A DNA stretch of 64,000 bases, from the NCBI GenBank assembly GCA_015055945.1, contig SVHH01000001.1, positions 62,001 through 126,000 on the forward strand. Reading direction: 5' to 3'. The translations under genes were made by a program, and so were the position numbers. This document shows positions 1-64,000 of this stretch, in pieces. The notes beneath the pieces are model-generated. The model had not been told where the DNA came from. It made no database searches and saw only the letters and a list, made by a program, of their open reading frames with translations. Numbering within the stretch: position 1 is the first letter of the stretch; every line of letters begins with the position of its first letter. The stretch is from Clostridiales bacterium. GTDB lineage: Bacteria > Bacillota > Clostridia > Christensenellales > Borkfalkiaceae.

Positions 1-37
1 CGACTAACTTTCCGTCTCTTTTCCTTACTTGGATCAT
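1..37 (-). CDS. Ribonucleotide reductase N-terminal ATP-cone, 5' fragment (likely anaerobic class III)
   Basis: Only the first 12 codons are in the window (MIQVRKRDGKLV); the rest lies beyond the left edge. The string reads like the start of an ATP-cone, the allosteric nucleotide-binding module at the N-terminus of many ribonucleotide reductases and of NrdR. A strong Shine-Dalgarno (cggagg) sits just upstream of the ATG. The promoter region carries several NrdR-box-like palindromes, which independently points to a reductase gene. In an anaerobe the class III enzyme NrdD is most likely, but class I or II cannot be excluded from 12 residues. Confidence 0.6.
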   Translation of the reverse strand, partial: MIQVRKRDGKLV

Positions 38-88
38 AATATTTCCTCCGTTTGTTGATTTTTTTAGTGATAATTTGTGAGTGTATTT

Positions 89-118
89 ACTATACCACAC
101 TATATGCTGTCTTGTCAA
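89..118 (-). promoter_or_regulatory. Sigma-A promoter of the ribonucleotide reductase gene
   Basis: On the minus strand TTGACA (113-118) and TATAGT (89-94) are separated by 18 bp. The spacer is filled exactly by an NrdR-box-like palindrome (97-112), so a bound repressor would block RNA polymerase. The start codon is about 50 bp downstream. Confidence 0.75.
97..112. promoter_or_regulatory. NrdR box 1
   Basis: The sequence acactatatgctgtct matches the known 16-bp NrdR consensus (acaCwAtATaTwGtgt) at about 13 of 16 positions, read by eye. It lies between the -35 and -10 elements of the reductase promoter. Confidence 0.7.
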
Positions 119-125
119 CGGTTTA

Positions 126-141
126 TCACAATATTTTGTAA
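126..141. promoter_or_regulatory. NrdR box 2
   Basis: tcacaatattttgtaa matches the NrdR consensus at about 12 of 16 positions. It starts 29 bp from box 1, close to three helical turns, which is the usual arrangement for paired NrdR boxes. Confidence 0.6.
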
Positions 142-157
142 AATTTTTTTACTTAAA

Positions 158-173
158 ACACAACATCTTGTGG
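158..173. promoter_or_regulatory. NrdR box 3
   Basis: acacaacatcttgtgg matches the NrdR consensus at about 13 of 16 positions and starts 32 bp from box 2. Three phased boxes are more than the usual pair. Confidence 0.6.
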
Positions 174-180
174 TTTATAC

Positions 181-215
181 AAAAAAGCCTTCCCTTGAAC
201 AGAGAAGACTTTTTA
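181..215 (-). terminator. Terminator-like hairpin, minus strand
   Basis: On the minus strand a stem of about 8 bp (aagtcttc with gaaggctt, one GU pair) is followed by six T residues. No ORF precedes it on that strand. It could end a short untranslated transcript from the AT-rich region around 290-330 or insulate the reductase promoter. Confidence 0.4.
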
Positions 216-490
216 TCGAATAATTTGTCAAATACAAGCGAAAACTCACTTTTGTAAAGATTTAGTTTTAAAACAAGATGTTGTGTTTTGCCACTATATA
301 TATTATATATAATGTATGCCACTACAAAATCTCAATCTAAGACAATTTCGCCTTTTTCTATATTATACTACAAAGTAAAATTTTTTGCATTAAAATTAAG
401 CAAAGTTTAAAAAATATTTTTGGCGTTTTTAGTTTAATTTAAGTTGCAATTATTTTAAAAATATATTACAATATTGTGCAGACCAAAGAC
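216..490. other. AT-rich intergenic region with a distal NrdR-like site
   Basis: No supportable ORF. A fourth NrdR-like palindrome (aaacaagatgttgtgt, 271-286, about 13 of 16) lies here. Two direct copies of gccacta (290-296 and 318-324) frame a run of alternating T/A at 295-317. This could be a second, distal promoter region for the reductase gene or for a small RNA ending at the hairpin at 181-215. Both are inference. Confidence 0.35.
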
Positions 491-578
491 GGAGAGGTGT
501 CAGAGTGGTCTAATGTGCACGCTTGGAAAGCGTGTATACGGAAACGTATCGGAGGTTCGAATCCTCTCCTCTCCGCCA
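491..578 (+). tRNA. tRNA-Ser (GGA)
   Basis: Full cloverleaf readable by eye. The 7-bp acceptor stem pairs ggagagg with cctctcc. The anticodon stem cacgc/gcgtg encloses the GGA anticodon at 525-527. A long serine-type variable arm follows, then a T-loop ttcgaat, discriminator G and encoded CCA. The last 16-17 nt recur at 721-736 and 922-938, so this locus may have served as an integration site. A terminator follows directly. Confidence 0.97.
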
Positions 579-583
579 CACTC

Positions 584-615
584 AACGCATCGACATAATG
601 TCGGTGCGTTTTTTC
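584..615 (+). terminator. Rho-independent terminator of tRNA-Ser
   Basis: Stem aacgcatcgac / gtcggtgcgtt with loop ataat, followed by six T residues, starting 6 nt after the encoded CCA. Confidence 0.85.
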
Positions 616-720
616 GTGTGTCGTCGAGGCTCGCATTCTCACCTACGGTTCGATCCGCTAGCGCGGGACGGCAACCCTTTTGTCGACAATTTGTCGACAT
701 TTCCCCTAAAAGGGGAATTC

Positions 721-736
721 CCTCTCCTCTCCGCCA
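721..736 (+). repeat. tRNA-Ser 3'-end repeat, copy 2
   Basis: cctctcctctccgcca is identical to the last 16 nt of tRNA-Ser (563-578). The rest of the tRNA is absent, so this is a 3'-end fragment of the kind left by site-specific integration at a tRNA gene. It is again followed by a terminator. No integrase remains nearby. Confidence 0.8.
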
Positions 737-744
737 ACTAAACG

Positions 745-775
745 AAAACCCTACACTTTTTGTGTGGGGTTTTTG
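745..775 (+). terminator. Terminator after tRNA-Ser 3' repeat 2
   Basis: Stem aaccctacac / gtgtggggtt with a T5 loop, then a T-run. Its sequence differs from the terminators after copies 1 and 3. Confidence 0.8.
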
Positions 776-777
776 TT

Positions 778-921
778 TGGTTTGTGAAAACTTGTAAGGA
801 GAGGATTCGAAACAGCGTTAATAAACGGTAGTCACCTACCGTTTTAGCGATGACCGAAGATTTTTGCAAGGCACTAAGTTGGATTTAATATTTTTTTGCC
901 TTGCAAAAAGCAAGAAAGAAG
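778..921. other. Non-coding segment between tRNA-Ser repeats 2 and 3
   Basis: Contains an inverted 15-bp copy of the tRNA-Ser T-arm/acceptor (aggagaggattcgaa, 797-811). It also has a perfect 9-bp hairpin (823-831 with 836-844) and a 13-bp inverted repeat (tttttgcaaggca 861-873 with its complement 897-909). The predicted ORF at 864-1055 is not credible. The content fits a decayed integration footprint or a structured RNA, both inferred. Confidence 0.5.
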
Positions 922-938
922 TCCTCTCCTCTCCGCCA
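922..938 (+). repeat. tRNA-Ser 3'-end repeat, copy 3
   Basis: tcctctcctctccgcca is identical to the last 17 nt of tRNA-Ser (562-578), 360 bp downstream. A third terminator follows. Confidence 0.8.
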
Positions 939-942
939 ATTA

Positions 943-972
943 AAATCCCCCGCTTTTTAGGCGGGGGTTTTG
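943..972 (+). terminator. Terminator after tRNA-Ser 3' repeat 3
   Basis: GC-rich stem cccccgc / gcggggg with a 7-nt loop and a T-run. It insulates the downstream promoter at 982. Confidence 0.85.
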
Positions 973-981
973 TTTTCTTAA

Positions 982-1010
982 TTGACAAGTATACTTTACT
1001 TTGCTATAAT
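982..1010 (+). promoter_or_regulatory. Consensus sigma-A promoter of the CDF transporter
   Basis: TTGACA (982-987), a 17-bp spacer and TATAAT (1005-1010), both hexamers perfect. The leader is about 25 nt and carries a ggag Shine-Dalgarno before ATG 1042. Confidence 0.9.
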
Positions 1011-1041
1011 AACTTAAAATCAAACTTTTTTTGGAGCAAAG

Positions 1042-2166
1042 ATGTTAGATATTGATAATAAAAACCGAACTAACAGCGGTAATATTGCAAGCATTGTTGG
1101 TATTTTAGTTAATATTTTGCTGGCGGGCGTAAAAGTTTTAGTAGGGCTAATATTTGGTGTAATTTCACTTTTTGCGGACGGTTTAAATAACTTTACCGAT
1201 TGCGGAAGCAGTATAATTTCGCTAATATCTTTTAAGTTATCGTCAAAGCCCGCCGATAAAGAACACCCCTTTGGGCACGAGCGCATCGAATATATTTGCT
1301 CTATCGTGGTTGCATTTATAATTTTACTTATTGCAATAAGTATTGCGATTGAATCGGTAAATAAAATTATTGCCCCGCCCGAAGTTAGTTTTTCTATTTG
1401 GATAGTGCTTGCGCTCGTTTTATCCGTATGCGCAAAGTTGGGCTTATACTTTTACTATAAAACGGTTGCAAAGAAGTTAAATTCTTCAATACTAAAAGCG
1501 GCAGCGGTTGACAGTTTAACCGACTGCATATCTACTTCAACCGTATTTGTTTCGCTTATCGTTGGTTTAATCTTTAATATCAACATAGACGGTTACGCGG
1601 GCGTTGCGGTGTCTATCTTTATCGGTTTTTCCGCCGTTAATATTCTTAAAGAAGTATTTTCAGTTTTAATCGGTAAAGCACCCGACAACGAACTTTTACT
1701 TGAGATAAAACAAAAAATTCTTTCCTACCCTGGTGTTTTGGGTGTGCACGATATTTCCGTTTACAGTTACGGCCCTAACAAATATTTTGCAAGCGTTCAT
1801 GTGGAAGTTGACGCCGCTCAAGACGTTTTGACTTCACACGAACTTATTGACGACATTGAAAAGGACTTTCTAAAAACTACTGGTATAATGCTTACCGGGC
1901 ATTTAGACCCGATAGTTACAAACGACGAGCGCGTAAATACTCTAAAAAAGCAGGTTGAAGATATCGTTAAAAAAATTGACCCGACCTTTTCTATTCACGA
2001 CTTTAGAATGGTTTTTGGCGTAAACACAACCAACGTGCTTTTCGACCTTGCTATCCCCTACGACAGCAAGATGACCAAAGATGAAATAAAAAATATTCTT
2101 GAAAAAGAAATAACGGCAATTAACAGTCAATACTGTTTAGTTTTAACTATTGAACATTGTATTTAA
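1042..2166 (+). CDS. Cation diffusion facilitator (CDF) metal exporter, probably Mn2+-type
   Basis: 374 aa with about six N-terminal membrane segments and a cytoplasmic C-terminal metallochaperone-like domain (from about residue 215), the usual CDF layout. These proteins exchange a divalent metal for H+ across the cytoplasmic membrane. The transport site reads N49xxxD53 in TM2 and D157xxxD161 in TM5 (DSLTD). That ND-DD pattern is known from Mn2+ exporters such as pneumococcal MntE, whereas Zn2+ members usually carry His in TM5. Metal specificity is therefore an inference. Monocistronic between a consensus promoter and a bidirectional terminator; the start is supported by ttggag upstream. Confidence 0.88.
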   Translation: MLDIDNKNRTNSGNIASIVGILVNILLAGVKVLVGLIFGVISLFADGLNNFTDCGSSIISLISFKLSSKPADKEHPFGHERIEYICSIVVAFIILLIAISIAIESVNKIIAPPEVSFSIWIVLALVLSVCAKLGLYFYYKTVAKKLNSSILKAAAVDSLTDCISTSTVFVSLIVGLIFNINIDGYAGVAVSIFIGFSAVNILKEVFSVLIGKAPDNELLLEIKQKILSYPGVLGVHDISVYSYGPNKYFASVHVEVDAAQDVLTSHELIDDIEKDFLKTTGIMLTGHLDPIVTNDERVNTLKKQVEDIVKKIDPTFSIHDFRMVFGVNTTNVLFDLAIPYDSKMTKDEIKNILEKEITAINSQYCLVLTIEHCI

Positions 2167-2195
2167 AGACAATAATGATTTATTTAAAAATTAAA

Positions 2196-2222
2196 AGCAC
2201 GGATGCTGTCCGTGCTTTTTTT
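2196..2222. terminator. Bidirectional terminator between CDF gene and niaR
   Basis: Stem agcacgga / tccgtgct followed by seven T residues on the plus strand and preceded by an A-run, so it can serve both converging genes. Confidence 0.8.
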
Positions 2223-2233
2223 GTTGTCAAAAT

Positions 2234-2746
2234 TTATTTTTCGACTAAATATCCTTTTTCTTTAAGTGCTTTTTCTATATTATCCAAAACAACTTTATTT
2301 TCCGCGCGTACCGTGTGAAAATGTCTACCACCAGTAATGTTCATAAGTTCGGCTGAAGTGCCACTCTTAACCGTTTCAATAAACTTTCCCACTTGTTTTT
2401 CCGTCAAAATATTAAGCGGAGCGGAAATTTTACCATAAACGTCGTGCATAATGAAAACGTCAGCAGCAGTACCGCCGCATTGAACTATCGTCAAAAGTTC
2501 GTCTTCCGTGCTATTTTTATCGTGATACACTTCAAACACACGCTCTAACAAGGGTGATTTTTTGAGTAAATATCCATAATGCGTAGAAACTATTGTGTAA
2601 CCAAGTTTTCTTAAATACGCAATGTCTTGTACAATAATTTGTCTTGAAACACCGTACTTTTCTGAAAGAAAATCGCCAGTAATCGCACGTTTTTGAGATG
2701 CCAATAATGCTGCTATTTCTTTTTTTCTATCTTTTGAATTCATCAT
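2234..2746 (-). CDS. niaR: NiaR-type transcriptional repressor (HTH + 3H domain)
   Basis: 170 aa. An N-terminal winged helix (about residues 8-60) is followed by a 3H domain with its histidines in YHDK, MHDVYG and GRHFHTV. NiaR (YrxA) proteins bind nicotinate through the 3H domain and repress NAD synthesis and niacin uptake genes. It is the last gene of the nadA-nadBC-niaR unit, starting 14 nt after nadBC, as expected of a local autoregulated repressor. I could not identify its operator with confidence upstream of nadA. Confidence 0.9.
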   Translation of the reverse strand: MMNSKDRKKEIAALLASQKRAITGDFLSEKYGVSRQIIVQDIAYLRKLGYTIVSTHYGYLLKKSPLLERVFEVYHDKNSTEDELLTIVQCGGTAADVFIMHDVYGKISAPLNILTEKQVGKFIETVKSGTSAELMNITGGRHFHTVRAENKVVLDNIEKALKEKGYLVEK

Positions 2747-2760
2747 TCTCTCCCTTTTTG

Positions 2761-4875
2761 TTACACAGCGTGCAAGTTTTTTAGCGATAAGTCAAGTATC
2801 GGCGACGAATGAGTGAGCGCACCGCTTGAAATATAATCAACACCAATATCGGTTAGTTTTGCCACGTTTTCTTTAGTAACGTTGCCGCTGCACTCTGTTT
2901 CAGCCTTACCCTTGCAAAGTTGAACGGCAATTTTCATATCTTCAATGCTCATGTTATCGAGCATAATAATATCTGCACCTGCTTCTAAGGCTTCTTTAAG
3001 CATATCTAAGTTTTCAACTTCCACTTCGATTTTTCTAACGAACGGTGCGTATTCTTTAGCCATTTTAATTGCTTCTTTTACACCACCTGCCGCACCGATA
3101 TGATTATCTTTAAGCAAAATGCCGTCGCTTAAATTATACCTATGGTTGTAACCACCACCCACTTTAACAGCGTACTTTTCAAATACTCTCATATTCGGAG
3201 TGGTTTTTCTAGTATCTAAAAGTTTGGTTGAAGTACCTTCTAAAAGTTTTGCAATGGTCTTTGTGTAAGTAGCAATACCGCTCATTCTTTGAAGATAATT
3301 AAGCGCAGTTCTTTCACCTGAAAGCAACACTCTAATATCCCCACGAACAAACCCGATTTTTTGTCCTTTTTTAACTTCATCACCATCTTTTACAACAAAC
3401 ACAGACTTAGTATCCTTATCAAGAAGTTCAAAAACCCTTGCAAAAACGTCAAGCCCAGCAATTATACCGTCTTGCTTTGCAATCAAATCAACTTCACCCA
3501 AGCAATATTCGCGCATAACTGAATTTGTGGTAATATCTTCACTTGTAATGTCTTCTTTAAGCGCGCTTAAAATTAAATCGTCCGCATTTACTTTCATGCT
3601 TATATTATTCATAGTTTTCTTTCCTTTTTTTATAGCCGCTAACACAGCCCTTTTGTATTCTTCTTCAAAATTTTGATAAAGCGTGGGATGAAGTTCAAAC
3701 TCGATTTCTTCCGCTTTCGTATAATTTTTTATAATGTCTTTCGCTGCTCGTTTTGCAAAAACAAGGCTCTCAAGCAATGAATTACTTGCCAAACGATTTT
3801 TTCCGTGAACACCGTTACACGAAGTTTCACCCACCGCGTACAACCTATCCATAGAAGTTTTACTGTCTAAATCAACGTCTATACCACCCATAAAGTAGTG
3901 TTGCGCTGGAACGACGGGTATACATTCTTTGGTAACGTCATAGCCCGCATCCAAACAATATTCGTAAATGTGCTGAAAGTGCTCTTTAATCACCTTCTGG
4001 GGAATAGGTTTCATTGACAACCAAACGTGCTTACTTCCTTCCTTTTCCATTTCCTTGAAAATGGCTTTTGTAACGACGTCTCTCGGAAGAAGTTCATCAA
4101 CAAACCTTTCGCCTTTGCCGTTTAAAAGTATCGCACCTTCCCCTCTAACAGACTCTGAAATAAGAAACTTTCTTCCGTTTGTCTTTTCATAAAAAGTAGT
4201 GGGATGTATTTGAATATAGTCTATATTTTCTATTCTTATATTGTTTTTTAAAGCGATAGCAAGCGCATCACCTTTAATGTGTCGATAATTAGTAGAATGT
4301 TCATAAAGCCCACCAACACCGCCGGTTGCAAACACCGTATAGTCGGCAAAAATTTTTGAATACTCCCCGTCTTTATCTCGACCAATTACACCGTAACAAG
4401 TATTTTTCTTACTGATGACGTCAACCATTGTGTAATTTTCAATAAGCGTTACGTTTTTGAGATTTTTTACCGCATCTAATAGATGTGAAGTTATCTCTTT
4501 GCCTGTTTCGTCTTGATGAAATAAAATTCTCGGTTTAGAGTGTGCACCTTCCTTGGTGTAAGCAAAATCTTTACCGTCCTTTTCAAAGCGCACGCCGTAA
4601 GAAACGATTTCATCAATAACTTCTCGTGAAGATCGTATCATTATATCAACCGACGCTTTCCTATTTTCATAATGGCCAGCGCGCATCGTGTCTTCAAAAA
4701 AGGAATCGTAATCATCTTTATCCCTTAAAACACAAATACCGCCTTGCGCCAAAAACGAATCACTTTTTTCAGCCTTGTCTTTACTTATTACTATTATGTT
4801 TTTATCTTTTGGCAAACTCAGTGCAGTAAAAAGTCCCGCAGCACCGCTACCTACTATTAGAATATCCGTTTTCAT
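2761..4875 (-). CDS. nadBC: L-aspartate oxidase / nicotinate-nucleotide pyrophosphorylase fusion (NadB-NadC)
   Basis: 704 aa carrying two normally separate NAD-synthesis enzymes. Residues 1 to about 415 are NadB: FAD motif VGSGAAG near residue 8, then LAQGG, HPTTFY, SVRGEG and a C-terminal NRLASNSLLE. This half makes iminoaspartate. It lacks the helical C-terminal domain of long NadB proteins. From about residue 428 the protein is a full-length NadC (DTRKTTP, KVGGGYNHR, LKDNHI, SGNVT), converting quinolinate and PRPP to nicotinate mononucleotide. An internal ATG at 3612, preceded by aaaggaaag, could also yield a free 283-aa NadC. It lies 2 nt after nadA, so channelling NadA-NadB-NadC is plausible. 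Single-domain identities are clear; the fusion is seen directly. Confidence 0.95.
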   Translation of the reverse strand: MKTDILIVGSGAAGLFTALSLPKDKNIIVISKDKAEKSDSFLAQGGICVLRDKDDYDSFFEDTMRAGHYENRKASVDIMIRSSREVIDEIVSYGVRFEKDGKDFAYTKEGAHSKPRILFHQDETGKEITSHLLDAVKNLKNVTLIENYTMVDVISKKNTCYGVIGRDKDGEYSKIFADYTVFATGGVGGLYEHSTNYRHIKGDALAIALKNNIRIENIDYIQIHPTTFYEKTNGRKFLISESVRGEGAILLNGKGERFVDELLPRDVVTKAIFKEMEKEGSKHVWLSMKPIPQKVIKEHFQHIYEYCLDAGYDVTKECIPVVPAQHYFMGGIDVDLDSKTSMDRLYAVGETSCNGVHGKNRLASNSLLESLVFAKRAAKDIIKNYTKAEEIEFELHPTLYQNFEEEYKRAVLAAIKKGKKTMNNISMKVNADDLILSALKEDITSEDITTNSVMREYCLGEVDLIAKQDGIIAGLDVFARVFELLDKDTKSVFVVKDGDEVKKGQKIGFVRGDIRVLLSGERTALNYLQRMSGIATYTKTIAKLLEGTSTKLLDTRKTTPNMRVFEKYAVKVGGGYNHRYNLSDGILLKDNHIGAAGGVKEAIKMAKEYAPFVRKIEVEVENLDMLKEALEAGADIIMLDNMSIEDMKIAVQLCKGKAETECSGNVTKENVAKLTDIGVDYISSGALTHSSPILDLSLKNLHAV

Positions 4876-4877
4876 TT

Positions 4878-5789
4878 CTACTTTGCTAGTTCCAACATCC
4901 TATCAAGCGGTTTTAACGCTTTAATTCTATCTTGTTCGTCAATAATAATTTCATTTTTACCGCTGATAAGTACTTCAATAATCTTTTCAAGCGTATTCTT
5001 CTTCATATCTTCACATATGGGCATAGGATTAACAAACACAAACTTCTTATCTGGGTTATCTTTTTGAAGTTGATATAAAACACCTACTTCCGTACAAATA
5101 ATAAATTCTTTATTATCGCTATTTTTAGCAAAACTGATAATGCCCGCCGTACTGCCGATATAATCTGCAAGATTTAAAACTTCTTTAGTACATTCGGGAT
5201 GAGCAAGAACGAGCGCGTTAGGATAAAGTGCTTTTTGTGCTTTAACTTGCTCAGCCGTCATAACCTTATGTCGCGGACAAAAACCGTCGTTTAAGATAAC
5301 GTTCTTTTCAGGCACTTGCTCTTTTACGTAACGCCCAAGATTTTGGTCGGGTATAAAGAATATATTTTTATTCGGAAGTGCTTTAACGATTTTTACCGCA
5401 TTAGAAGACGTTACACAAACGTCGCTTTGCGTTTTTAGTTTCAATACGGAATTTACGTAACAAACGACTGCTAAATCATCATATTCTTTTCTAAGCCTTT
5501 CAATCTCACCGTCTTTTACCATGTGTGCCATCGGGCAATCAGCGGTTATATCAGGCATTAAAACTGTCTTTTGCGGATTAATAATCTTTGCGCTTTCTCC
5601 CATAAAAGAGACCCCGCAAAAAACGATTTTATCTTCCTTAATTTCTTTGGCAATCTTTGCAAGATAAAAAGAATCTCCTATATAATCGGCAATTTCTTGA
5701 ATTTCATCCGAGCAATAATAATGAGCCAAAATAACTGCATTTTTTTCCTTTTTCAAAAGTTCAATTTTCTTCACTAAATCACTTTTCAT
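4878..5789 (-). CDS. nadA: Quinolinate synthase NadA
   Basis: 303 aa, the usual length of the compact NadA type. It condenses iminoaspartate with dihydroxyacetone phosphate to quinolinate on an oxygen-sensitive [4Fe-4S] cluster. The three expected cluster cysteines are C85 (ADCPMA), C171 (GFCPRH) and C259 (PICEDM), spaced as in Thermotoga NadA. LAHYYC, MGESAKI and CYVNS are further family motifs. First gene of the NAD operon, behind a strong promoter. The leader holds only a weak Shine-Dalgarno (gggg). Confidence 0.97.
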   Translation of the reverse strand: MKSDLVKKIELLKKEKNAVILAHYYCSDEIQEIADYIGDSFYLAKIAKEIKEDKIVFCGVSFMGESAKIINPQKTVLMPDITADCPMAHMVKDGEIERLRKEYDDLAVVCYVNSVLKLKTQSDVCVTSSNAVKIVKALPNKNIFFIPDQNLGRYVKEQVPEKNVILNDGFCPRHKVMTAEQVKAQKALYPNALVLAHPECTKEVLNLADYIGSTAGIISFAKNSDNKEFIICTEVGVLYQLQKDNPDKKFVFVNPMPICEDMKKNTLEKIIEVLISGKNEIIIDEQDRIKALKPLDRMLELAK

Positions 5790-5825
5790 TCACATTATGC
5801 CCCATTTTAAATTTAATTCAAAATT

Positions 5826-5855
5826 ATTATAACATTTGTAAAGTTTTTATGTCAA
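5826..5855 (-). promoter_or_regulatory. Promoter of the nadA-nadBC-niaR operon
   Basis: Minus strand TTGACA (5850-5855), 18-bp spacer, TATAAT (5826-5831). A NiaR operator would be expected here, but no site was recognised with certainty. Confidence 0.8.
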
Positions 5856-5936
5856 CTTTTAATCAATTAAAATAATGAATATTTTTCGCCATTATTTGAA
5901 TATATTCATTTTATAGTTATTTGTACCTAAATTTAA

Positions 5937-5969
5937 TAAAAAAGCACTGTACCGTTTCGGCACAATGCT
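5937..5969 (-). terminator. Minus-strand terminator hairpin
   Basis: Stem agcattgtgcc / ggtacagtgct (GU pairs allowed), loop gaaac, then a run of T. It is a second terminator behind tRNA-Leu, just upstream of the nadA promoter. Confidence 0.7.
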
Positions 5970-5999
5970 AATATCTTTTGTCGTTTAGTTGTAAACAAA

Positions 6000-6034
6000 A
6001 AAAAACACAAGCACTTGTTTGTGCTTGTGTTTTT
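6000..6034 (-). terminator. Terminator of tRNA-Leu
   Basis: Ten-bp stem acacaagcac / gtgcttgtgt with a 6-nt loop and T/A runs on both sides, immediately after the tRNA CCA. Confidence 0.85.
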
Positions 6035-6035
6035 T

Positions 6036-6118
6036 TGGTGTGAAGGATGGGACTTGAACCCACACGGATAACCATACGCCCCTCAAACGTACGCGTCTGC
6101 CAATTCCGCCACCCTCAC
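6036..6118 (-). tRNA. tRNA-Leu (GAG)
   Basis: On the minus strand the acceptor stem gtgaggg pairs with ccttcac, followed by discriminator A and encoded CCA. The D-arm region ggcggaattggcagacgc is typical of tRNA-Leu. The anticodon stem tacgt/gcgta encloses ttGAGgg, so the anticodon is GAG. The T-loop is ttcaagt, and a class II variable arm is present. Confidence 0.95.
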
Positions 6119-6152
6119 GCGTTTCAGCCTTTATATATTACTCAAAATTTAA

Positions 6153-6728
6153 TCATTTGTCAAGGATATTTCCATATAATTTTTTATATTTTGAAAAAGT
6201 TTTTTTAATTTTCTTACCATATTCAAACGTTTCTTTATAAGGAACGACTTTTAAGTTAACACCGTCATCACTATATTCCTTATTTTTAAGCCATTCCCTA
6301 ACCTTTCCTTCCCCAGCATTATATGCGTAAATTGCAGACTCAATATTATTAAACTTATCTATCAAATATTTTAAATAAAAAGTTCCAAAATTGATATTTG
6401 TTTTTGCATCCATTATATCATAACTTTTTACGCCTTTAAGTTTTGCAATATAATCGGCGGTGCTTTTTGTTATTTGCATAAGCCCAAACGCACCCTTATT
6501 GCTAACCGCGCTCTCGTCAAACTCACTTTCAACTTTTATCACTGCAAATATAAGTGCGCTGTCCACCCCGTTTTCTTTTGCGGCGGCAAACACTTCAGTC
6601 TTAAACTTAAGTGGATAGAATAAATTTTTCTCTATTAAATTCACTAAGGACAGTGCTATTACCAAAACCATAATAACAGCACCGATAACCGCCAAAACTC
6701 TGCGGTAGTTCCAAATAGAAAAACGCAT
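6153..6728 (-). CDS. Membrane-anchored lytic transglycosylase (SLT domain)
   Basis: 191 aa. One N-terminal membrane segment (about residues 11-31) is followed by an extracytoplasmic soluble-lytic-transglycosylase domain. The catalytic glutamate is E67 in KVESEFD, followed by GAFGLMQI and a C-terminal AYNAGEG motif. These enzymes cleave the MurNAc-GlcNAc bond of peptidoglycan to give 1,6-anhydro products. It lies 36 nt after dinB on the same strand. The start codon sits inside the 3' arm of a 9-bp hairpin (6721-6747) and has no clear Shine-Dalgarno, so either translation is restricted or the true start is downstream. Confidence 0.88.
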   Translation of the reverse strand: MRFSIWNYRRVLAVIGAVIMVLVIALSLVNLIEKNLFYPLKFKTEVFAAAKENGVDSALIFAVIKVESEFDESAVSNKGAFGLMQITKSTADYIAKLKGVKSYDIMDAKTNINFGTFYLKYLIDKFNNIESAIYAYNAGEGKVREWLKNKEYSDDGVNLKVVPYKETFEYGKKIKKTFSKYKKLYGNILDK

Positions 6729-6747
6729 ACAACAAGTATATGCGTTT
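6721..6747 (-). promoter_or_regulatory. Hairpin covering the start codon of the transglycosylase gene
   Basis: Perfect 9-bp stem aaacgcata / tatgcgttt with a 9-nt loop. The ATG of the downstream gene (6726-6728) lies in the 3' arm, followed by five T residues. It can be read as a dinB terminator or as a translational occluder. Confidence 0.5.
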
Positions 6748-6764
6748 TATGTCTTTTATAATCA

Positions 6765-8009
6765 TTATTTGCCGTCTAAATCGGGATTAAGCGTTATAAT
6801 GTGCTCGCCCTTAATATCCGTTTCGGAAAATTTTTGGTCTTGCAAAACTGCCGCGCGCTTAACCGAGTGATTGCCGTACTTTGCGCGAATTTTATCCACT
6901 GCCACATCAAGTCTATCTTTTTTTTCTTCCGACACACCGTCAAAATCAAAAGACAACTGCTCCGCACCCACGCTAAACGAACTTACCGCAACGCCAAGCG
7001 CCCTTACGGGGTTTTCCCACTTATAAATTTCAGTAAACATTTTATAGCAAGCGTTTGCTATATCTGAAGCAGAACTTGTTGGAACGCTAAGTTTAACTTG
7101 CTTACCGAAGTTTTTAAGCGAGTTATCGGTAATTGAAAGTTTAACAGTACTTGCCTTGCCCACGCCACTTTCTCTTAATCTTGCCGCAACCGATTCCGCA
7201 AGCAGTAATATAAGCGTTTTTGCCTGCTCGAAAGTATATAAATCACGGTAAGAAGTAAGACTGTTACCTATGCTTTTCACCCCTTCTTCCGCGCGCTTAT
7301 CGGCGACAGGCGTATCATCTTCTCCGCTAGCGTAAACTTTAAGCGTATGCCCCCACACGCCGAGTAGCCGCGTCAAAACACTTTCATCAGTAGTAGCAAT
7401 ATCGCCGATGGTGTGTATACCTATTGAATTTAGTTTGTTTTTTGTTGCTTTGCCTACGTAAAGCAATTCTTCCGCGGGCAAATTCCACACGGTTTTTTTA
7501 TAATTTTCGGGTGAAATAATGGTGATTGCATCGGGTTTTTTCATATCCGAGCCGAGTTTAGCAAACACCTTGTTAAAACTTACGCCTATGCTGACCGTAA
7601 CCCCTATTTCTTCTTTAACCGCCTTGCGAATTTGCTCGGCAACCTGCTCGCCAGAGCCGAAAATTCTAAGGCTGTCGGTAACGTCTAACCAGCACTCGTC
7701 AATACCGAAAGGTTCAATGTGGTCGGTAAAGCGCTCATAAATAGCCCTAACCGCTTTAGAAACCTTTAGATAGGACGGAAAATCAGCGGTAACGGTCATA
7801 AGTTTAGGGCATTTTTTCTTTGCTTGCCACAAAACTTCACCAGTTTTAACACCAAACTCTTTGGCGATTTGGTTTTTAGCCAAAACTATTCCGTGCCTAT
7901 CTTCCACGCTACCGCAAACGGCAAGCGGAACGCTTTTTAAGTCGGGGTTTTTCATTACTTCAACCGACGCGTAAAAGTTATTCAAATCGCTGTGCAAAAT
8001 CGTGCGCAT
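6765..8009 (-). CDS. dinB: DNA polymerase IV (Y-family, DinB)
   Basis: 414 aa from the ATG at 8009, which has ggaagg upstream and starts with the family's MRTILHSDLNNFYASVE. The ORF-track start 15 codons earlier lacks support. Catalytic carboxylates are D8 and D104/E105 (GIDECWLD). Palm, thumb and little-finger domains are all present; the C-terminus (GKHIITLNPDLDGK-like tail) does not show a clear beta-clamp motif by eye. The enzyme performs error-prone translesion synthesis. No LexA-type box is seen at its promoter, unlike many dinB genes. Confidence 0.95.
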   Translation of the reverse strand: MRTILHSDLNNFYASVEVMKNPDLKSVPLAVCGSVEDRHGIVLAKNQIAKEFGVKTGEVLWQAKKKCPKLMTVTADFPSYLKVSKAVRAIYERFTDHIEPFGIDECWLDVTDSLRIFGSGEQVAEQIRKAVKEEIGVTVSIGVSFNKVFAKLGSDMKKPDAITIISPENYKKTVWNLPAEELLYVGKATKNKLNSIGIHTIGDIATTDESVLTRLLGVWGHTLKVYASGEDDTPVADKRAEEGVKSIGNSLTSYRDLYTFEQAKTLILLLAESVAARLRESGVGKASTVKLSITDNSLKNFGKQVKLSVPTSSASDIANACYKMFTEIYKWENPVRALGVAVSSFSVGAEQLSFDFDGVSEEKKDRLDVAVDKIRAKYGNHSVKRAAVLQDQKFSETDIKGEHIITLNPDLDGK

Positions 8010-8042
8010 AACCCCAACCCTTCCTTTTTTCTTTATAAAGTT

Positions 8043-8071
8043 ATTATACCACAATGCCTGATTTTTTACAA
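8043..8071 (-). promoter_or_regulatory. Promoter of dinB
   Basis: Minus strand TTGTAA (8066-8071), 17-bp spacer, TATAAT (8043-8048). Confidence 0.7.
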
Positions 8072-8194
8072 CGGATAAAATAAAACAACACTAGCATTTT
8101 TGACAATATAAGTTTAGTTTTGCCAAATTATTCTATATAAGCGTTTTTACTTTGCCCTATAATTACACTACTTAAAAATGTATAAGGGGGTAAT

Positions 8195-8926
8195 ATGAAA
8201 CGCGTTCTTGCTTTTATTCTAGCGGTTATCATTACGCTTTGTTCTTTTAGTTTTAACGTAAAGCCAGCGTACGCCGACGCTCTTTTTGCGCGCATAACTA
8301 CTGAAAATACCCCTTTTTATCCAACCGAATCTTCCACTCAGCCGCTCTTTTATTTGCCTTACACCTATTACGTAAAAGTTTTAAGGTCGGGCGAACACTT
8401 TACACACGTGGAGTGTTACGGCGACGGCGACACCGCCGCTATCGACGGTTTTGTTCCTACCGAAATGCTCTTTTTCGACGGTTTAAGCGTTCAAAATCCT
8501 TTCGTTGTTTTGCAACTTACCACAGTAAACACTGCTGTTTTATATGAAGACGCTGCACTTACCAAACAAACCCAATATATTTTTGAAAACCGCAAATTAA
8601 ACTATTACGGTTTTGTTGAAACGTCAAGTGGAAAAGCGTATTTTGTAAGTTATAACGACCGATTAGGTTATATAAAAGAAACAGACGTTTATCCTTTTTC
8701 TATACCCAACCATCCAAACGAACTGACTTTTTTAACACCTGAAGTGCCCGAAACACCGCCAATCGAAAACACACCGCAACAATCTAACAGCGACTTTTTT
8801 GGGTTAAAAGTAGCAATAATAATATGCATATTGTTTGCGGGCGTAGTAGCGCTGTTCTTTGCCCTATCAAAGCACCCCGATAGAAAGGCTGCCGCCACCT
8901 ATTATGATGATAACGAGTATGAATAA
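8195..8926 (+). CDS. Membrane-anchored surface protein with two SH3-like segments
   Basis: 243 aa, function unknown. Signal peptide at residues 1-28 (cleavage after AYA), an extracellular region of about 165 residues with two SH3b-like stretches, a Pro/Thr-rich linker, a C-terminal membrane helix (AIIICILFAGVVALFF) and a short charged cytoplasmic tail. The second stretch (VLYEDAALTKQTQ) is clearly related to the C-terminal part of the 840-aa protein at 9930 (TLYEDAALTTAIK). SH3b folds often bind peptidoglycan, so a wall-facing role is inferred. Strong Shine-Dalgarno aagggggt; -10 TATAAT at 8158-8163. Confidence 0.75.
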   Translation: MKRVLAFILAVIITLCSFSFNVKPAYADALFARITTENTPFYPTESSTQPLFYLPYTYYVKVLRSGEHFTHVECYGDGDTAAIDGFVPTEMLFFDGLSVQNPFVVLQLTTVNTAVLYEDAALTKQTQYIFENRKLNYYGFVETSSGKAYFVSYNDRLGYIKETDVYPFSIPNHPNELTFLTPEVPETPPIENTPQQSNSDFFGLKVAIIICILFAGVVALFFALSKHPDRKAAATYYDDNEYE

Positions 8927-8933
8927 TTGTTTT

Positions 8934-9461
8934 TTATGCAGATAAACGCATTTTATCTCTAGTAACCTTTGCAGTTGTAGGCTTTTTATAAATACCCTTT
9001 TTAGAGTAACTTTTTTCGTGCGCGATTGTTCTTTTAAGAAGTTCTTTAAAAAAATCAATTTTAAGGCAAGTGCTTTCAAACCATTCATCCGTAGTCCCAC
9101 TCTTTTCAAAGAGTTCAGAAACAACGCTTATTAGTTTAGTCTGTTTTCTAAAATAGGCTCTGCTTTCAAAATCAAAACCTTCAAAATATTCTTTTGGCTT
9201 GCGTTTAAAGTACTTATACTCAATTAAATCTATTTGTTCAAAATCGAGTTTATCTAATACTTCTTCAATCCTAATTTTAAGCGCAAAAAGCGCATCTTTT
9301 TGCTGTGTGTACTCTACTATTCTTTCGCATTGAGTAAGCGCTAAAGAATAATCATTCATAGAAGATAACGCTTTTTTTTCAACTATATCGTCAATTTGGC
9401 TTGCTATAGTTTGCAAATTTGAGTACGCGTAAAGCGCGGTTTTAGCATAATAAACGTTCAT
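8934..9461 (-). CDS. Conserved-looking 175-aa protein of unknown function, possible region-4-like HTH
   Basis: 175 aa with no signal peptide or membrane helix; mainly alpha-helical and charged, with a basic C-terminus (KKPTTAKVTRDKMRL). The middle (LDKLDFEQIDLIEYKYFKR to the RAYFRKQTKLI segment) resembles the layout of phage/sigma-70 region-4-like helix-turn-helix proteins, but the match is by feel only. It faces the 8195 gene tail to tail, 7 nt apart. Its promoter (9511-9540) lies below a LexA-type SOS box (9559-9572), so DNA-damage control is possible. Function not assigned. Confidence 0.65.
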   Translation of the reverse strand: MNVYYAKTALYAYSNLQTIASQIDDIVEKKALSSMNDYSLALTQCERIVEYTQQKDALFALKIRIEEVLDKLDFEQIDLIEYKYFKRKPKEYFEGFDFESRAYFRKQTKLISVVSELFEKSGTTDEWFESTCLKIDFFKELLKRTIAHEKSYSKKGIYKKPTTAKVTRDKMRLSA

Positions 9462-9510
9462 TTTTTTCTCTCCTTGTTTGCCCCATTTTTAAGCATAATT
9501 TATTAGCGCC

Positions 9511-9540
9511 ATTATACTTTTGTGAAAATGCATAAGTCAA
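9511..9540 (-). promoter_or_regulatory. Promoter of the 175-aa unknown gene
   Basis: Minus strand TTGACT (9535-9540), 18-bp spacer, TATAAT (9511-9516). An ggagag Shine-Dalgarno precedes the ATG at 9461. Confidence 0.7.
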
Positions 9541-9558
9541 TATTTTATGTCAATAAAA

Positions 9559-9572
9559 CGAACATTTGTTCG
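9559..9572. promoter_or_regulatory. LexA/SOS-box-like palindrome
   Basis: cgaacatttgttcg keeps both arms of the Gram-positive SOS box (CGAAC-N4-GTTCG). It lies 18 bp upstream of the -35 of the 175-aa gene. A degenerate half-site (cgaacattt) recurs near 9677. Confidence 0.55.
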
Positions 9573-9893
9573 TATTTTGTAATTAAATAATAATGGCTTA
9601 ATATGACACATATTGACATATTAAACAAGAATTTTTGCTAAAAAACAAAAAATAAATAAAATTTTTTGCAAAAATAACGAACATTTTTGTCGATAAATAT
9701 AGAGAGATAAAACATTATGACTTAAATTGTCGAAAAGAAAAAATTTACGCGATTTTTTTGTTTTTTAATAACCTTTTTGACTAAAAAAATAAAATTATAA
9801 ACAATTTTGTAAAAGAAAGCGTTAAAATATAGCGCTTTTTCTTTTATCGCGTACGCTAGAGTAAATTTTATATAAGAAAAGTATTTAAATGTA
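9573..9893. other. AT-rich intergenic region before the 840-aa gene
   Basis: No credible ORF; the 125-aa minus ORF at 9722-10099 is a low-complexity shadow. An imperfect hairpin is visible around 9810-9846 (aaaagaaagcg with cgctttttctttt). Otherwise nothing recognisable. Confidence 0.4.
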
Positions 9894-9922
9894 TTGTAAA
9901 TTTGTGTTTTATGTGTTAAAAT
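9894..9922 (+). promoter_or_regulatory. Promoter placed directly on the start codon (leaderless)
   Basis: TTGTAA (9894-9899), 17-bp spacer, TAAAAT (9917-9922). The ATG at 9930 begins 7 nt after the -10, where transcription should start. No Shine-Dalgarno is present. Confidence 0.6.
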
Positions 9923-9929
9923 ATATGTT

Positions 9930-12452
9930 ATGAAAAAGTTGAGTTTTATTAACGGTAAAAAATTTATAATATCCTTGCTCGTTATTGCCCTGACCTTGTC
10001 TGCGGCAAGTTTTGGGCTTTTTAATTTTATTAAACCCGCAAGCGCGGCGGCAACGACTATACATATTCCAAAAAGTAATTTAGAATATAAAGCGCTCACT
10101 TCCCCTACCGACGCAGTTCACGATAAAAATTATACGGCAATCGTTCACGACGCTTCTCTTCTAGTTTACTTAAACGGAGAATATAAATCGCCCGTTACTA
10201 ACTTTACTTCTATTAAGCAAGTTAAAAAACTCGACAATTCAACGGTAATCGTTTCTGATAACGGCAGTTTATATGAAATCCCCGTGCATAATCTTTCAAT
10301 AAAGAGCGCGATGACCGATACAAATAACAACGTTATCGGCGGTAACTATTTTGACCTTAGTTCAAAATACCTTGTAACCGCATACGGTACAGACGGTGCA
10401 ATTTATTCTAAATCAGGCAGCCGCTATACTTACCTTTCAAAACTCTCTCTTGACGGCGATAAGCCTATTGCTACAAACGAAAACGGTAAAATCTTCTTTG
10501 TAAACGACGGTATTTATATGGTTGATGCAACCGCGCCGCAAGATTCGGCGGTTAAAATTTCCGACCACGTACCAAACAAGATGATAGCCGATAATCAAAA
10601 CGTTTACTATCTAATAAACGGCAGTAATAATGTTTATAAATTAGAGATTGCAAACGGTCATATGCACGAACTCATTGCCAGTGCGCCCGATTACGACTTG
10701 GGTAACCTTATTACCCCCAGCGGTATTTCTTTCAACAGCGGAAACTTAATCGTAACCGACAGCACGCAAAACTCTGTTCAAGAATTTGCTGTTACGGATA
10801 ACGAATTATCTTTTACTGGTTTTGCAATTGCTACAAATAAAACCGCTTATAACAGAATTTCATCTAACGCTACCGACGTTGAAAAACAAGGCGACACGGT
10901 TGCTGTTTTAGATAATTATAAAATTACCGTTATTAAAAACGCAAAGCAGAACAATTATTTACAAAGTAATTATGCTAACTTCATAATGGGTAAGGACGTT
11001 GAAAAGAATATTCAATATTTTGCGCTTGGCGCGTCCAAAATTCTTTACTCAACCACGGCTACTAAGATTAAAATGCTTACCATTGAAAGCGCAACTGAAA
11101 TCTTGGTGAATTTACCAGTTTCTAGCGTTCTGGTTGACGATATATTCTACCAAAGCGGAACTTTCTATCTCTTAGTTCACACAAGCACTTCTTCTATCGT
11201 TTATGCTATTGACGAAAAGGACAGTAGTATGGCTTTGAAAGAACTTATTAATCAGTCTAACTCAAGCCATTTCAGCGCAATTGCCGTTGACGTAATGGAT
11301 AATATTTACTTAGCCGACCAAAACGGCGTTAAAAAATATTCGCTAGACGATGAAGGTAAATACGCGTTAGATTTCGGTCTTGCGGTAACGGGCGTTGAAA
11401 AAATGCAAACCGACCTTGGCGGCAAGGTGTTTATGTTGACCAACGGTGCTGTTAGAGTGTTCGACGGTTCTTCAACCATAAAAACCGCAACCCCCGATGC
11501 CTATATCGATGGAGACGTTTTAAGTTCATTTGCGCTAAACTACGAAAAGAGCGAAGTTGCCCTTTTATATAAAGGTAAGGAATATTTGTGCACTAACGCA
11601 GATATTACCAACGACGCGATTGATAAAGCAACCGTTTCTGATAGCGTTTATATAACGACTGGAGATAATGCCGATATAGACCGTTTAACGCTTGTTAAAA
11701 TTAGAGACGGTGCTAACGTATACTCAGTCAACAAAATTGCACAAAAACTCGAATACAAAGGTTTGACAAAAATAGAAAGTGAATACGTTTACGTTTGTGA
11801 TGTGCGCTTTAGCAACACGCTGACTATGTGCGCTGTTTATGGAAACAACGGTTTGGCACTTGTAAATAAAGCGGACATGCAAAACTATAATGCGGAAGAA
11901 CTTTCTGCGCCTAAAGAAGTTGTTGTTTCAACCGACGTGAACGCTTATTTTATGCCGCTTGTAACTAAGGACGGCGAATTTAGTTTAAGCGGTGAAAACG
12001 CAAGACTTGCTAAAAACACTATCCTTTACCCCACTGCAAGAATAAGCGTTTTAGGTAGAGAATTCTATTACGCAACCGTAACTATTGACGGCAAAGCCTG
12101 CACTTGTTTCGTACCGATAGACTTCACGGCACTAAGCCTTGCTGAAGAAGAACAGCCCGAAAATCACGTTATAGAAAAAGTTAGTGAAGTTACGCTTTAT
12201 GAAGACGCTGCACTCACCACTGCAATAAAAACCATTGCAAACGGCAGCAAAGTAAAAGTTCTCTCTAAAGATAACGGCGTTGCGTTTATTAAAGTAGAAA
12301 TAGACGGTCAAGTTTATTATGGTTATATAAGTGAAAGCGCAATCAATAACGAGCCGCAAATTATGGTTAGAAATATGCTTTTAATCATAGGTGCAACCGC
12401 AGTTGTTGCGGGTACTTTGACCTACTTTATAACAAAAAAGAAAAAGCGTTAA
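9930..12452 (+). CDS. Large membrane-anchored extracellular protein, beta-propeller-like plus SH3-like domains
   Basis: 840 aa, function unknown. A signal peptide (about residues 1-40, ending KPASAAA) leads to about 580 residues with repeated short beta-strand units (for example VDVMDNIYLADQNGVKKYS). These are reminiscent of NHL/six-blade propellers. Two SH3-like segments follow (around 660-720 and 745-800), then a C-terminal membrane helix and a KKKKR stop-transfer tail. The architecture extends that of the 243-aa protein at 8195; both contain LYEDAALT. No catalytic motif is seen. A sensor or scaffold at the cell wall is an inference. The start lies at a probable leaderless promoter. Confidence 0.75.
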   Translation: MKKLSFINGKKFIISLLVIALTLSAASFGLFNFIKPASAAATTIHIPKSNLEYKALTSPTDAVHDKNYTAIVHDASLLVYLNGEYKSPVTNFTSIKQVKKLDNSTVIVSDNGSLYEIPVHNLSIKSAMTDTNNNVIGGNYFDLSSKYLVTAYGTDGAIYSKSGSRYTYLSKLSLDGDKPIATNENGKIFFVNDGIYMVDATAPQDSAVKISDHVPNKMIADNQNVYYLINGSNNVYKLEIANGHMHELIASAPDYDLGNLITPSGISFNSGNLIVTDSTQNSVQEFAVTDNELSFTGFAIATNKTAYNRISSNATDVEKQGDTVAVLDNYKITVIKNAKQNNYLQSNYANFIMGKDVEKNIQYFALGASKILYSTTATKIKMLTIESATEILVNLPVSSVLVDDIFYQSGTFYLLVHTSTSSIVYAIDEKDSSMALKELINQSNSSHFSAIAVDVMDNIYLADQNGVKKYSLDDEGKYALDFGLAVTGVEKMQTDLGGKVFMLTNGAVRVFDGSSTIKTATPDAYIDGDVLSSFALNYEKSEVALLYKGKEYLCTNADITNDAIDKATVSDSVYITTGDNADIDRLTLVKIRDGANVYSVNKIAQKLEYKGLTKIESEYVYVCDVRFSNTLTMCAVYGNNGLALVNKADMQNYNAEELSAPKEVVVSTDVNAYFMPLVTKDGEFSLSGENARLAKNTILYPTARISVLGREFYYATVTIDGKACTCFVPIDFTALSLAEEEQPENHVIEKVSEVTLYEDAALTTAIKTIANGSKVKVLSKDNGVAFIKVEIDGQVYYGYISESAINNEPQIMVRNMLLIIGATAVVAGTLTYFITKKKKR

Positions 12453-12465
12453 AATAATAAAAATC

Positions 12466-12496
12466 AAAAAGCCACCCTGTTATTTAGGATGGCTTT
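12466..12496. terminator. Bidirectional terminator
   Basis: Stem aaaagccaccct / aggatggctttt between converging genes, with A- and T-runs at the ends. Confidence 0.85.
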
Positions 12497-12514
12497 TATT
12501 ATTTTAAATTTTGT

Positions 12515-13219
12515 TTAATCACTGTAAACTGTGGTGTATTCTTCCCTATCGGGTATAATTTTAAGAAGTTCAAATTCTTCATCGGGATCAAAATTGTCAG
12601 CATTTTCGTAAGCGGCAAGTTTTGAAATTGAAACTTCGTATGCTGTCATAGTTTTTATCTCGTCGTCAGTAATACGCTTTTGGTACTCACGGCTTTGAAT
12701 TCTTCCGCTTATTGCAATCTTTTCGCCAACAGCAAGATTTTTAGCAAAACGCGCGTTTCTGCCCCACGCTATACACGGAATATAATCGGATTTATTATAA
12801 GAACGGTTTACCGCAATCAAAACGTCGGCAATTTCACGATTAAAAGGAGTTGTGCGATATATAGGCGGCTTACAAATATAACCTGTTAAAACTATACTGT
12901 TTGGGTTTCTAACAGGCATATCTTCAAGTAATTCTCTAACGAAAACTGTAAGCATCAGTTTACTTTTTCCATCGACCAACTTGTTATAACTTCTAAACTG
13001 ACCTAGTGCGTTAATGGTAACACCAACGCGCAAAGCCCCGTCAGAAATTAGTCGTTCAGACACAGTAACCGGCAAAATATCGCCTTGACCCGAAAGCCTT
13101 TTAACGAGCACACTCATCTCATAAAAACCTTCACCGTAAACTTCGTGTGAAAATTCGGCTTCGGTAACGATTTGACCGCTGATAAAAACTCTGTTGTTTT
13201 TTTCTTGCATAATGTTCAT
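12515..13219 (-). CDS. Single-stranded DNA-binding protein with two OB folds
   Basis: 234 aa. The second OB fold (about residues 105-200: SIVLTGYICKPPIYRTTP, IPCIAWGRNARFA) is clearly of the SSB type. The first (about 8-95) looks like a divergent OB fold (VFISGQIV, ILPVTVSE). Clostridia often carry such a two-domain SSB beside the standard short one. It lacks the usual acidic DDDIPF-type C-terminal tip, so it may not recruit the usual partners. Start chosen at the first ATG, 10 nt after ggagg. Upstream neighbour on the same strand is a deacetylase 25 nt away. Confidence 0.82.
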   Translation of the reverse strand: MNIMQEKNNRVFISGQIVTEAEFSHEVYGEGFYEMSVLVKRLSGQGDILPVTVSERLISDGALRVGVTINALGQFRSYNKLVDGKSKLMLTVFVRELLEDMPVRNPNSIVLTGYICKPPIYRTTPFNREIADVLIAVNRSYNKSDYIPCIAWGRNARFAKNLAVGEKIAISGRIQSREYQKRITDDEIKTMTAYEVSISKLAAYENADNFDPDEEFELLKIIPDREEYTTVYSD

Positions 13220-13244
13220 ATATAAATTTCCTCCAAAGAATTTC

Positions 13245-14006
13245 TTACGAATTTTTTACTTGCGTGCCGTCCGACCTTATTTGATAATTATCTTTATAAA
13301 TAAGTTCAGTTATCGGCACGAAGTTATATCCTTCATTTAATAAGTAATCGATGATTTTAGGAAGTGCTTGTGCCGTGTGCTTGCCTTGATTATGAAAGAG
13401 CACTATCGAACCGCTCCTTACCCTTTCGGTTACCCTTTTATAAATTTCGTTTGCAGATAAATCTTTCCAGTCTAAACTGTCCACGTCCCACTGAATAGTA
13501 AAAAGATTAAGCGAAGTTGCAGTCTTTAATAAAAGGTCGTTATACTCGCCAAACGGTGCGCGAAAAACCTGTACTTTTTTACCAGTAATATCTTCAATAG
13601 CCTTTGTAGAAGTTATAAGTTCACTTTCCATTTTTTCTTTTGAGAGTTTGCTCATGTGCGGATGAGTTGCCGAGTGAGTGCCTATCTCGTGCCCCGCATC
13701 AGCAATTTTTTTGATATAATCGGGGTGTTTTCTAGTCCAAAATTCTACGCAAAAAAACGTACAATTTATACCTTTTTCTTGCATAATTTCAAGAAGATTA
13801 TCGGTATAATCCACACCCCAAGCACAGTCAAAAGATATAGATATTTTTTTATCATCCCTATCAACTCTATAAATAGGCAGTTCTTTAGTCTTGGCGTTAA
13901 CTTCCATAACTCCACCACTAAAAATAATTATAAATATAATTACACCCGCCAAAATAGTGCAAGTAGTGGTCAAAAATATTCGCTTTTTTATTGATGTAAT
14001 AAGCAT
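13245..14006 (-). CDS. Membrane-anchored polysaccharide deacetylase (CE4, PdaB-like)
   Basis: 253 aa. An N-terminal membrane anchor (about 9-32) precedes a NodB-type domain. Visible motifs are SFDCAWG (catalytic D60), HSATH (metal ligands H111 and H115), FRAPFGEYN and LFHNQG (H204). The canonical second Asp of motif 1 is Cys here (FDCAW), as in the PdaB-type subgroup, which in spore formers acts on spore peptidoglycan. A role in sporulation is therefore possible but cannot be shown from this window. Adjacent to ssb on the same strand. Confidence 0.85.
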   Translation of the reverse strand: MLITSIKKRIFLTTTCTILAGVIIFIIIFSGGVMEVNAKTKELPIYRVDRDDKKISISFDCAWGVDYTDNLLEIMQEKGINCTFFCVEFWTRKHPDYIKKIADAGHEIGTHSATHPHMSKLSKEKMESELITSTKAIEDITGKKVQVFRAPFGEYNDLLLKTATSLNLFTIQWDVDSLDWKDLSANEIYKRVTERVRSGSIVLFHNQGKHTAQALPKIIDYLLNEGYNFVPITELIYKDNYQIRSDGTQVKNS

Positions 14007-14112
14007 TATAAAATACCGCCTAAAAAGAATTTTGTCTTAATTTGTCAAAATAGATATTTTTTTTGCTAATAATAAAAATATGCTCGCCCCAAATTAATTA
14101 TGACGAGCATAA

Positions 14113-14146
14113 AAAAATCCCTTGGCAGTTTTGCCAAGGGATTTTA
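14113..14146. terminator. Bidirectional strong terminator
   Basis: Perfect stem aaaaatcccttggca / tgccaagggatttt with a short loop, downstream of the LRR lipoprotein gene. Confidence 0.85.
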
Positions 14147-14170
14147 AATATACATATTTAATTAAATTTT

Positions 14171-15307
14171 TTAAGACACGATTGCACTATTATTACCTTT
14201 CCAGTTAGAGTGCCAATAATTGGGCGTTTTATCGTGTTTTAGAACTATATTTTGAAGTTTTTCGCATCCGTCAAATACGTTTGCGCCCATCCTTATAACA
14301 CTTTTTGCAATAGTAACGTCGGTTAGGTTTTCACAGTTACTGAACGCACCTTTACCTATTGAAGTAATATTGTTAGAAATACTAACTTCAGTAAAATTTC
14401 TACACATAAATGCATAAGGTCCAATGGAAGTTGCACTATTATCAAGGTCGAAAACTTCACAACCAGCGATAATGCTGTTGTTCTGGTTATCGATTAAACA
14501 GCCCTTTTCTACGCGGAAATATCCGTTCCCCACGTGTGAAGTAATTTGTTCAACGCTTTCAAGCATTGAAATCGCTTTGGGGTTTACTATCGAACAATTA
14601 TAATCAATTAAAACTTGTGTTTGACTTAACGAAACAGGTTTTGCAAGGTATATATAAGGGTTTACAATTGAACCAAGATAATAAAAACCGTTGTTTTCAC
14701 TATACTTTAAGTCTTTACATTCATCAATAGATTGTTGATTAATCATTTTACAACGAACGTGAATGTCAATCGTATCAATTAAATACGAATCAACTGAAGC
14801 CATATAAAAATAAGGATTAACTTCGTTCCCTAAATATTTAGCGTTGCCGTACGAATTAAATTTCAAACTGATGCAGTTTAGAAAAGCACTTTCGTCAATT
14901 TCAATAAGCGTTGACGGAATACGCGCTTTTACAATATTTACACAGTTATAAAATGCGCTCTCACCAATAGTTTTAACGCCGTCTGCAATGTTTAATACTT
15001 TAATATGCTTTTCATCTTTAAATGCGTTTTCAGCAATATCGGTTACTGGAAGATTTTTATGTGTTGCTGGGATAAAGAGTTCTTCTAAATTAGTCGCAAA
15101 GTCTTTTCCGCGCACAACGTACCCAGTACCAGACTCATTTAAAGTATACACTAAGCCTTCGGTATAATAATTACACCCACAAAGTGTGCAAACGTAATCT
15201 TTATAAACGTGTGTACAGTCTTTTTTGCAAGCACTCGCAGTAAAAATCGAAAACACTAAAAGTAGATTCAGAAATAATGCTAAAATTTTAACAAAGTTTT
15301 TTTTCAT
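14171..15307 (-). CDS. BspA-type leucine-rich-repeat lipoprotein
   Basis: 378 aa. Lipoprotein signal peptide with lipobox TASAC, so membrane-anchored through Cys27. A small Cys-rich knot follows (CTHVYKDYVCTLCGC), then BspA/LRR_5-type repeats (for example IAENAFKDEKHIKVLNIADGV and ITSIGKGAFSNCENL). These solenoids occur on gut bacteria and protists and are linked to adhesion. The middle third is less regular, with two NPYIYLA/NPYFYMA units. Flanked by its own terminators; no functional partner is visible. Confidence 0.85.
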   Translation of the reverse strand: MKKNFVKILALFLNLLLVFSIFTASACKKDCTHVYKDYVCTLCGCNYYTEGLVYTLNESGTGYVVRGKDFATNLEELFIPATHKNLPVTDIAENAFKDEKHIKVLNIADGVKTIGESAFYNCVNIVKARIPSTLIEIDESAFLNCISLKFNSYGNAKYLGNEVNPYFYMASVDSYLIDTIDIHVRCKMINQQSIDECKDLKYSENNGFYYLGSIVNPYIYLAKPVSLSQTQVLIDYNCSIVNPKAISMLESVEQITSHVGNGYFRVEKGCLIDNQNNSIIAGCEVFDLDNSATSIGPYAFMCRNFTEVSISNNITSIGKGAFSNCENLTDVTIAKSVIRMGANVFDGCEKLQNIVLKHDKTPNYWHSNWKGNNSAIVS

Positions 15308-15416
15308 ATATCGTTACCCTTATAATTTATCTATTATATAATATCACTTTGCACATAAAAAATCAAGTGTATTTAAAAACAGTTTACAATCCCTATTATG
15401 TGTAAATTTTCCCAAC

Positions 15417-15446
15417 AAAAAAAGTCGGTTATAAAACCGACTTTTT
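15417..15446. terminator. Terminator behind the oxygen-defence cluster
   Basis: Nine-bp stem aagtcggtt / aaccgactt with A- and T-runs on both sides. Confidence 0.8.
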
Positions 15447-15473
15447 TATGTTTTTATATGTTAAGGAAAAACT

Positions 15474-15671
15474 TTAACCCATTAAAACTTCGCTGATTAC
15501 GTCCAATACTTTTTGATAACAGCCACCGCAACCCGTGGTGCAGTGGGTAACGTTTTGAACGTCTTTGAAAACCTTTTCAACGTCTTCAAGTTTAGTGTGG
15601 GTTTCTAATGCTGTTGCTATATCGTGATAAGTAACTTTTGCACAGTTGCAAACGGTGTAATTTTCTTTCAT
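15474..15671 (-). CDS. BFD-like [2Fe-2S] protein
   Basis: 65 aa. Cysteines occur in a CNC pair (residues 8 and 10) and CTTGCGGC (residues 44-51), the layout of the bacterioferritin-associated ferredoxin (BFD) fold that binds one [2Fe-2S] cluster. It lies 11 nt after the rubredoxin gene and is probably its co-transcribed electron-transfer partner. Confidence 0.88.
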   Translation of the reverse strand: MKENYTVCNCAKVTYHDIATALETHTKLEDVEKVFKDVQNVTHCTTGCGGCYQKVLDVISEVLMG

Positions 15672-15682
15672 TTCTTCACCTA

Positions 15683-15817
15683 TTAATCTTCTTTTTCAAA
15701 TTCGTCTTTACCTACTCCGCATAAGGGGCAAGCATAGTCTTCAGGGAGAGCGTCAAACTTAACGCCTTCTGCTTCTTCATCATAAACGTAACCGCAAATT
15801 TTACAAACGTATTTCAT
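15683..15817 (-). CDS. Rubredoxin, short form (missing from the ORF track)
   Basis: 44 aa. Two CxxCG knuckles, CKICGY (C5, C8) and CPLCG (C30, C33), bind a single iron. The protein is shorter than the usual 52-54 residues because the loop between the knuckles is reduced. Rubredoxins pass electrons to rubrerythrin-type peroxidases. It sits directly between reverse rubrerythrin (14 nt upstream) and the BFD protein, with a ggagag Shine-Dalgarno. It was found by reading the gap in the ORF list. Confidence 0.93.
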
Positions 15818-15831
15818 TTTTACTCTCCGAA

Positions 15832-16374
15832 TTACTTAAAATATCTCTTTAATAAGCCTTCGAATGCTTTGCCGTGGCGTGCTTCGTCTCTTGCCATTTC
15901 GTGAACGGTGTCGTGAATAGCATCAAGATTGAGTTCTTTTGCCTTTTTAGCAAGGATAAACTTACCTTCGGTTGCGCCGTTTTCAGCGTCAATACGCATT
16001 TCTAAGTTCTTTTTAGTAGAATCGGTTACAACTTCGCCTAAAAGTTCAGCGAATTTTGCTGCGTGTTCTGCTTCTTCATAAGCAGCCTTTTCCCAGTAAA
16101 GACCGATTTCGGGATAACCTTCACGGTGAGCAACTCTTGCCATAGCAAGGTACATACCAACTTCGGTGCATTCGCCTTGGAAGTTCATGCGAAGTCCTTC
16201 AATGATTTCGGGGTCAACGCCTTGTGCAACGCCTACAACGTGTTCAGCAGCCCAAGCGCGCTCTGCTGCTTGTTCTTTAAACTTAGTAGCAGGCGCCATG
16301 CAAGTGGGGCATCTTTCGGGAGCAGCATCTCCTTCGTGTACGTAACCGCAAATCGTGCAAACAAATTTTTTCAT
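15832..16374 (-). CDS. Reverse rubrerythrin (rubredoxin domain N-terminal)
   Basis: 180 aa. An N-terminal rubredoxin-like knuckle pair (CTICGY, CPTCMAP) precedes a ferritin-like four-helix di-iron domain with [24 protein letters not shown] and [10 protein letters not shown] ligand motifs. This inverted order defines reverse rubrerythrin, which in clostridia reduces H2O2 and O2 with electrons from NADH via rubredoxin. First of three small redox genes behind perR. A short hairpin lies in the gap after perR (16456-16490). Confidence 0.93.
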
Positions 16375-16484
16375 AACAAATCTCCTTTTTGGCTTTTATT
16401 GCCTTATAATTTCTAATTTAATTTTTGCCCTTTCGGGCTAATTCAACTTTTTATTAAAGTGTGTAGAAGCAAGTTATACGCACT

Positions 16485-16847
16485 TTATATGCATTTAGTG
16501 CATTTTCCGTAGTAGATACACTTCTCACCCGTTACTTTTAAGCCTATCTCTTTAATTTCTTTGGGTGTTTCCGCGGGCTTGAATAAATCGATTATCGCGC
16601 CACAGTCGCTACAAATAAAGTGTGAGTGTCGAGAAGTATCTCCATCATAGTGAAGGCGCTTATCTTCAGTCTCCAAAGTAATAATATCGCCTTCATCCGC
16701 AAGAAGTTTAAGGTTTCTATAAACCGTGCCTAAACTGATGTTGGGCTCAATCTCTCTTGCGCTGTTATAAATCATATCGGCTGTGGGATGATCACATCTG
16801 CTCTTTATAATGTCGTATATAATCTCTCTTTGCCTTGAGTAACGCAT
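16485..16847 (-). CDS. perR: PerR-type peroxide-sensing repressor (Fur family)
   Basis: 120 aa from ATG 16847, 8 nt after aaaggagg. The ORF-track start is a TTG upstream of that Shine-Dalgarno and is rejected. Winged helix at residues 1-80, then HYD (Asp as in PerR), HSHFICSDC and C-terminal CTKC, giving one regulatory metal site and one structural Zn site. PerR derepresses peroxidase genes after metal-catalysed His oxidation. A 13-bp palindrome at the transcription start indicates autoregulation. The downstream genes are classic PerR targets. Confidence 0.9.
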   Translation of the reverse strand: MRYSRQREIIYDIIKSRCDHPTADMIYNSAREIEPNISLGTVYRNLKLLADEGDIITLETEDKRLHYDGDTSRHSHFICSDCGAIIDLFKPAETPKEIKEIGLKVTGEKCIYYGKCTKCI

Positions 16848-16878
16848 AAACCTAAAACCTCCTTTCAAAATTATTATC

Positions 16879-16891
16879 AGTAATGATTACT
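16879..16891. promoter_or_regulatory. PerR-box-like operator
   Basis: agtaatgattact is a perfect 6-1-6 palindrome resembling the PerR box core (TAATnATTA). It lies just downstream of the -10 at the expected transcription start of perR. Confidence 0.65.
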
Positions 16892-16897
16892 ATTATT

Positions 16898-16926
16898 AGT
16901 ATAATCGATAAGTGTTAATTTGTCAA
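16898..16926 (-). promoter_or_regulatory. Promoter of perR
   Basis: Minus strand TTGACA (16921-16926), 17-bp spacer, TATACT (16898-16903). Confidence 0.8.
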
Positions 16927-16975
16927 GGGTTTTTTAAAAGTTTTTTTAATTTTTTTTAAGTTTTTTTAGCAATAT

Positions 16976-17000
16976 AAAAACGACAGCAAAAAACTGTCAT
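16976..17000 (-). terminator. Terminator of nadE
   Basis: Stem gacag / ctgtc with a 7-nt loop and five T residues on the minus strand. Confidence 0.65.
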
Positions 17001-17033
17001 TTTGTATCTATATATATTGTATATAATGTTTAT

Positions 17034-18932
17034 TTAGTCCAAATTTTCAAGTTCGTCTAACCAAAGTTTGCTTACAGCGTCACTGGGCATACGCCAACTT
17101 CCGCGCGGAGAAAGTGAAATTTCGGTTACCTTTACGCCGTCAGGTAGACATGAGCGCTTAAACTGTTGCATAAAAAATCTTCTAACGAAAGTTTTAAGCC
17201 ACTTTAATATTGTTTGTTTATCGAATTCGCCGTCGAAAGTGTTTACCGCTGCGTAATAAGTTTTAGCAGGCGTAAATCCCCTTTTCACAATATTATATAA
17301 GAAGAAGTCGTGCAAAGTGTACGGTCCAACGATGTCTTCAGTTACTTGACCAATGGTGTTGTCTTTTGACGGTATGAGTTCTGGGCTTACGGGCGTATCT
17401 AAAATGTCTTTTAATACCGCTTTAAACTTGCCCTTACCGTTGTTTGCCGTAAAGTCTACTAAGTGGCGAACGAGAGTTTTTGGAATAGATCCGTTTACTG
17501 CATACATGCTCATATGGTCGCCGTTATAAGTTGCCCAACCGAGCGCGAGTTCGGATAGGTCGCCAGTGCCGACTACGATACCGTTACAAGAGTTTGCATA
17601 GTCCATCAAAACCTGTGTGCGCTCTCTCGCTTGTGAGTTTTCATAAGCAGCATCGTGCAAGTCTTCGGGGTGAGAAATGTCTTTTAAGTGGCGTTTAACC
17701 GCCTTCGTAATCTCTATCTTTTTTAAGGTTGCGCCGAATGCTTTTGACAAGGTTACGCTGTTATCAAAAGTTCTTGAACTAGTGCCAAAACACGGCATAG
17801 TTATTGCTACTATATCCTTACTTGACTTGCCTAAAAGTTTCATAGTTTTAGACGCTATGATAAGCGCAAGCGTTGAGTCTAACCCACCCGATATACCTAT
17901 AACCACTTTATCAGCGCGAATATGTTCGATACGCTTTTTTAAGCCTTGTGCCGCAATCTCTATTAAAAATTCTTCTTCACCCTGCTTTATAAATGGGAAT
18001 TTTTCATAAACGCGGGTAAATTTATCTGATAACTCAATTGAAAAACCTACGAAATACGGCTCGGTTTTTATTTTAGATAAATCTTGGTTAAAAATCTTTG
18101 CGCGTTCAAATTCTATGCTTGATAAATCGATTTCCGCCGTGCATAATTTGTTTTCAAAAGGCTTTCTTTGCGCTAAAACGTCGCCGTTTTCACAAATTAC
18201 GCCTTGACCTGAAAACACCATGTCAGTAGTAGATTCGCCGTAGCCCGCATTTGCAAACACGTAAGCGCATACGGCTTTTTTAGATTGCGCTTTTATTGCT
18301 TCTACTCTTTGCTCTGCCGCACCAGAAAATTCCGCAAGCGCTGATAAATTAACCACGATATTTGCGCCGTTTACCGCGTGCGTAACCGTGGGTGCTGATA
18401 AAGAAGTTAAATAATCGCCAAACTCAACTGCAATCTTAACCTTTTGATCGACAAAAATAATGCTTTTGCCAAAAGGAATAATATCTTCTTCACTTTCAAT
18501 GCGGTCAAGACTAACAAAACAAACGCCAGAGTTTTCGGTCGCAAAATATCTTTTTTGATTAACCGCGTCGTTATCAGGCATATAAGTTTTAGGGACTAAC
18601 CCCAAAATAGTGCCGTCCGCTATCCCAGCGCAAACGTTATAAATAAGTCCGTCGTTTTTAAAAGGCAAACCAACGAAAATTATAATATTTTTGCCTTGAG
18701 TTGCCGCAGCAATTTCTTTTAGACCAGCCTTTGCACTATCGAGCAACGTGTCTGAATAAAACAAGTCCCCCACGGTTGAACCCGTGATGGAAAGTTCTGC
18801 AAAAACTAGTACTTGTACGCCTTGTTTTTCCGCTTCGCATACAGTGTCAATAATTTGTTTAGTGTTAAAATTTACGTCGGCAACCTTAATTTCTGGTGAA
18901 AATGCGCCTACTTTAACAAAGCCAAAATTCAT
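17034..18932 (-). CDS. nadE: NAD synthetase, glutamine-dependent architecture, catalytic Cys of the glutaminase domain missing
   Basis: 632 aa. The N-terminal nitrilase-like domain (about 1-290) normally hydrolyses glutamine; the C-terminal ATP-pyrophosphatase domain (SGGLDST near residue 350, then GTGDLSELALGW) adenylates nicotinate adenine dinucleotide and amidates it to NAD+. Of the nitrilase triad, E46 (FAELSITG) and K115 (LVPKTYMP) are present. Where the family has VEICED, this protein reads VEFGDY (E170-F-G172-D), so Gly replaces Cys. The codon is GGC. The domain may be inactive for glutamine, leaving an ammonia-dependent enzyme. Monocistronic; completes the pathway started by nadA-nadBC. 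Confidence 0.93.
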   Translation of the reverse strand: MNFGFVKVGAFSPEIKVADVNFNTKQIIDTVCEAEKQGVQVLVFAELSITGSTVGDLFYSDTLLDSAKAGLKEIAAATQGKNIIIFVGLPFKNDGLIYNVCAGIADGTILGLVPKTYMPDNDAVNQKRYFATENSGVCFVSLDRIESEEDIIPFGKSIIFVDQKVKIAVEFGDYLTSLSAPTVTHAVNGANIVVNLSALAEFSGAAEQRVEAIKAQSKKAVCAYVFANAGYGESTTDMVFSGQGVICENGDVLAQRKPFENKLCTAEIDLSSIEFERAKIFNQDLSKIKTEPYFVGFSIELSDKFTRVYEKFPFIKQGEEEFLIEIAAQGLKKRIEHIRADKVVIGISGGLDSTLALIIASKTMKLLGKSSKDIVAITMPCFGTSSRTFDNSVTLSKAFGATLKKIEITKAVKRHLKDISHPEDLHDAAYENSQARERTQVLMDYANSCNGIVVGTGDLSELALGWATYNGDHMSMYAVNGSIPKTLVRHLVDFTANNGKGKFKAVLKDILDTPVSPELIPSKDNTIGQVTEDIVGPYTLHDFFLYNIVKRGFTPAKTYYAAVNTFDGEFDKQTILKWLKTFVRRFFMQQFKRSCLPDGVKVTEISLSPRGSWRMPSDAVSKLWLDELENLD

Positions 18933-19017
18933 AATTTTCTCCTTTTTTGTAAAAACAGCCTTTTAACAGTTTTTATTTTATCACTATTTTGCGCATTTTG
19001 CAATAATTTTACAAAAC

Positions 19018-19062
19018 AAAAAACGGCAATTTTTACATTTTTTGCAAAAATTGCCGTTTTTA
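19018..19062 (-). terminator. Terminator of the galE unit
   Basis: Fourteen-bp stem aaacggcaattttt / aaaaattgccgttt with an AT-rich loop and T-run on the minus strand. Confidence 0.85.
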
Positions 19063-19074
19063 TATTCTTGATTA

Positions 19075-20088
19075 TTATTCGCCGTAACCAGACGGGTTTT
19101 TCGTTTGCCAGCGCAAAGCATCAGCGCACATATCGTCCAAATTTTTTTCCGCCTTAAAGCCTAAAACTTCATAAGCGTAAGACGGGTCGGCATAGCACTC
19201 GTCAATGTCGCCCGGGCGGCGCGGCATAATTTTATAAGGGATAGGTTTCCCCGCAGCCTTTTCAAACGCTTTAACCATTTCAAGCACGCTATATCCCTTA
19301 CCAGTGCCAAGGTTTACTATCAATAAACCAGGGTTTTCTTTAAGTTTATCAACCGCAAGCACGTGTCCTTTAGCAAGGTCTACCACATGGATATAATCTC
19401 TTACGCCAGTACCATCGGGCGTTGCGTAATCGTTACCGAAAACGCCCAAATATTCACGCTTACCAACCGCAACTTGAGTGATATACGGACACAAGTTGTT
19501 GGGGATACGTTTAGGGTCTTCCCCGATTAAACCCGATTCGTGCGCGCCAACTGGGTTAAAATATCTAAGTATTGCAATATTGAAAGAATTATCCGCAGCA
19601 AAAAGGTCTTTTAAGATGTATTCTATAAATAGTTTAGTGCTGCCGTAAGGGTTAGACGTAGAAAGCGGAAAATCTTCTTTGATAGGAACACTTTTGGGCT
19701 TACCGTAAACGGTTGCAGAAGATGAGAAAACAAGGTTTTTCACACCGTGTTCACGCATTACAAACGCCAAAGAGAGCATACCTTGAATATTATTATCGTA
19801 ATACTCAAGTGGTTTTGCGCAACTTTCGCCAACCGCTTTATAACCCGCAAAGTTGATGACGGCATCAATCTTGTTTTCAGTAAAAATCTTATCTAAAATC
19901 TCTCTATCACGAACGTCGCCTTGATAAAACTTAACCGTTTTGCCAGTGATTTTTTCCACGCGTTTAACCGCTTCTAACTTGCTGTTAGAAAGATTGTCCA
20001 CACAAACAACACTGTGTCCCGCGTTTAATAGTTCGACTGAAGTGTGTGAGCCGATATAGCCCGCACCGCCAGTAACTAATACGTTCAT
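19075..20088 (-). CDS. galE: UDP-glucose 4-epimerase GalE
   Basis: 337 aa, standard length for the short-chain dehydrogenase-type epimerase. NAD-binding GGAGYIGS near residue 7, catalytic Ser-Thr of SSSATVYG and Tyr-Lys of NPYGSTK. C-terminal RRPGDIDECYAD is typical of GalE. It interconverts UDP-glucose and UDP-galactose for galactose use and surface glycans. It starts 1 nt after the end of the esterase-like gene, so the two are translationally linked. Confidence 0.96.
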   Translation of the reverse strand: MNVLVTGGAGYIGSHTSVELLNAGHSVVCVDNLSNSKLEAVKRVEKITGKTVKFYQGDVRDREILDKIFTENKIDAVINFAGYKAVGESCAKPLEYYDNNIQGMLSLAFVMREHGVKNLVFSSSATVYGKPKSVPIKEDFPLSTSNPYGSTKLFIEYILKDLFAADNSFNIAILRYFNPVGAHESGLIGEDPKRIPNNLCPYITQVAVGKREYLGVFGNDYATPDGTGVRDYIHVVDLAKGHVLAVDKLKENPGLLIVNLGTGKGYSVLEMVKAFEKAAGKPIPYKIMPRRPGDIDECYADPSYAYEVLGFKAEKNLDDMCADALRWQTKNPSGYGE

Positions 20089-20089
20089 A

Positions 20090-20908
20090 TTATTCCCCTT
20101 TCACAATTTTTTTGTAAGCGTCAAAATATCTATTGCCTAAAATATAAATTGATTCTCTATTAAAATGGAAATGTTCTTTTCCGTTAATAACTTCGTTACT
20201 CAAAAGGTCGTTGCCTTGGCAGAACGCGCCTTTACCTAAATCTTTTGCAACGTCGGCTTGCGCCTTTTCCGTAATGGCTGCGCGCGGATGTCTATCAGAC
20301 CACTCTTTTACGTAACCGCCGCAAACGAAAGGAATTTCACCAAACCTTGCGCGTACGTCTTTAACGAGCGTTGAAACGTTTTTATAATGCACGTCGTAAA
20401 GTTCTTCTTCAGTATAGTTTGAACTTCTATTAGTATCCATTTCGCCTTGATGCCAAAGAAGTGCAACAACCCTATTTTCAGGATTCATCAAAAGCGCGCT
20501 TTCAACCATATCTACTAAGCGGATATAAAGTCCACCGTCAAGAGTCCAGTGTCCAGAGCAAAACCCCGTACCACCACGCGCGGTATCAACGATTAAAACC
20601 TTTCTGCCTTCTTCTAAGAATTCTTCCTTGTAACGCTTTGCAAACGGGAGAGCCAAAACGCCACGGCGATATCCTTCAGCGTGTCTTTCGTCAGCAAAAG
20701 CAAGTTTGTATTCGGCTGAATAACGGAGTTTTGCTGCATCGCGTTCAAATTCATTACCGTCATCACGAAGGAATGCTCCTTTCATCATCATTAAATCAGC
20801 ATCAACTGACCAAAGCATTGTAGTAGGCCCTATTCCGCAACCAGATGCATTAGACTGACCTGCTAAAATGATAATATCGTACTTGTCGTTAGTGGGATTT
20901 ACAATCAT
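20090..20908 (-). CDS. Sialate O-acetylesterase-like SGNH hydrolase, cytoplasmic
   Basis: 272 aa without a signal peptide. GQSNASG near residue 17 holds the catalytic Ser; LLWHQGEMD carries block residues of the SASA/CE6-type SGNH esterases. Such enzymes remove O-acetyl groups from sialic acid or plant polysaccharide fragments. The coupling to galE suggests processing of imported acetylated sugars, which is an inference. It could equally act on another carbohydrate ester. Confidence 0.8.
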   Translation of the reverse strand: MIVNPTNDKYDIIILAGQSNASGCGIGPTTMLWSVDADLMMMKGAFLRDDGNEFERDAAKLRYSAEYKLAFADERHAEGYRRGVLALPFAKRYKEEFLEEGRKVLIVDTARGGTGFCSGHWTLDGGLYIRLVDMVESALLMNPENRVVALLWHQGEMDTNRSSNYTEEELYDVHYKNVSTLVKDVRARFGEIPFVCGGYVKEWSDRHPRAAITEKAQADVAKDLGKGAFCQGNDLLSNEVINGKEHFHFNRESIYILGNRYFDAYKKIVKGE

Positions 20909-20920
20909 AATCTTCTCCTT

Positions 20921-22069
20921 TTACACTCTATTTTTGTAATAATAAAAATATCTACACTCTTTGTTAGAGTTATAAAGTTTTCTATCCCTATCACACTTTT
21001 TCCCAAAGTGTCTTTCAAAATTCATTGCCGAAGTTATAACGAACAGAGACCAGTTATCGAGTTCACGGTAAACTTTGCCAAGCGACTTATAACACTCTTC
21101 CGCTTCCTTTCTATCGTACACGCGCTCGCCATACGGCGGATTGCTTATAATCGTGCCGTTCGATAGGTCGGTTTTGAAATTTTTAACGTCGCACACACTA
21201 AAGCGAATTTTGTCCTTTAACCCTGCTCTTTCAGCGTGGTGCTGGGCGAGTTTAATTGCCTTTGGATCAATGTCCGATGCCATAAAATCTAACTTACGGT
21301 CGCGTTTTTCTTTGTCCTTTGCTTCGCTAAACGCTTGGTCGTAGAGTTTTTGGTCGAAGTTTACCCAATCGTTAAAAGCGAACTTTCTACCAACGCCCCC
21401 CGCTATATCAAGCGCAATTCTTGCCGCTTCGATAGCGATAGTTCCCGACCCACAAAAAAGGTCTGCAAACGGGCGTTCTTTATAAAAATCGCTAAGAAGA
21501 ACGAGTGCGGACGCAAGCGTTTCTTTAATAGGTGCAATGCCCACCATATCTCGATAACCGCGCTTATGAAGCCCCGCACCGCTAGTATTAATATTGAGCG
21601 TAACTTTGTCTTTGAAAATTGAAAACTCTAAGTGATATTCCGCACCGTTTTCATAAAGCCTATTTAAGCCATATTTAGTGCAAAGCCTATCAACTATTGC
21701 CTTTTTTATAATGCTTTGACAAGAAGAAATTGCAAACAGTTTACTCTTGACGCACTTACCGTTTACGGTTATGTGCGCATTTTCTGGAAAATAATCTTCC
21801 CACCTGATAGATTTCACGCCTTCGTAAAGGGTGTCGAAATCTTCTGCGCCAAATTCACCAGCGGTTATATACACCCTATCCGCTGTGCGCAAAAAAATGT
21901 TCAGGCGTGCTATATCTAAAGGCGAGCCACTGAGTTTAAGCGCACCGTTTACAGCGGGTGCATCTTCGTAACATAAGCGTTTAAGTTCGCTTTTAAGCAC
22001 TTTTTCCACACCAGATGCGCAAGTTAAACTTATATTAAGTTTATCGGGAAGAAGATAAGTTTTGTTCAT
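20921..22069 (-). CDS. THUMP-domain class I RNA methyltransferase (RlmL N-terminal / YpsC type)
   Basis: 382 aa. An N-terminal THUMP-like RNA-binding domain (about 10-160) is followed by a Rossmann SAM-dependent methyltransferase with FADLFCGSGTIAIEAA (motif I) and NPPYGERVY (catalytic NPPY, amino-group methylation). The length and order match the clostridial/bacillar homologues of the m2G2445 half of 23S rRNA methyltransferase RlmL. It lies 12 nt upstream of the esterase gene. Confidence 0.88.
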   Translation of the reverse strand: MNKTYLLPDKLNISLTCASGVEKVLKSELKRLCYEDAPAVNGALKLSGSPLDIARLNIFLRTADRVYITAGEFGAEDFDTLYEGVKSIRWEDYFPENAHITVNGKCVKSKLFAISSCQSIIKKAIVDRLCTKYGLNRLYENGAEYHLEFSIFKDKVTLNINTSGAGLHKRGYRDMVGIAPIKETLASALVLLSDFYKERPFADLFCGSGTIAIEAARIALDIAGGVGRKFAFNDWVNFDQKLYDQAFSEAKDKEKRDRKLDFMASDIDPKAIKLAQHHAERAGLKDKIRFSVCDVKNFKTDLSNGTIISNPPYGERVYDRKEAEECYKSLGKVYRELDNWSLFVITSAMNFERHFGKKCDRDRKLYNSNKECRYFYYYKNRV

Positions 22070-22170
22070 TACCTTTTTATTTTAAACAATTCCGCTCGTA
22101 ATTGCAAGTGATTTGTATAAAATTTGTATAAGATTTAAATATATTTTATATAATTAAATTAATATATCAA

Positions 22171-22184
22171 CACGCGCGCGTACG
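22171..22184. repeat. Upstream copy of a gcgcgtacg motif
   Basis: cacgcgcgcgtacg sits directly before the -35 of the NusG-II/Gx unit. A related sequence (23251-23273) sits upstream of rnfC. It may be a shared operator; no known regulator was recognised. Confidence 0.35.
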
Positions 22185-22185
22185 A

Positions 22186-22214
22186 TTGACAAAAAATTGC
22201 TTTTTTAGTAAAAT
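22186..22214 (+). promoter_or_regulatory. Promoter of the NusG-II / Gx transporter pair
   Basis: TTGACA (22186-22191), 17-bp spacer, TAAAAT (22209-22214); aggaga follows before the GTG start. Confidence 0.8.
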
Positions 22215-22233
22215 AAAATAGGAGAAAATCGTT

Positions 22234-22734
22234 GTGAAAAAAGTTAAGCAAAAAACAAGCGCGGTTAGAGACTTAAAAGAAGAAAAATTATTCTTTAAGG
22301 CGGACGTTTTTGTATACTTTGGTCTTGCCTTAGTCATACTTTGTCTTTTTCTTATCTTTTTCTTTCCTAAATCTTGTGCTAAAGATGAATTTTCAACCTT
22401 TAGCGTTTACTGCGCGGACAAGGTTGTTTTAACCTTTGACTGTGAAAAGGACAACCCCTTAACCATAAGCGAAGATTTTTCACACTTAGTAGAGCACGAA
22501 AATAGCGGCGACGAATACATAATAACCGTGTATACTTCCATCGATAAAGTCGGTTTTAATAAAATAGTTTTTAATAGAGCGGAAAGCAGCGCAAAGGTTA
22601 TAGAGAGCACTTGCTCAGCGTCAAAAGACTGCGTTTACGCGCCTAAACTTACCGCGGCGGGCTCAATCTACTGCGCACCACATACACTTAAAATAGTTAA
22701 AGGCAGCGGACTTACTCCGCCGACGGTGGGCTGA
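22234..22734 (+). CDS. NusG domain II-containing membrane protein
   Basis: 166 aa from a GTG start. A short cytoplasmic basic N-terminus, one membrane helix (about 29-47), then an extracytoplasmic NusG-II-like fold ending in CSASKDCVY and YCAPHTLKIV. These Cys-containing motifs are typical of this clostridial family. Its members usually sit next to a Gx transporter and the Rnf or ApbE genes, as here. The molecular role is not established; a part in Rnf or flavoprotein assembly at the membrane is an inference. Confidence 0.83.
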   Translation: MKKVKQKTSAVRDLKEEKLFFKADVFVYFGLALVILCLFLIFFFPKSCAKDEFSTFSVYCADKVVLTFDCEKDNPLTISEDFSHLVEHENSGDEYIITVYTSIDKVGFNKIVFNRAESSAKVIESTCSASKDCVYAPKLTAAGSIYCAPHTLKIVKGSGLTPPTVG

Positions 22735-22735
22735 T

Positions 22736-23251
22736 ATGAAAAGTTTGACTTTAAAAAAAATCACCTACACCGCAGTTTTAACCGCACTTGCAACGCTTGC
22801 GTTTATGCTAGAGAGCCTTTTCCCCCCGATTATTTTGCCGGGCGCAAGAATGGGCATATCCAACGTTTTTATTCTAATCTGCACGCTTTTAGTTGGTTAT
22901 AAATACGGCTTTTGCTGTTTGATACTTAAAATTTTTATAGGCAGTCTATTTTCAGGTAATATTTCTTCTATGATGTATTCACTGCCCGCGGGGCTTCTTT
23001 CTCTCGTGATAGAAAGCATACTTCTTTTGGTCGTTAAAAAGGTAAGTATCCCCGCCGTATCGGTTGCGGGAGCAGTCATAAACTCGACCGTGCAAAACTT
23101 GGTTTTTTGTTTGGTTACGGGCGTGCCCGAATATCTATATTATCTACCCTATCTTAGTTTAATCGCAATTTTGTCGGGCTTAATAATAGGTTTTACGGTA
23201 TATTTTGCGGTTAAAAAATTACCTAGAAAATTATTTTTGGTTACCATTTAA
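22736..23251 (+). CDS. Gx transporter family membrane protein
   Basis: 171 aa with about five membrane segments; LPGARMGISNVF is the family hallmark. Formerly annotated as heptaprenyl diphosphate synthase component I, now grouped with small ECF-substrate-component-like transporters. It begins 1 nt after the NusG-II gene and is upstream of rnfC, a conserved clostridial neighbourhood. The substrate is unknown; flavin or a redox cofactor is a guess from context. Confidence 0.85.
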   Translation: MKSLTLKKITYTAVLTALATLAFMLESLFPPIILPGARMGISNVFILICTLLVGYKYGFCCLILKIFIGSLFSGNISSMMYSLPAGLLSLVIESILLLVVKKVSIPAVSVAGAVINSTVQNLVFCLVTGVPEYLYYLPYLSLIAILSGLIIGFTVYFAVKKLPRKLFLVTI

Positions 23252-23273
23252 CACGCGTACATATGCGCGTACG
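23251..23273. repeat. Downstream copy of the gcgcgtacg motif
   Basis: acacgcgtac followed by gcgcgtacg, about 45 bp upstream of the rnf -35. The same nonamer occurs at 22176-22184. Confidence 0.35.
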
Positions 23274-23316
23274 TTAAAATCGTACTAATAGACGTTATTA
23301 AACATAGAATTGTGCT

Positions 23317-23345
23317 TTTATATGATAAGCGCAAAGTGTTATAAT
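23317..23345 (+). promoter_or_regulatory. Probable rnf operon promoter
   Basis: TTTATA (23317-23322), 17-bp spacer, TATAAT (23340-23345). The -35 is weak, which leaves room for activation. Confidence 0.55.
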
Positions 23346-23374
23346 ATAATTATAAGATGACAAGGAGAAAAACA

Positions 23375-24679
23375 TTGAGCACTAGAAAAGGCAAAAATTA
23401 TCCTTACGGCATACACGTTAAGGATATGAAAGAACTTTGTTCGGAAAGCCAAATTGTTAAGATGCCCGCACCTAAAAAGGTGTATATCAGCATGTCTCAA
23501 CATATAGGCGCGCCTGCTATCCCTATCGTTAACGTTGGCGACACCGTTACTAAAAGACAACTTATCGGTCAATCGAGTGGCGTAATTTCCGCAAACGTTT
23601 ACTCATCTATTTGCGGTACGGTTACCGCCATAGAAGATATCGTTACGGGTAACGGACAAAAGATGAAGTACGTCGTTATTGAAAACGACGGCAGAGAAGA
23701 AGAAATTTTCTTCGATAATATTAGCGATTTTGAACCTAAAACCGTTATCGAAAGAATTAGGCTTGCAGGTATCGTAGGTCTTGGCGGCGCGGGTTTCCCC
23801 ACTGCCGTTAAACTCTCACCCGCAACCCAACTCGATACGCTCGTTATCAACGGCGCGGAATGCGAACCTTATCTTAACTGCGACTATCGTTTAATGATTG
23901 AAAACACCGAAGATATCTATAGGGGTATTAAATACTGCGCTATGGCACTCGGCATTAGAAAAATCGTTATCGGTATCGAAGCAAATAAGCCCAAGGCTAT
24001 CGAAGCGTTTGCAAAGTATCACGACTTAGACGTTGTCGTTCTTAAAAAACAATATCCGATGGGTAGTGAAAAACACCTTATCTACTGCACCACTGGTAGA
24101 AAAGTTCCGTGTGGCAAGATGCCTTTCGACGTTGGCTGCTGCGTTCAAAACATTAAAACCGTTATCGCAATCAAGCACGCTATCGAAGATAATAAGGCGT
24201 TATCATCAACCGTTTTAACAGTTAGTGGTTACGGTATTCAAAACCCAATGAACTTACGCGTTCAAATCGGTACTCCGTTAGAAGACATCATAGAATTTTG
24301 CGGCGGCACTAAGGGCGAAACGGTTAAACTTATCGCTGGCGGCCCGATGATGGGTAGAGCGATGATGAATACCACCGCTTACACTAGAAAAACCGACTCG
24401 GGCTTTTTATTCTTAACTAAGAGCGAAGCGGCAGTTTCAGAACCTACTAACTGTATTAACTGTGCGGTTTGTGCTAAAAACTGCCCGATGCGCCTTATGC
24501 CTATGTATATCGAAAGTTTTGCGCTCGCTGGTGATTATGCAAGTGCTGAACAATACGGCGCTATGAACTGTATCGAATGCGGTTCTTGCGCATATAACTG
24601 CCCTGCGAAACGCTCACTCGTTCAAAGCATTCAAATGGCAAAAGCAAAAATAAAGGAGATGAAACAAAATGGCAGATAA
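23375..24679 (+). CDS. rnfC: Rnf complex subunit RnfC
   Basis: 434 aa from a TTG at 23375, 6 nt after aaggag; the ATG 18 nt earlier has no Shine-Dalgarno. RnfC is the peripheral NADH/FMN-binding subunit. A GGAGFPTAVK glycine-rich loop and INGAECEPYL are followed by two [4Fe-4S] motifs, CINCAVCAKNCP and CIECGSCAYNCP, near the C-terminus. Opens the six-gene rnfCDGEAB operon. The complex couples reduced ferredoxin to NAD+ reduction while exporting Na+ or H+. Confidence 0.96.
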   Translation: MSTRKGKNYPYGIHVKDMKELCSESQIVKMPAPKKVYISMSQHIGAPAIPIVNVGDTVTKRQLIGQSSGVISANVYSSICGTVTAIEDIVTGNGQKMKYVVIENDGREEEIFFDNISDFEPKTVIERIRLAGIVGLGGAGFPTAVKLSPATQLDTLVINGAECEPYLNCDYRLMIENTEDIYRGIKYCAMALGIRKIVIGIEANKPKAIEAFAKYHDLDVVVLKKQYPMGSEKHLIYCTTGRKVPCGKMPFDVGCCVQNIKTVIAIKHAIEDNKALSSTVLTVSGYGIQNPMNLRVQIGTPLEDIIEFCGGTKGETVKLIAGGPMMGRAMMNTTAYTRKTDSGFLFLTKSEAAVSEPTNCINCAVCAKNCPMRLMPMYIESFALAGDYASAEQYGAMNCIECGSCAYNCPAKRSLVQSIQMAKAKIKEMKQNGR

Positions 24680-25664
24680 ATTATTAAAGTTTTCTTCTTC
24701 TCCCCACGTAAAAGCGGTTAGAACGACCAAACAAATTATGCGCCACGTTTGCATAGCATTGCTCCCCGCGTGCATTGCCGGCGTTGTATTCTTTGGCTTA
24801 AACGCTGCGCTTTTAATTGCACTCTCACTCACTTCTGCAATCTTGTCGGAAGTAGTTTACCACTTGATTTGCGGTAAAAAACTTAAGGAAATCTACGCTG
24901 GGTTTGACTATACCAGTGCGGTAACAGGGCTTTTAATCGCCTTATCAGTTGGCGTGCAAACTCCTTGGTATGCAATTATCTTAGCAAATATTTTCGCAAT
25001 CGTCGTTGTTAAGATGATTTTCGGCGGAACTGGCAAAAACCTTGTTAACCCCGCGGTTACCGGTAGAATTTTTGCGTTTATGTCCTTCCTTTCTCTTATG
25101 TCTAACGGTTGGGTTAATCCTAACTTTGCTTCACTCTCTGGTGCAAGTTCAATAAACGCTGAAACTAACGCAACACTTTTAACCGATTTACTTAAAGGCA
25201 ACGCCCCCGCCCTTTCAAACCTTGATTTGCTCTTGGGTACTGGACTTGCTGGTTGTATCGGTGAAACTTGCAAAGTTGCACTTATTCTCGGTGGAATTTA
25301 TCTTGCGGTGTTAGGTATTATCAATATCGGTTACCCCGCAATCTACATAGCGGTTACAGGTTTATTTACCGTATGCTTAAACGGTTTTGACTTTAACTGT
25401 TTCTTGCCAGCAATCCTTTCTGGTGGTTTGATGCTCGGCGCTATCTTTATGGCAACCGATTACACCACTTCACCCAACACCACGCTTGGCAATATCGTTT
25501 ATTTTGCACTCTTAGGTCTTTTGACCGCTGGACTTCGTCAAGCAACTGGTATCGAAGTAGTTTCATTTGTAATTTTACTTATGAACCTTTTCGTGCCCCT
25601 TATCGATAAGTTCGTTCGTCCTAAGCCTTTCGGCTTTCAAAAGCAAAAAGGGGGTAAGAAATAA
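24669..25664 (+). CDS. rnfD: Rnf complex subunit RnfD
   Basis: 331 aa integral membrane protein with about eight to ten helices. SSPHVKAVRTTKQIMRHV near the N-terminus and MATDYTTSP in a loop are family motifs. TNATLL (around residue 165) fits the Thr site where ApbE attaches FMN covalently. Overlaps rnfC by 11 nt, indicating translational coupling. Confidence 0.96.
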   Translation: MADKLLKFSSSPHVKAVRTTKQIMRHVCIALLPACIAGVVFFGLNAALLIALSLTSAILSEVVYHLICGKKLKEIYAGFDYTSAVTGLLIALSVGVQTPWYAIILANIFAIVVVKMIFGGTGKNLVNPAVTGRIFAFMSFLSLMSNGWVNPNFASLSGASSINAETNATLLTDLLKGNAPALSNLDLLLGTGLAGCIGETCKVALILGGIYLAVLGIINIGYPAIYIAVTGLFTVCLNGFDFNCFLPAILSGGLMLGAIFMATDYTTSPNTTLGNIVYFALLGLLTAGLRQATGIEVVSFVILLMNLFVPLIDKFVRPKPFGFQKQKGGKK

Positions 25665-25666
25665 TC

Positions 25667-26305
25667 ATGTTTAAGAGCATTTGGTTTAAATGTATTTCTT
25701 GCTTACTTGCAATTCTTCTTATCTCGGGCGCAAGCATCACGGTTTTAAGTAACGTACTCTACGTTACCCCCGAAGAGCGCACCCAAAGGGGTATCATTAA
25801 AGTTTACGGCGAACTCGTTGATTACGAAACTATCTTCGATATCGACAACGCTGAATTTAACGACGATACTTTAACTGAAGAAGAAAAAGCCGTAATCATT
25901 ACTGACGACGGCAGAATTAACAAAATATTTATCGTTGGTGATAAGGAAAGTGCAAAATATGAACTTTTATTCCAAAGTATTGGTTATAAAGGTTTCAAAA
26001 ACGGTACTGTTACCGTTTGGTCAAGAGTTGTTTGTGAAAACGGAACTTACACTTTAGAACAAGTAATTTTGAGTTCTAACACCAGTCAATCACTCATCAA
26101 TAACCTTGATGGTAAGTTCTTCTCTAAATATCACGTAAACGATTTATTACAAAACTTTAAAGATAAGTTGTTCACCACTGATAAAGCGGCTGACGGTCAA
26201 AACAACTTTAACCCGTCTTCTGGTGCAACTTATTCAGCAACCGCATCAAACAACGCTGTAAACTGCGTAATTAAGTATATTGAATTTATCGGAGGTAACG
26301 CATAA
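25667..26305 (+). CDS. rnfG: Rnf complex subunit RnfG (covalent FMN)
   Basis: 212 aa. One N-terminal membrane helix, then an extracytoplasmic FMN-binding domain ending in SGATYSATASNNAV, where the Thr of SGAT[YS] is flavinylated by ApbE. No apbE is visible in this window. The start follows rnfD by 2 nt and the stop overlaps the rnfE start (TAATG). Confidence 0.94.
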   Translation: MFKSIWFKCISCLLAILLISGASITVLSNVLYVTPEERTQRGIIKVYGELVDYETIFDIDNAEFNDDTLTEEEKAVIITDDGRINKIFIVGDKESAKYELLFQSIGYKGFKNGTVTVWSRVVCENGTYTLEQVILSSNTSQSLINNLDGKFFSKYHVNDLLQNFKDKLFTTDKAADGQNNFNPSSGATYSATASNNAVNCVIKYIEFIGGNA

Positions 26306-26967
26306 TGAAAACTAATTTCAAAAAGATTGCTACCGACGGTATTCTTACTAACAACCCCACGTTAAAACTCGTTCTCGGTACTTGCCCCACTTTGGCACTT
26401 ACTACTATGGCTATGAACGGCGTTTATATGGGACTTGCAGTTACCTTCGTTTTGATTTGTTCTAACGTGATAATCTCTCTTCTTAGAAAGGTTATCCCCA
26501 ATCAAGTTCGTATCCCCGCTTTCGTATTGATTATAGCGACTTTCGTTACGATCTTGAGAATAGTAATGGATAAACTTTTACCCGACCTTTATGAAAGTTT
26601 AGGTCTTTACCTTCCCCTTATAGTTGTTAACTGCATCATCTTAGCAAGAGCAGAAAGTTTTGCAAGCAAGAATGGTATTATCGCATCAGCGGCTGACGGC
26701 TTGTTTATGGGCATCGGCTTTGCTTTGGCACTTACTACTATGGGCGCGTTTAGAGAAATTTTGGGCGCAGGTAAAATCTTCGGCGTTGAACTTTGGGCGT
26801 TTAGAATTGAGTTCTTCTCATCAAGCGCAGGCGCATTCTTTACTTACGGTTTATTTATTGCAATGTTCGCTTTCATCTCTTCTTTAATCTCAAAGAAGAA
26901 GGCGTTAAAAGCAGCAAAGGCTGCAAAAGCAACTGTTGCTACTGAAGAAGTTAAGGAGGATAAATAA
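26305..26967 (+). CDS. rnfE: Rnf complex subunit RnfE
   Basis: 220 aa with six membrane helices. NPTLKLVLGTCPTLA at the N-terminus and RIPAFVLIIATFVT are typical. It forms, with RnfA, the pseudo-symmetric membrane pair that holds an iron-sulfur centre. The C-terminal Ala/Lys-rich tail is cytoplasmic. Start overlaps the rnfG stop by one base. Confidence 0.95.
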   Translation: MKTNFKKIATDGILTNNPTLKLVLGTCPTLALTTMAMNGVYMGLAVTFVLICSNVIISLLRKVIPNQVRIPAFVLIIATFVTILRIVMDKLLPDLYESLGLYLPLIVVNCIILARAESFASKNGIIASAADGLFMGIGFALALTTMGAFREILGAGKIFGVELWAFRIEFFSSSAGAFFTYGLFIAMFAFISSLISKKKALKAAKAAKATVATEEVKEDK

Positions 26968-26969
26968 TT

Positions 26970-27578
26970 ATGGCAGATTTTATCATGATTGTAGTTTCGG
27001 CTATGTTTATCAACAACTTCGTAGTAGTTCAATTCTTGGGTATTTGCCCCTTCCTTGGCGTTTCTAAAGATTTCAAGAGCGCACTCGGTATGGGTCTTGC
27101 AGTTACCTTCGTTATGGCAATTACTTGCTTAATAACCTATCCCATTTATGTTTATATCTTAGTACCGCTCAAAATCGAATTTATGGAAATTATCATCTTT
27201 ATATTCGTTATTGCGGCTATCGTACAAATGATTGAAATGGCTCTAAAAAAGTTCTCACCCACGCTCTATAATGCAATGGGTATTTATCTTCCCCTTATCA
27301 CCACTAACTGTGCAGTGTTAGGTGTTGCAGAACTCGTTATCGACCACGCGCAAATCGCTGCGCTTATCGGTATTGCTGAAGGCGCTATGAATATGGGTTA
27401 CGCTGTTTTATACGGTATCTTTGCTGGTCTTGGCTTTACACTCGCTATCGTTGTTATGAGTGGTTTAAGAGAAAAGGTTGCACGTCTTCCTATCGCAAAA
27501 CCGCTCAGGGGTTTCCCGATTGCAATGATTACCGCTTGCTTTATCGCAATGGCGTTCTACGTATTTGCTATTATCTAG
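26970..27578 (+). CDS. rnfA: Rnf complex subunit RnfA
   Basis: 202 aa with six membrane helices. FINNFVVVQFLGICPFLGVS at the N-terminus and YLPLITTNCAVLG in the middle are the RnfA/NqrE signatures, including the conserved Cys of each half. Partner of RnfE in the membrane. Two nt separate it from rnfE, with aaggagg upstream. Confidence 0.96.
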   Translation: MADFIMIVVSAMFINNFVVVQFLGICPFLGVSKDFKSALGMGLAVTFVMAITCLITYPIYVYILVPLKIEFMEIIIFIFVIAAIVQMIEMALKKFSPTLYNAMGIYLPLITTNCAVLGVAELVIDHAQIAALIGIAEGAMNMGYAVLYGIFAGLGFTLAIVVMSGLREKVARLPIAKPLRGFPIAMITACFIAMAFYVFAII

Positions 27579-27590
27579 GGGGTATTGATT

Positions 27591-28409
27591 ATGATGAATT
27601 TATTACTTGACAATCCGTCTTTATCACAAACACTTCCTATCGTACTTGCAATCGTTGCAGTTCTCGCTGTCGTTTTTGCAGTGCTTATCGTACTCGTTTC
27701 TAAACTTTGTTTCGTTCATGAAGACGAAAGAATTCCCGCTATAAGCGAACATCTTGCAGGCGCTAACTGCGGTGGCTGCGGCTACGCTGGTTGTGCAGAT
27801 TACGCTAAGGCGCTTGTTGAAGGCAAGGCTGATTTAGGCGCTTGTGGTGCAACTTCAAACGAAGGCAAAGAACAAATCGCTAAGATTTTAGGTATCCCCT
27901 TCTCTGCTGCGGAAGAAACCTTTGCAGTGGTAAAATGTGCTGGCGGCATCAACGCTAAAAATAAGTTTGATTACGTTGGCAATAAGGGCTGCGACGCTCA
28001 AATCGCTTATCTCGGCGGCGCAAAAGTTTGCCCCGAAGGTTGTCTTGGTGACGGCACTTGCGCGGCTGCTTGCTCTGAGGGTGGCATTAAAGTTATTGAC
28101 GGCGTTGCCGTTATCGATAAAGTACTTTGTCAATCTTGTGGCGCGTGCGTAAGGAAATGTCCCAAAAATCTTATTGAAATTATTCCTAAGAAAGCGGTGG
28201 TTTTCGTTGCTTGTTCAACTAAGTGCCGCGGTAAGGACGTTATGGGTGCTTGTTCAGTTGGTTGTATCGGCTGCGGCTTATGCGCTAAGAATTGCCCGCA
28301 AGGTGCAATTACAATGGTAAATAACTTACCCGTTATCGATTATGACAAGTGTAACGGCTGCAAAACTTGCGTTGCAAAATGTTCCAGAAAAACCATTAAA
28401 GAAATTTAA
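27591..28409 (+). CDS. rnfB: Rnf complex subunit RnfB (polyferredoxin)
   Basis: 272 aa from ATG 27591, 8 nt after aggggg; the ORF-track TTG six nt earlier is less likely. An N-terminal membrane helix is followed by a [4Fe-4S] domain (CGGCGYAGCADYAKA ... GAC) and further ferredoxin motifs: CQSCGACVRKCP, CIGCGLCAKNCP and CNGCKTCVAKC. RnfB takes electrons from reduced ferredoxin. Last gene of the operon, closed by a strong terminator. Confidence 0.95.
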   Translation: MMNLLLDNPSLSQTLPIVLAIVAVLAVVFAVLIVLVSKLCFVHEDERIPAISEHLAGANCGGCGYAGCADYAKALVEGKADLGACGATSNEGKEQIAKILGIPFSAAEETFAVVKCAGGINAKNKFDYVGNKGCDAQIAYLGGAKVCPEGCLGDGTCAAACSEGGIKVIDGVAVIDKVLCQSCGACVRKCPKNLIEIIPKKAVVFVACSTKCRGKDVMGACSVGCIGCGLCAKNCPQGAITMVNNLPVIDYDKCNGCKTCVAKCSRKTIKEI

Positions 28410-28422
28410 TAAGTTTATAGAT

Positions 28423-28457
28423 AAAACCCCTTGGTTAACTTTAACCAAGGGGTTTTA
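28423..28457. terminator. Terminator of the rnf operon (bidirectional)
   Basis: Fifteen-bp stem aaaccccttggttaa / ttaaccaaggggttt, T-rich on both sides, between converging genes. Confidence 0.9.
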
Positions 28458-28468
28458 TTTTGTCATTT

Positions 28469-29350
28469 TTACTTTTTTTCTGCATTTATAACACAGTCTA
28501 TAAACGTTTTTTCTACGCTTGATATAAATTGCTCTTTTCGGTAAAACAGGCAAACTTTTCTTTTTGGATCAACCTTGGTGTATAAAGGCAAGAACTCAAC
28601 GGTATTTACATAATTACTTACCATATAAGACGGAACGATAGATACACCCAACCCTTGTTTAACCAAGTCAAACGCTGATTCAACCGATTGACACAATATT
28701 TCACTTTTGCTGACGTCATAATTTGATATAATTTCTTCACTCAATTTTTTCCATATACCAGTAAATGTCCCACCACGTATAAAAGTTAAGGAAGAAAAAA
28801 TTTCATTTAAGTCTTTTGACTTAGGGCATTTATCTTTAGGTACTGCAAGCAACAAGTTTTCATCAAACAATTCTATTCTTTCAAAATCTCTAGTCTCATC
28901 AGATAATATGCTTATAATAATGTCAAGGTCGCCATCAATAAGGCGTCTATTAAGTTCGCCAGCATACTTTTCTACAACTACAACTCTTGCTTTTGGCACT
29001 TTCTGCATAAAATCAGCCATAATTTTAGGTAACATATAAGGATAGCGTGAAGGACTTACGCCTACTCTAATATTAAAACTTTGAGTTTCTTTAATTTCAT
29101 CAAGTTGTTTATTTAGTTGACGGTCCATATCTAAAAATCGCTTACCTGCTTGGTAAAAGCACTCGCCCGCTTTTGTTAATCTTATAGGCAATCTACTTCT
29201 ATCGAACAATTCAACACCCAAGTCTGTTTCAATTTTCTTTAAGTACTTACTAAAGGTAGGTTGAGAAACTTTTAATTGTTCTGCAGCCTGCGTTATTCCG
29301 CCATATTCTAAAACGGCGCTTACGTATTCGTATTTCTTTAAGTATGACAT
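28469..29350 (-). CDS. LysR-family transcriptional regulator
   Basis: 293 aa from ATG 29350 (aaggagata upstream); the ORF-track start 8 codons earlier is rejected. N-terminal winged helix-turn-helix (GGITQAAEQLKVSQPTFSKYLKKIE) and a two-lobe effector domain from about residue 90. These regulators usually act on a nearby or divergent gene, but the only neighbours are the converging rnf operon and an ABC gene on the same strand, so the target is unknown. Confidence 0.9.
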   Translation of the reverse strand: MSYLKKYEYVSAVLEYGGITQAAEQLKVSQPTFSKYLKKIETDLGVELFDRSRLPIRLTKAGECFYQAGKRFLDMDRQLNKQLDEIKETQSFNIRVGVSPSRYPYMLPKIMADFMQKVPKARVVVVEKYAGELNRRLIDGDLDIIISILSDETRDFERIELFDENLLLAVPKDKCPKSKDLNEIFSSLTFIRGGTFTGIWKKLSEEIISNYDVSKSEILCQSVESAFDLVKQGLGVSIVPSYMVSNYVNTVEFLPLYTKVDPKRKVCLFYRKEQFISSVEKTFIDCVINAEKK

Positions 29351-29446
29351 ATATCTCCTTTTACGATATAGCAATTCTTCTATTGTATATTACTTTTTTA
29401 CTATATTATTATAGAATATTATTTTTAATTTGTCAAGAAAATATAT

Positions 29447-29481
29447 AAAAAACGGTGGTAGACAACGTCCACCACCGTTTA
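29447..29481 (-). terminator. Terminator of the ABC transporter gene
   Basis: Stem aaacggtggt / accaccgttt with a T-run on the minus strand. Confidence 0.8.
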
Positions 29482-29505
29482 AGTTTAATGTTACAATATA
29501 TTCTA

Positions 29506-32500
29506 TTAGATTGCTCTGATGCTTTCTACGGGTGATTTTCTTGCTGCTTTTGTTACAGGGAAAATCGTTGCAATAATAGCGATTATTAACGATACTAAGA
29601 GAATAAACATTACGTTGATAAATCTGTAATTTAAGAACGAAATTGATATTACCGTTTCGATTGCAACTGCGTTTAATACTGAGCAGAATACACCGCTAAG
29701 TACCGCTGATAAAATAAAGCAAATGGTCGTGATAATAAGCGCTTCGATAATAAATATCTTAAACACGTCAAGTCCCCTTGCGCCAACCGCACGCAAGATA
29801 CCGATTTCGTTCTTCTTATCTTCAATACCAACTGAAATGAAGTTAAAGAGCATAAGCGCTGCAAATACACCGACTATACTACCAACAACCAAGAACCAAG
29901 TTTGCAATTCATCAAAGATGCCAGCAACTTCAACAGCGAGTTCATAAATGTCATTTTTCATAACATAATTTACGCCGTTTGCGTGTTTTTCAAGCATAAA
30001 CATTGATTGTTTTTGAGCGTTATCTGTGCGGGTTAAAACGTACCCGTAAATATCGTTTTGAGCAACCGGCACGTAAGATGAAGTGTAACTATCCATTTCG
30101 TTAATATTTGCAACACTAAGCGAAGTGGGCGGCATTGCATATTTATCACGCATAGCATCCGACATCAATATTTTACCATCGTAAGTTTTGCCTTGCGGAA
30201 AAATAAATACACCTGCAACATTTAAAGTTTGAACTTCTTGAGCACAGTTGCGTAAAGTCCAACGCTCTTTATAGAGTTCCATTTTTCTGCCAACAACCTT
30301 TTCGTAACTAAACTCGCCGCCATCTTTAACCATTGCTCTATAAATGGTCATATATTCTTCAACGGTTGTGGTTGAAATACTCGTGTTATAAGTTTTAAGA
30401 GCACTTAAAAGATTTTCATCAACGCCAGTCTTTTCTTGAATCTTTTGATAATACTCCGTCATATGGTTCTTCAATACGTTAGTTACAGGAATATAAATAT
30501 TTGCGCCCTTAACATCAAAGGGTTTAACGTTGCCTTGTCTATCTAAAAGTGCAACAGCGTGTTTATATTGAGAAAGCGACCTAGGAGTATATGCACGATC
30601 ATGATCGCCTAGTGCAGGAAATTTTCCCCCTTCAATGGGATCACCTGCAAGCAAGTTTGTCCCATATAATATATCATATTCAAGTCTTACTTGCTTGTAT
30701 TTATACGTTTCGTAGAAATCTTCAGAAACAAAACCTACGGTGTGAAAACTATATGCAATATAGTCTTCCATTTCTGCTTTTAAATCAGCAACTTGCTTAG
30801 AATCAAGTTGAATGTAAGGATTATAAAGGTCCTTAAACTTAGCGGGTATTTCACCTACGTCATAAATACCAGTTACCTTGAACGGTAACGATACACTTGA
30901 AGTGCCGATATAGATAGTACTGCCTATCATTTCTTGCGGCTCTTTAAACGCGTAAGTTTCGTTTTGGATGTTAAGCGGTTTTGCTTGAGAATATAATTCG
31001 TAAATATATTCAGAAACGGCAATTTCATCAGCGGCAACGGGATATGACCCAGCGATTAAGGTAAAGCCGTTATCTTGCATATACTTTTCACCGCAAGCGG
31101 TAAAGCCGCAAAGTTCCCTGTTAGAAAAATATCTATTATAAAGTGTATTAGATATTTGAATTTTGTTTAAGTTGAGCGTTGCGTCTACATAATTACCAGT
31201 GGTAAGCCCAGTATAGTCGTAAAAGCCAAGGTCAAATACGCCTGCAAAATTTAAACCAAGTTTGTTGTTATTGAGTTTATCTAGTTCATCCTGAGTAAAC
31301 CCTGCCCTAAGTTTAGTCTGCTCAACCGTAGAAACAACGTGGTCGCCGTTCTTCTCTATAAGCACCGTGCTCTCAGTCGCATCATATTGCTTTTCCAAAA
31401 CTACACTCTCATATGTAGAGTCTACCATAGCCATTGATACCGAATATGCTGGGTCGTAAAGCATAAGCGTTGACAATACACCAAAAAGCGTAAACGCAAT
31501 AACAGATAACAATATAGTGAACACAAGTCTAATAGGTCTATGCTTTAAGCCAGTGCTTGCCATCTTAATAGCGTGGCTTAAGGGAAGTTTAGATTTTATA
31601 AACTGCGCTTCGTTTGCACCGTATTCACGCTTAGCAACCTTTTCAGTTTTCTTAAATCCAACTTTTTTAGCATTGTCAGTAATACCCAACGCTTTTTTAA
31701 CTTCGGGCATTTCTTTTTTGCCCGACGTAATAACCGTTTCGCCACCGCGTTCTCTCATTACTGAAACGATTTGTTTAATTTCATCATCAGTAACTTTTTT
31801 CCAGTCTTTAACTGTAATGAGTTCATCTGTAACGATGGTAACGTTTTTATCTTCCGCACCGATAACCGTTTCAGTTTTAGTCTTATCCGCGATAACGTTG
31901 CCGTCTTTAAGTTCAATAATTCTATCGCCGTATTCTTCCGCAAAAGTTCTATCGTGAGAAACTACGATTACAAGGCGAGTTTCAGACAATTTTTTAAGCG
32001 TATCTAAAATTTGCTTACCCGTGTTAGAATCAAGCGCGCCAGTTGGTTCGTCCGCCATAATGATTTCAGGGTTTTTAATGAGTGCTCTTGCAATAGCAAC
32101 CCTTTGCATTTGACCGCCTGAGAGTGTGTTGGGCTTTCTCTTTGCAAGCCCATTTAATTCTACTTGCTTTAAAATAGCATCAACCGCTTCTTTGTCGTTA
32201 GGCTTGTTTTGAAGCCTTAAAGCAATCGCAATGTTTTCTTCAACGGTAAATTCGTGCAAAAGGTTGTAATCTTGGAATACGAACCCAATGAACGTGTTTC
32301 TATAACTGTCAAAGTCAGATGCAGTAAAATCTTTACTACTTCTGCCCTTTACGATAATTTCGCCGCTGGTGGGCTTATCTAAACCGCCGATTACGTTAAG
32401 TAAGGTTGATTTACCCGAACCACTTCGGCCAAGTAAGAACACCATACCTTTTTCAGGAAAGTCGATTGACACGCTGTTGAGCGCGCATACACCACTTGAC

Positions 32501-32547
32501 CCTTTGGCAGAATAGACCTTTACTAAATCTTTAATTGATAACATCAT
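29506..32547 (-). CDS. ABC transporter, ATPase fused to FtsX-type permease
   Basis: 1013 aa. An N-terminal ATPase (residues 1 to about 220: Walker A GRSGSGKST, signature LSGGQMQR, Walker B MADEPTGALD) continues into a charged linker. A first membrane helix (about 340-365), a large extracytoplasmic domain of some 500 residues and three C-terminal helices of an FtsX/MacB fold (FNFISVGIEDKKNEIGILRAVGARG) follow. Such one-gene MacB-like units homodimerise and transmit force across the membrane, for export of peptides or lipoproteins or for antibiotic resistance. The substrate cannot be told. Follows the phosphodiesterase gene by 31 nt. Confidence 0.9.
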   Translation of the reverse strand: MMLSIKDLVKVYSAKGSSGVCALNSVSIDFPEKGMVFLLGRSGSGKSTLLNVIGGLDKPTSGEIIVKGRSSKDFTASDFDSYRNTFIGFVFQDYNLLHEFTVEENIAIALRLQNKPNDKEAVDAILKQVELNGLAKRKPNTLSGGQMQRVAIARALIKNPEIIMADEPTGALDSNTGKQILDTLKKLSETRLVIVVSHDRTFAEEYGDRIIELKDGNVIADKTKTETVIGAEDKNVTIVTDELITVKDWKKVTDDEIKQIVSVMRERGGETVITSGKKEMPEVKKALGITDNAKKVGFKKTEKVAKREYGANEAQFIKSKLPLSHAIKMASTGLKHRPIRLVFTILLSVIAFTLFGVLSTLMLYDPAYSVSMAMVDSTYESVVLEKQYDATESTVLIEKNGDHVVSTVEQTKLRAGFTQDELDKLNNNKLGLNFAGVFDLGFYDYTGLTTGNYVDATLNLNKIQISNTLYNRYFSNRELCGFTACGEKYMQDNGFTLIAGSYPVAADEIAVSEYIYELYSQAKPLNIQNETYAFKEPQEMIGSTIYIGTSSVSLPFKVTGIYDVGEIPAKFKDLYNPYIQLDSKQVADLKAEMEDYIAYSFHTVGFVSEDFYETYKYKQVRLEYDILYGTNLLAGDPIEGGKFPALGDHDRAYTPRSLSQYKHAVALLDRQGNVKPFDVKGANIYIPVTNVLKNHMTEYYQKIQEKTGVDENLLSALKTYNTSISTTTVEEYMTIYRAMVKDGGEFSYEKVVGRKMELYKERWTLRNCAQEVQTLNVAGVFIFPQGKTYDGKILMSDAMRDKYAMPPTSLSVANINEMDSYTSSYVPVAQNDIYGYVLTRTDNAQKQSMFMLEKHANGVNYVMKNDIYELAVEVAGIFDELQTWFLVVGSIVGVFAALMLFNFISVGIEDKKNEIGILRAVGARGLDVFKIFIIEALIITTICFILSAVLSGVFCSVLNAVAIETVISISFLNYRFINVMFILLVSLIIAIIATIFPVTKAARKSPVESIRAI

Positions 32548-32578
32548 TCTCTCCTAGAGTATATTTTTATATTTTATG

Positions 32579-33115
32579 TTAGATTTCTTTTTTATCTATC
32601 ACTTTTCCTACAAAATCTTTTAATATAAGAGTTTTGCCGTCAAGAATAAGATAACTGTTAGCAGTATCATTTTTAGGGAGCGAAGTTGACCCTGCATTTG
32701 CAACCGTAACTCCGTTATTTTGTTCAATAAAACCAGTATGAAAATGTCCGTAAATTATAGCATCCACCTTAGTTTTCGGCATATTGTCTTTGTTGAAAAC
32801 GTGCCCGTGTGTCAAAAATACGGTTTTATTCTCAGCACCGATAAGTAAGTTTTCAAAAAACTCAAATTCGCTTATCATAGTGTCAACCGCACTGTCGCAG
32901 TTTCCTTTAATAACTATTAAATTTTCTAAAACTGCATTCAAAACTTCGGCAACCTTTAAGGGCGCGTAATCTTTGGGGAACGGATTTCTCGGTCCGTGGT
33001 TATAAATATCGCCTAAAAGAATTAACTTATTAGCCTTTTCTTCATTAAATTTTTCAACCACTTTTTCAGCATAAAAAGCCGAACCGTGAATATCCGACGC
33101 TATTAAATATTTCAT
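32579..33115 (-). CDS. YfcE-family metallophosphodiesterase
   Basis: 178 aa. Calcineurin-like metal motifs are complete: SDIHG (D8, H10), LLGDIYNHGP, GNCD, THGH and GHFHTG. YfcE-type enzymes hydrolyse phosphodiesters in vitro; the cellular substrate is unknown. The first ten codons and the ribosome-binding region are duplicated about 180 bp upstream, flanking an imperfect palindrome element (see 33082-33320). Confidence 0.88.
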   Translation of the reverse strand: MKYLIASDIHGSAFYAEKVVEKFNEEKANKLILLGDIYNHGPRNPFPKDYAPLKVAEVLNAVLENLIVIKGNCDSAVDTMISEFEFFENLLIGAENKTVFLTHGHVFNKDNMPKTKVDAIIYGHFHTGFIEQNNGVTVANAGSTSLPKNDTANSYLILDGKTLILKDFVGKVIDKKEI

Positions 33116-33140
33116 TTTTGTTTCTCCAAATGTGTTTAAG
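33082..33140. repeat. Direct repeat, copy 1 (contains the active yfcE-type start)
   Basis: About 58 bp spanning the first codons, start codon and upstream region of the phosphodiesterase gene. It matches 33263-33320 with about five differences. Confidence 0.8.
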
Positions 33141-33262
33141 TGCTAAGATACGAGCAAGACAAGGCTCGTGAAGTGTTTTGGGTGAAATAAACCTTTTTGG
33201 TTATTGAAGTCAAAACACGAAACAGTAAACGAAGTATTGCGAAGTATATTAACGCTTAAACA
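33133..33262. repeat. Imperfect-palindrome intergenic element, copy A
   Basis: 130 bp whose ends are near-inverted (tgtttaagtgctaa and ttaacgcttaaaca). Continuing inward come atac..gcaa.ac / gt.ttgc..gtat and gtgttttg / caaaacac, with a ttttt turn between aataaacc and ggttatt. The whole unit can fold into one long interrupted hairpin. Carries gcaagacaaggctcgtgaa, related to copy C. No ORF. Confidence 0.6.
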
Positions 33263-33320
33263 ACCCGTGGATATCCGATGCTATTAAATATTTCATTCTT
33301 TTTCTCCAAATGTGTTTAAG
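33263..33320. repeat. Direct repeat, copy 2 (orphan start region of the phosphodiesterase)
   Basis: Second copy of the 58-bp repeat. It still encodes MKYLIASDI and a Shine-Dalgarno but then runs into element A, so it is a broken 5' gene fragment. Confidence 0.75.
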
Positions 33321-33323
33321 GGG

Positions 33324-34040
33324 TTAGTCGTTAATTAAAGAAAAAACAACTTCGCGTGCGAGCAACAGCCCAGCCGTTGCGGGAACGAAAATCATGCTGG
33401 GCGGAACGGTTCTTCCAGTTGCCTTTTTTTCAGCAAACTCGCTTTGAGTTTGGTCTAAATGATTAGGCTCGTCTGAAAATACAACCTTTATACCTTTAAT
33501 ATTTCTTTGCTTTAATTCTCTGCGCATAACGCGTGCAAGCGGGCAGCCTGAAGTCTTTTCAATATCCGCTACTTTTAAGCGCGTAGGGTCGGTTTTTCCG
33601 CCCGTACCCATGCAAGAAATGACTTTTACTCCTGCTTTTTTTGCTCTTACGATAAGTTCGATTTTAGCCGAAACGGTGTCAACTGCATCGACTATATAAT
33701 CGTACTTTCCTAAATCAAACTCGTCCGCGTTTTCAGGGAGATAAAATACCTTATGACACTCAATTTCTATGTTTGGATTAATGGATAAAAGTCGCTCTTT
33801 TGCGACTTCCACCTTGTCCTTTTCAATCGTAGAAGTAGTTGCGATGATTTGGCGATTTAAGTTAGATTTTGCCACCGTATCATTATCAAAAAGCGCAATT
33901 TTGCCAACACCAGACCTTGCCAGCGCCTCAACGACGTAGCCACCAACTCCGCCTATGCCGAACACGGCAACTGACGAAGATTTTAGAATTTGGAGATTTT
34001 CTTGCCCTATAAGGAGTTTTACCCTATCAAACGATTGCAT
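33324..34040 (-). CDS. tcdA: tRNA threonylcarbamoyladenosine dehydratase TcdA
   Basis: 238 aa from ATG 34040, whose first base overlaps the asnA stop (TAATG). The longer ORF-track start is unsupported. It is an E1-like (ThiF/MoeB) fold with VFGIGGVGGYVVEALARSG nucleotide loop, FDNDTV and a C-terminal FVPATAGLLLA. It cyclises t6A37 of ANN-decoding tRNAs in an ATP-dependent step. Confidence 0.9.
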   Translation of the reverse strand: MQSFDRVKLLIGQENLQILKSSSVAVFGIGGVGGYVVEALARSGVGKIALFDNDTVAKSNLNRQIIATTSTIEKDKVEVAKERLLSINPNIEIECHKVFYLPENADEFDLGKYDYIVDAVDTVSAKIELIVRAKKAGVKVISCMGTGGKTDPTRLKVADIEKTSGCPLARVMRRELKQRNIKGIKVVFSDEPNHLDQTQSEFAEKKATGRTVPPSMIFVPATAGLLLAREVVFSLIND

Positions 34041-35023
34041 TATAAAAGATGAATCCCTTTCTTTGCGTTTTCTTCTATGTTCTCTTCCGACCAAACTGAT
34101 GCTTGAACTTCGCCGATGTGCGCTTTGTTAAGGAAGAACATACAAAGTCTTGACTGACCTATGCCGCCACCGATAGTGAGTGGAAGTTCGCCGTTTAATA
34201 TTCCTTGACAATAAGGGTTATGTAACTTGTCGAGTTCGCCTTTTTTCTTTAACTGTCTAACCAAACTCTTTTCATCTACCCTAATGCCCATTGAAGAAAT
34301 TTCAAGCGCGATACCTAAAACGTCATACCAAAGCAAAAGGTCGCCGTTAAGTTTCCAGTCATCGTAGTCAGCCGCCCTACCGTCGTGCGGAGCACCGTCG
34401 GATAAGTTCCAACCGATTTGATAAATGAAAACTGCACGGTGCTTTTTGGTGATAGCATTTTCCCTTTCCTTTCTAGAAAGTTCGGGATATAACTGTTCTA
34501 ACTCTTTAGTTGAAATAAAGGTTATTTCATCGGGTAAATCGTGAGTGAGAGCGGGATATTTTTTGTTTACCGCAACGCTTAGTTTTTTAAGCGCTTTGTA
34601 GATAGATTTAACCGTCTTTTTAAGGTAAGAAAGTTTTCTATCATTTTTGGTAATAATTTTTTCCCAGTCCCATTGATCGACGTAAACCGAGTGGATAGCG
34701 TCCAAATCTTCATCGCGGCGGATAGCGTTCATATCGGTATAAAGCCCAGTTTCAGGCTCAAAACCGTACTTTGCGAGCGCCATTCTCTTCCATTTAGCGA
34801 GAGATTGAACGATTTCCACTTCCTTTTTCAAGGTTAAAACGTCAAACCTAACCGCACGTTCAAAGCCGTTAAGGTTGTCGTTTAACCCAGTTTCCGGCTG
34901 AACGAAAAGCGGTGCGGATACACGCGTAAGTTTTAACGCCTTTGCAAGATCTCTTTCAAAGGTGTCTTTTATAAACTTGATAGCAATTTCCGTATCAAGT
35001 AAGTTAAGCGTGGATTTATACAT
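34040..35023 (-). CDS. asnA: Aspartate-ammonia ligase (asparagine synthetase A)
   Basis: 327 aa, standard length. Class II aaRS-like fold: APLFVQPETGLNDNL, VYVDQWDWEK, AVFIYQIGW, and GGGIGQSRLCMFFL near the C-terminus. It makes asparagine from aspartate, ATP and ammonia. Two nt after glyA and overlapping tcdA. An asparaginyl-tRNA synthetase is encoded at 60220. Confidence 0.96.
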   Translation of the reverse strand: MYKSTLNLLDTEIAIKFIKDTFERDLAKALKLTRVSAPLFVQPETGLNDNLNGFERAVRFDVLTLKKEVEIVQSLAKWKRMALAKYGFEPETGLYTDMNAIRRDEDLDAIHSVYVDQWDWEKIITKNDRKLSYLKKTVKSIYKALKKLSVAVNKKYPALTHDLPDEITFISTKELEQLYPELSRKERENAITKKHRAVFIYQIGWNLSDGAPHDGRAADYDDWKLNGDLLLWYDVLGIALEISSMGIRVDEKSLVRQLKKKGELDKLHNPYCQGILNGELPLTIGGGIGQSRLCMFFLNKAHIGEVQASVWSEENIEENAKKGIHLL

Positions 35024-35025
35024 TT

Positions 35026-36276
35026 TTATTTAATTGCTCCTTCATAAAGGGGATATTTTTCAATAAGTTTTTTAACTTCAGCACGAACGTAATCAAAGCA
35101 TTCTTCTTTCTTGTTGATAACTTCAGTGATGAGTTCAGCAATCTTTTCGCAATCTGCTTCTTTAAAGCCGCGAGTGGTTACGCTGGGAGTACCGATACGA
35201 ACACCGCTGGTTACGAACGGTTTTTGCTTGTCGAAAGGAATTGCGTTCTTGTTTAAGGTGATGTTTACTTCATCGAGTAAGTGTTCAAGTTCTTTACCAG
35301 TGATGTCTTTATCAGAAAGGTCTAAGAGCATCAAGTGGTTATCAGTACCGCCTGAAACTAACTTAACACCAAGTGATAAGAACTTTTCACTCATAGCCTT
35401 AGCGTTCTTCAAGATTTGAGTTTGATATTCCTTAAATTCGGGCTTTAACGCTTCGCCGAAAGCAATTGCTTTTGCAGCGATAATGTGCATTAAAGGACCA
35501 CCTTGTGTTCCGGGGAACACTGCCTTATCGATAGCCTTTGCGTACTCTTCTTTACACAAAATCATACCGCCTCTTGGTCCTCTTAAAGTCTTGTGAGTGG
35601 TGGTAGTTACGAAATCAGCGTAAGGTACGGGGCTGGGATGAAGTCCAGTTGCAACAAGACCAGCGATGTGCGCGATGTCAACCATCATATAGCAGCCTGC
35701 TTTGTCGCAAATTTCTCTAATTCTCTTAAAATCTAAAATTCTAGGATATGCACTTGCGCCACATACGAAAATTTTGGGTTTAACTTCCAAAACTTGTTGT
35801 TCTAAATCATCGTAATCAATTGCACCGGTTTCTTCCTTTACGCCGTAACCAACAGCGTTAAAGTATTTACCAGAAACGGCAACGGGGCTACCGTGGGTTA
35901 AGTGTCCGCCGTGAGCAAGGCTCATACCCATAATGGTATCACCGGGTTGTAAAACTGCAAAGTAAACTGCAAAGTTAGCGTTTGCGCCACTGTGGGGTTG
36001 AACGTTTGCGTGTTCAGCACCGAAAAGTTGTTTTGCACGTTCAATTGCAAGTTTTTCCACGATATCAACATATTGACAACCGCCGTAATATCTGTGTTCG
36101 GGGTAACCTTCAGCATACTTGTTGGTAAGCATACTGCCTGCTGCGATCATAACGTTTTCAGAAACGAAGTTTTCGCTTGCAATAAGTTCAATGTTGTTTC
36201 TTTGTCTAGTAAGTTCTTTTTGCAAACCTTCGTAAACTTCGGGGTCTGCGAGTTTGATGGAAGTTAAATCAATCAT
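35026..36276 (-). CDS. glyA: Serine hydroxymethyltransferase GlyA
   Basis: 416 aa, typical length. IELIASENF near the N-terminus and [14 protein letters not shown], with the PLP-binding Lys, are diagnostic. It interconverts serine and glycine and supplies 5,10-methylene-tetrahydrofolate, which TrmFO (40374) also uses. Good Shine-Dalgarno (aaggag). First gene of the glyA-asnA-tcdA run. Confidence 0.98.
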
Positions 36277-36345
36277 TTTATGTTTTCTCCTTTTGTTTTT
36301 AAGGTTGATTTTTTCTTGTTTTGTTTTTTAAAATCGTTCTAATAA

Positions 36346-36397
36346 ACGCATATTCTCAATGGGTTTTGAGAGTATTGCGCCGTAGAAGACGCTTTTT
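36346..36397. repeat. Partial copy of the palindrome element beside copy B
   Basis: Short version of copy B. gggttttgagagtattgcg (36361-36379) and the following cg-agaagacgctt are nearly identical to 36476-36508. Its own inverted half (cgcatattctcaa) precedes it, giving a mini-hairpin. Confidence 0.55.
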
Positions 36398-36407
36398 TAA
36401 CTTTATT

Positions 36408-36513
36408 AATAAGCGTATAATGCAAGCAAGGCTTTCAAAATCCCCTGAAGACAATAGCATGCATATTGACGATGGGGTTTTGAGAGTATTGCGCCGCAGA
36501 AGACGCTTGTTAG
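36408..36513. repeat. Imperfect-palindrome intergenic element, copy B
   Basis: 106 bp between trxA and glyA. Arms taataagcgt / acgcttgtta, an interior gcaagcaagg / agtattgcg, a strong tcaaaatcccc / ggggttttga stem and an inner caata...tattg hairpin around gcatgca. Same layout as copies A and C. It begins right after the trxA stop codon. Confidence 0.6.
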
Positions 36514-36833
36514 ATGTGTTTAATTATCATGGATGCAAGATTATCTTTAGTATTAAGCCCAACTGACTTTTCTTTTAATTCGCCGTTTTTGAACACAACT
36601 AGCGTTGGGATAGACATAATACCGTATCTCATAGCGAGTTCGCCAACTTGGTCAACGTCAACTTTTATTACTTGTGCCTTTTCCCCTACTTCTTCAGCGA
36701 ATTCGTGAAGAATAGGCGCTTGCATTTTGCAAGGACCGCACCAGGTTGCGTAAAAATCAACGAGAGTGGGTTTATCATCACTAATAATGGTATCAAATTC
36801 TTCAATTGTGAAAACTTCTTTTACTTCAGTCAT
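36510..36833 (-). CDS. trxA: Thioredoxin
   Basis: 107 aa with the redox motif WCGPC (YATWCGPCKMQAP) and the cis-Pro loop GIMSIPTLVVF. General disulfide reductant. Overlaps the preceding rseC-like gene by 8 nt, so the two are co-translated. Confidence 0.97.
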   Translation of the reverse strand: MTEVKEVFTIEEFDTIISDDKPTLVDFYATWCGPCKMQAPILHEFAEEVGEKAQVIKVDVDQVGELAMRYGIMSIPTLVVFKNGELKEKSVGLNTKDNLASMIIKHI

Positions 36834-37254
36834 TTTCTTCTCCTTCTATTTTCTTTTCTATAGCGACTATTTCTGGGCTAAACTTAACCGAGTTTTTTAA
36901 CTTTTTATCAATAATCGCCAAAATAGTATACCACAAAACTATAGAAATTACGCTCAAGATAAGCATATAAATTTCTTGACCGATAAACGCGTAAGTAACG
37001 ACAGCGGAAAGACCGATTAAGATAAGCGGAACTAAAAAGGCTAAGATTGCGCCCAAAAGTTTGGTGTTTTCTTTATTTTCAATGATAACTTGATCACCTA
37101 CGACAGCCCCTAACTTATTTTTTGCGCGGAAGTCTATGCTAGACGCGTTTTTTGGAAACAAGCACATCCCACACTTACTGCATTCGTCTTTTTTATCCAC
37201 TTTTACCACGGCGTACTTGCCGTCAAGTTTTGTAACTAACCCTATTTCTTTCAT
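36826..37254 (-). CDS. RseC/MucC-family membrane protein
   Basis: 142 aa. A cytoplasmic N-terminal part has a CSKCGMC cysteine cluster (around residue 25), followed by two membrane helices (about 66-90 and 96-114). In proteobacteria RseC is linked to Rnf and to reduction of SoxR. Here it sits beside thioredoxin, and the Rnf operon is 9 kb away, so a redox role is plausible but inferred. Confidence 0.82.
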   Translation of the reverse strand: MKEIGLVTKLDGKYAVVKVDKKDECSKCGMCLFPKNASSIDFRAKNKLGAVVGDQVIIENKENTKLLGAILAFLVPLILIGLSAVVTYAFIGQEIYMLILSVISIVLWYTILAIIDKKLKNSVKFSPEIVAIEKKIEGEEND

Positions 37255-37259
37255 AGTTT

Positions 37260-38513
37260 TTAAGCCTTTTCAAGAAAACTCTTTACTTGGTCAAATTCAA
37301 CCGTTTGTTCGCTGCCGTCAGCCATCTTCTTAATCTTAACCTTACCTTCAGCAAGTTCGTTTGAGCCGATAACCGCAACGAATTCCGCACCGATTTTATC
37401 CGCGTACTTAAATTGTGCTTTAATACCCCTGCCCATATGATCACAATCGCAAGCGATACCGCTATTTCTTAAGGTTGAAACGAGTTCAAACGCTTTAACT
37501 GCTTCGGCTTCGCCCATAGGTGCAAAGTAAATTTTAACTTTGTTGGGGTTTTCAATCTTTACGCCAGTGTTTTCTAAAAGCAATAAAATTCTTTCAATAC
37601 CAACTGCAAAACCGATACCAGGCGTATCCGTACCACCGAGTTCTTTAATAAGTCCGTCGTATCTACCGCCGCCGCAAACAGTGCCTTGCGCGCCGATATT
37701 TTCTGAAACGAATTCAAAAACAGTTCTAGTATAATAATCAAGTCCACGAACGATGTTGGGATTGATTTTATATTCAACGCCTACCGCATCGAGAAGTTTT
37801 TTAACCGTTTCTAAGTGATTAGAACAATCGTCGCAAATATAATCTAAAATCTTGGGTGCACCTTCGGTAATCTTCTTGCACTCGTCGTTCTTGCAATCGA
37901 GAATTCTAAGCGGGTTTTTATTAAGTCTATCCTTACAGAGCGGACAGAGTTTTTCGTAATTTTGGTTTAAATATGCCTTTAGGGCATTTTCATACTCTTT
38001 TCTACAAGTTTTACAACCGATGCTGTTGATGTAAAGAGTTATATTTTTAACGCCAGCCTTTTCCAAAAAAGTCTTTGCTAAAAGTATAGTTTCCGCATCG
38101 ATATCGGGCGAATACGAGCCTAAGAATTCAACGCCGAACTGGTGGAATTCTCTAAGTCTACCCGCTTGCGGTCTTTCATATCTAAAACACGGTGTGATGT
38201 AGAAAAATTTAGCGGGTAGCGCTGAGTTCACAAGCCCGTTTTCAACGAAAGCGCGCGCAATACCAGCAGTGCCTTCGGGTTTTAAGGTAATGCTTCTATC
38301 CCCCTTATCTAAAAAGGTATACATTTCCTTATTAACGATGTCGGTTGTTTCGCCTACGCCACGAAGAAAAACTTCGGTATGTTCAAAAGTAGGTGTTCTA
38401 ATTTCTTGCGCGCCGAAAACCCTTGCGGTTTCCCTTGCCACTTTTTCAATAAACTGCCACTTATAACTTTCTTGGGGCAAAACGTCTTTTGTTCCTTTGG
38501 GTATATTTATCAT
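37260..38513 (-). CDS. hisS: Histidyl-tRNA synthetase
   Basis: 417 aa class II synthetase. Motif 2 region FRYERPQAGRLREFHQFGVE, the histidine-specific RGLDYYTRTVFE, GGRYDGL and motif 3 GIGFAVGIERI are all present. A Cys-rich stretch around 165-215 (CKTCRKEY, CPLCKDR, CDDCSNH) resembles a zinc-binding insertion. Between hslU and rseC; no T-box leader is seen. Confidence 0.97.
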   Translation of the reverse strand: MINIPKGTKDVLPQESYKWQFIEKVARETARVFGAQEIRTPTFEHTEVFLRGVGETTDIVNKEMYTFLDKGDRSITLKPEGTAGIARAFVENGLVNSALPAKFFYITPCFRYERPQAGRLREFHQFGVEFLGSYSPDIDAETILLAKTFLEKAGVKNITLYINSIGCKTCRKEYENALKAYLNQNYEKLCPLCKDRLNKNPLRILDCKNDECKKITEGAPKILDYICDDCSNHLETVKKLLDAVGVEYKINPNIVRGLDYYTRTVFEFVSENIGAQGTVCGGGRYDGLIKELGGTDTPGIGFAVGIERILLLLENTGVKIENPNKVKIYFAPMGEAEAVKAFELVSTLRNSGIACDCDHMGRGIKAQFKYADKIGAEFVAVIGSNELAEGKVKIKKMADGSEQTVEFDQVKSFLEKA

Positions 38514-38525
38514 TTTACAAAGTCC

Positions 38526-39833
38526 TTAGAGTATATATTTTTTCAAATCTTTAGTTTTGGTGTCGCCACCGAGTTTGTTAATAACGTAATCTTTATCAAT
38601 AACAACTTCTTTTTCACTATCGCCGCACGCTTCAAACGAAATTTCTTCAATAAGGTTTTCCATAACCGTATGAAGTCTTCTTGCACCGATATCTTCACGC
38701 GTTGCGTTCATATCTTCTGAAATACGCGCAATTTCACTGATTGCTTCATCGGTAAACTTTAAGTCCACGCCGTCAACTTTCAAAAGGGTTGCGTATTGCA
38801 AAGTGATTGCGTTTTGGGGTGTGGTTAAAATTTTGATAAAGTCTTCTCTAGTTAAACTGTTGAGTTCAACGAGAATAGGAAATCTGCCTTGAAGTTCGGG
38901 GATAAGGTCGCTTACCTTTGAAACGTGGAACGCACCCGCTGCTATAAAGAGAATATAATCGGTCTTGATAGCGCCGTACTTAGTCATAACGGTTGAGCCT
39001 TCAACGATAGGTAAAATATCGCGCTGAACGCCTTCTCTAGAAACGTCTTGTCCGCCGCCCTTAGAGCCTTTTGCGGCAATCTTATCGATTTCATCGATAA
39101 AGATTATACCTTCGTTTTCCGCACGGCGAATTGCTTCTTCGTTAACAGAATCGTTGTCGATAAGTTTATCGGCTTCTTCTTGTAAAAGAATTTTTCTTGC
39201 TTCCTTTACGGAGAGTTTTCTTTTCTTTTTCTTCTTGGGCATCATATCGCCGAAGATTGAGCCGATTGAAATTTCCGCGCCGCCCGGAACAAGTTCCATA
39301 GGCTTAGGATTATCCACTATTTCTACTTCGATAACTTCGTTATCGTAATATCCTTTCTTTAACCCTTCTAAGATGTTTTTTTCAAAGATATCTTGAGGAG
39401 TTTCGCCCCTATCTAAGCGGCGAACTTCAGCCAAAATTTTAACGAGTTTAGTGTCGACAACCGCGCCCGCCTTTTCAGTAACTTTGTTAAAGCGTTCTTC
39501 TTTAACGAGTCTAACCGAACATTCAACGAGATCGCGAATCATTGATTCAACGTCTCTACCAACGTAACCGACTTCGGTATATTTGGTTGCTTCAACCTTA
39601 ACGAAAGGTGCTGAAACTAACTTTGCAAGTCTTCTTGCAATTTCCGTTTTACCTACGCCCGTAGGTCCTTTCATAATGATGTTCTTGGGCGTAATTTCTT
39701 CCATTTCCGCAGCGGAAAGTTGACTTCTTCTATATCTATTTCTAAGCGCAATAGCAACCGCCTTTTTTGCGCCGTCTTGCCCGATAATGTATTTATCGAG
39801 TTCAGTAACTATTTGTTTAGGGCTTAAATTCAT
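38526..39833 (-). CDS. hslU: HslU, ATPase of the HslUV protease
   Basis: 435 aa AAA+ protein. Walker [10 protein letters not shown] near residue 55, Walker [10 protein letters not shown]-domain between them, C-terminal [12 protein letters not shown]. It unfolds substrates for HslV. Eleven nt after hslV. Confidence 0.97.
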
Positions 39834-39844
39834 TTTTCTCCCCC

Positions 39845-40381
39845 TTATAAAACTTCACAAGTGATATTGTCGTTAGTGAAAACGCAAATTTCGCTTGCAA
39901 TTTTGAGTGATTTTTTAACGATTTCTTCGGCAGAATAATCGGTTTCTTGACGGAGTGCGCGTGCCGCTGCAAGCGCATAATTTCCGCCGCTGCCGATAGC
40001 GCATACGCCGCCGTCCGGCTCGATAACTTCACCCGTACCTGAAACGATTAAGAGCGTGTCTTTATCCGCAGTAATCATCATCGCTTCTAACTTTCTTGCC
40101 TTGTCAGTTCTCCAAAGTTCAGCAAGTTCAACCGCGCTTCTCATCAAATTACCAGAGTATTTGTTAAGCATTTCTTCAAAGCGTTCTGAAAGTGAAAATG
40201 CGTCAGCAACAGAGCCGGCAAAGCCCAAAATAACCTTGCCGTCGTAAATTCTTCTTACCTTTACGGCGTTGTTCTTAAAAATAACCGATTGTGAAAGGGT
40301 AACTTGACCGTCGCCCGCAATCGCTGTTTTTCCGTCCTTTTTAACGGCACAAATCGTAGTGCCCATAAATTGATTACTCAA
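39845..40381 (-). CDS. hslV: HslV, peptidase of the HslUV protease
   Basis: 178 aa Ntn-hydrolase. The conserved TTICAV ... AGDGQVT block is at the N-terminus, but it is preceded by MSNQFMG. In most HslV proteins the catalytic Thr directly follows the initiator Met. The extension resembles Bacillus CodW, which uses an N-terminal Ser after Met removal, so Ser2 may be the nucleophile here. The start overlaps the trmFO stop by 8 nt. Confidence 0.95.
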
Positions 40382-41684
40382 TTTCCATATCCTCCTTAAA
40401 ACGAGAAATTTCTGCTAAACTTCTTTCAGCCTGAGCGCGCTTTCTCTCCGCCTTATCCCTTATAATTCTATCCATAGGCGGAAGTATACCGAAGTTTGCG
40501 TTCATCGGTTGAAAGTCTTTATTTTCAGTAGTAATATATTTTGCAAGCGAGCCGAGAACGGTTTTATCACTGACCGTTTCCACCTTTTCGCCGTTTAACT
40601 TTTTGCTTAAGTATAAGGCTGCCATCAAGCCGCTTGCCGCGCTTTCCACGTACCCTTCAACGCCGGTTATTTGACCAGCAAAGTAAACCTTGTCATGCTC
40701 TTTTAGAGAGTAATCGGGGTTTAATACTTTAGGTGAATTTATAAAGGTGTTTCTATGCATTACGCCGTATCTGAAATATTCGGCGTTTTTTAGTGCGGGG
40801 ATAAGCGAAAATACCCTTTTTTGTTCGCCCCATAAAAGATTTGTTTGAAAACCGACCATATTATACATAATTCCATCGGCATCTTCTTTCCTGAGTTGCA
40901 AACAAGCGTAAGCCCATCTACCAGTCTTTGGGTCGGTAAGCCCAACGGGTTTTAACGGTCCAAAACGGAGCGTGTCAAGTCCGCGTTCAGCCATAACTTC
41001 AACGGGCATACAGCCTTCAAAAACCGCAGAGTTTTCAAACCCGTGAAGTTCCGCCCTTTTAGCACTGCGGAGCGCGTCCATAAACGCTAAATATTCTTCT
41101 TTATTCATAGGACAGTTGATATGATCACCGTTGCCTTTATCGTACCTATCGCCAAAGAAGGCGTTTTCCATATCGATGCTGTCGAATTCTATAATAGGTG
41201 CGGACGCGTCGTAAAAAGATAGCCCGTCCCCTACTAAAGTTTTTATGTTTTGAGAAAGTTTTTCAGTGGTTAAAGGTCCGCTTGCAATAATCGTGTATTC
41301 ATCGGTGTCAATATCGGTAACTTCTTCACTGATATGCTCGATGTTTTCTTCTTCCTTTAACTTATTCGTAATATATTCTGCAAACTTTTCTCTATCAACC
41401 GCCAAAGCGTTACCCGCGGGAACTCTAGTTTTATCCGCCGCATCAATAACGAGCGAACCGAGCAAGCGCATTTCTTCTTTTAGTAATCCTGCCGCGTTGC
41501 CGTAAACGTCGTTGCTCTTTAATGAGTTAGAGCAAACGAGTTCCGCATATTTATCGCTTTTGTGAGCGGGTGTCTTTTGTAAGGGCTTAATGTCGTAAAG
41601 AGCGACTTTTACACCCCTTTTTGCTAATTGATAAGCGGCTTCTGCACCAGCGAGCCCGCCGCCGATTATTTTAACCTTTTGCAT
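40374..41684 (-). CDS. trmFO: Folate-dependent tRNA U54 methyltransferase TrmFO
   Basis: 436 aa flavoprotein. FAD motif [15 protein letters not shown] at the N-terminus, [24 protein letters not shown]. It forms 5-methyluridine at position 54 of tRNA from methylene-tetrahydrofolate. Overlaps topA by 14 nt, the usual Firmicutes arrangement. Confidence 0.97.
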
Positions 41685-43836
41685 TTTGTCCGTGTTTACA
41701 TTTTTTATTCGAGCACTTAACTACGCCGTCAACTTCGATTAGGTAGTGTCCGCACTCTTCGCACTTTTTACCAGTGGGAATATCCCAACTCATAAACTTA
41801 CAATTAGGATAGCCAGAGCAGCCGTAGAAAGTTTTTCCGCCGCGACTGGTCATCTTCTTGGTTTCTCTACCACATTCGGGGCAAATACCAACGCTTTCAG
41901 TCATACTAACAGTGTGCTTGCAAGTGGGATAATTTGAACAAGCAAGGAATTTACCAAACTTACCTTCCCTTTCAACCATCATACCGCCGCACTTGGGGCA
42001 AATTTTATCGGTAGGAATAGTTACCTTTTCATTTACCGCCTTGATGTTTTGGCAAGCGGGATAATTTGAGCAAGCGTAATAGTTGCCATAGCGACCGCTG
42101 TTGATAATCATAGGTGCGCCGCACTTTTCACACACCACGTCGGTAAGTTTTGCGTTTTGCAATTTCTTGTTAAAGGGTGCGTAGAAGTCGGCAATAAGTT
42201 TATGCCAGTCCTTTCCGCCTTCGCCTATATCGTCGAGTGCGGTTTCCATTCTTGCCGTGAAAGATATTTCCATAATATCGGCAAAATACTTAACCAAAAA
42301 GTCGATAAGGTCGTAACTTATGTCGTTAGGAACTAGATATTTCTTTTCCTTTCTAACGTACTCACGCTTTTTGTCTGAAAGTTTAGCCATAATGGTTGCG
42401 TAAGTAGACGGTCTGCCGATGCCCTTGTCTTCCATGCTCTTGATAAGTGATGCTTCAGTATAGCGCACGGGGGGCTTTGTGAATTTTTGTTCTTTATTAA
42501 GTTGAAGAAGATTTAACAATTCGCCGTTAGATAGTACGGGAAGAAGTGCGTTTCCACTCTCTTCATCTTCTTCTTTTTTAGTGTCGTCATAAACGGCAAG
42601 ATAACCCTTAAATAACAAAGTTTTACCGCTAGTTTTGAAAGTGTATTCGTCCGCGGCTACGTCAACTGACACGCTGTCGTATTTTGCTTCAGCCATTTGC
42701 GATGCAATAAAGCGTTCGTAAATGAGTTTATATAACTTAAATTGATTTTTATCGAGTATACCTTGAACGCTTTCGGGCGTTTTGTTGATGTCGATAGGTC
42801 TAATTGCTTCGTGCGCGTCTTGCGCGTCCTTTTTAGAGCGGTAAACGTTGGGTTTTGCAGGCACGAACTCACTTCCGTAAGTTTTTGCGATAAAATCGCG
42901 CGCGTCCTTTTGTGCTTCGGCTGAAATTCTAACCGAGTCCGTTCTCATATAGGTAATGAGTGCCACATGACCCTTTGGTGTTTCAACACCTTCGTAAAGT
43001 CTTTGCGCAATTTGCATTACTTGCGGTGCGGTAAGGTTAAGCCTAATAGAGCCGTCTTGTTGCAAGGTTGAAGTGATATAAGGTGCGGGCGCGTGTGATT
43101 TTTGAACGGCTTTCTTTACGTTCTTAACGTAAAACTGTGCACTCTTAAGTACGCTTTCAACGCCGTCCGCTTCTTCTTTAGAAGAAGGTTTATACTTCTT
43201 TCCAGCCTTTTCGGTAAGTAACACCTTAAACGCGCTTTTGCCGTTAGGTTGAACGTCCGCCTTTAAGTTCCAGTATTCTTGGGGCTTAAAGTTCATAATT
43301 TCACGCTCTCTATCGACAACCATTTTAAGGGCAACCGATTGAACTCTACCAGCGGATAAGTTTTCGTTTAGTCTTGAACTTGCCGCGGGTGAAATGCTAT
43401 AACCCACTATTCTATCGAGAACGCGGCGCGCTTGTTGTGCATCAACCAAGTTTTTATCAATCTTTCTGGGATTTGCAAGCGCTGCTTTTACGGCTTTTTC
43501 AGAAATTTCGTTAAACTCAATTCTATTAACGTCGTTTTCATCAAGACCTAAAACTTCCGCCAAGTGCCAAGATATTGCTTCACCTTCTCTATCCGGGTCG
43601 GTTGCAAGATATACTTTATCGGCTTTTTTAGCCAAAGTTTCAAGTCTTTTAATGTCTTGCTTTTTTTCGGGCGCAACAACGTAGTGCGGCTCGAAATTGT
43701 TAGAAATGCTTATCCCCATATAGTTAACGGGCAAATCTCTAACGTGCCCTTTAGACGCGTCAACCTTATAATCGCCCTTTAAGAATTTTTCAATGGTTTT
43801 TGCCTTGTGTGGAGATTCCACGATAATAAGTTGCAT
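41671..43836 (-). CDS. topA: DNA topoisomerase I (type IA)
   Basis: 721 aa. Toprim domain (IIVESPHKAKTIEKFL, DPDREGEAISWH), active-site Tyr in TYMRTDSVR, GRPSTYATIM, then four C-terminal zinc-ribbon repeats (CEKCGAP, CPKCGGM, CPECGRE, CEECGHY with paired CxxxxC halves). It relaxes negative supercoils. Directly abuts dprA. Confidence 0.98.
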   Translation of the reverse strand: MQLIIVESPHKAKTIEKFLKGDYKVDASKGHVRDLPVNYMGISISNNFEPHYVVAPEKKQDIKRLETLAKKADKVYLATDPDREGEAISWHLAEVLGLDENDVNRIEFNEISEKAVKAALANPRKIDKNLVDAQQARRVLDRIVGYSISPAASSRLNENLSAGRVQSVALKMVVDREREIMNFKPQEYWNLKADVQPNGKSAFKVLLTEKAGKKYKPSSKEEADGVESVLKSAQFYVKNVKKAVQKSHAPAPYITSTLQQDGSIRLNLTAPQVMQIAQRLYEGVETPKGHVALITYMRTDSVRISAEAQKDARDFIAKTYGSEFVPAKPNVYRSKKDAQDAHEAIRPIDINKTPESVQGILDKNQFKLYKLIYERFIASQMAEAKYDSVSVDVAADEYTFKTSGKTLLFKGYLAVYDDTKKEEDEESGNALLPVLSNGELLNLLQLNKEQKFTKPPVRYTEASLIKSMEDKGIGRPSTYATIMAKLSDKKREYVRKEKKYLVPNDISYDLIDFLVKYFADIMEISFTARMETALDDIGEGGKDWHKLIADFYAPFNKKLQNAKLTDVVCEKCGAPMIINSGRYGNYYACSNYPACQNIKAVNEKVTIPTDKICPKCGGMMVEREGKFGKFLACSNYPTCKHTVSMTESVGICPECGRETKKMTSRGGKTFYGCSGYPNCKFMSWDIPTGKKCEECGHYLIEVDGVVKCSNKKCKHGQNAKG

Positions 43837-44931
43837 TTAATCCTCCAAATCATTACGGGTAAGCCCGTAAACGTTTCCACTCTTAACGACAAGCCCTTTA
43901 ATTTCAAGCACGGAAAGGAGTGGAGTTATTTCAAACACTTGCTTTGAAAGCGCAGTGCATAATTTTTCAATATGAAGTGAACCGTCTTTTAAGAGTGCAA
44001 CGATTTGCTTTTCTTCATCGGTTAATTTAACGTTTTCTTTTTTCGCCGTTTTAACGTAAAAATCTAAGATGTCTTGCGGGGTGTCGGTAAGCAGCGCGCC
44101 TTTCTTTATAAGGTCGTTGCACCCTGCTCCGCTAGGGATATCTACGCTATACGGAATAGCGAATAAATCTTTGCCAAAATCGTTTGCGTATTCCGCGGTA
44201 TAAAGCGTTCCGCTAGTCTTTCCACCGCTCACTATAAGCACGCCTTTTGAAAGCCCTGCAATAAGCCTATTCCTTACAGGAAAGTGAAAGGGTTTTGGAA
44301 TAGTTTCGGGCGGATATTCACTTAACACTAACCCGTTTTCAGCAACGCGGTTAATTATTTCCGAGTGGCTCTTGGGGTAAATATTATCAAGTCCACCAGC
44401 AATAATCGATACGGCTACCCCACCGTTATCAAGTGCCGTGGTAAGCACCGTTTTATCAACGCCTTCAGCAATACCAGTTATCAAAGTAAAACCCGCGCCT
44501 GCAAGTTCTAATGCATATCTTTGAGTAATCTTAATCGATATAGGTAAACTCTTTCTACTGCCGACTATACCGAAAGTGTCGCTGTTTAAAACAGATAAGT
44601 CGCCCTTATAATACAAAACGAGCGGCGGGCAAGTAATATTTAGTAGTGCACTTGGGTAATCTTCGGAAAAGTAAGTGGTTATAAAAATATTTTTCTTTTC
44701 AAGTTCGAAAAATATATTTTCTATATATTCGTTAGTTGCCGAATTTTTAATCGTACGGTATTCATTTTCACCCACCGCGGATGAAATATACCTTTCACAC
44801 TCTTTAATATAACTCTCTATATCAAGGTTTTCGGGCGCGTCTAAAAGCAATTGATACTTAAACTTATATTCAAGTCCCAAAAAACTGTCTAAAAATACGG
44901 CTAATTTTTCTATTTTAGAATAATTTTTCAT
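43837..44931 (-). CDS. dprA: DNA processing protein DprA
   Basis: 364 aa. Rossmann-type core with GIVGSRK, GIAEGVDKT and IAGGLDNIYPKSH, an N-terminal helical part and a C-terminal winged-helix segment. DprA loads RecA on incoming single strands during transformation. Followed by topA and preceded by the yifB/comM homologue, a common pairing. Confidence 0.95.
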   Translation of the reverse strand: MKNYSKIEKLAVFLDSFLGLEYKFKYQLLLDAPENLDIESYIKECERYISSAVGENEYRTIKNSATNEYIENIFFELEKKNIFITTYFSEDYPSALLNITCPPLVLYYKGDLSVLNSDTFGIVGSRKSLPISIKITQRYALELAGAGFTLITGIAEGVDKTVLTTALDNGGVAVSIIAGGLDNIYPKSHSEIINRVAENGLVLSEYPPETIPKPFHFPVRNRLIAGLSKGVLIVSGGKTSGTLYTAEYANDFGKDLFAIPYSVDIPSGAGCNDLIKKGALLTDTPQDILDFYVKTAKKENVKLTDEEKQIVALLKDGSLHIEKLCTALSKQVFEITPLLSVLEIKGLVVKSGNVYGLTRNDLED

Positions 44932-44932
44932 C

Positions 44933-46456
44933 TTATAACATTCCGTCGGAATGGCGATAACTTATCGCTTCCAAAATGTGTTCGGGGCGAATATCATCGT
45001 AAAGCGCCATATCCGCTATAGTTCTTGCGACCTTTATAATACGACTTCTTGCACGGGGTGATAAATGCAAAGTATCGTAAGCGTTCTTTAATATTTGTTC
45101 ACACTCGTTAGAGAGTTTACAATACTTCTTAATGTGTTTTTCGCCCATATCGCTGTTAGTTAAAATTCCGTCGTTCTTAAAGCGTTCTTTTTGGATAAGG
45201 CGTGTTCTATTTACCCTTGCCCTAATATCTTTTGAACTCTCTGCAAGTTCATCATCGGTAAGTTCTGAATATTTTACGCTGTCAACTTCCACTTGAATAT
45301 CAATTCTATCGAGAAGCGGCCCAGAAATTTTAGCCTTATATTTTGCAATCATTGCGGGTGAACAAGTGCACACTTTATCCGCGCTGCCGTAATTTCCGCA
45401 AGGGCACGGATTCATTGAGCCGCAAAGCATAAAGTTTGCGGGGTATTCAACAGAGCCCGTTGCGCGTGAAACGCTAATCACTCCGTCTTCTAAAGGCTGG
45501 CGCAACGATTCTAAAGTAGAACGATTATACTCAGGCATTTCGTCAAGGAAAAGTACTCCGTTATGTGCAAGTGAAATCTCACCCGGTCTTAAGTTGTGGC
45601 TACCACCAGTCATAGCAACGGTTGAAGCCGTGTGGTGCGGGCTTCTAAACGGACGCGCAAAAACAATACCGTCACAATCTTTAAGCATACCTGCAACTGA
45701 GTGAATTTTTGTTGTTTCAAGCGCTTCCGAAAAGGTCATATCAGGCATAATGGTCGGTATGCACTTTGCAAGCATAGTTTTACCAGTACCGGGCGCACCT
45801 ACGAACAACACGTTGTGTCCACCAGATACAGCAACTTCCAACGCGCGCTTTGCAACCTTTTGACCTTTAACGAGTGCCATGTCGCTATCGTAACAATTTT
45901 GAACTGCTGAAGTTACGTATTCCTTATGTTTAATAGGCTCTAAAACTTTAAGCCCTGAAAAATGGTCTACAACTTCTTTTAAACTTTGTGCTGCAATAAC
46001 TTCTATACCGTGCACGTAAGATGCTTCCACTTCGTTCGCCTTAGGTAAAATAAACTTTGTATAACCGTCTGATAACGCGGCGATAAGCGTGGGAAGTACG
46101 CCGTTAATTCTTCTTAAACCGCCGTCTAAAGAGAGTTCACCCATAAACACAACGCCGTCCGTTTCCGCAACGAGTTGACCGCTTGATTTAAGCAAGCCCA
46201 CCGCAAGTGCAAGGTCTAATGCAGAACCTTCTTTCTTAATATCCGCGGGCGCAAGATTTACGGTAATCTTTCTAGTGGGAACGGAAAACCCGCTATTTTT
46301 TAACGCTGAGCGAATACGCTCTTTTGATTCTCTAACGGCAGTGTCGGCAAGCCCAACCACGTCAAACGCAGGCAGTCCGTTATTGATATCCGTTTCAACT
46401 TCAACGGCAACGCCTTTTATACCTTGTAATGTAAAACCTAAAACTTTAGAAATCAT
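44933..46456 (-). CDS. YifB/ComM-family AAA+ ATPase (Mg chelatase-like)
   Basis: 507 aa. N-terminal Lon-protease-like domain (about 1-170), Walker A GAPGTGKTML, Mg-chelatase block ISLAHNGVLFLDEMPEY, GSMNPCPCGNYG, and a C-terminal helical domain. ComM in Haemophilus is a hexameric helicase promoting branch migration in transformation. One nt after which dprA begins, so both DNA-uptake-related genes are co-expressed. Confidence 0.95.
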   Translation of the reverse strand: MISKVLGFTLQGIKGVAVEVETDINNGLPAFDVVGLADTAVRESKERIRSALKNSGFSVPTRKITVNLAPADIKKEGSALDLALAVGLLKSSGQLVAETDGVVFMGELSLDGGLRRINGVLPTLIAALSDGYTKFILPKANEVEASYVHGIEVIAAQSLKEVVDHFSGLKVLEPIKHKEYVTSAVQNCYDSDMALVKGQKVAKRALEVAVSGGHNVLFVGAPGTGKTMLAKCIPTIMPDMTFSEALETTKIHSVAGMLKDCDGIVFARPFRSPHHTASTVAMTGGSHNLRPGEISLAHNGVLFLDEMPEYNRSTLESLRQPLEDGVISVSRATGSVEYPANFMLCGSMNPCPCGNYGSADKVCTCSPAMIAKYKAKISGPLLDRIDIQVEVDSVKYSELTDDELAESSKDIRARVNRTRLIQKERFKNDGILTNSDMGEKHIKKYCKLSNECEQILKNAYDTLHLSPRARSRIIKVARTIADMALYDDIRPEHILEAISYRHSDGML

Positions 46457-46571
46457 TTTTTAGAGCAAGTAACTTCCTTTTTTATAAAACACACACTCTA
46501 TATATAATGTATAGAGCATATCACGATAATTATATATTATTTTTTTGTAAAAGTAAAACGAATAAAAGCAT

Positions 46572-46606
46572 AAAAAAAGAACTTACTGAAAAATCAGTAA
46601 GTTCTT
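46572..46606 (-). terminator. Terminator of rplS
   Basis: Stem aagaacttactga / tcagtaagttctt with seven T residues on the minus strand. It separates rplS from the yifB-dprA-topA unit. Confidence 0.85.
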
Positions 46607-46622
46607 AACGTCTTTTAGAAAA

Positions 46623-46970
46623 CTATCTTTTAATTTCTTTAACCTTAGCAGCCTTACCAGTACGAGCGCGCAAGTAGTAGAGTTTTGCTCTGCGAACTTT
46701 ACCGTGTCTAACAACTTGGATGTCAGCAACCTTAGGTGAGTGGATGGGGAAAGTTTTTTCGACGCCTACGCCGAAAGAAAGTCTTCTTACGGTGAAGGTT
46801 TCACTAATACCGCCGTGCTTTCTTGCAATAACGATACCTTCGAATGCTTGCAATCTTTCTCTATCGCCTTCGATAACCTTGATCATTACTCTTACGGTAT
46901 CGCCAACGTTGAATTCAGGAATGCTAGTTTTTACGTTTTCTTGATTGATGGCTTCAATAATTTTATTCAT
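46623..46970 (-). CDS. rplS: 50S ribosomal protein L19
   Basis: 115 aa. [35 protein letters not shown] and [16 protein letters not shown] are classic L19. Its own -10 (TATAAT at 47049-47054 on the minus strand) and a leader of about 70 nt precede it. In Bacillus rplS follows trmD; here it sits after yraN, so it has been relocated or displaced. Confidence 0.98.
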
Positions 46971-47045
46971 TTGCTTTTACCTCCGTTTAAATTAACGTTC
47001 ATTGTCATTTTTAATATCTTTTACGCAAGAGGAACGTCCAAAGCG
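46971..47045 (-). other. rplS leader
   Basis: About 70-nt leader between the -10 and the ATG, with a possible short stem (gacgc / gcgt). A ribosomal-protein leader that binds L19 is known in some Firmicutes, but I cannot match its consensus here. Confidence 0.3.
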
Positions 47046-47086
47046 TCTATTATAATAACATATTTTTAAGTTTAACGCAAGCGTTT

Positions 47087-47452
47087 TTACATAGAAAATG
47101 CATCAATTATATGATTTATTTCACCATTTTCTATTTCCACCACGTCAAACCTACAAGGCACGTCAAGTTTTTTCTCTCTTTGTAAAAATTCCGCCGCAAC
47201 CTTATAGTATTTTTCTTGTTTTCTTTGAGTAACCGCTTCACTCGGCGCACCGAATTCGTCGCCCGATCTCGTCTTTACTTCAACGAAAACTATATACTCT
47301 TTATCCTTTGCGATTAAATCAATTTCGCCGCAATAAGTTTTGTAGTTGGTTTTAAGTATGGTATAGCCTTTCTTTTTTAAGTATTCTCCTGCTCTCTTTT
47401 CGCCTGCTCTACCCAAAAGTTTTTTATAAAAGTTTTTCTGTGCAATTTGCAA
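47087..47452 (-). CDS. YraN-family (UPF0102) putative endonuclease-like protein
   Basis: 121 aa. LGRAGEKRAGEYLKKKGYTILKTNY, then GEIDLIAKD and VFVEVKTR, the restriction-endonuclease-like core of UPF0102. Function not established. The longest ORF opens with a TTG inside rnhB, overlapping it by 76 nt. The family usually begins a few residues before LGxxGE, so a TTG 11 codons later is an alternative. Confidence 0.88.
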   Translation of the reverse strand: MQIAQKNFYKKLLGRAGEKRAGEYLKKKGYTILKTNYKTYCGEIDLIAKDKEYIVFVEVKTRSGDEFGAPSEAVTQRKQEKYYKVAAEFLQREKKLDVPCRFDVVEIENGEINHIIDAFSM

Positions 47453-48003
47453 GGTCCAATCTCCTTGATTTTGTCTATATGAACTTTCGTTCCATACCCT
47501 TTGTGCTTTTCAAAAGCGTATTCGGGATATTCTTTGGCAAATTCTATCATAAGGTTATCCCTATAAACCTTTGCTAAAATTGACGCGCAACCTATCGTAT
47601 GGCTCTTAGCGTCGCCCTTAATTAAGTATTCCGCATTAATACTTAGTCCAGTGTCAACACCGTCTACAAGCGTTATATCGGGCTTAATTTCTAACCCTTC
47701 AACTGCCATCGTCATACATTTTTTAACCGCGTTTAAGATGTTAATTTTGTCAATTTCTTCTTGCCAAACTTCAGCGATGTGATAGCAAACCGCTTTTTGT
47801 TTGATAATTTCGGCTAAAGCGTTGCGCTTTTTTTCGTTTAATTTTTTACTGTCGTCAACGCCTTCAATAATTTGATCTTTGGGCATAATAACCGCGCAAC
47901 AAACCACTGGGCCGGCAAGCGGACCTCTGCCCACTTCGTCTACGCCGGCAACCCATTTTGCGCCGTTATTATAATGCTTTCTTTCGTAATCTAACTTATC
48001 CAT
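47377..48003 (-). CDS. rnhB: Ribonuclease HII
   Basis: 208 aa. VAGVDEVGRGPLAGPVV holds the first catalytic acidic residues, with DSKKL, LVDG and SIVAKV-type (SILAKVYRD) motifs following. It nicks DNA at single ribonucleotides. One nt after rbgA; the 3' end overlaps yraN. Confidence 0.96.
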   Translation of the reverse strand: MDKLDYERKHYNNGAKWVAGVDEVGRGPLAGPVVCCAVIMPKDQIIEGVDDSKKLNEKKRNALAEIIKQKAVCYHIAEVWQEEIDKINILNAVKKCMTMAVEGLEIKPDITLVDGVDTGLSINAEYLIKGDAKSHTIGCASILAKVYRDNLMIEFAKEYPEYAFEKHKGYGTKVHIDKIKEIGPCKLHRKTFIKNFWVEQAKREQENT

Positions 48004-48004
48004 A

Positions 48005-48838
48005 TCAGTCGAGAATAATCTTGCCTATTCTTCCCTTTCTAAAATCATCTACGATAGCGGTTGCACACCTTTCGTAATCATATTCGCCACCGCGGCGCAA
48101 AAACCCCCTACGAACGCATATATCGTCGTAAAGTTCAATGGTCGGGCGTTCTAAATTTTCGATACCGTATTTGTTTTTTAGTGCCTCGGGGTAAGTTTCT
48201 TTTAACTCGTTAAGCAATTCAAACGCAAGGTCGCTAAAGTCGATGTTAGCGTCGTTCATACTGCCTATATAGGCTAGGTGCTTAGCAAGCGTTTGATTTT
48301 CAAACGCAGGGGGCATAGTGCCAGGTGTATCGAGAAGTTCAAGTTCTCTAAGTCTTACCCATTGTTTACCTTTAGTTACACCCGCTTTATTGCCAGTAAC
48401 CGTCTTTTTACCGCCGCAAAGCGCGTTGATAATGGTTGACTTACCAGTGTTAGGTATACCAGCGACCATAACCCTTATAGGCTTAAATACGCCTTTAAGT
48501 TTATTTCTTTCTAACTTATCTTTAAGTAGTGCAAAAATGCGTGAATATAGTAGGTCAACGGCACGCTTATCCATAGCGCTTACCGCAACCGTTTCTTTGC
48601 CTTCTTTAGTAAATTCCGCAATCGTTCTCTTTACGTCCTTAGCATCCACAAGGTCGGTTTTATTTAACACGTAAAGAACTTTTTTATTAGTAAAAAGTTT
48701 ATCGAGTTTGGGGTTTAGAGATGCTCTCGGTGCGCGCGCGTCCAAAACGATCATAACGCCGTCAACGGCTTTTACGTTTTCTTCCATCATGCGCATAGCA
48801 GCGGTCATGTGCCCTGGAAACCATTGTAAATGTTTCAT
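48005..48838 (-). CDS. rbgA: Ribosome biogenesis GTPase RbgA (YlqF)
   Basis: 277 aa circularly permuted GTPase: G4 NKTD (around residue 60) precedes G1 GIPNTGKST and G3 DTPG. QWFPGHMTAAMR at the N-terminus is the family hallmark. RbgA is needed for late 50S subunit maturation. Two nt after trmD. Confidence 0.96.
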   Translation of the reverse strand: MKHLQWFPGHMTAAMRMMEENVKAVDGVMIVLDARAPRASLNPKLDKLFTNKKVLYVLNKTDLVDAKDVKRTIAEFTKEGKETVAVSAMDKRAVDLLYSRIFALLKDKLERNKLKGVFKPIRVMVAGIPNTGKSTIINALCGGKKTVTGNKAGVTKGKQWVRLRELELLDTPGTMPPAFENQTLAKHLAYIGSMNDANIDFSDLAFELLNELKETYPEALKNKYGIENLERPTIELYDDICVRRGFLRRGGEYDYERCATAIVDDFRKGRIGKIILD

Positions 48839-48840
48839 CT

Positions 48841-49515
48841 CTATTCTCCTTTCTCTAAAAGGTCGGGACGATTTTTAGCAGTGATTTCCTTAGATTTTTG
48901 CGCACGCCACTCGTCAATTTTGCCATGGTGTCCGCTGGTTAAAACTTCGGGAACTTTTAAGCCCATAAATTCTTGCGGGCGGGTGTAATGCGGATATTCA
49001 AGCATACCGCTTGCAAAACTTTCTTGCTCTAAAGATTCACTCTTTATAACGCCGTCAATATATCTTGCAACCGCGTCTACAACCGCCATTGCGGGAATTT
49101 CTCCACCAGTCAAAACAAAGTCGCCTATAGATAATTCTTCATCAATAAATAAGTCGATTACCCTTTGGTCAACGCCTTCGTAATGACCGCAAAGGAGCAA
49201 AATTCTATCTAGTTTACTAAACTCTATAACAACTTCTTGCTTAAACACTCTGCCACGGGGTGAAAGAAAAATTCTTTTCGCTTCGTGGTTGGGGTCAACC
49301 GCCTTAATAGCATCTGCAATAGGTTGTGGCATCATAACCATACCCGCACCGCCGCCAAAAGGCGTATCGTCACACTTTTTGTGTTTATCAAGCGTGTAAT
49401 CTCTTATATCAACGATATTGATTTCAAGTTTACCGCTGTCCACGGCCCTACCGATTATGCTGGTTTTTAAGGGCGCAAACATTTCTGGGAAAAGAGTTAA
49501 AACGTCAATCTTCAT
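48841..49515 (-). CDS. trmD: tRNA (guanine37-N1)-methyltransferase TrmD
   Basis: 224 aa from ATG 49515 (MKIDVLTLFPEMF); the ORF-track TTG six codons earlier is unlikely. SPOUT-fold knot with LLCGHYEGVDQRV and GDFVLTGGE for S-adenosylmethionine. It methylates G37 and prevents frameshifting. The start overlaps rimM by 11 nt. Confidence 0.97.
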   Translation of the reverse strand: MKIDVLTLFPEMFAPLKTSIIGRAVDSGKLEINIVDIRDYTLDKHKKCDDTPFGGGAGMVMMPQPIADAIKAVDPNHEAKRIFLSPRGRVFKQEVVIEFSKLDRILLLCGHYEGVDQRVIDLFIDEELSIGDFVLTGGEIPAMAVVDAVARYIDGVIKSESLEQESFASGMLEYPHYTRPQEFMGLKVPEVLTSGHHGKIDEWRAQKSKEITAKNRPDLLEKGE

Positions 49516-50014
49516 AGCAAGACACCTCGTCAAGTCGCTCTTTAATTACAGTAATTTGTTTACTTTCAATATCGACCTTTTTCACAACTGCATTAAGGAA
49601 GGGAAAACGCATAATTCTATTATCGGTGCACTTTACCGTAAACACGTCCGTGCGCGCGGAGAAAATATCGGTAACTTCGCCTATCGTTTGCCCTTGTTCG
49701 GTAACGATATTGCAGCCGATGATATCCACTATAAAATATCTGCCTTCTTCAAGCGGAAGGGCGTTTTCTCTAGTAACGCACAAAAACTTACCGCGGAAAG
49801 TTTCCGCAGTATTTCTGTCGGGAATACCCGCCAACGACAAAAAGACCGTATCACCACCAATAACGGCTTTTATAACACGGTAAGTTTTATCGTCAATAAT
49901 AACTTCTTTAAGATTTTTAAAACGGTTGATATCGTCAGTTAAAGGCTGAACTTTTACTTCACCCTTAATGCCTTGTGGCTTAACGATAAGCCCGATTTTT
50001 AAGTTTTGTTGCAT
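49505..50014 (-). CDS. rimM: 16S rRNA processing protein RimM
   Basis: 169 aa. N-terminal RimM barrel (IVKPQGIKGEVKVQPLTDD) and C-terminal PRC-barrel (EGRYFIVDIIGCNI ... FPFLNAVVKKVD). It assists 30S head maturation with S19. Coupled to trmD. Confidence 0.95.
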   Translation of the reverse strand: MQQNLKIGLIVKPQGIKGEVKVQPLTDDINRFKNLKEVIIDDKTYRVIKAVIGGDTVFLSLAGIPDRNTAETFRGKFLCVTRENALPLEEGRYFIVDIIGCNIVTEQGQTIGEVTDIFSARTDVFTVKCTDNRIMRFPFLNAVVKKVDIESKQITVIKERLDEVSCYED

Positions 50015-50043
50015 TTTTCAAAAAAGGTAGAAAAACGGGGAAA

Positions 50044-50289
50044 TTAAATGTTTTCCCCGCGTTCCTTGATTTCAATATTATACTTTTTGTTTTCTTTCTG
50101 AGAGCCAGCACGAACAAGGGTACGGAGCGCCTTAGCAATTTTGCCTTGACGACCGATAACCTTACCCATATCACTGTCCGAAAGAGTAATGGTAACGTTA
50201 ACGGTTTTGCCAGCTTCTTGAACGTCGTATTCGATTTCTTCAGGCTTTTCAGCAAAACGGGTAACTACGTATTTAATAAGTTCTAACAT
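50044..50289 (-). CDS. khpA: KH-domain RNA-binding protein KhpA (YlqC)
   Basis: 81 aa. Single KH domain with GKVIGRQGKIAKALRTLV. In Firmicutes it pairs with KhpB/Jag in RNA binding linked to cell-wall growth. Between rpsP and rimM, its canonical place. Confidence 0.93.
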   Translation of the reverse strand: MLELIKYVVTRFAEKPEEIEYDVQEAGKTVNVTITLSDSDMGKVIGRQGKIAKALRTLVRAGSQKENKKYNIEIKERGENI

Positions 50290-50310
50290 AGTTTCTCCTT
50301 AAAAACGGAA

Positions 50311-50607
50311 TTACTTGCTGGACTTACGAACCTTCGTTTTAGCGGGCGAAAGTTTTTCGGGCTTGGGAATAACGCCTTGGTTAACGAGAATGTTCTTAAC
50401 GGTATCAGTAGGTTGAACGCCGTTAGCAAGCCACTTTTTAGCCTTTTCAGCATCGATAACGATTTCTGCGGGGTTAGCGGTGGGGTTATAGTGACCAACT
50501 TTGTCAATATAAGCACCATCACGTGCGTTTCTTGAATCGGTTACAACGATACGGTAGAAGGGAGACTTCTTATCACCCATTCTGGTTAATCTCATTTTTA
50601 CTGCCAT
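50311..50607 (-). CDS. rpsP: 30S ribosomal protein S16
   Basis: 98 aa. [24 protein letters not shown] and GHYNPTANP are diagnostic, with a short basic C-terminal tail. Starts the rpsP-khpA-rimM-trmD-rbgA-rnhB-yraN run. Confidence 0.98.
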
Positions 50608-50681
50608 TTTTTTGTTCTCCTTAAGTTTGATTTATATATTTTTAATTTTTTTTAATTTTAATAAATTTTGAAGCATAACGC

Positions 50682-50883
50682 CGCTTAAAAGCCACGAAAA
50701 AGTTAAAGGTTTATAAGCAAGTTAGGCAAGGCTCGTTGAATTAGATACTCTTTTTCGAGCACTGTTTTAAGACATAGTTGCAAGTCAGACGCGGAAAACG
50801 AGCATTTTGCGCAGGGCGTGTACTTGTCGTACACAACCAAGAAAAAGCGCAAGTTTTACGTGTATCACGCCGCAAATATGGCT
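50682..50883. repeat. Imperfect-palindrome intergenic element, copy C
   Basis: Between ffh and rpsP. The core (50771-50883) folds on itself: catagttgc / gcaaatatg, then aaaac / gtttt and an apical gtgtac / gtacac around ttgtc, with evenly placed internal mismatches. A further part (50717-50740, gcaagttaggcaaggctcg) resembles copy A. The 11-mer gcttaaaagcc, from the ffh 3' end, is repeated at the far side (50683-50693). No ORF. Confidence 0.6.
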
Positions 50884-52202
50884 TAAAAGCCTTTAAACAT
50901 GCGGCTGTTTTTCATCTGCTTCATCATCACTTTTGTCTGTTCAAACTGCTTTAATAAGCGGTTTACTTCTTGGATAGAAGTGCCGCTACCCTTTGCTATG
51001 CGGTTCTTTCTAGACGAGTTTATAACTGACGGATTTTCACGCTCATACATCGTCATTGACTGGATAATTGCTTTGGTGCGGAGCATTTTCTTTTCATCGA
51101 TATCCGCTTCGCTAATCTTCATTTTACCCATGCCCATGCCGGGGAGCATGCCGAGAATTTCTTTAATACCGCCCATTTTGTTCATCGTTTCAAATTGAGA
51201 GAGATAATCGTCTAAAGTAAAAGAATTTTCTCTAAACTTTTTCTGCATCTTTTGGGCTTGCTCTTCAGTAACCGCTTCTTGCGCCTTTTCAATGAGTGAC
51301 AAAACGTCCCCCATGCCTAAGATACGGTTTGCCATTCTATCGGGATAGAAAGGCTCTAAGTCGCCAAGTTTTTCACCAACTGAACAAAATTTAATGGGCT
51401 TGCCTGTAACCGCTTTCATTGAAAGGGTTGCACCGCCACGAGTGTCCCCGTCAAGTTTAGTTAAAACTAAGCCGGTAACTTCTAGGCGTTTGTTAAAAGT
51501 GTCCGCCACTTCAACGGCAACTTGACCAGTCATTGAGTCAACAACTAGAAGAATTTCAGAAGGATTAACTTCCGCCTTGATATCTTCAAGTTCTTGCATC
51601 AACTGTTCGTCTATTTGTAATCGACCAGCCGTGTCGATAATCACCGTGTCAAAACCAAAAGATTTAGCGTGCGCTACGCCTTCTTTTGCAATTTTTACTG
51701 GATTTCCTTGACCTTTTTCAAAAACCGTGCAGCCAGCCTTTTCCCCAACCACTTTTAATTGATTGATTGCCGCGGGGCGATAAACGTCACAAGCGACCAA
51801 AAGGGGTTTTCTGCCCTGTTTTTTAAGCATCATACCAAGTTTACCAACGAGCGTTGTTTTACCAGCGCCTTGAAGACCAGCCATCATAATAACCGTAGGC
51901 GGGTTTGATGCAAAGTTAAGTTTTGAACCAGTAGAACCCATCAATGCGATAAGTTCTTCATTAACGATTTTAATAACTTGTTGAGTGGGGTTAAGATTTT
52001 TAATAATCTCTTGCCCAACCGCGCGCTCGCTCACCTTTGAAACGAACTCTTTAACGACAGATATATTTACGTCCGCTTCTAAAAGTGCAATGCGCACTTC
52101 ACGCATAGCCGTTTTAATTTCCAACTCGGTAAGTCTACCGTGCTTTGTAAGTTTGGAAAAGATATGATTTAATTTTTCGGAAAGACCTGAAAAAAGTGCC
52201 AT
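50883..52202 (-). CDS. ffh: Signal recognition particle protein Ffh
   Basis: 439 aa. NG GTPase domain (GLQGAGKTTLVGKLG, DTAGRLQIDE, TKLDGDTRGG) and a C-terminal Met-rich M domain that binds SRP RNA and signal sequences. Acts with FtsY (53964). Its start overlaps the ylxM stop by one base. Confidence 0.98.
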   Translation of the reverse strand: MALFSGLSEKLNHIFSKLTKHGRLTELEIKTAMREVRIALLEADVNISVVKEFVSKVSERAVGQEIIKNLNPTQQVIKIVNEELIALMGSTGSKLNFASNPPTVIMMAGLQGAGKTTLVGKLGMMLKKQGRKPLLVACDVYRPAAINQLKVVGEKAGCTVFEKGQGNPVKIAKEGVAHAKSFGFDTVIIDTAGRLQIDEQLMQELEDIKAEVNPSEILLVVDSMTGQVAVEVADTFNKRLEVTGLVLTKLDGDTRGGATLSMKAVTGKPIKFCSVGEKLGDLEPFYPDRMANRILGMGDVLSLIEKAQEAVTEEQAQKMQKKFRENSFTLDDYLSQFETMNKMGGIKEILGMLPGMGMGKMKISEADIDEKKMLRTKAIIQSMTMYERENPSVINSSRKNRIAKGSGTSIQEVNRLLKQFEQTKVMMKQMKNSRMFKGF

Positions 52203-52501
52203 TATCTCAACAAAATCTCCATTAACGCTTTGCGGGTATTTTCATCATTAGTAGTGTTGATAACTTCTTTAAGCAACTTGTTTTTCTCTCTTAACGAGAG
52301 CACCTTTTCATATTCGTCAAGTTTACTTTTAACCTTTTTAACCGCGTTATATACGCTTTGCCTTGAGCCACCTTCTTGCTCTGCAATTTCCGACAACGAT
52401 AAGTCGAATAAATAATGCGATGAGAAAAGTTCCCTTTGCTTTTCGGTTAAAAGTTCTTTATAAATTTCAAAAAGTTCGATATACTCTAAATCTTTTTCCA
52501 T
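52202..52501 (-). CDS. YlxM-family (UPF0122) HTH protein
   Basis: 99 aa. Sigma-70 region-4-like helix-turn-helix (LSEIAEQEGGSRQSVYNAVKKVKSKLDEYE). YlxM is a modulator of the SRP pathway in streptococci and is encoded directly upstream of ffh in most Firmicutes. No Shine-Dalgarno: the ATG follows a hairpin and a T-rich stretch. Confidence 0.93.
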   Translation of the reverse strand: MEKDLEYIELFEIYKELLTEKQRELFSSHYLFDLSLSEIAEQEGGSRQSVYNAVKKVKSKLDEYEKVLSLREKNKLLKEVINTTNDENTRKALMEILLR

Positions 52502-52513
52502 AATAAAAAATGA

Positions 52514-52543
52514 AAGGTGTAAACCTTTTTTGCTTTACACCTT
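52514..52543 (-). promoter_or_regulatory. Hairpin in the ylxM-ffh leader
   Basis: Perfect 10-bp stem aaggtgtaaa / tttacacctt, followed on the minus strand by tcattttttatt and the ATG. Transcription should begin at about 52540, so the leader is essentially this hairpin plus a U-rich tail. It resembles an attenuator or a 5' stabilising stem. Confidence 0.6.
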
Positions 52544-52546
52544 GAT

Positions 52547-52575
52547 ATTATATAGATTTTTCCACGCTATGTCAA
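52547..52575 (-). promoter_or_regulatory. Consensus promoter of the ylxM-ffh operon
   Basis: Minus strand TTGACA (52570-52575), 17-bp spacer, TATAAT (52547-52552), both perfect. Confidence 0.88.
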
Positions 52576-52608
52576 GCGTTTTTGCATAATTCCTAAACGA
52601 TTATACTA

Positions 52609-53082
52609 TTAAATTTTATAATTCGAATATTTTGTTAAACAAATATAATCATCTTCATATCGATAGTTTTCTTCACCGATATCAAAAATAAAATATTCAT
52701 ACCAACCATCCCCATATACACTGCGCCATCTTTTTTCCACTGAGACACTTTGTTTTTCATTATCAAAAACAATTTTTACAGCTTCGCCAACATTTTTCCA
52801 TCTTCCTGTATATTTTGAATTTTTCCACCAAACGTCTGCATTTCCGTCATTTTTTAGTATAAATTTAGCATATTTTTCAGTAAATACTTTTCCATCATAA
52901 GAGTCACCCCAATAATAATCTTTCTCATTAAAAAATCTAGCTTTATAATATTTAAATTCATAACATACAGCCGTTTCTTGTTCTGGTTCTGTCGGTGGAG
53001 TGGAATTATCACTGCCAGATGAACACGCAGTAAAAGTAAACATTGTTAATATTGCCAAAATAATAGCGAGAAGTTTTTTCAT
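52609..53082 (-). CDS. Small lipoprotein of unknown function (accessory cassette)
   Basis: 157 aa from ATG 53082; the longer frame opens with a GTG. Lipobox FTACSS, then a Pro/Glu linker and about 120 residues rich in aromatic residues (WKNSKYTGRWKNVG, GDGWYEYFIFD), probably a small beta-barrel. No family recognised. Visibly more AT-rich than the neighbouring housekeeping genes. The -35 of its promoter lies in the centre of a 27-bp palindrome, so the divergent XRE gene probably represses it. Confidence 0.75.
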   Translation of the reverse strand: MKKLLAIILAILTMFTFTACSSGSDNSTPPTEPEQETAVCYEFKYYKARFFNEKDYYWGDSYDGKVFTEKYAKFILKNDGNADVWWKNSKYTGRWKNVGEAVKIVFDNEKQSVSVEKRWRSVYGDGWYEYFIFDIGEENYRYEDDYICLTKYSNYKI

Positions 53083-53131
53083 GTGGTACACCTAATTCCT
53101 AAATATATAATGTATTATGTTATTTAAAACA

Positions 53132-53160
53132 ATTATACAAGCAATAAATAGTCTTGTCAA
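53132..53160 (-). promoter_or_regulatory. Consensus promoter of the cassette lipoprotein
   Basis: Minus strand TTGACA (53155-53160), 17-bp spacer, TATAAT (53132-53137). The -35 is embedded in the palindrome 53144-53170. Confidence 0.85.
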
Positions 53161-53170
53161 GACTATTTAT
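53144..53170. promoter_or_regulatory. 27-bp perfect palindrome, probable operator of the XRE regulator
   Basis: Two 13-bp arms (ataaatagtcttg and its exact complement) around one central base. A further half-site aagactat recurs at 53188-53195, overlapping the XRE gene -10, 29 bp from the same octamer in the palindrome. Placement fits repression of both divergent genes. Confidence 0.75.
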
Positions 53171-53192
53171 GTAAAAATATTCCAAATAAGAC

Positions 53193-53198
53193 TATACT
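53193..53198 (+). promoter_or_regulatory. -10 element of the XRE gene
   Basis: TATACT ends 8 nt before the ATG at 53207 and no Shine-Dalgarno is visible, which suggests a leaderless transcript. The -35 is poor (atgtaa at 53169-53174). Confidence 0.5.
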
Positions 53199-53206
53199 CT
53201 AATTGT

Positions 53207-53416
53207 ATGGCGTGTTTAATTAAAGAGCGCATAAGAGAATTGCGCATTGAAAACAAACTTAATCAAAGCGAACTTGCAAAAAAGTGCAACGTAAAACAAT
53301 CGTGTGTTAGTAAATGGGAGCGCGGCGAAACTTTACCTGACGCAGAAATGATTATTACCCTTGCTGAAATATTTAATGTTAGCGCAGATTATCTATTAGG
53401 TATAAATGATTGTTAA
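53207..53416 (+). CDS. XRE-family transcriptional regulator (small)
   Basis: 69 aa from ATG 53207; the upstream part of the ORF-track frame is promoter DNA. A single Cro/C1-type helix-turn-helix: IRELRIENKLNQSELAKKCNVKQSCVSKWERGETLP, ending ADYLLG. It is the only plus-strand gene in a long minus-strand operon region, divergent from the lipoprotein whose promoter carries the palindrome. Autoregulation plus repression of the neighbour is inferred. Confidence 0.88.
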   Translation: MACLIKERIRELRIENKLNQSELAKKCNVKQSCVSKWERGETLPDAEMIITLAEIFNVSADYLLGINDC

Positions 53417-53425
53417 TTTAAAACT

Positions 53426-53457
53426 AAAAAGCGACTGAGTTTTTTCAGTCGCTTTTA
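53426..53457. terminator. Bidirectional terminator
   Basis: Stem aaaagcgactga / cagtcgctttt with A/T runs, between the XRE gene and the second lipoprotein. Confidence 0.85.
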
Positions 53458-53469
53458 TTTTTTTATAAA

Positions 53470-53832
53470 TTAATCAACTTTTTGCAAAACCATACCGCTA
53501 TCGCCATTATTATAGGTAAGCGTGTCGCCGTCTAAGGTATATTCTTGGGGTTCATCACCTATGGTAATGGTAACGGTTTTACCCTTTTGTTCCCAAGTAC
53601 CTTCTTTAACAACGCTACCGAGGATGGTTTTGGTTGTCATCTTTGCAACGCCGTCTTTTTCGAGTTCAAGTTTGATGTAATCTTCATCCAACTTTTCACC
53701 AACTTCAACGGTAATGCCAGCCTCTGTCATCGACTTAATTTTATAAGTGCCTGCAGCAGTGTTACAAGCGGCTAAACCAACGCAGCAAACGCAAAGAATA
53801 GACGCAACTAAGATTGTTAATAATTTTTTCAT
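53470..53832 (-). CDS. Small lipocalin-like lipoprotein of unknown function
   Basis: 120 aa. Lipobox GLAACN, then about 95 residues of short strands: GTYKIKSMTEAGITVEVG, GTWEQKGKTVTITIGDEPQEYTLDGDTLTY. This pattern is common in small clostridial lipoproteins with a lipocalin-like half-barrel. Own consensus promoter and ggagg. The gene and the XRE/lipoprotein pair separate ftsY from ylxM. Confidence 0.8.
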   Translation of the reverse strand: MKKLLTILVASILCVCCVGLAACNTAAGTYKIKSMTEAGITVEVGEKLDEDYIKLELEKDGVAKMTTKTILGSVVKEGTWEQKGKTVTITIGDEPQEYTLDGDTLTYNNGDSGMVLQKVD

Positions 53833-53870
53833 TTTCGTTTCCTCCTGTAAGTCTCTTATGACTTTTCTTT

Positions 53871-53899
53871 ATTATACTATTGATTTTGCTTATTGTCAA
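53871..53899 (-). promoter_or_regulatory. Consensus promoter of the second cassette lipoprotein
   Basis: Minus strand TTGACA (53894-53899), 17-bp spacer, TATAAT (53871-53876). Confidence 0.85.
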
Positions 53900-53916
53900 T
53901 ACCGATTTTTAAAAAA

Positions 53917-53949
53917 TTTAAAGGCAACAAACAAATTTTTGCCTTTAAT
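53917..53949 (-). terminator. Terminator of the asnS-ftsY operon
   Basis: Stem aaaggcaa / ttgccttt with an A/T-rich loop and T-run on the minus strand, directly after ftsY. Confidence 0.7.
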
Positions 53950-53963
53950 TTTTATCAATTTAA

Positions 53964-54860
53964 TTAAAACATACTGTCTACAAAGTCTTGAGCGTTAAAA
54001 TCTTCAATATCGTCGATTTTTTCACCAGTTCCAACAAAGCATACGGGAACTTCTAATTCATACGATAATGAAATAATAAAGCCGCCTTTTGCCGTGCCGT
54101 CAAGTTTGGTTAAAATTATACCGTCAATACCAACCGCTTCGTTAAACACTTCCACTTGGTTATAAGCGTTTTGACCAGTAGTTGCATCAAGTGCTATAAG
54201 TTTATAATAGTTTGCCGCGGGATATTCACGCTTAACAACCCTATCCATCTTTTTTAATTCTTCCATAAGGTTGGCCTTTACGTGAAGTCTACCCGCTGTA
54301 TCAATTATTAAAACGTCGGTATTTTTAGCCTTTGCAGACTCGATTGCATCGAATACAACTGCTGATGCATCAGCGCCTTCAGAATGCTTTATAATGCGAA
54401 CTTTTGCCCTTTCCGCCCAAACAGAAAGTTGATCGGCAGCAGCCGCACGGAAGGTGTCCGCCGCTGCGATAGTTACGCTTTTGCCTTCTTTTACGAATTT
54501 GTTGGCAAGTTTACCGATAGTGGTTGTTTTACCCACACCGTTTACCCCTACGACCATAATAACAGCGGGCGAAGTAATTTGTAGCCCGTCAGCATAATCA
54601 ATCGTTTCAAACAATTCTTTTTTAAGAAGTTCAATTACGTACTCTTTATCTTTGCACTTTTCTTTAATGGCAACGTCGCGAATTTCATCAACGATTTCCA
54701 TAGTGGTTTTAACTGAAACGTCGGCAGAAATCAAAATATCTTCCAACTCTTCATAAAAATCTTCACCAATTTTATCTTTTGCGAAAAGTTCGTTTAATTT
54801 TTTTGAAATTCCGTCTCTAGTTTTAGTCAAAACGGCTTTTAATTTACTGAATAATCCCAT
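53964..54860 (-). CDS. ftsY: SRP receptor GTPase FtsY
   Basis: 298 aa, only the NG domain without the acidic A domain of E. coli, as usual in Firmicutes. GVNGVGKTTTIGKLA, DTAGRLHVK, TKLDGTAKGG. It docks SRP-ribosome complexes at the membrane. Thirty-nine nt after smc. Confidence 0.97.
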   Translation of the reverse strand: MGLFSKLKAVLTKTRDGISKKLNELFAKDKIGEDFYEELEDILISADVSVKTTMEIVDEIRDVAIKEKCKDKEYVIELLKKELFETIDYADGLQITSPAVIMVVGVNGVGKTTTIGKLANKFVKEGKSVTIAAADTFRAAAADQLSVWAERAKVRIIKHSEGADASAVVFDAIESAKAKNTDVLIIDTAGRLHVKANLMEELKKMDRVVKREYPAANYYKLIALDATTGQNAYNQVEVFNEAVGIDGIILTKLDGTAKGGFIISLSYELEVPVCFVGTGEKIDDIEDFNAQDFVDSMF

Positions 54861-54899
54861 AAAAATCCTTTTTGGAGTTAATAACGCTAAATTTTTCCC

Positions 54900-57800
54900 T
54901 TATAATATTTCTCCAGTAACATCCGAAACATCAGAAAGTTTAACCGACACCATCTTAGAAACACCCTTTTCTTGCATGGTTACGCCGAAAAGTGCGTCTG
55001 CCATTTCCATAGTGGGCTTTCTGTGAGTGATAACGATAAATTGAGTTTCTTCACTAAACTTTTGAAGATATCTTGCAAATCTATCTACGTTTGCTTCGTC
55101 AAGCGCTGCTTCAATTTCGTCGAGCACGCAGAACGGCATAGGACGGAGTTTTAAGATAGAGAACAAAATTGCGATAGCGGTAAGCGCCTTTTCACCACCA
55201 GAAAGGAGTGAAAGTTTTTGAAGTTTCTTTCCCGGGGGTTCGGCAACTATTTCAATACCTGCTTCCAGCCTATCTTCAACGTCGGTGTAGTCGATTTCTA
55301 ACATCGCTCTACCGCCACCGAACAATTCTTTGAATATTCTTTGGAAGTTTTCGTTAATCTTGGTAAAGCCTTCATCAAACTGAGTAAGCATTTCCGCTTT
55401 AATCTTATCGATTGCTTCTTTTAAGTCTTTTTCAGCCTTTTCCAAGTCTTCCTTTTGGGTAATCATTTCTTCATAACGCTCTTTCAACGCCTTACAATCT
55501 TCAATAGCGGTTGCGTTGATAGCGCCGAGAGAAGAACGCTTTCTTCTAAGACGATTGATTTCCGCTTCACCAGCCACGGCATCGTAACCTTCTTCACGAT
55601 GCTTAACGGCGGTTTCATAAGTTTCTTGATAATCTTCCCAAATGCTTTGTTGCAAGTATTCAAGGTCAGAGTCGATTTTAGCAAGCGCAATTTCTTCCGC
55701 GTGTTTCTTTTCAGAAAGATCAGTTATTGCTTGAGATAATTGCTTTTTCTTTTCATCGTTTTTGTTTAATCTATCGCGAAGTTCAAGTTTGTTGTTTTCG
55801 ATGTTTTCAATCTTTTCTCTAATACCGTTGATATAATCTTGTTCTTCCTTAGTAAGCGCAATTTTTTCTTGATCAAGGCGCAATTCTTCAATGATGCCTT
55901 CAGCGCCTTCGTTGCTCTTTTTCAAGTTAATATTAGTTTGTTCAGCATCGCTGATAACGCCACCAAGACGCTTGTTTTCACCATCAAGTCTACTAATTTC
56001 CGCCTTCAACTGGGTAATTTTAACCTGAAGCGCAGTAGATTCTTCAGCGATTTGGTCGCGTTCTTTTCTAAGTGCGTCGTATTCGGCTTGGTGCTTGTCC
56101 GCACTCATTTTTGCAGTTTGCTTATCCGTTTCAAGTTTATCGCCGCCGCTTTGAACAGCCATAAAATCAGCGTCTACTTTGCTAATTCTTTCGTTTACCT
56201 TTTCGATAAGGTCGGTAGTCGTTTCAATTTCTCTACCGATTTCGATAAGCGCCTTTTCCGCAGCGCCTTGCTTTTCACGCTCAACCAAGATTTGTTGACG
56301 CTTTTCGTTATAAAGGTCGTTGAGCATAGAAAGGTCGTCTAGCGCCTTGTCGCGCTTTCTTTCAAGTTCGCCTTTAGCCGCTTTAATTTTATCCATTTCC
56401 GCTTTTTTAATGCGGAGTTGTTCGGCATTTTCTTCAATCTTTCTATCGCTAGAAAGTAAACCAACCGTATCCGTTCTTCTTGAACCGCCAGTCATTGCAC
56501 CTTGGGTATTGAAAACGTCGCCGTCGAGCGTTACCATTTTGAACGCAAAACGGTATTTATCCGCAATTTTAGTAGCATTTTCCAAGGTGTCGACTATTAA
56601 GGTGTTGCCCAAAAGGTTAGAAATAACGTTTTCATACTGTTTATCGTATGAAACGAGTTTATTTGCTACGCCGAGCGCGCCCCTTTCGTTAAGCGCGTTA
56701 GTAACGGCAGCGCTTTGCTCTCTAGGTTTAACTGAAGTTATGGGAAGGAAGGTCATTCTACCGAGTTTATTGACCTTTAAGTATTCGATTAAATATCTAG
56801 CGTCGTCGGGGGTTGCGGTAACCACGTTTTGCGCAGCGGCAGAAAGCGCGGTTTCTAACGCAATATCAAACTTTTTATCGCTCTTGATAAGTTCGGCAAC
56901 AACGCCCTTAATGCGCTTTTTCAACTCGCCGTTTTCTTTTGCTTTGTTGAGAAGATTTTTTACAGCGGGTGCATAGCCGTCGTAATTATCCTTTAACGCT
57001 TTGTAGAAGTTATCTTTGGTAATCAAAGTGGTAACTACTGAGTTAAGTGAATAAATTGCGTTATCAGCTTTAGCCACTTCTTCATTGCCGTTTCTAACTT
57101 CGTCTTCTTTATTTTCAATTCTATTCTTTAAGTCGAAAACAGAACGGTCGAGTTCGTTAATATTGTTATCCGCGCGTTCCTTTTCGTTAAACAAACCTTC
57201 TCTCTTAACAGACGCTTCATCAAGGCGCTTAGTAAGTTCTTCACGCTTAGCGAGAAGATTTTCCTTTTCGATAGACATCGTGCCCTTGTTCAACTTAATG
57301 TCGGAGAGAGATTCGATTGATTCGATAACCTTTTTTCTGCTTGATTCGGCAAGTTCTTCGCCGAGAGTGATTTGCTCGGTTAAAGATAAGAGTTTTTTAC
57401 TGAGTTTTTCAGCCTTATCAGAGAGTTTTCCAAGTTCTTCTTGATCTTTAGTCAAATCGATATAATTAGCATCGAAAGTGGTCTTGCTTTCTTTGATAAG
57501 TTCAATATTTTCTTTAATTTCTTTTTCAGCGCGTTCAATTTGCCCTAAAAGATAAGAAATTTTTTGTTCGTAAAGTTGTTTTGCGCCCGAACTTTGTTCC
57601 ATATGTACGCGCTTTTCCAAAAGTTCGTCGTTTAAGTTTCTAAGTCTTAAATCGGCTTCGTTGATATCAGAGAAAATCTTATCGTACTCTATTTGCGCGT
57701 TAGAAAACTCTTCTTGACGGAGCGCGTTTTCTTCATCTAAGCCTTTAATTCTAGTATAAATTTTGCCCTTTGCACTCTCTACGCCGTCAACTTTAGCAAT

Positions 57801-58490
57801 ATAGGTGTTGAGTTCGTGGAACTTTAAACTTTCAGAAAGTTCGTTGAACTCTTTAGCCTTTTGCGCTTGGCGCTCTAACGGTGCTAATTGATTTTCTATT
57901 TCCGACAAAATATCGGTATAGCGCACCAAGTTTTCGTGAGTACGCTCTAACTTTCTTTGAGATTCGTTCTTTCTTGTCTTAAATTTTGCAATACCCGTTG
58001 CTTCTTCAAAGATAAGTCGTCTATCTTCGGGTTTTGCCGACATAATTTCTTCAACCCTGCCTTGACCGATAATGGTATAACCTTCTTTACCGATACCACA
58101 TTCGTGAAGAAGTTCAACGATATCGCGAAGACGTGCGGGTTGCTTGTTTATGTAATATTCACTTTCACCGCTACGGAAAAGTTTACGCGTGATTATAACT
58201 TCGTTATAGTCGATACTGAACATTCTGTTAGAGTTATCGAAGTACAACGAAACTTCACAGTAAGATAAACTCTTTCTGCCTTGCGTACCGCTAAATATTA
58301 CGTCTTGCATGCTAGAACCACGCAAAGATTTCGCTGATTGCTCACCTAGCACCCAGCGAATTGCATCGGCTACGTTACTTTTACCGCAGCCGTTCGGTCC
58401 TACGATACCGGTTATTCCGTTGCCGAACTTGATTTCCGCTTTGTCGGCAAATGATTTAAATCCGTAAATTTCAACTTTTTCGAAATTCAC
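54900..58490 (-). CDS. smc: Chromosome segregation ATPase SMC
   Basis: 1196 aa, full length. N-terminal Walker A GPNGCGKSN, long coiled coils (about 170-500 and 670-1010) flanking the hinge (about 515-650), signature LSGGEKALTAIA and Walker B CVLDEIEAALDEANV. It compacts and segregates the chromosome with ScpAB. Starts with GTG that overlaps the rnc stop by one base. Confidence 0.98.
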   Translation of the reverse strand: MNFEKVEIYGFKSFADKAEIKFGNGITGIVGPNGCGKSNVADAIRWVLGEQSAKSLRGSSMQDVIFSGTQGRKSLSYCEVSLYFDNSNRMFSIDYNEVIITRKLFRSGESEYYINKQPARLRDIVELLHECGIGKEGYTIIGQGRVEEIMSAKPEDRRLIFEEATGIAKFKTRKNESQRKLERTHENLVRYTDILSEIENQLAPLERQAQKAKEFNELSESLKFHELNTYIAKVDGVESAKGKIYTRIKGLDEENALRQEEFSNAQIEYDKIFSDINEADLRLRNLNDELLEKRVHMEQSSGAKQLYEQKISYLLGQIERAEKEIKENIELIKESKTTFDANYIDLTKDQEELGKLSDKAEKLSKKLLSLTEQITLGEELAESSRKKVIESIESLSDIKLNKGTMSIEKENLLAKREELTKRLDEASVKREGLFNEKERADNNINELDRSVFDLKNRIENKEDEVRNGNEEVAKADNAIYSLNSVVTTLITKDNFYKALKDNYDGYAPAVKNLLNKAKENGELKKRIKGVVAELIKSDKKFDIALETALSAAAQNVVTATPDDARYLIEYLKVNKLGRMTFLPITSVKPREQSAAVTNALNERGALGVANKLVSYDKQYENVISNLLGNTLIVDTLENATKIADKYRFAFKMVTLDGDVFNTQGAMTGGSRRTDTVGLLSSDRKIEENAEQLRIKKAEMDKIKAAKGELERKRDKALDDLSMLNDLYNEKRQQILVEREKQGAAEKALIEIGREIETTTDLIEKVNERISKVDADFMAVQSGGDKLETDKQTAKMSADKHQAEYDALRKERDQIAEESTALQVKITQLKAEISRLDGENKRLGGVISDAEQTNINLKKSNEGAEGIIEELRLDQEKIALTKEEQDYINGIREKIENIENNKLELRDRLNKNDEKKKQLSQAITDLSEKKHAEEIALAKIDSDLEYLQQSIWEDYQETYETAVKHREEGYDAVAGEAEINRLRRKRSSLGAINATAIEDCKALKERYEEMITQKEDLEKAEKDLKEAIDKIKAEMLTQFDEGFTKINENFQRIFKELFGGGRAMLEIDYTDVEDRLEAGIEIVAEPPGKKLQKLSLLSGGEKALTAIAILFSILKLRPMPFCVLDEIEAALDEANVDRFARYLQKFSEETQFIVITHRKPTMEMADALFGVTMQEKGVSKMVSVKLSDVSDVTGEIL

Positions 58491-59191
58491 TACTTGTTAC
58501 CACCTTGTTTAAGTATTTTTAAGGCTTTTGCAGCTGCTTGCGCTTCCGCTATCTTCTTGCTTGCGCCCTCGCCTTCAGCAATAATCTTACCGTTAAGGAG
58601 CGCAGCCACTCTAAATTTCGGCGAATGATCCGGACCTTTTTTCCAAAGCAGTTCGTAACCGACACTGCCTATCTTGGTTTTTTGTACGTATTCTTGAAAT
58701 TCGTTTTTTGCTTCGCCAATATTTTCCACCGCTTTTTTATTTTTAGCGTTTTCTAAATAATCAGCAATGATCGTTCTTTCAACGAACTTTTTAACTTCCT
58801 TTAATCCACCGTCAAAGTACATACCCGCAACGACTGCTTCATATATGCTTGACCAAGTTTTATCTTCCGGGGTAATGCGGTTTTTTAAGCCCCTACCCAG
58901 CAACAAATGCTCGTCAAGCCCAAGTTTTTTAACCGAACGCATAAGCGGTGTTTTAGAAACTATTTCCGCTCTAATTTGCGTCAAGTCCCCTTCGTCGCCC
59001 CTAGCGTTTTTGTAAAGGTATTCCGTTACGACAAATTCCATAATAGAATCGCCGAAAAACTCTAAGAGTTCGTTATCTTTTTGACCGTGTTCGTACCCGT
59101 AAGACGAATGCGTAAAACACTGTCTAAGTAAAATCTTATCTTTGAACGAATACCCTAACTTTTCTTCAACGATTGAAGTATCAAAAATCAT
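58490..59191 (-). CDS. rnc: Ribonuclease III
   Basis: 233 aa. Nuclease domain with LLEFFGDSIMEF (catalytic Asp/Glu) and a C-terminal double-stranded-RNA-binding domain (about 155-228, ending GEGASKKIAEAQAAAKALK). It processes rRNA precursors. The fabD-fabG-acpP genes that often lie between plsX and rnc are absent here. Confidence 0.97.
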   Translation of the reverse strand: MIFDTSIVEEKLGYSFKDKILLRQCFTHSSYGYEHGQKDNELLEFFGDSIMEFVVTEYLYKNARGDEGDLTQIRAEIVSKTPLMRSVKKLGLDEHLLLGRGLKNRITPEDKTWSSIYEAVVAGMYFDGGLKEVKKFVERTIIADYLENAKNKKAVENIGEAKNEFQEYVQKTKIGSVGYELLWKKGPDHSPKFRVAALLNGKIIAEGEGASKKIAEAQAAAKALKILKQGGNK

Positions 59192-59195
59192 TTGT

Positions 59196-60209
59196 TTACA
59201 CCTCGGGGGTATATAACGCCAACTTTTCAGTTATTTTGTCTGCAATGTTAAAACCAGCGTAATCAACCGCTTGGAAAACCGTGTTCATAATGGTTTCCGC
59301 AGTAGACGAGCCGTGCGCTTTGATAACGGGTTTATTTACGCCGATAAAGAGTGCGCCGCCCTTGTTTTGATAATCGAGTTTATTTCTAATCGTACCGAAA
59401 GTATCTTTCAAGAACAAACCGCCAATTTTAGCCTTTGTGCTTGAATAAATACCTTGCTTGATTATCTTCATAACGACGCCAACAGCGCCTTCAATAGATT
59501 TTAATGCAATATTACCGGCAAAACCGTCGGTTACGACTATATCTTGCTTGCCGTTTAAGATATCTCTACCTTCGATATTCCCTACGAAGTTGATGCCTTT
59601 TAGGTTCTTTAAGATAGGGAAAACTTCGTGATTTAACATATTTCCCTTTTCATCTTCCGTACCGTTAGAAAGAAGTGCAACTCTGGGGTTTTCAATGCCT
59701 TGCGCCTCTGCGTAAGCAGTGCCCATAAGCGCAAACTGAACAAGGTTAATAGGCTTGCAGTCAGCATTTGCGCCACAGTCTAAAAGGTAAACCTTTTGAT
59801 TGTCGTCCGCGGTGGGAAGCGTCGGGCATAACGCGGGGCGGTTTACACCCTTAATTCTACCTAGTTTTAAGGTTGCTCCAACCAAAACCGCGCCTGTTGA
59901 ACCAGCCGAAACGAACGCTTTCATCTCATCGTTTTCTTTGAGTTCTTTAAACGCCACGCAAAGCGAACTGTCGGGTTTTTTTCTAATAGCCACGGTGGGT
60001 TCTTCTTCACAAGTAATAACTTCAGGCGCGTGGATAATCTCTACCCTGCTAGCGTCAAACTTGTATTTTTTAAGTTCTTCCTTTATAACGTCTTCCTTGC
60101 CTACTAAAACTACGGTAAAACCGTCTCTAGCATTTACAGCGTCGATTGCGCCTTGAATAATTTGTACGGGAGAATTATCTCCGCCAAAAGCATCAACTAA
60201 AATTTTCAT
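59196..60209 (-). CDS. plsX: Phosphate acyltransferase PlsX
   Basis: 337 aa. DAFGGDNSP at the N-terminus, SAGSTGA and DGFAGNIALKS are family signatures. It makes acyl-phosphate from acyl-ACP for PlsY. Four nt before rnc and 10 nt after asnS. Confidence 0.97.
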   Translation of the reverse strand: MKILVDAFGGDNSPVQIIQGAIDAVNARDGFTVVLVGKEDVIKEELKKYKFDASRVEIIHAPEVITCEEEPTVAIRKKPDSSLCVAFKELKENDEMKAFVSAGSTGAVLVGATLKLGRIKGVNRPALCPTLPTADDNQKVYLLDCGANADCKPINLVQFALMGTAYAEAQGIENPRVALLSNGTEDEKGNMLNHEVFPILKNLKGINFVGNIEGRDILNGKQDIVVTDGFAGNIALKSIEGAVGVVMKIIKQGIYSSTKAKIGGLFLKDTFGTIRNKLDYQNKGGALFIGVNKPVIKAHGSSTAETIMNTVFQAVDYAGFNIADKITEKLALYTPEV

Positions 60210-60219
60210 ATTTTACCTC

Positions 60220-61611
60220 TTAGTTTTCTAAAGTACCAACCGTTCTGGGGAAAGGCAACACGTCGCGAATGTTAGAAATACCAGTAAGGTACATAATCAT
60301 TCTTTCAAAGCCCAAACCAAAACCAGAGTGAACGACACCGCCGTACTTTCTTAAGTCAAGGTATGACTTATAATCGTCCTTATTAAGTCCGCATTCAGCC
60401 ATTCTTTGTTCTAAGATTTCCATTCTTTCTTCACGTTGACTGCCGCCGATAAGTTCGCCGATACCGGGAACTAAAAGGTCTGATGCCGCAACCGTCTTGC
60501 CGTCGTCGTTAAGGCGCATATAAAAAGCCTTGATTTCCTTGGGATAATCGGTTAAGAATACCGGCTTTTTGAAAACTTGTTCAGTAATATATCTTTCGTG
60601 TTCGCTCTGCAAATCGCAGCCCCAGTATACGGGCGCGTCGAACTTGTCTTTTACCTTTTCTAAAATTTCAATTGCTTCAGTGTAAGTTAAACGCTTAAAT
60701 TCGTTGTTCTTAACGTTGTTAAGTCTTTCGATAAGCCCTTTATCGATAAAGTTATTTAAGAATTCAATTTCTTCCTTGCAAGTTTCCATAACTCTGTTGA
60801 TGATATATTTAACCATATCTTCAGCGCAGTCCATATCGTCTGAAAGGTCTGCAAACGCGAGTTCGGGTTCAATCATCCAGAATTCCGCTGCGTGGCGAAC
60901 GGTGTTAGAGTGCTCTGCTCTAAAGGTCGGTCCAAAGGTGTAAACGTTTGCGTAAGCCATAGCAAAGTTTTCAACGTCGAGTTGACCTGATACGGTAAGG
61001 CTTGCCTTTTTACCGAAGAAGTCTTGCTTGTAATCGGTTGCACCTTCTTCCATCGGAACGTTGTCAAGGTCGAGCGTGGTTACTTGGAACATTGCGCCAG
61101 CACCTTCACAGTCGCTACCAGTAATGATGGGCGTATGCACGTAAACGAAACCGCGTTCGTTAAAGAATGAGTGAACAGCGAAAGCCGCTTCACTTCTAAT
61201 CTTAAACACGGCGTTAAATGTGTTGGTACGGGGACGCAAATGCGGCATGGTACGCAAAAACTCTAAGGTGTGTCTTTTCTTTTGTAAGGGATATTCGGGT
61301 GAAGAAGTGCCGAGAACGGTTACTTCATCCGCGTTGATTTCAAACGGTTGCTTATTTTCGGGCGTTAAAATGAGCGTGCCCTTTACCATTAAGCAAGCGC
61401 CTACGTTTTGTTTTGCAATTTCATCGTAATTATTTACTTTATTTCTATCGAAAACGATTTGGCAATTCTTAAAATAAGAACCGTCGTTAAGTTCGATAAA
61501 ACCAAAAGACTTGCTGTCGCGAATAGTCTTAGCCCAACCGCATACGGTAACGGTTTTGCCGCCAAAATCAGCGGGGTTAACAAATATTTCTTTCAAAACT
61601 GTTCTTTTCAT
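60220..61611 (-). CDS. asnS: Asparaginyl-tRNA synthetase
   Basis: 463 aa class IIb synthetase. N-terminal OB anticodon-binding fold ([24 protein letters not shown]), motif 2 [21 protein letters not shown] and motif 3 [11 protein letters not shown]. The asparagine rather than aspartate type is supported by the compact length and the AEFWMIEPE string. First gene of asnS-plsX-rnc-smc-ftsY. Confidence 0.96.
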
Positions 61612-61718
61612 AATTCACCTGCGTATATGCTTTTTAAAATTACTTTACTATTATAACATCTTTTAAAGGCTTTTTCAAGAATTTTAAGGCGCAAAGTAAC
61701 TTTTTATTGTCTAAAAAC

Positions 61719-61757
61719 AAAAAAATCCCCAACATTATCCGTTGAAGATTTTTTATC
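61719..61757 (-). terminator. Terminator of the 42-aa ORF
   Basis: Minus-strand stem aatcttcaac / gttggggatt (GU pairs) followed by a T-run. Confidence 0.65.
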
Positions 61758-61776
61758 TTTAATTTTTAGCGAGTTA

Positions 61777-61905
61777 TCAGTCGTTTTTTTGCGTTTCTTC
61801 CACGAGTTTTGGCGGGCGTTCATCTTTAAGTGCCATAATGTAATTGCCGTACTGCTCGTCGGTGAGTTTTATTACTTTATTCTTGTTCTTTTTGCGTTTA
61901 GCCAT
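61777..61905 (-). CDS. Small basic protein, 42 aa, unknown (missing from the ORF track)
   Basis: MAKRKKNKNKVIKLTDEQYG start, then a helical, acidic C-terminal half (EERPPKLVEET-like). A strong ggagg lies 9 nt before the ATG and a terminator directly follows the stop, which together support a real gene. No family recognised. The basic N-terminus suggests RNA, ribosome or membrane-surface contact, which is a guess. Confidence 0.65.
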   Translation of the reverse strand: MAKRKKNKNKVIKLTDEQYGNYIMALKDERPPKLVEETQKND

Positions 61906-61973
61906 AATTTTTTCCTCCAAAAAAGAATACTCTTATTATGCTCAACGCCTAAATTTTTATACCGAGAAAAAGT

Positions 61974-62798
61974 TTACTCGCTCTTAGGTGCTAATTTTAT
62001 TTTTTTGAAAGTTTTGTCCTTAGAAAAATCGCGCTCTTTGGTGTATTCCCCACCGAGTGCTTCAATCGCAAAGCGAAGTTCTTCAAAGTCCGCGTAAGTT
62101 AACTTTTCCTTTTCGATTGCGGTTAAAAGGAACGGAAGTGCTCTATCATCACCGTACTTAGCAAGATACGCTGCGTAAAGCGGAATATTTTCTTGATGCT
62201 TTGCAAATTCAGCAATTAAAATATCAAAAACCCTATCGTCCTTTTTACAGTTTGCAATAACGTCGGTTAGGCACGCCTTTTTAACTTCGTCAACTTCGTT
62301 AAATTGACTAAGAATTTCTTCTTTTACTTGCTCTGCCATAGTACTTAATCTTTCGGTTGCAAGTTCTCTAATATTTTCGCTATAATCCCACAAAATAAAC
62401 TCTAAATAACGCTTAGCGGGTTTAACCGATTCCATGTCCGCAAGCATGTTGATAATATAGAGAATAAACTCTTCGCTCTTGTCGCCGTTAAGTGCATTGA
62501 CTAAAGCGTCTTCGTTAGCGGGATTTGAAGTTATTGCTTCGCACAAAAAGTCGGAAATAGCAACGTCCTTTTCAAGATGAGTTTCTAGACAAGAAAGCAA
62601 TTCTTCACCCGAAAAATCTTTATAGAAAGTGTTAGGGGTTTTGCCGTCTAATTCCTTTAATTTTTCATCGCCAAACTTAACGTAAAGTTCGGGGATTTTA
62701 TTCTCGATTTCTTCAGGTTTTACCTTGCCAATATTAGAGTACACAAAGTCTTCGATATACTTGTCGAAAAGGCTGTCTACGTCGATAACTTTAACCAT
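61974..62798 (-). CDS. Alpha-helical repeat protein (HEAT-like), unknown function
   Basis: 274 aa, cytoplasmic, acidic. Several helix-turn-helix units of HEAT type (for example VKPAKRYLEFILWDYSENIRELATERLS and YAAYLAKYGDDRALPFLLTAIE). A protein-protein interaction role is likely. It follows the TPR protein by 4 nt, so the two are probably made together. No specific family recognised. Confidence 0.7.
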   Translation of the reverse strand: MVKVIDVDSLFDKYIEDFVYSNIGKVKPEEIENKIPELYVKFGDEKLKELDGKTPNTFYKDFSGEELLSCLETHLEKDVAISDFLCEAITSNPANEDALVNALNGDKSEEFILYIINMLADMESVKPAKRYLEFILWDYSENIRELATERLSTMAEQVKEEILSQFNEVDEVKKACLTDVIANCKKDDRVFDILIAEFAKHQENIPLYAAYLAKYGDDRALPFLLTAIEKEKLTYADFEELRFAIEALGGEYTKERDFSKDKTFKKIKLAPKSE

Positions 62799-62802
62799 TA
62801 TT

Positions 62803-64000
62803 TTATTCTCCTTTTAGCATATTTTTTAATGCGGTAAGTTTGTCTTTAGTAACCGAAAAAATTCTTAAAACGCTGAAGTCGTCAGAGTATTTTTTGAACT
62901 TACACTCAGACAAAATAAGCGCGGCAATATCTTCATTCGTTGCGTCCGAATCGGTTATTTCACCTTTAAATTTTTTATAAATTTTATCACAATTTTTAGC
63001 AATTTTATCTAAACTTTCCACGTCAAAAAACGCCATTTTAGACATGCAAAGCGCGTACGCTGAAAGGTAAAGTCCGCCAAAGATTTTATCCCTTTCACAA
63101 AGCAATTTTCTCGGTTTAACCTTTAAATAAAACCCGCCTGCAACCACGCCGAATTTTTCTTTTACGCCGTTAACAAGCGTTACGTAGATAAGCACGCGTT
63201 TTAACTCTTCTCTGCCATCGGGACTGAGCATCGCCTTAAAAATTACGCCCTTAGAGTACGGCGTAAACGCAGACGATAGCACAAATGCACAGTCGCGCAT
63301 AAATTCACTATCAGTCGACTTTAACCCCCATTCTAAAATCTCTTTCCACTCTTTTTTCTTGATTGCAGATGAAAATTTTTCGGGTGTTTTTATTAAACTT
63401 TTTACCTTCTTTTTCCACTCTAAAGCGAGCGTTTCGGGTATATCTTTTACATACTTAAACGGTGTTAAATTTAAGTAATCTCCACCGCCGTCAAGCATAT
63501 TTTTAACGTAGGTTAAGTAAAAATTTATAGCGTAATCTTCGGGGTCTATTAGGTGTGCTTTAGCAAGTTCTGTCTCCGCGCTTATTGGGTCGCCAAGATT
63601 TGCCAGCGCAAGCCCGTAGAAAAAGCGCATAGCGTGCTCGAAAGGTCTATCTTCAAGAATAATTTTTAAGCACTCGCTTGCGGTTTTATGGTCTTCACGC
63701 TCGATAGCGCAAGTCGCTATTTTATAGGCTTCGCTTTTGTCCCCTTTTCTAACTTCCAACGCCTTTTGATAATAATGCTCGCTATTATCAAAGTCTTCTT
63801 TCATATCGTAAACGGTTGAAAGGTTACAAAAAGCCGTAACCGTAGGTCCGTTTTGCTCTAGAGATTGCCTACAAACTTCTTCCGCTTCATCAAGTCGGTC
63901 GCTCATAAAATAACATACGGCAAGTTCACCCGCAGTCTCTTCATCACGGCGCTCTAAAGGTATCTTTTCTAAAAATGACGCGCCTTCTTCAAACCCGCCC
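62803..64000 (-). CDS. Tetratricopeptide-repeat protein, 5' end outside the window
   Basis: At least 398 codons. The frame stays open to the right edge: 31 further codons upstream of the ORF-track Met encode repeat-like sequence (ETAGELAVCYFMSDRLDEAEE), so that Met is internal. TPR units run to about residue 170 of the visible part (SEAYKIATCAIEREDHKTASECLKI, ISAETELAKAHLIDPED). The C-terminal half is helical without a recognised domain. Co-transcribed with the HEAT-like protein. Confidence 0.85.
   Translation of the reverse strand, partial: GGFEEGASFLEKIPLERRDEETAGELAVCYFMSDRLDEAEEVCRQSLEQNGPTVTAFCNLSTVYDMKEDFDNSEHYYQKALEVRKGDKSEAYKIATCAIEREDHKTASECLKIILEDRPFEHAMRFFYGLALANLGDPISAETELAKAHLIDPEDYAINFYLTYVKNMLDGGGDYLNLTPFKYVKDIPETLALEWKKKVKSLIKTPEKFSSAIKKKEWKEILEWGLKSTDSEFMRDCAFVLSSAFTPYSKGVIFKAMLSPDGREELKRVLIYVTLVNGVKEKFGVVAGGFYLKVKPRKLLCERDKIFGGLYLSAYALCMSKMAFFDVESLDKIAKNCDKIYKKFKGEITDSDATNEDIAALILSECKFKKYSDDFSVLRIFSVTKDKLTALKNMLKGE

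Follow-up and report, generated by a model that had tools for sequence, protein, structure and literature searches.

A small XRE regulator and its operator between ftsY and ylxM form a putative portable repressor switch with swapped cargo

The neighbourhood of ftsY and ylxM is normally continuous, and in the Clostridiales bacterium analysed here it is interrupted by a small XRE regulator and two small lipoprotein genes. This raises the question of what kind of unit sits at this junction, which gene it controls and whether it belongs to the place where it is found. Throughout, the window is the whole 64,000-nucleotide stretch of DNA that was analysed. The gene order, smc-ftsY-lipo2-(xre)-lipo1-ylxM-ffh, confirmed the arrangement described in the first-pass annotation, with xre as the sole gene on the plus strand and the rest on the minus strand. 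The features of the locus are the following.

52202-52501, minus strand: ylxM, with ffh next
52547-52575, minus strand: own consensus promoter of ylxM-ffh, beyond the insertion site as seen from ftsY, with a conserved leader hairpin after it
52609-53082, minus strand: lipo1, predicted lipoprotein of 157 aa with an FTAC lipobox, most likely a divergent lipocalin-like beta protein
53132-53160, minus strand: lipo1 promoter, TTGACA-17-TATAAT, 12/12 consensus positions, its -35 within O2
53144-53170: O2, perfect 27-bp palindrome (predicted operator), its centre at the -35 of the lipo1 promoter
53178-53194: O1, degenerate 17-bp predicted operator, overlapping the first bases of the xre -10, its centre 29 bp from that of O2
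53193-53198, plus strand: xre -10, TATACT, 8 nt before the ATG
53207-53416, plus strand: xre, 69 aa, stand-alone Cro/CI-type HTH regulator (HTH_3) with no effector domain
53427-53456: bidirectional intrinsic terminator, separating the convergent xre and lipo2
53470-53832, minus strand: lipo2, Lipocalin_4 lipoprotein of 120 aa with its own consensus promoter
53908-53958, minus strand: terminator-like inverted repeat behind ftsY, read from the sequence
53964-54860, minus strand: ftsY

The palindrome ATAAATAGTCTTG-T-CAAGACTATTTAT is exact and, as first described, covers the -35 of one lipoprotein, its centre being the TTGACA of the lipo1 promoter. Palindromes with 13-bp arms and a spacer of 0-3 occur twice in the window and in none of ten shuffles, and the core of this one has a single exact copy across the 1.45-Mb genome. 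The second site, initially taken for a half-site at the regulator's -10, does overlap that -10, but it is in fact a full-length degenerate operator, O1 (TAGTCTTATTTGGAATA), with one good and one degenerate arm, and it is conserved across species. Control by the palindrome, first described for the cassette as a whole, would not extend to lipo2: since lipo2 has a separate promoter without the palindrome, and the terminator lies between lipo2 and xre, only lipo1 is predicted to be under O2.

The product of xre matches Pfam HTH_3 (1.5e-17, 63.8 bits against a cut-off of 23), and its closest solved relatives are P22 c2 and an Xre regulator of ICEBs1; no sensor domain or inducer was identified for it. 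In relatives, the ATG lies 6-9 nt past the -10, and this short spacing predicts an xre mRNA that is probably leaderless or nearly so. Orthologues at 66-78% identity are present in 6 of the 44 genus genomes (this one counted), with one copy in each.

Both lipoproteins are predicted from a lipobox cysteine after a hydrophobic stretch, FTAC in lipo1 and LAAC in lipo2. The lipo2 protein, encoded at 40% GC, matches Lipocalin_4 (PF13648) with 27.2 bits against a cut-off of 22.4. lipo1 had been described as AT-rich and unlike known families; it is indeed AT-rich (29.5% GC versus 39% in the window) and had no Pfam match above cut-off, Lipocalin_4 remaining unmatched up to E 1, but a remote relation to the lipo2 family emerged, as its mature part matches the profile of that family with an E of 6e-4, a score reached by 0 of 200 shuffles. 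Among 100 relatives no lipo1 orthologue was found, and other matches were mostly to the signal-peptide region. Fold prediction, which had been proposed for this protein, was only partly informative: the single-sequence model was set aside at a pLDDT of 44, and the model guided by the lipo2 family reached 64 with lipocalin-like proteins as top, though weak, PDB matches, a partly circular result, the alignment having included lipo2 relatives. Given that mature lipo1 still matches the lipo2 family profile, lipo1 is most likely a fast-diverging lipocalin-like protein and a remote relative of lipo2. Neither lipo1 nor lipo2 matched a named sie family in profile searches. One other lipobox protein was found by regex in the window, a predicted lipoprotein of 378 aa at 14171-15307.

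The state of the junction in the genus was counted from gene maps of the 23 genomes in which ftsY and ylxM lie on one contig. The junction is empty in 11 and occupied in 12, and the 11 relatives with an empty junction bear out the view of an accessory cassette in a normally continuous neighbourhood. The present XRE is the occupant in four carriers (G000, G016, G019, G025), and in two more, G034 and G021, it comes directly after ftsY on contigs that end before ylxM. The other occupants are a different XRE (G026, G027), a RelBE-like pair (G001), a lipoprotein of 1270 aa (G028), a polytopic membrane protein of 425 aa that is glycosyltransferase-like by inspection (G031) and a short remnant (G035). 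G012 and G014 carry another recurrent insert (L050, L051), in which a large, lipoprotein-like surface protein accompanies two XREs, one small and one with membrane helices. The neighbouring smc-ftsY junction is uninterrupted in 30 of 30 genomes. By coordinates, ftsY and ffh are ~0.4-0.6 kb apart in most order-level outgroups, and for this reason the empty ftsY-ylxM state is probably ancestral. In the genus, ylxM-ffh has its own promoter and conserved leader on the far side of the junction, suggesting that inserts are tolerated there.

That leader has features of its own. A 12-bp hairpin or palindrome, CAAGGTGTAAAGC...GGTTTACACCTTT (window 52499-52552, minus strand), lies right after the ylxM-ffh -10 and upstream of ylxM, which has no obvious ribosome-binding site ahead of its ATG. 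The hairpin covaries in 23 genus members (6 of 12 pairs changed on both sides), and its model also matches other families, three matches lying just upstream of ylxM by coordinates (G060, G037, G044). In an Rfam search of the region, no family reached its gathering score, the leader hairpin included. It could act in the mRNA as a 5' hairpin or in the DNA as an operator of the SRP operon.

Conservation of the operators follows the regulator and not the gene that it faces. The core [TA]AGTCTTGACA[AG]GACT[AT] sits on the -35 of a divergent lipoprotein gene in 6 of 6 genus carriers, and regulator and operator are kept together in all six while the controlled gene changes: the divergent partner of xre is a relative of lipo2 in G016, G019, G021 and G025, and it is lipo1 in G000. 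Among 301 family genomes the operator-promoter pattern is confined to these loci. A natural case of regulator-operator co-variation is provided by the different junction XRE mentioned above (G026, L053:435-800; G027, L056:356-420), which has 37-42% identity and a different palindrome, TTCTTACA-N2-TGTAAGAA, between -35 and -10, a pattern that co-evolution of regulator and operator would predict.

Genome-collection and order-wide searches found this XRE together with its operator at about ten loci in other genera, among other gut Clostridia, in unrelated contexts and with the O2 core TAGTCTTGACAAGACTA kept across species upstream of unrelated genes. In nearly all modules O2 is centred on the -35 TTGACA of the controlled gene and O1 lies over the xre -10; the outside modules G531 and L112 have the arms of O2 and not the TTGACA centre. 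The distance between the O1 and O2 centres is 28-30 bp in nearly all modules, the exception being G025 with 44 bp and an extra site in between, and several modules have a third site (O3) past the cargo -10. Cargo of the outside modules, assigned with Pfam and PADLOC, comprises a lipoprotein that is FxLYD-like by eye with no Pfam hit and adjoins a carboxylase gene (G045), a BspA/LRR_5 lipoprotein (L104), a zinc-ribbon membrane protein (L106), a small membrane protein (G594), a lipoprotein family of ~320 aa common to G639 and G483, an InlB-repeat lipoprotein (G531), a membrane protein (G521) and a small orphan (L112); G366 has no clear cargo. In L108 (100-2385) the cargo is an EcoRI-type methylase with a GmrSD_N-HNH nuclease, called REase_II by PADLOC. 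The expression of restriction-modification (R-M) systems is often restrained by small XRE controllers, and L108 is a type II R-M candidate whose controller is unusual. More distant XREs, mostly below ~55% identity (L115-L120 and those among the L275-L296 matches listed), lack the AGTC-N7-GACT operator and were excluded.

A lipobox is present in 6 of 10 independent cargo families compared with 3 of 57 window genes of at least 100 aa, with a binomial p of ~4e-6 that is rough because the cargo families were hand-counted and the sample is small; the module counts are likewise small and not independent. The original proposal of a self-contained regulator and operator with an envelope output is supported by these observations, with the regulator-operator pair conserved together and outputs that are mostly, and not only, of the envelope.

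The suggestion that the cassette was possibly acquired needs more care, because it occurs on scattered branches of the genus tree, directly follows ftsY in each of its carriers and has neither a mobility gene nor any viral or plasmid relative exceeding 60% identity. It is far from being present in all relatives, its carriers being the six noted above, and neither integrase, transposase nor terminal or flanking repeats were found among the cassette ORFs and repeats. All XRE matches from viruses, phages and plasmids were below 60% identity. Viral origin was also examined through the pattern AGTCTTGACAAGACT-N11-13-TANANT, which matched 14 viral stretches, 0 of 14 with an adjoining XRE, and was rejected. 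On a host tree of the genus built on ffh and ftsY, XRE is patchy, and XRE distance correlates loosely with host distance (Spearman 0.54, p 0.04), the XRE tree being poorly resolved with 69 aa. Within the genus there may thus have been either old presence with losses or repeated insertion. Across genera, the unrelated loci and their differing contexts suggest a block that is portable on an evolutionary time scale. The conserved flanks, ftsY on one side and ylxM-ffh on the other, would offer a reasonable route for exchange by homologous recombination.

Taken together, we consider it probable that the locus is a portable, autoregulated and likely leaderless XRE repressor switch with swapped cargo. 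The XRE protein, a Cro/CI-like dimer by family, would bind O2 on the -35 of the strong divergent promoter and shut off the cargo gene, here lipo1; it would also bind O1, and O3 where present, over its own weak promoter and so limit its own level. Binding and repression are suggested by the position of the sites and their conservation with the regulator, and as there is no sensor domain, one operator lies on the -35 of a strong promoter and another on the -10 of a weak one, the simplest reading is repression of the cargo combined with autorepression. The regulator-operator pair would move or be exchanged as a unit with different cargo, and in the genus it would be placed just after ftsY, at the insert-tolerant junction. 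Full expression of the cargo would require the absence or removal of the regulator, as might occur on arrival in a naive cell. The R-M module suggests that this block can also keep in check genes whose overexpression would be costly or dangerous. We advance with considerable reserve, as an unlikely generalization, that the small XRE with its fixed O1/O2(/O3) block is a generic establishment-control cassette that restrains newly arrived, strongly promoted genes, with a burst on entry and low expression afterwards; if this were true, its cargo would be chiefly surface lipoproteins, and also R-M systems.

The most serious competitor, which we hold to be possible though on balance somewhat unlikely, is ordinary local regulation, in which XRE is ancestral at the junction and controls a single housekeeping lipoprotein, with losses in many lineages and no movement. 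The genus carriers all have a single XRE after ftsY, the distances of XRE and host are loosely correlated as given above and mobility genes were not found, all of which fits such a history; against it stand the patchiness on the host tree, the inconstancy of the lipoprotein among genus members and the same XRE and operator in other genera at unrelated loci with unrelated cargo. These outside modules also bear on a toxin-antitoxin pair in which the small lipoprotein would be the toxin and XRE its antitoxin: a small XRE beside a small gene, and the RelBE-like pair of G001 at the same junction, bring it to mind, but the cargo is unrelated across modules, xre and lipo1 are divergent and do not form a single operon, and XRE lacks a toxin-neutralising domain, making such a pair highly improbable.

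Two further accounts were considered. A remnant of a prophage or ICE immunity region, with XRE as a CI/Cro-type repressor and lipo1 as a superinfection-exclusion lipoprotein, would agree with the closest solved relatives of XRE, with the layout of two or three operator sites and with the phage Ltp lipoproteins of lysogeny modules (PMC3952083). We regard it as improbable, since no integrase or phage gene was found nearby, the operator-promoter matches in viral contigs lack an adjoining XRE, the best viral, phage or plasmid XRE is below 60% identity, Ltp differs from the lipocalin-like cargo, and in TP-J34 ltp and the repressor gene point the same way (PMC3952083) whereas the genes are divergent here. 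Alternatively, XRE may activate the divergent promoter at low level and repress it at high level, as do C proteins of R-M systems. The R-M system in one module, the multiple predicted binding sites and the leaderless regulator mRNA that is common among C proteins (PMC4824078) speak for this; O2, however, occupies a repressor position on the -35 of a near-consensus promoter, the operator AGTC-N7-GACT differs from C boxes, and no C-protein model was among the profile matches of XRE, so that we give dual action little credence.

The repressor switch with swapped cargo is unusual in that the regulator-operator block is kept almost letter for letter with exchanged cargo, which ranges from lipoproteins of several unrelated families to a type II R-M system. 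If this holds, the switch would be a modular unit of natural origin that controls the expression of accessory genes in uncultured gut Clostridia, and its operator could serve as a search handle for envelope and defence cargo hidden from homology.

Repressor-operator switches are well known, and the class to which this one belongs, an XRE repressor with its operator, is already known. The lambda cI repressor mRNA is leaderless, and stand-alone XRE repressors of the Cro/CI type (the P22 c2 DNA-binding domain, the ICEBs1 Xre regulator, Phage_CI_repr/HTH_3) resemble the present one in their HTH fold by sequence, palindromic multi-site operator, divergent promoters and apparent leaderless repressor mRNA; unlike them, the XRE here has no C-terminal cleavage or oligomerisation domain, phage genes, or nearby peptidase or antirepressor partner. 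The RstR family (NF041951) is matched partially (HMM, 61.6 bits against a curated cut-off of 80), and the RS1/CTX-type context is absent here. Temperate-phage lipoproteins of the Ltp/Sie type are likewise small surface lipoproteins beside a CI-like regulator, but lipo1 is of a different protein family, with opposite gene orientation and no prophage. C proteins of type II R-M systems are small DNA-binding regulators with leaderless transcripts (PMC4824078), like XRE also in their autoregulatory operator, and one XRE module drives R-M genes, which are linked to XRE in L108 only and not at this locus. Their C boxes are GACT-tat-AGTC or CTAAG-n5-CTTAG (PMC4824078), whereas the operator here is AGTC-N7-GACT, centred on the -35 of a strong promoter, and most XRE-module cargo is not R-M; because of this different geometry, membership of the C-protein family is not claimed. 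Full-text literature combining the key terms gave no description of the XRE-operator module. What is new is that the same switch recurs elsewhere, combined with different cargo that in one case is an R-M system.
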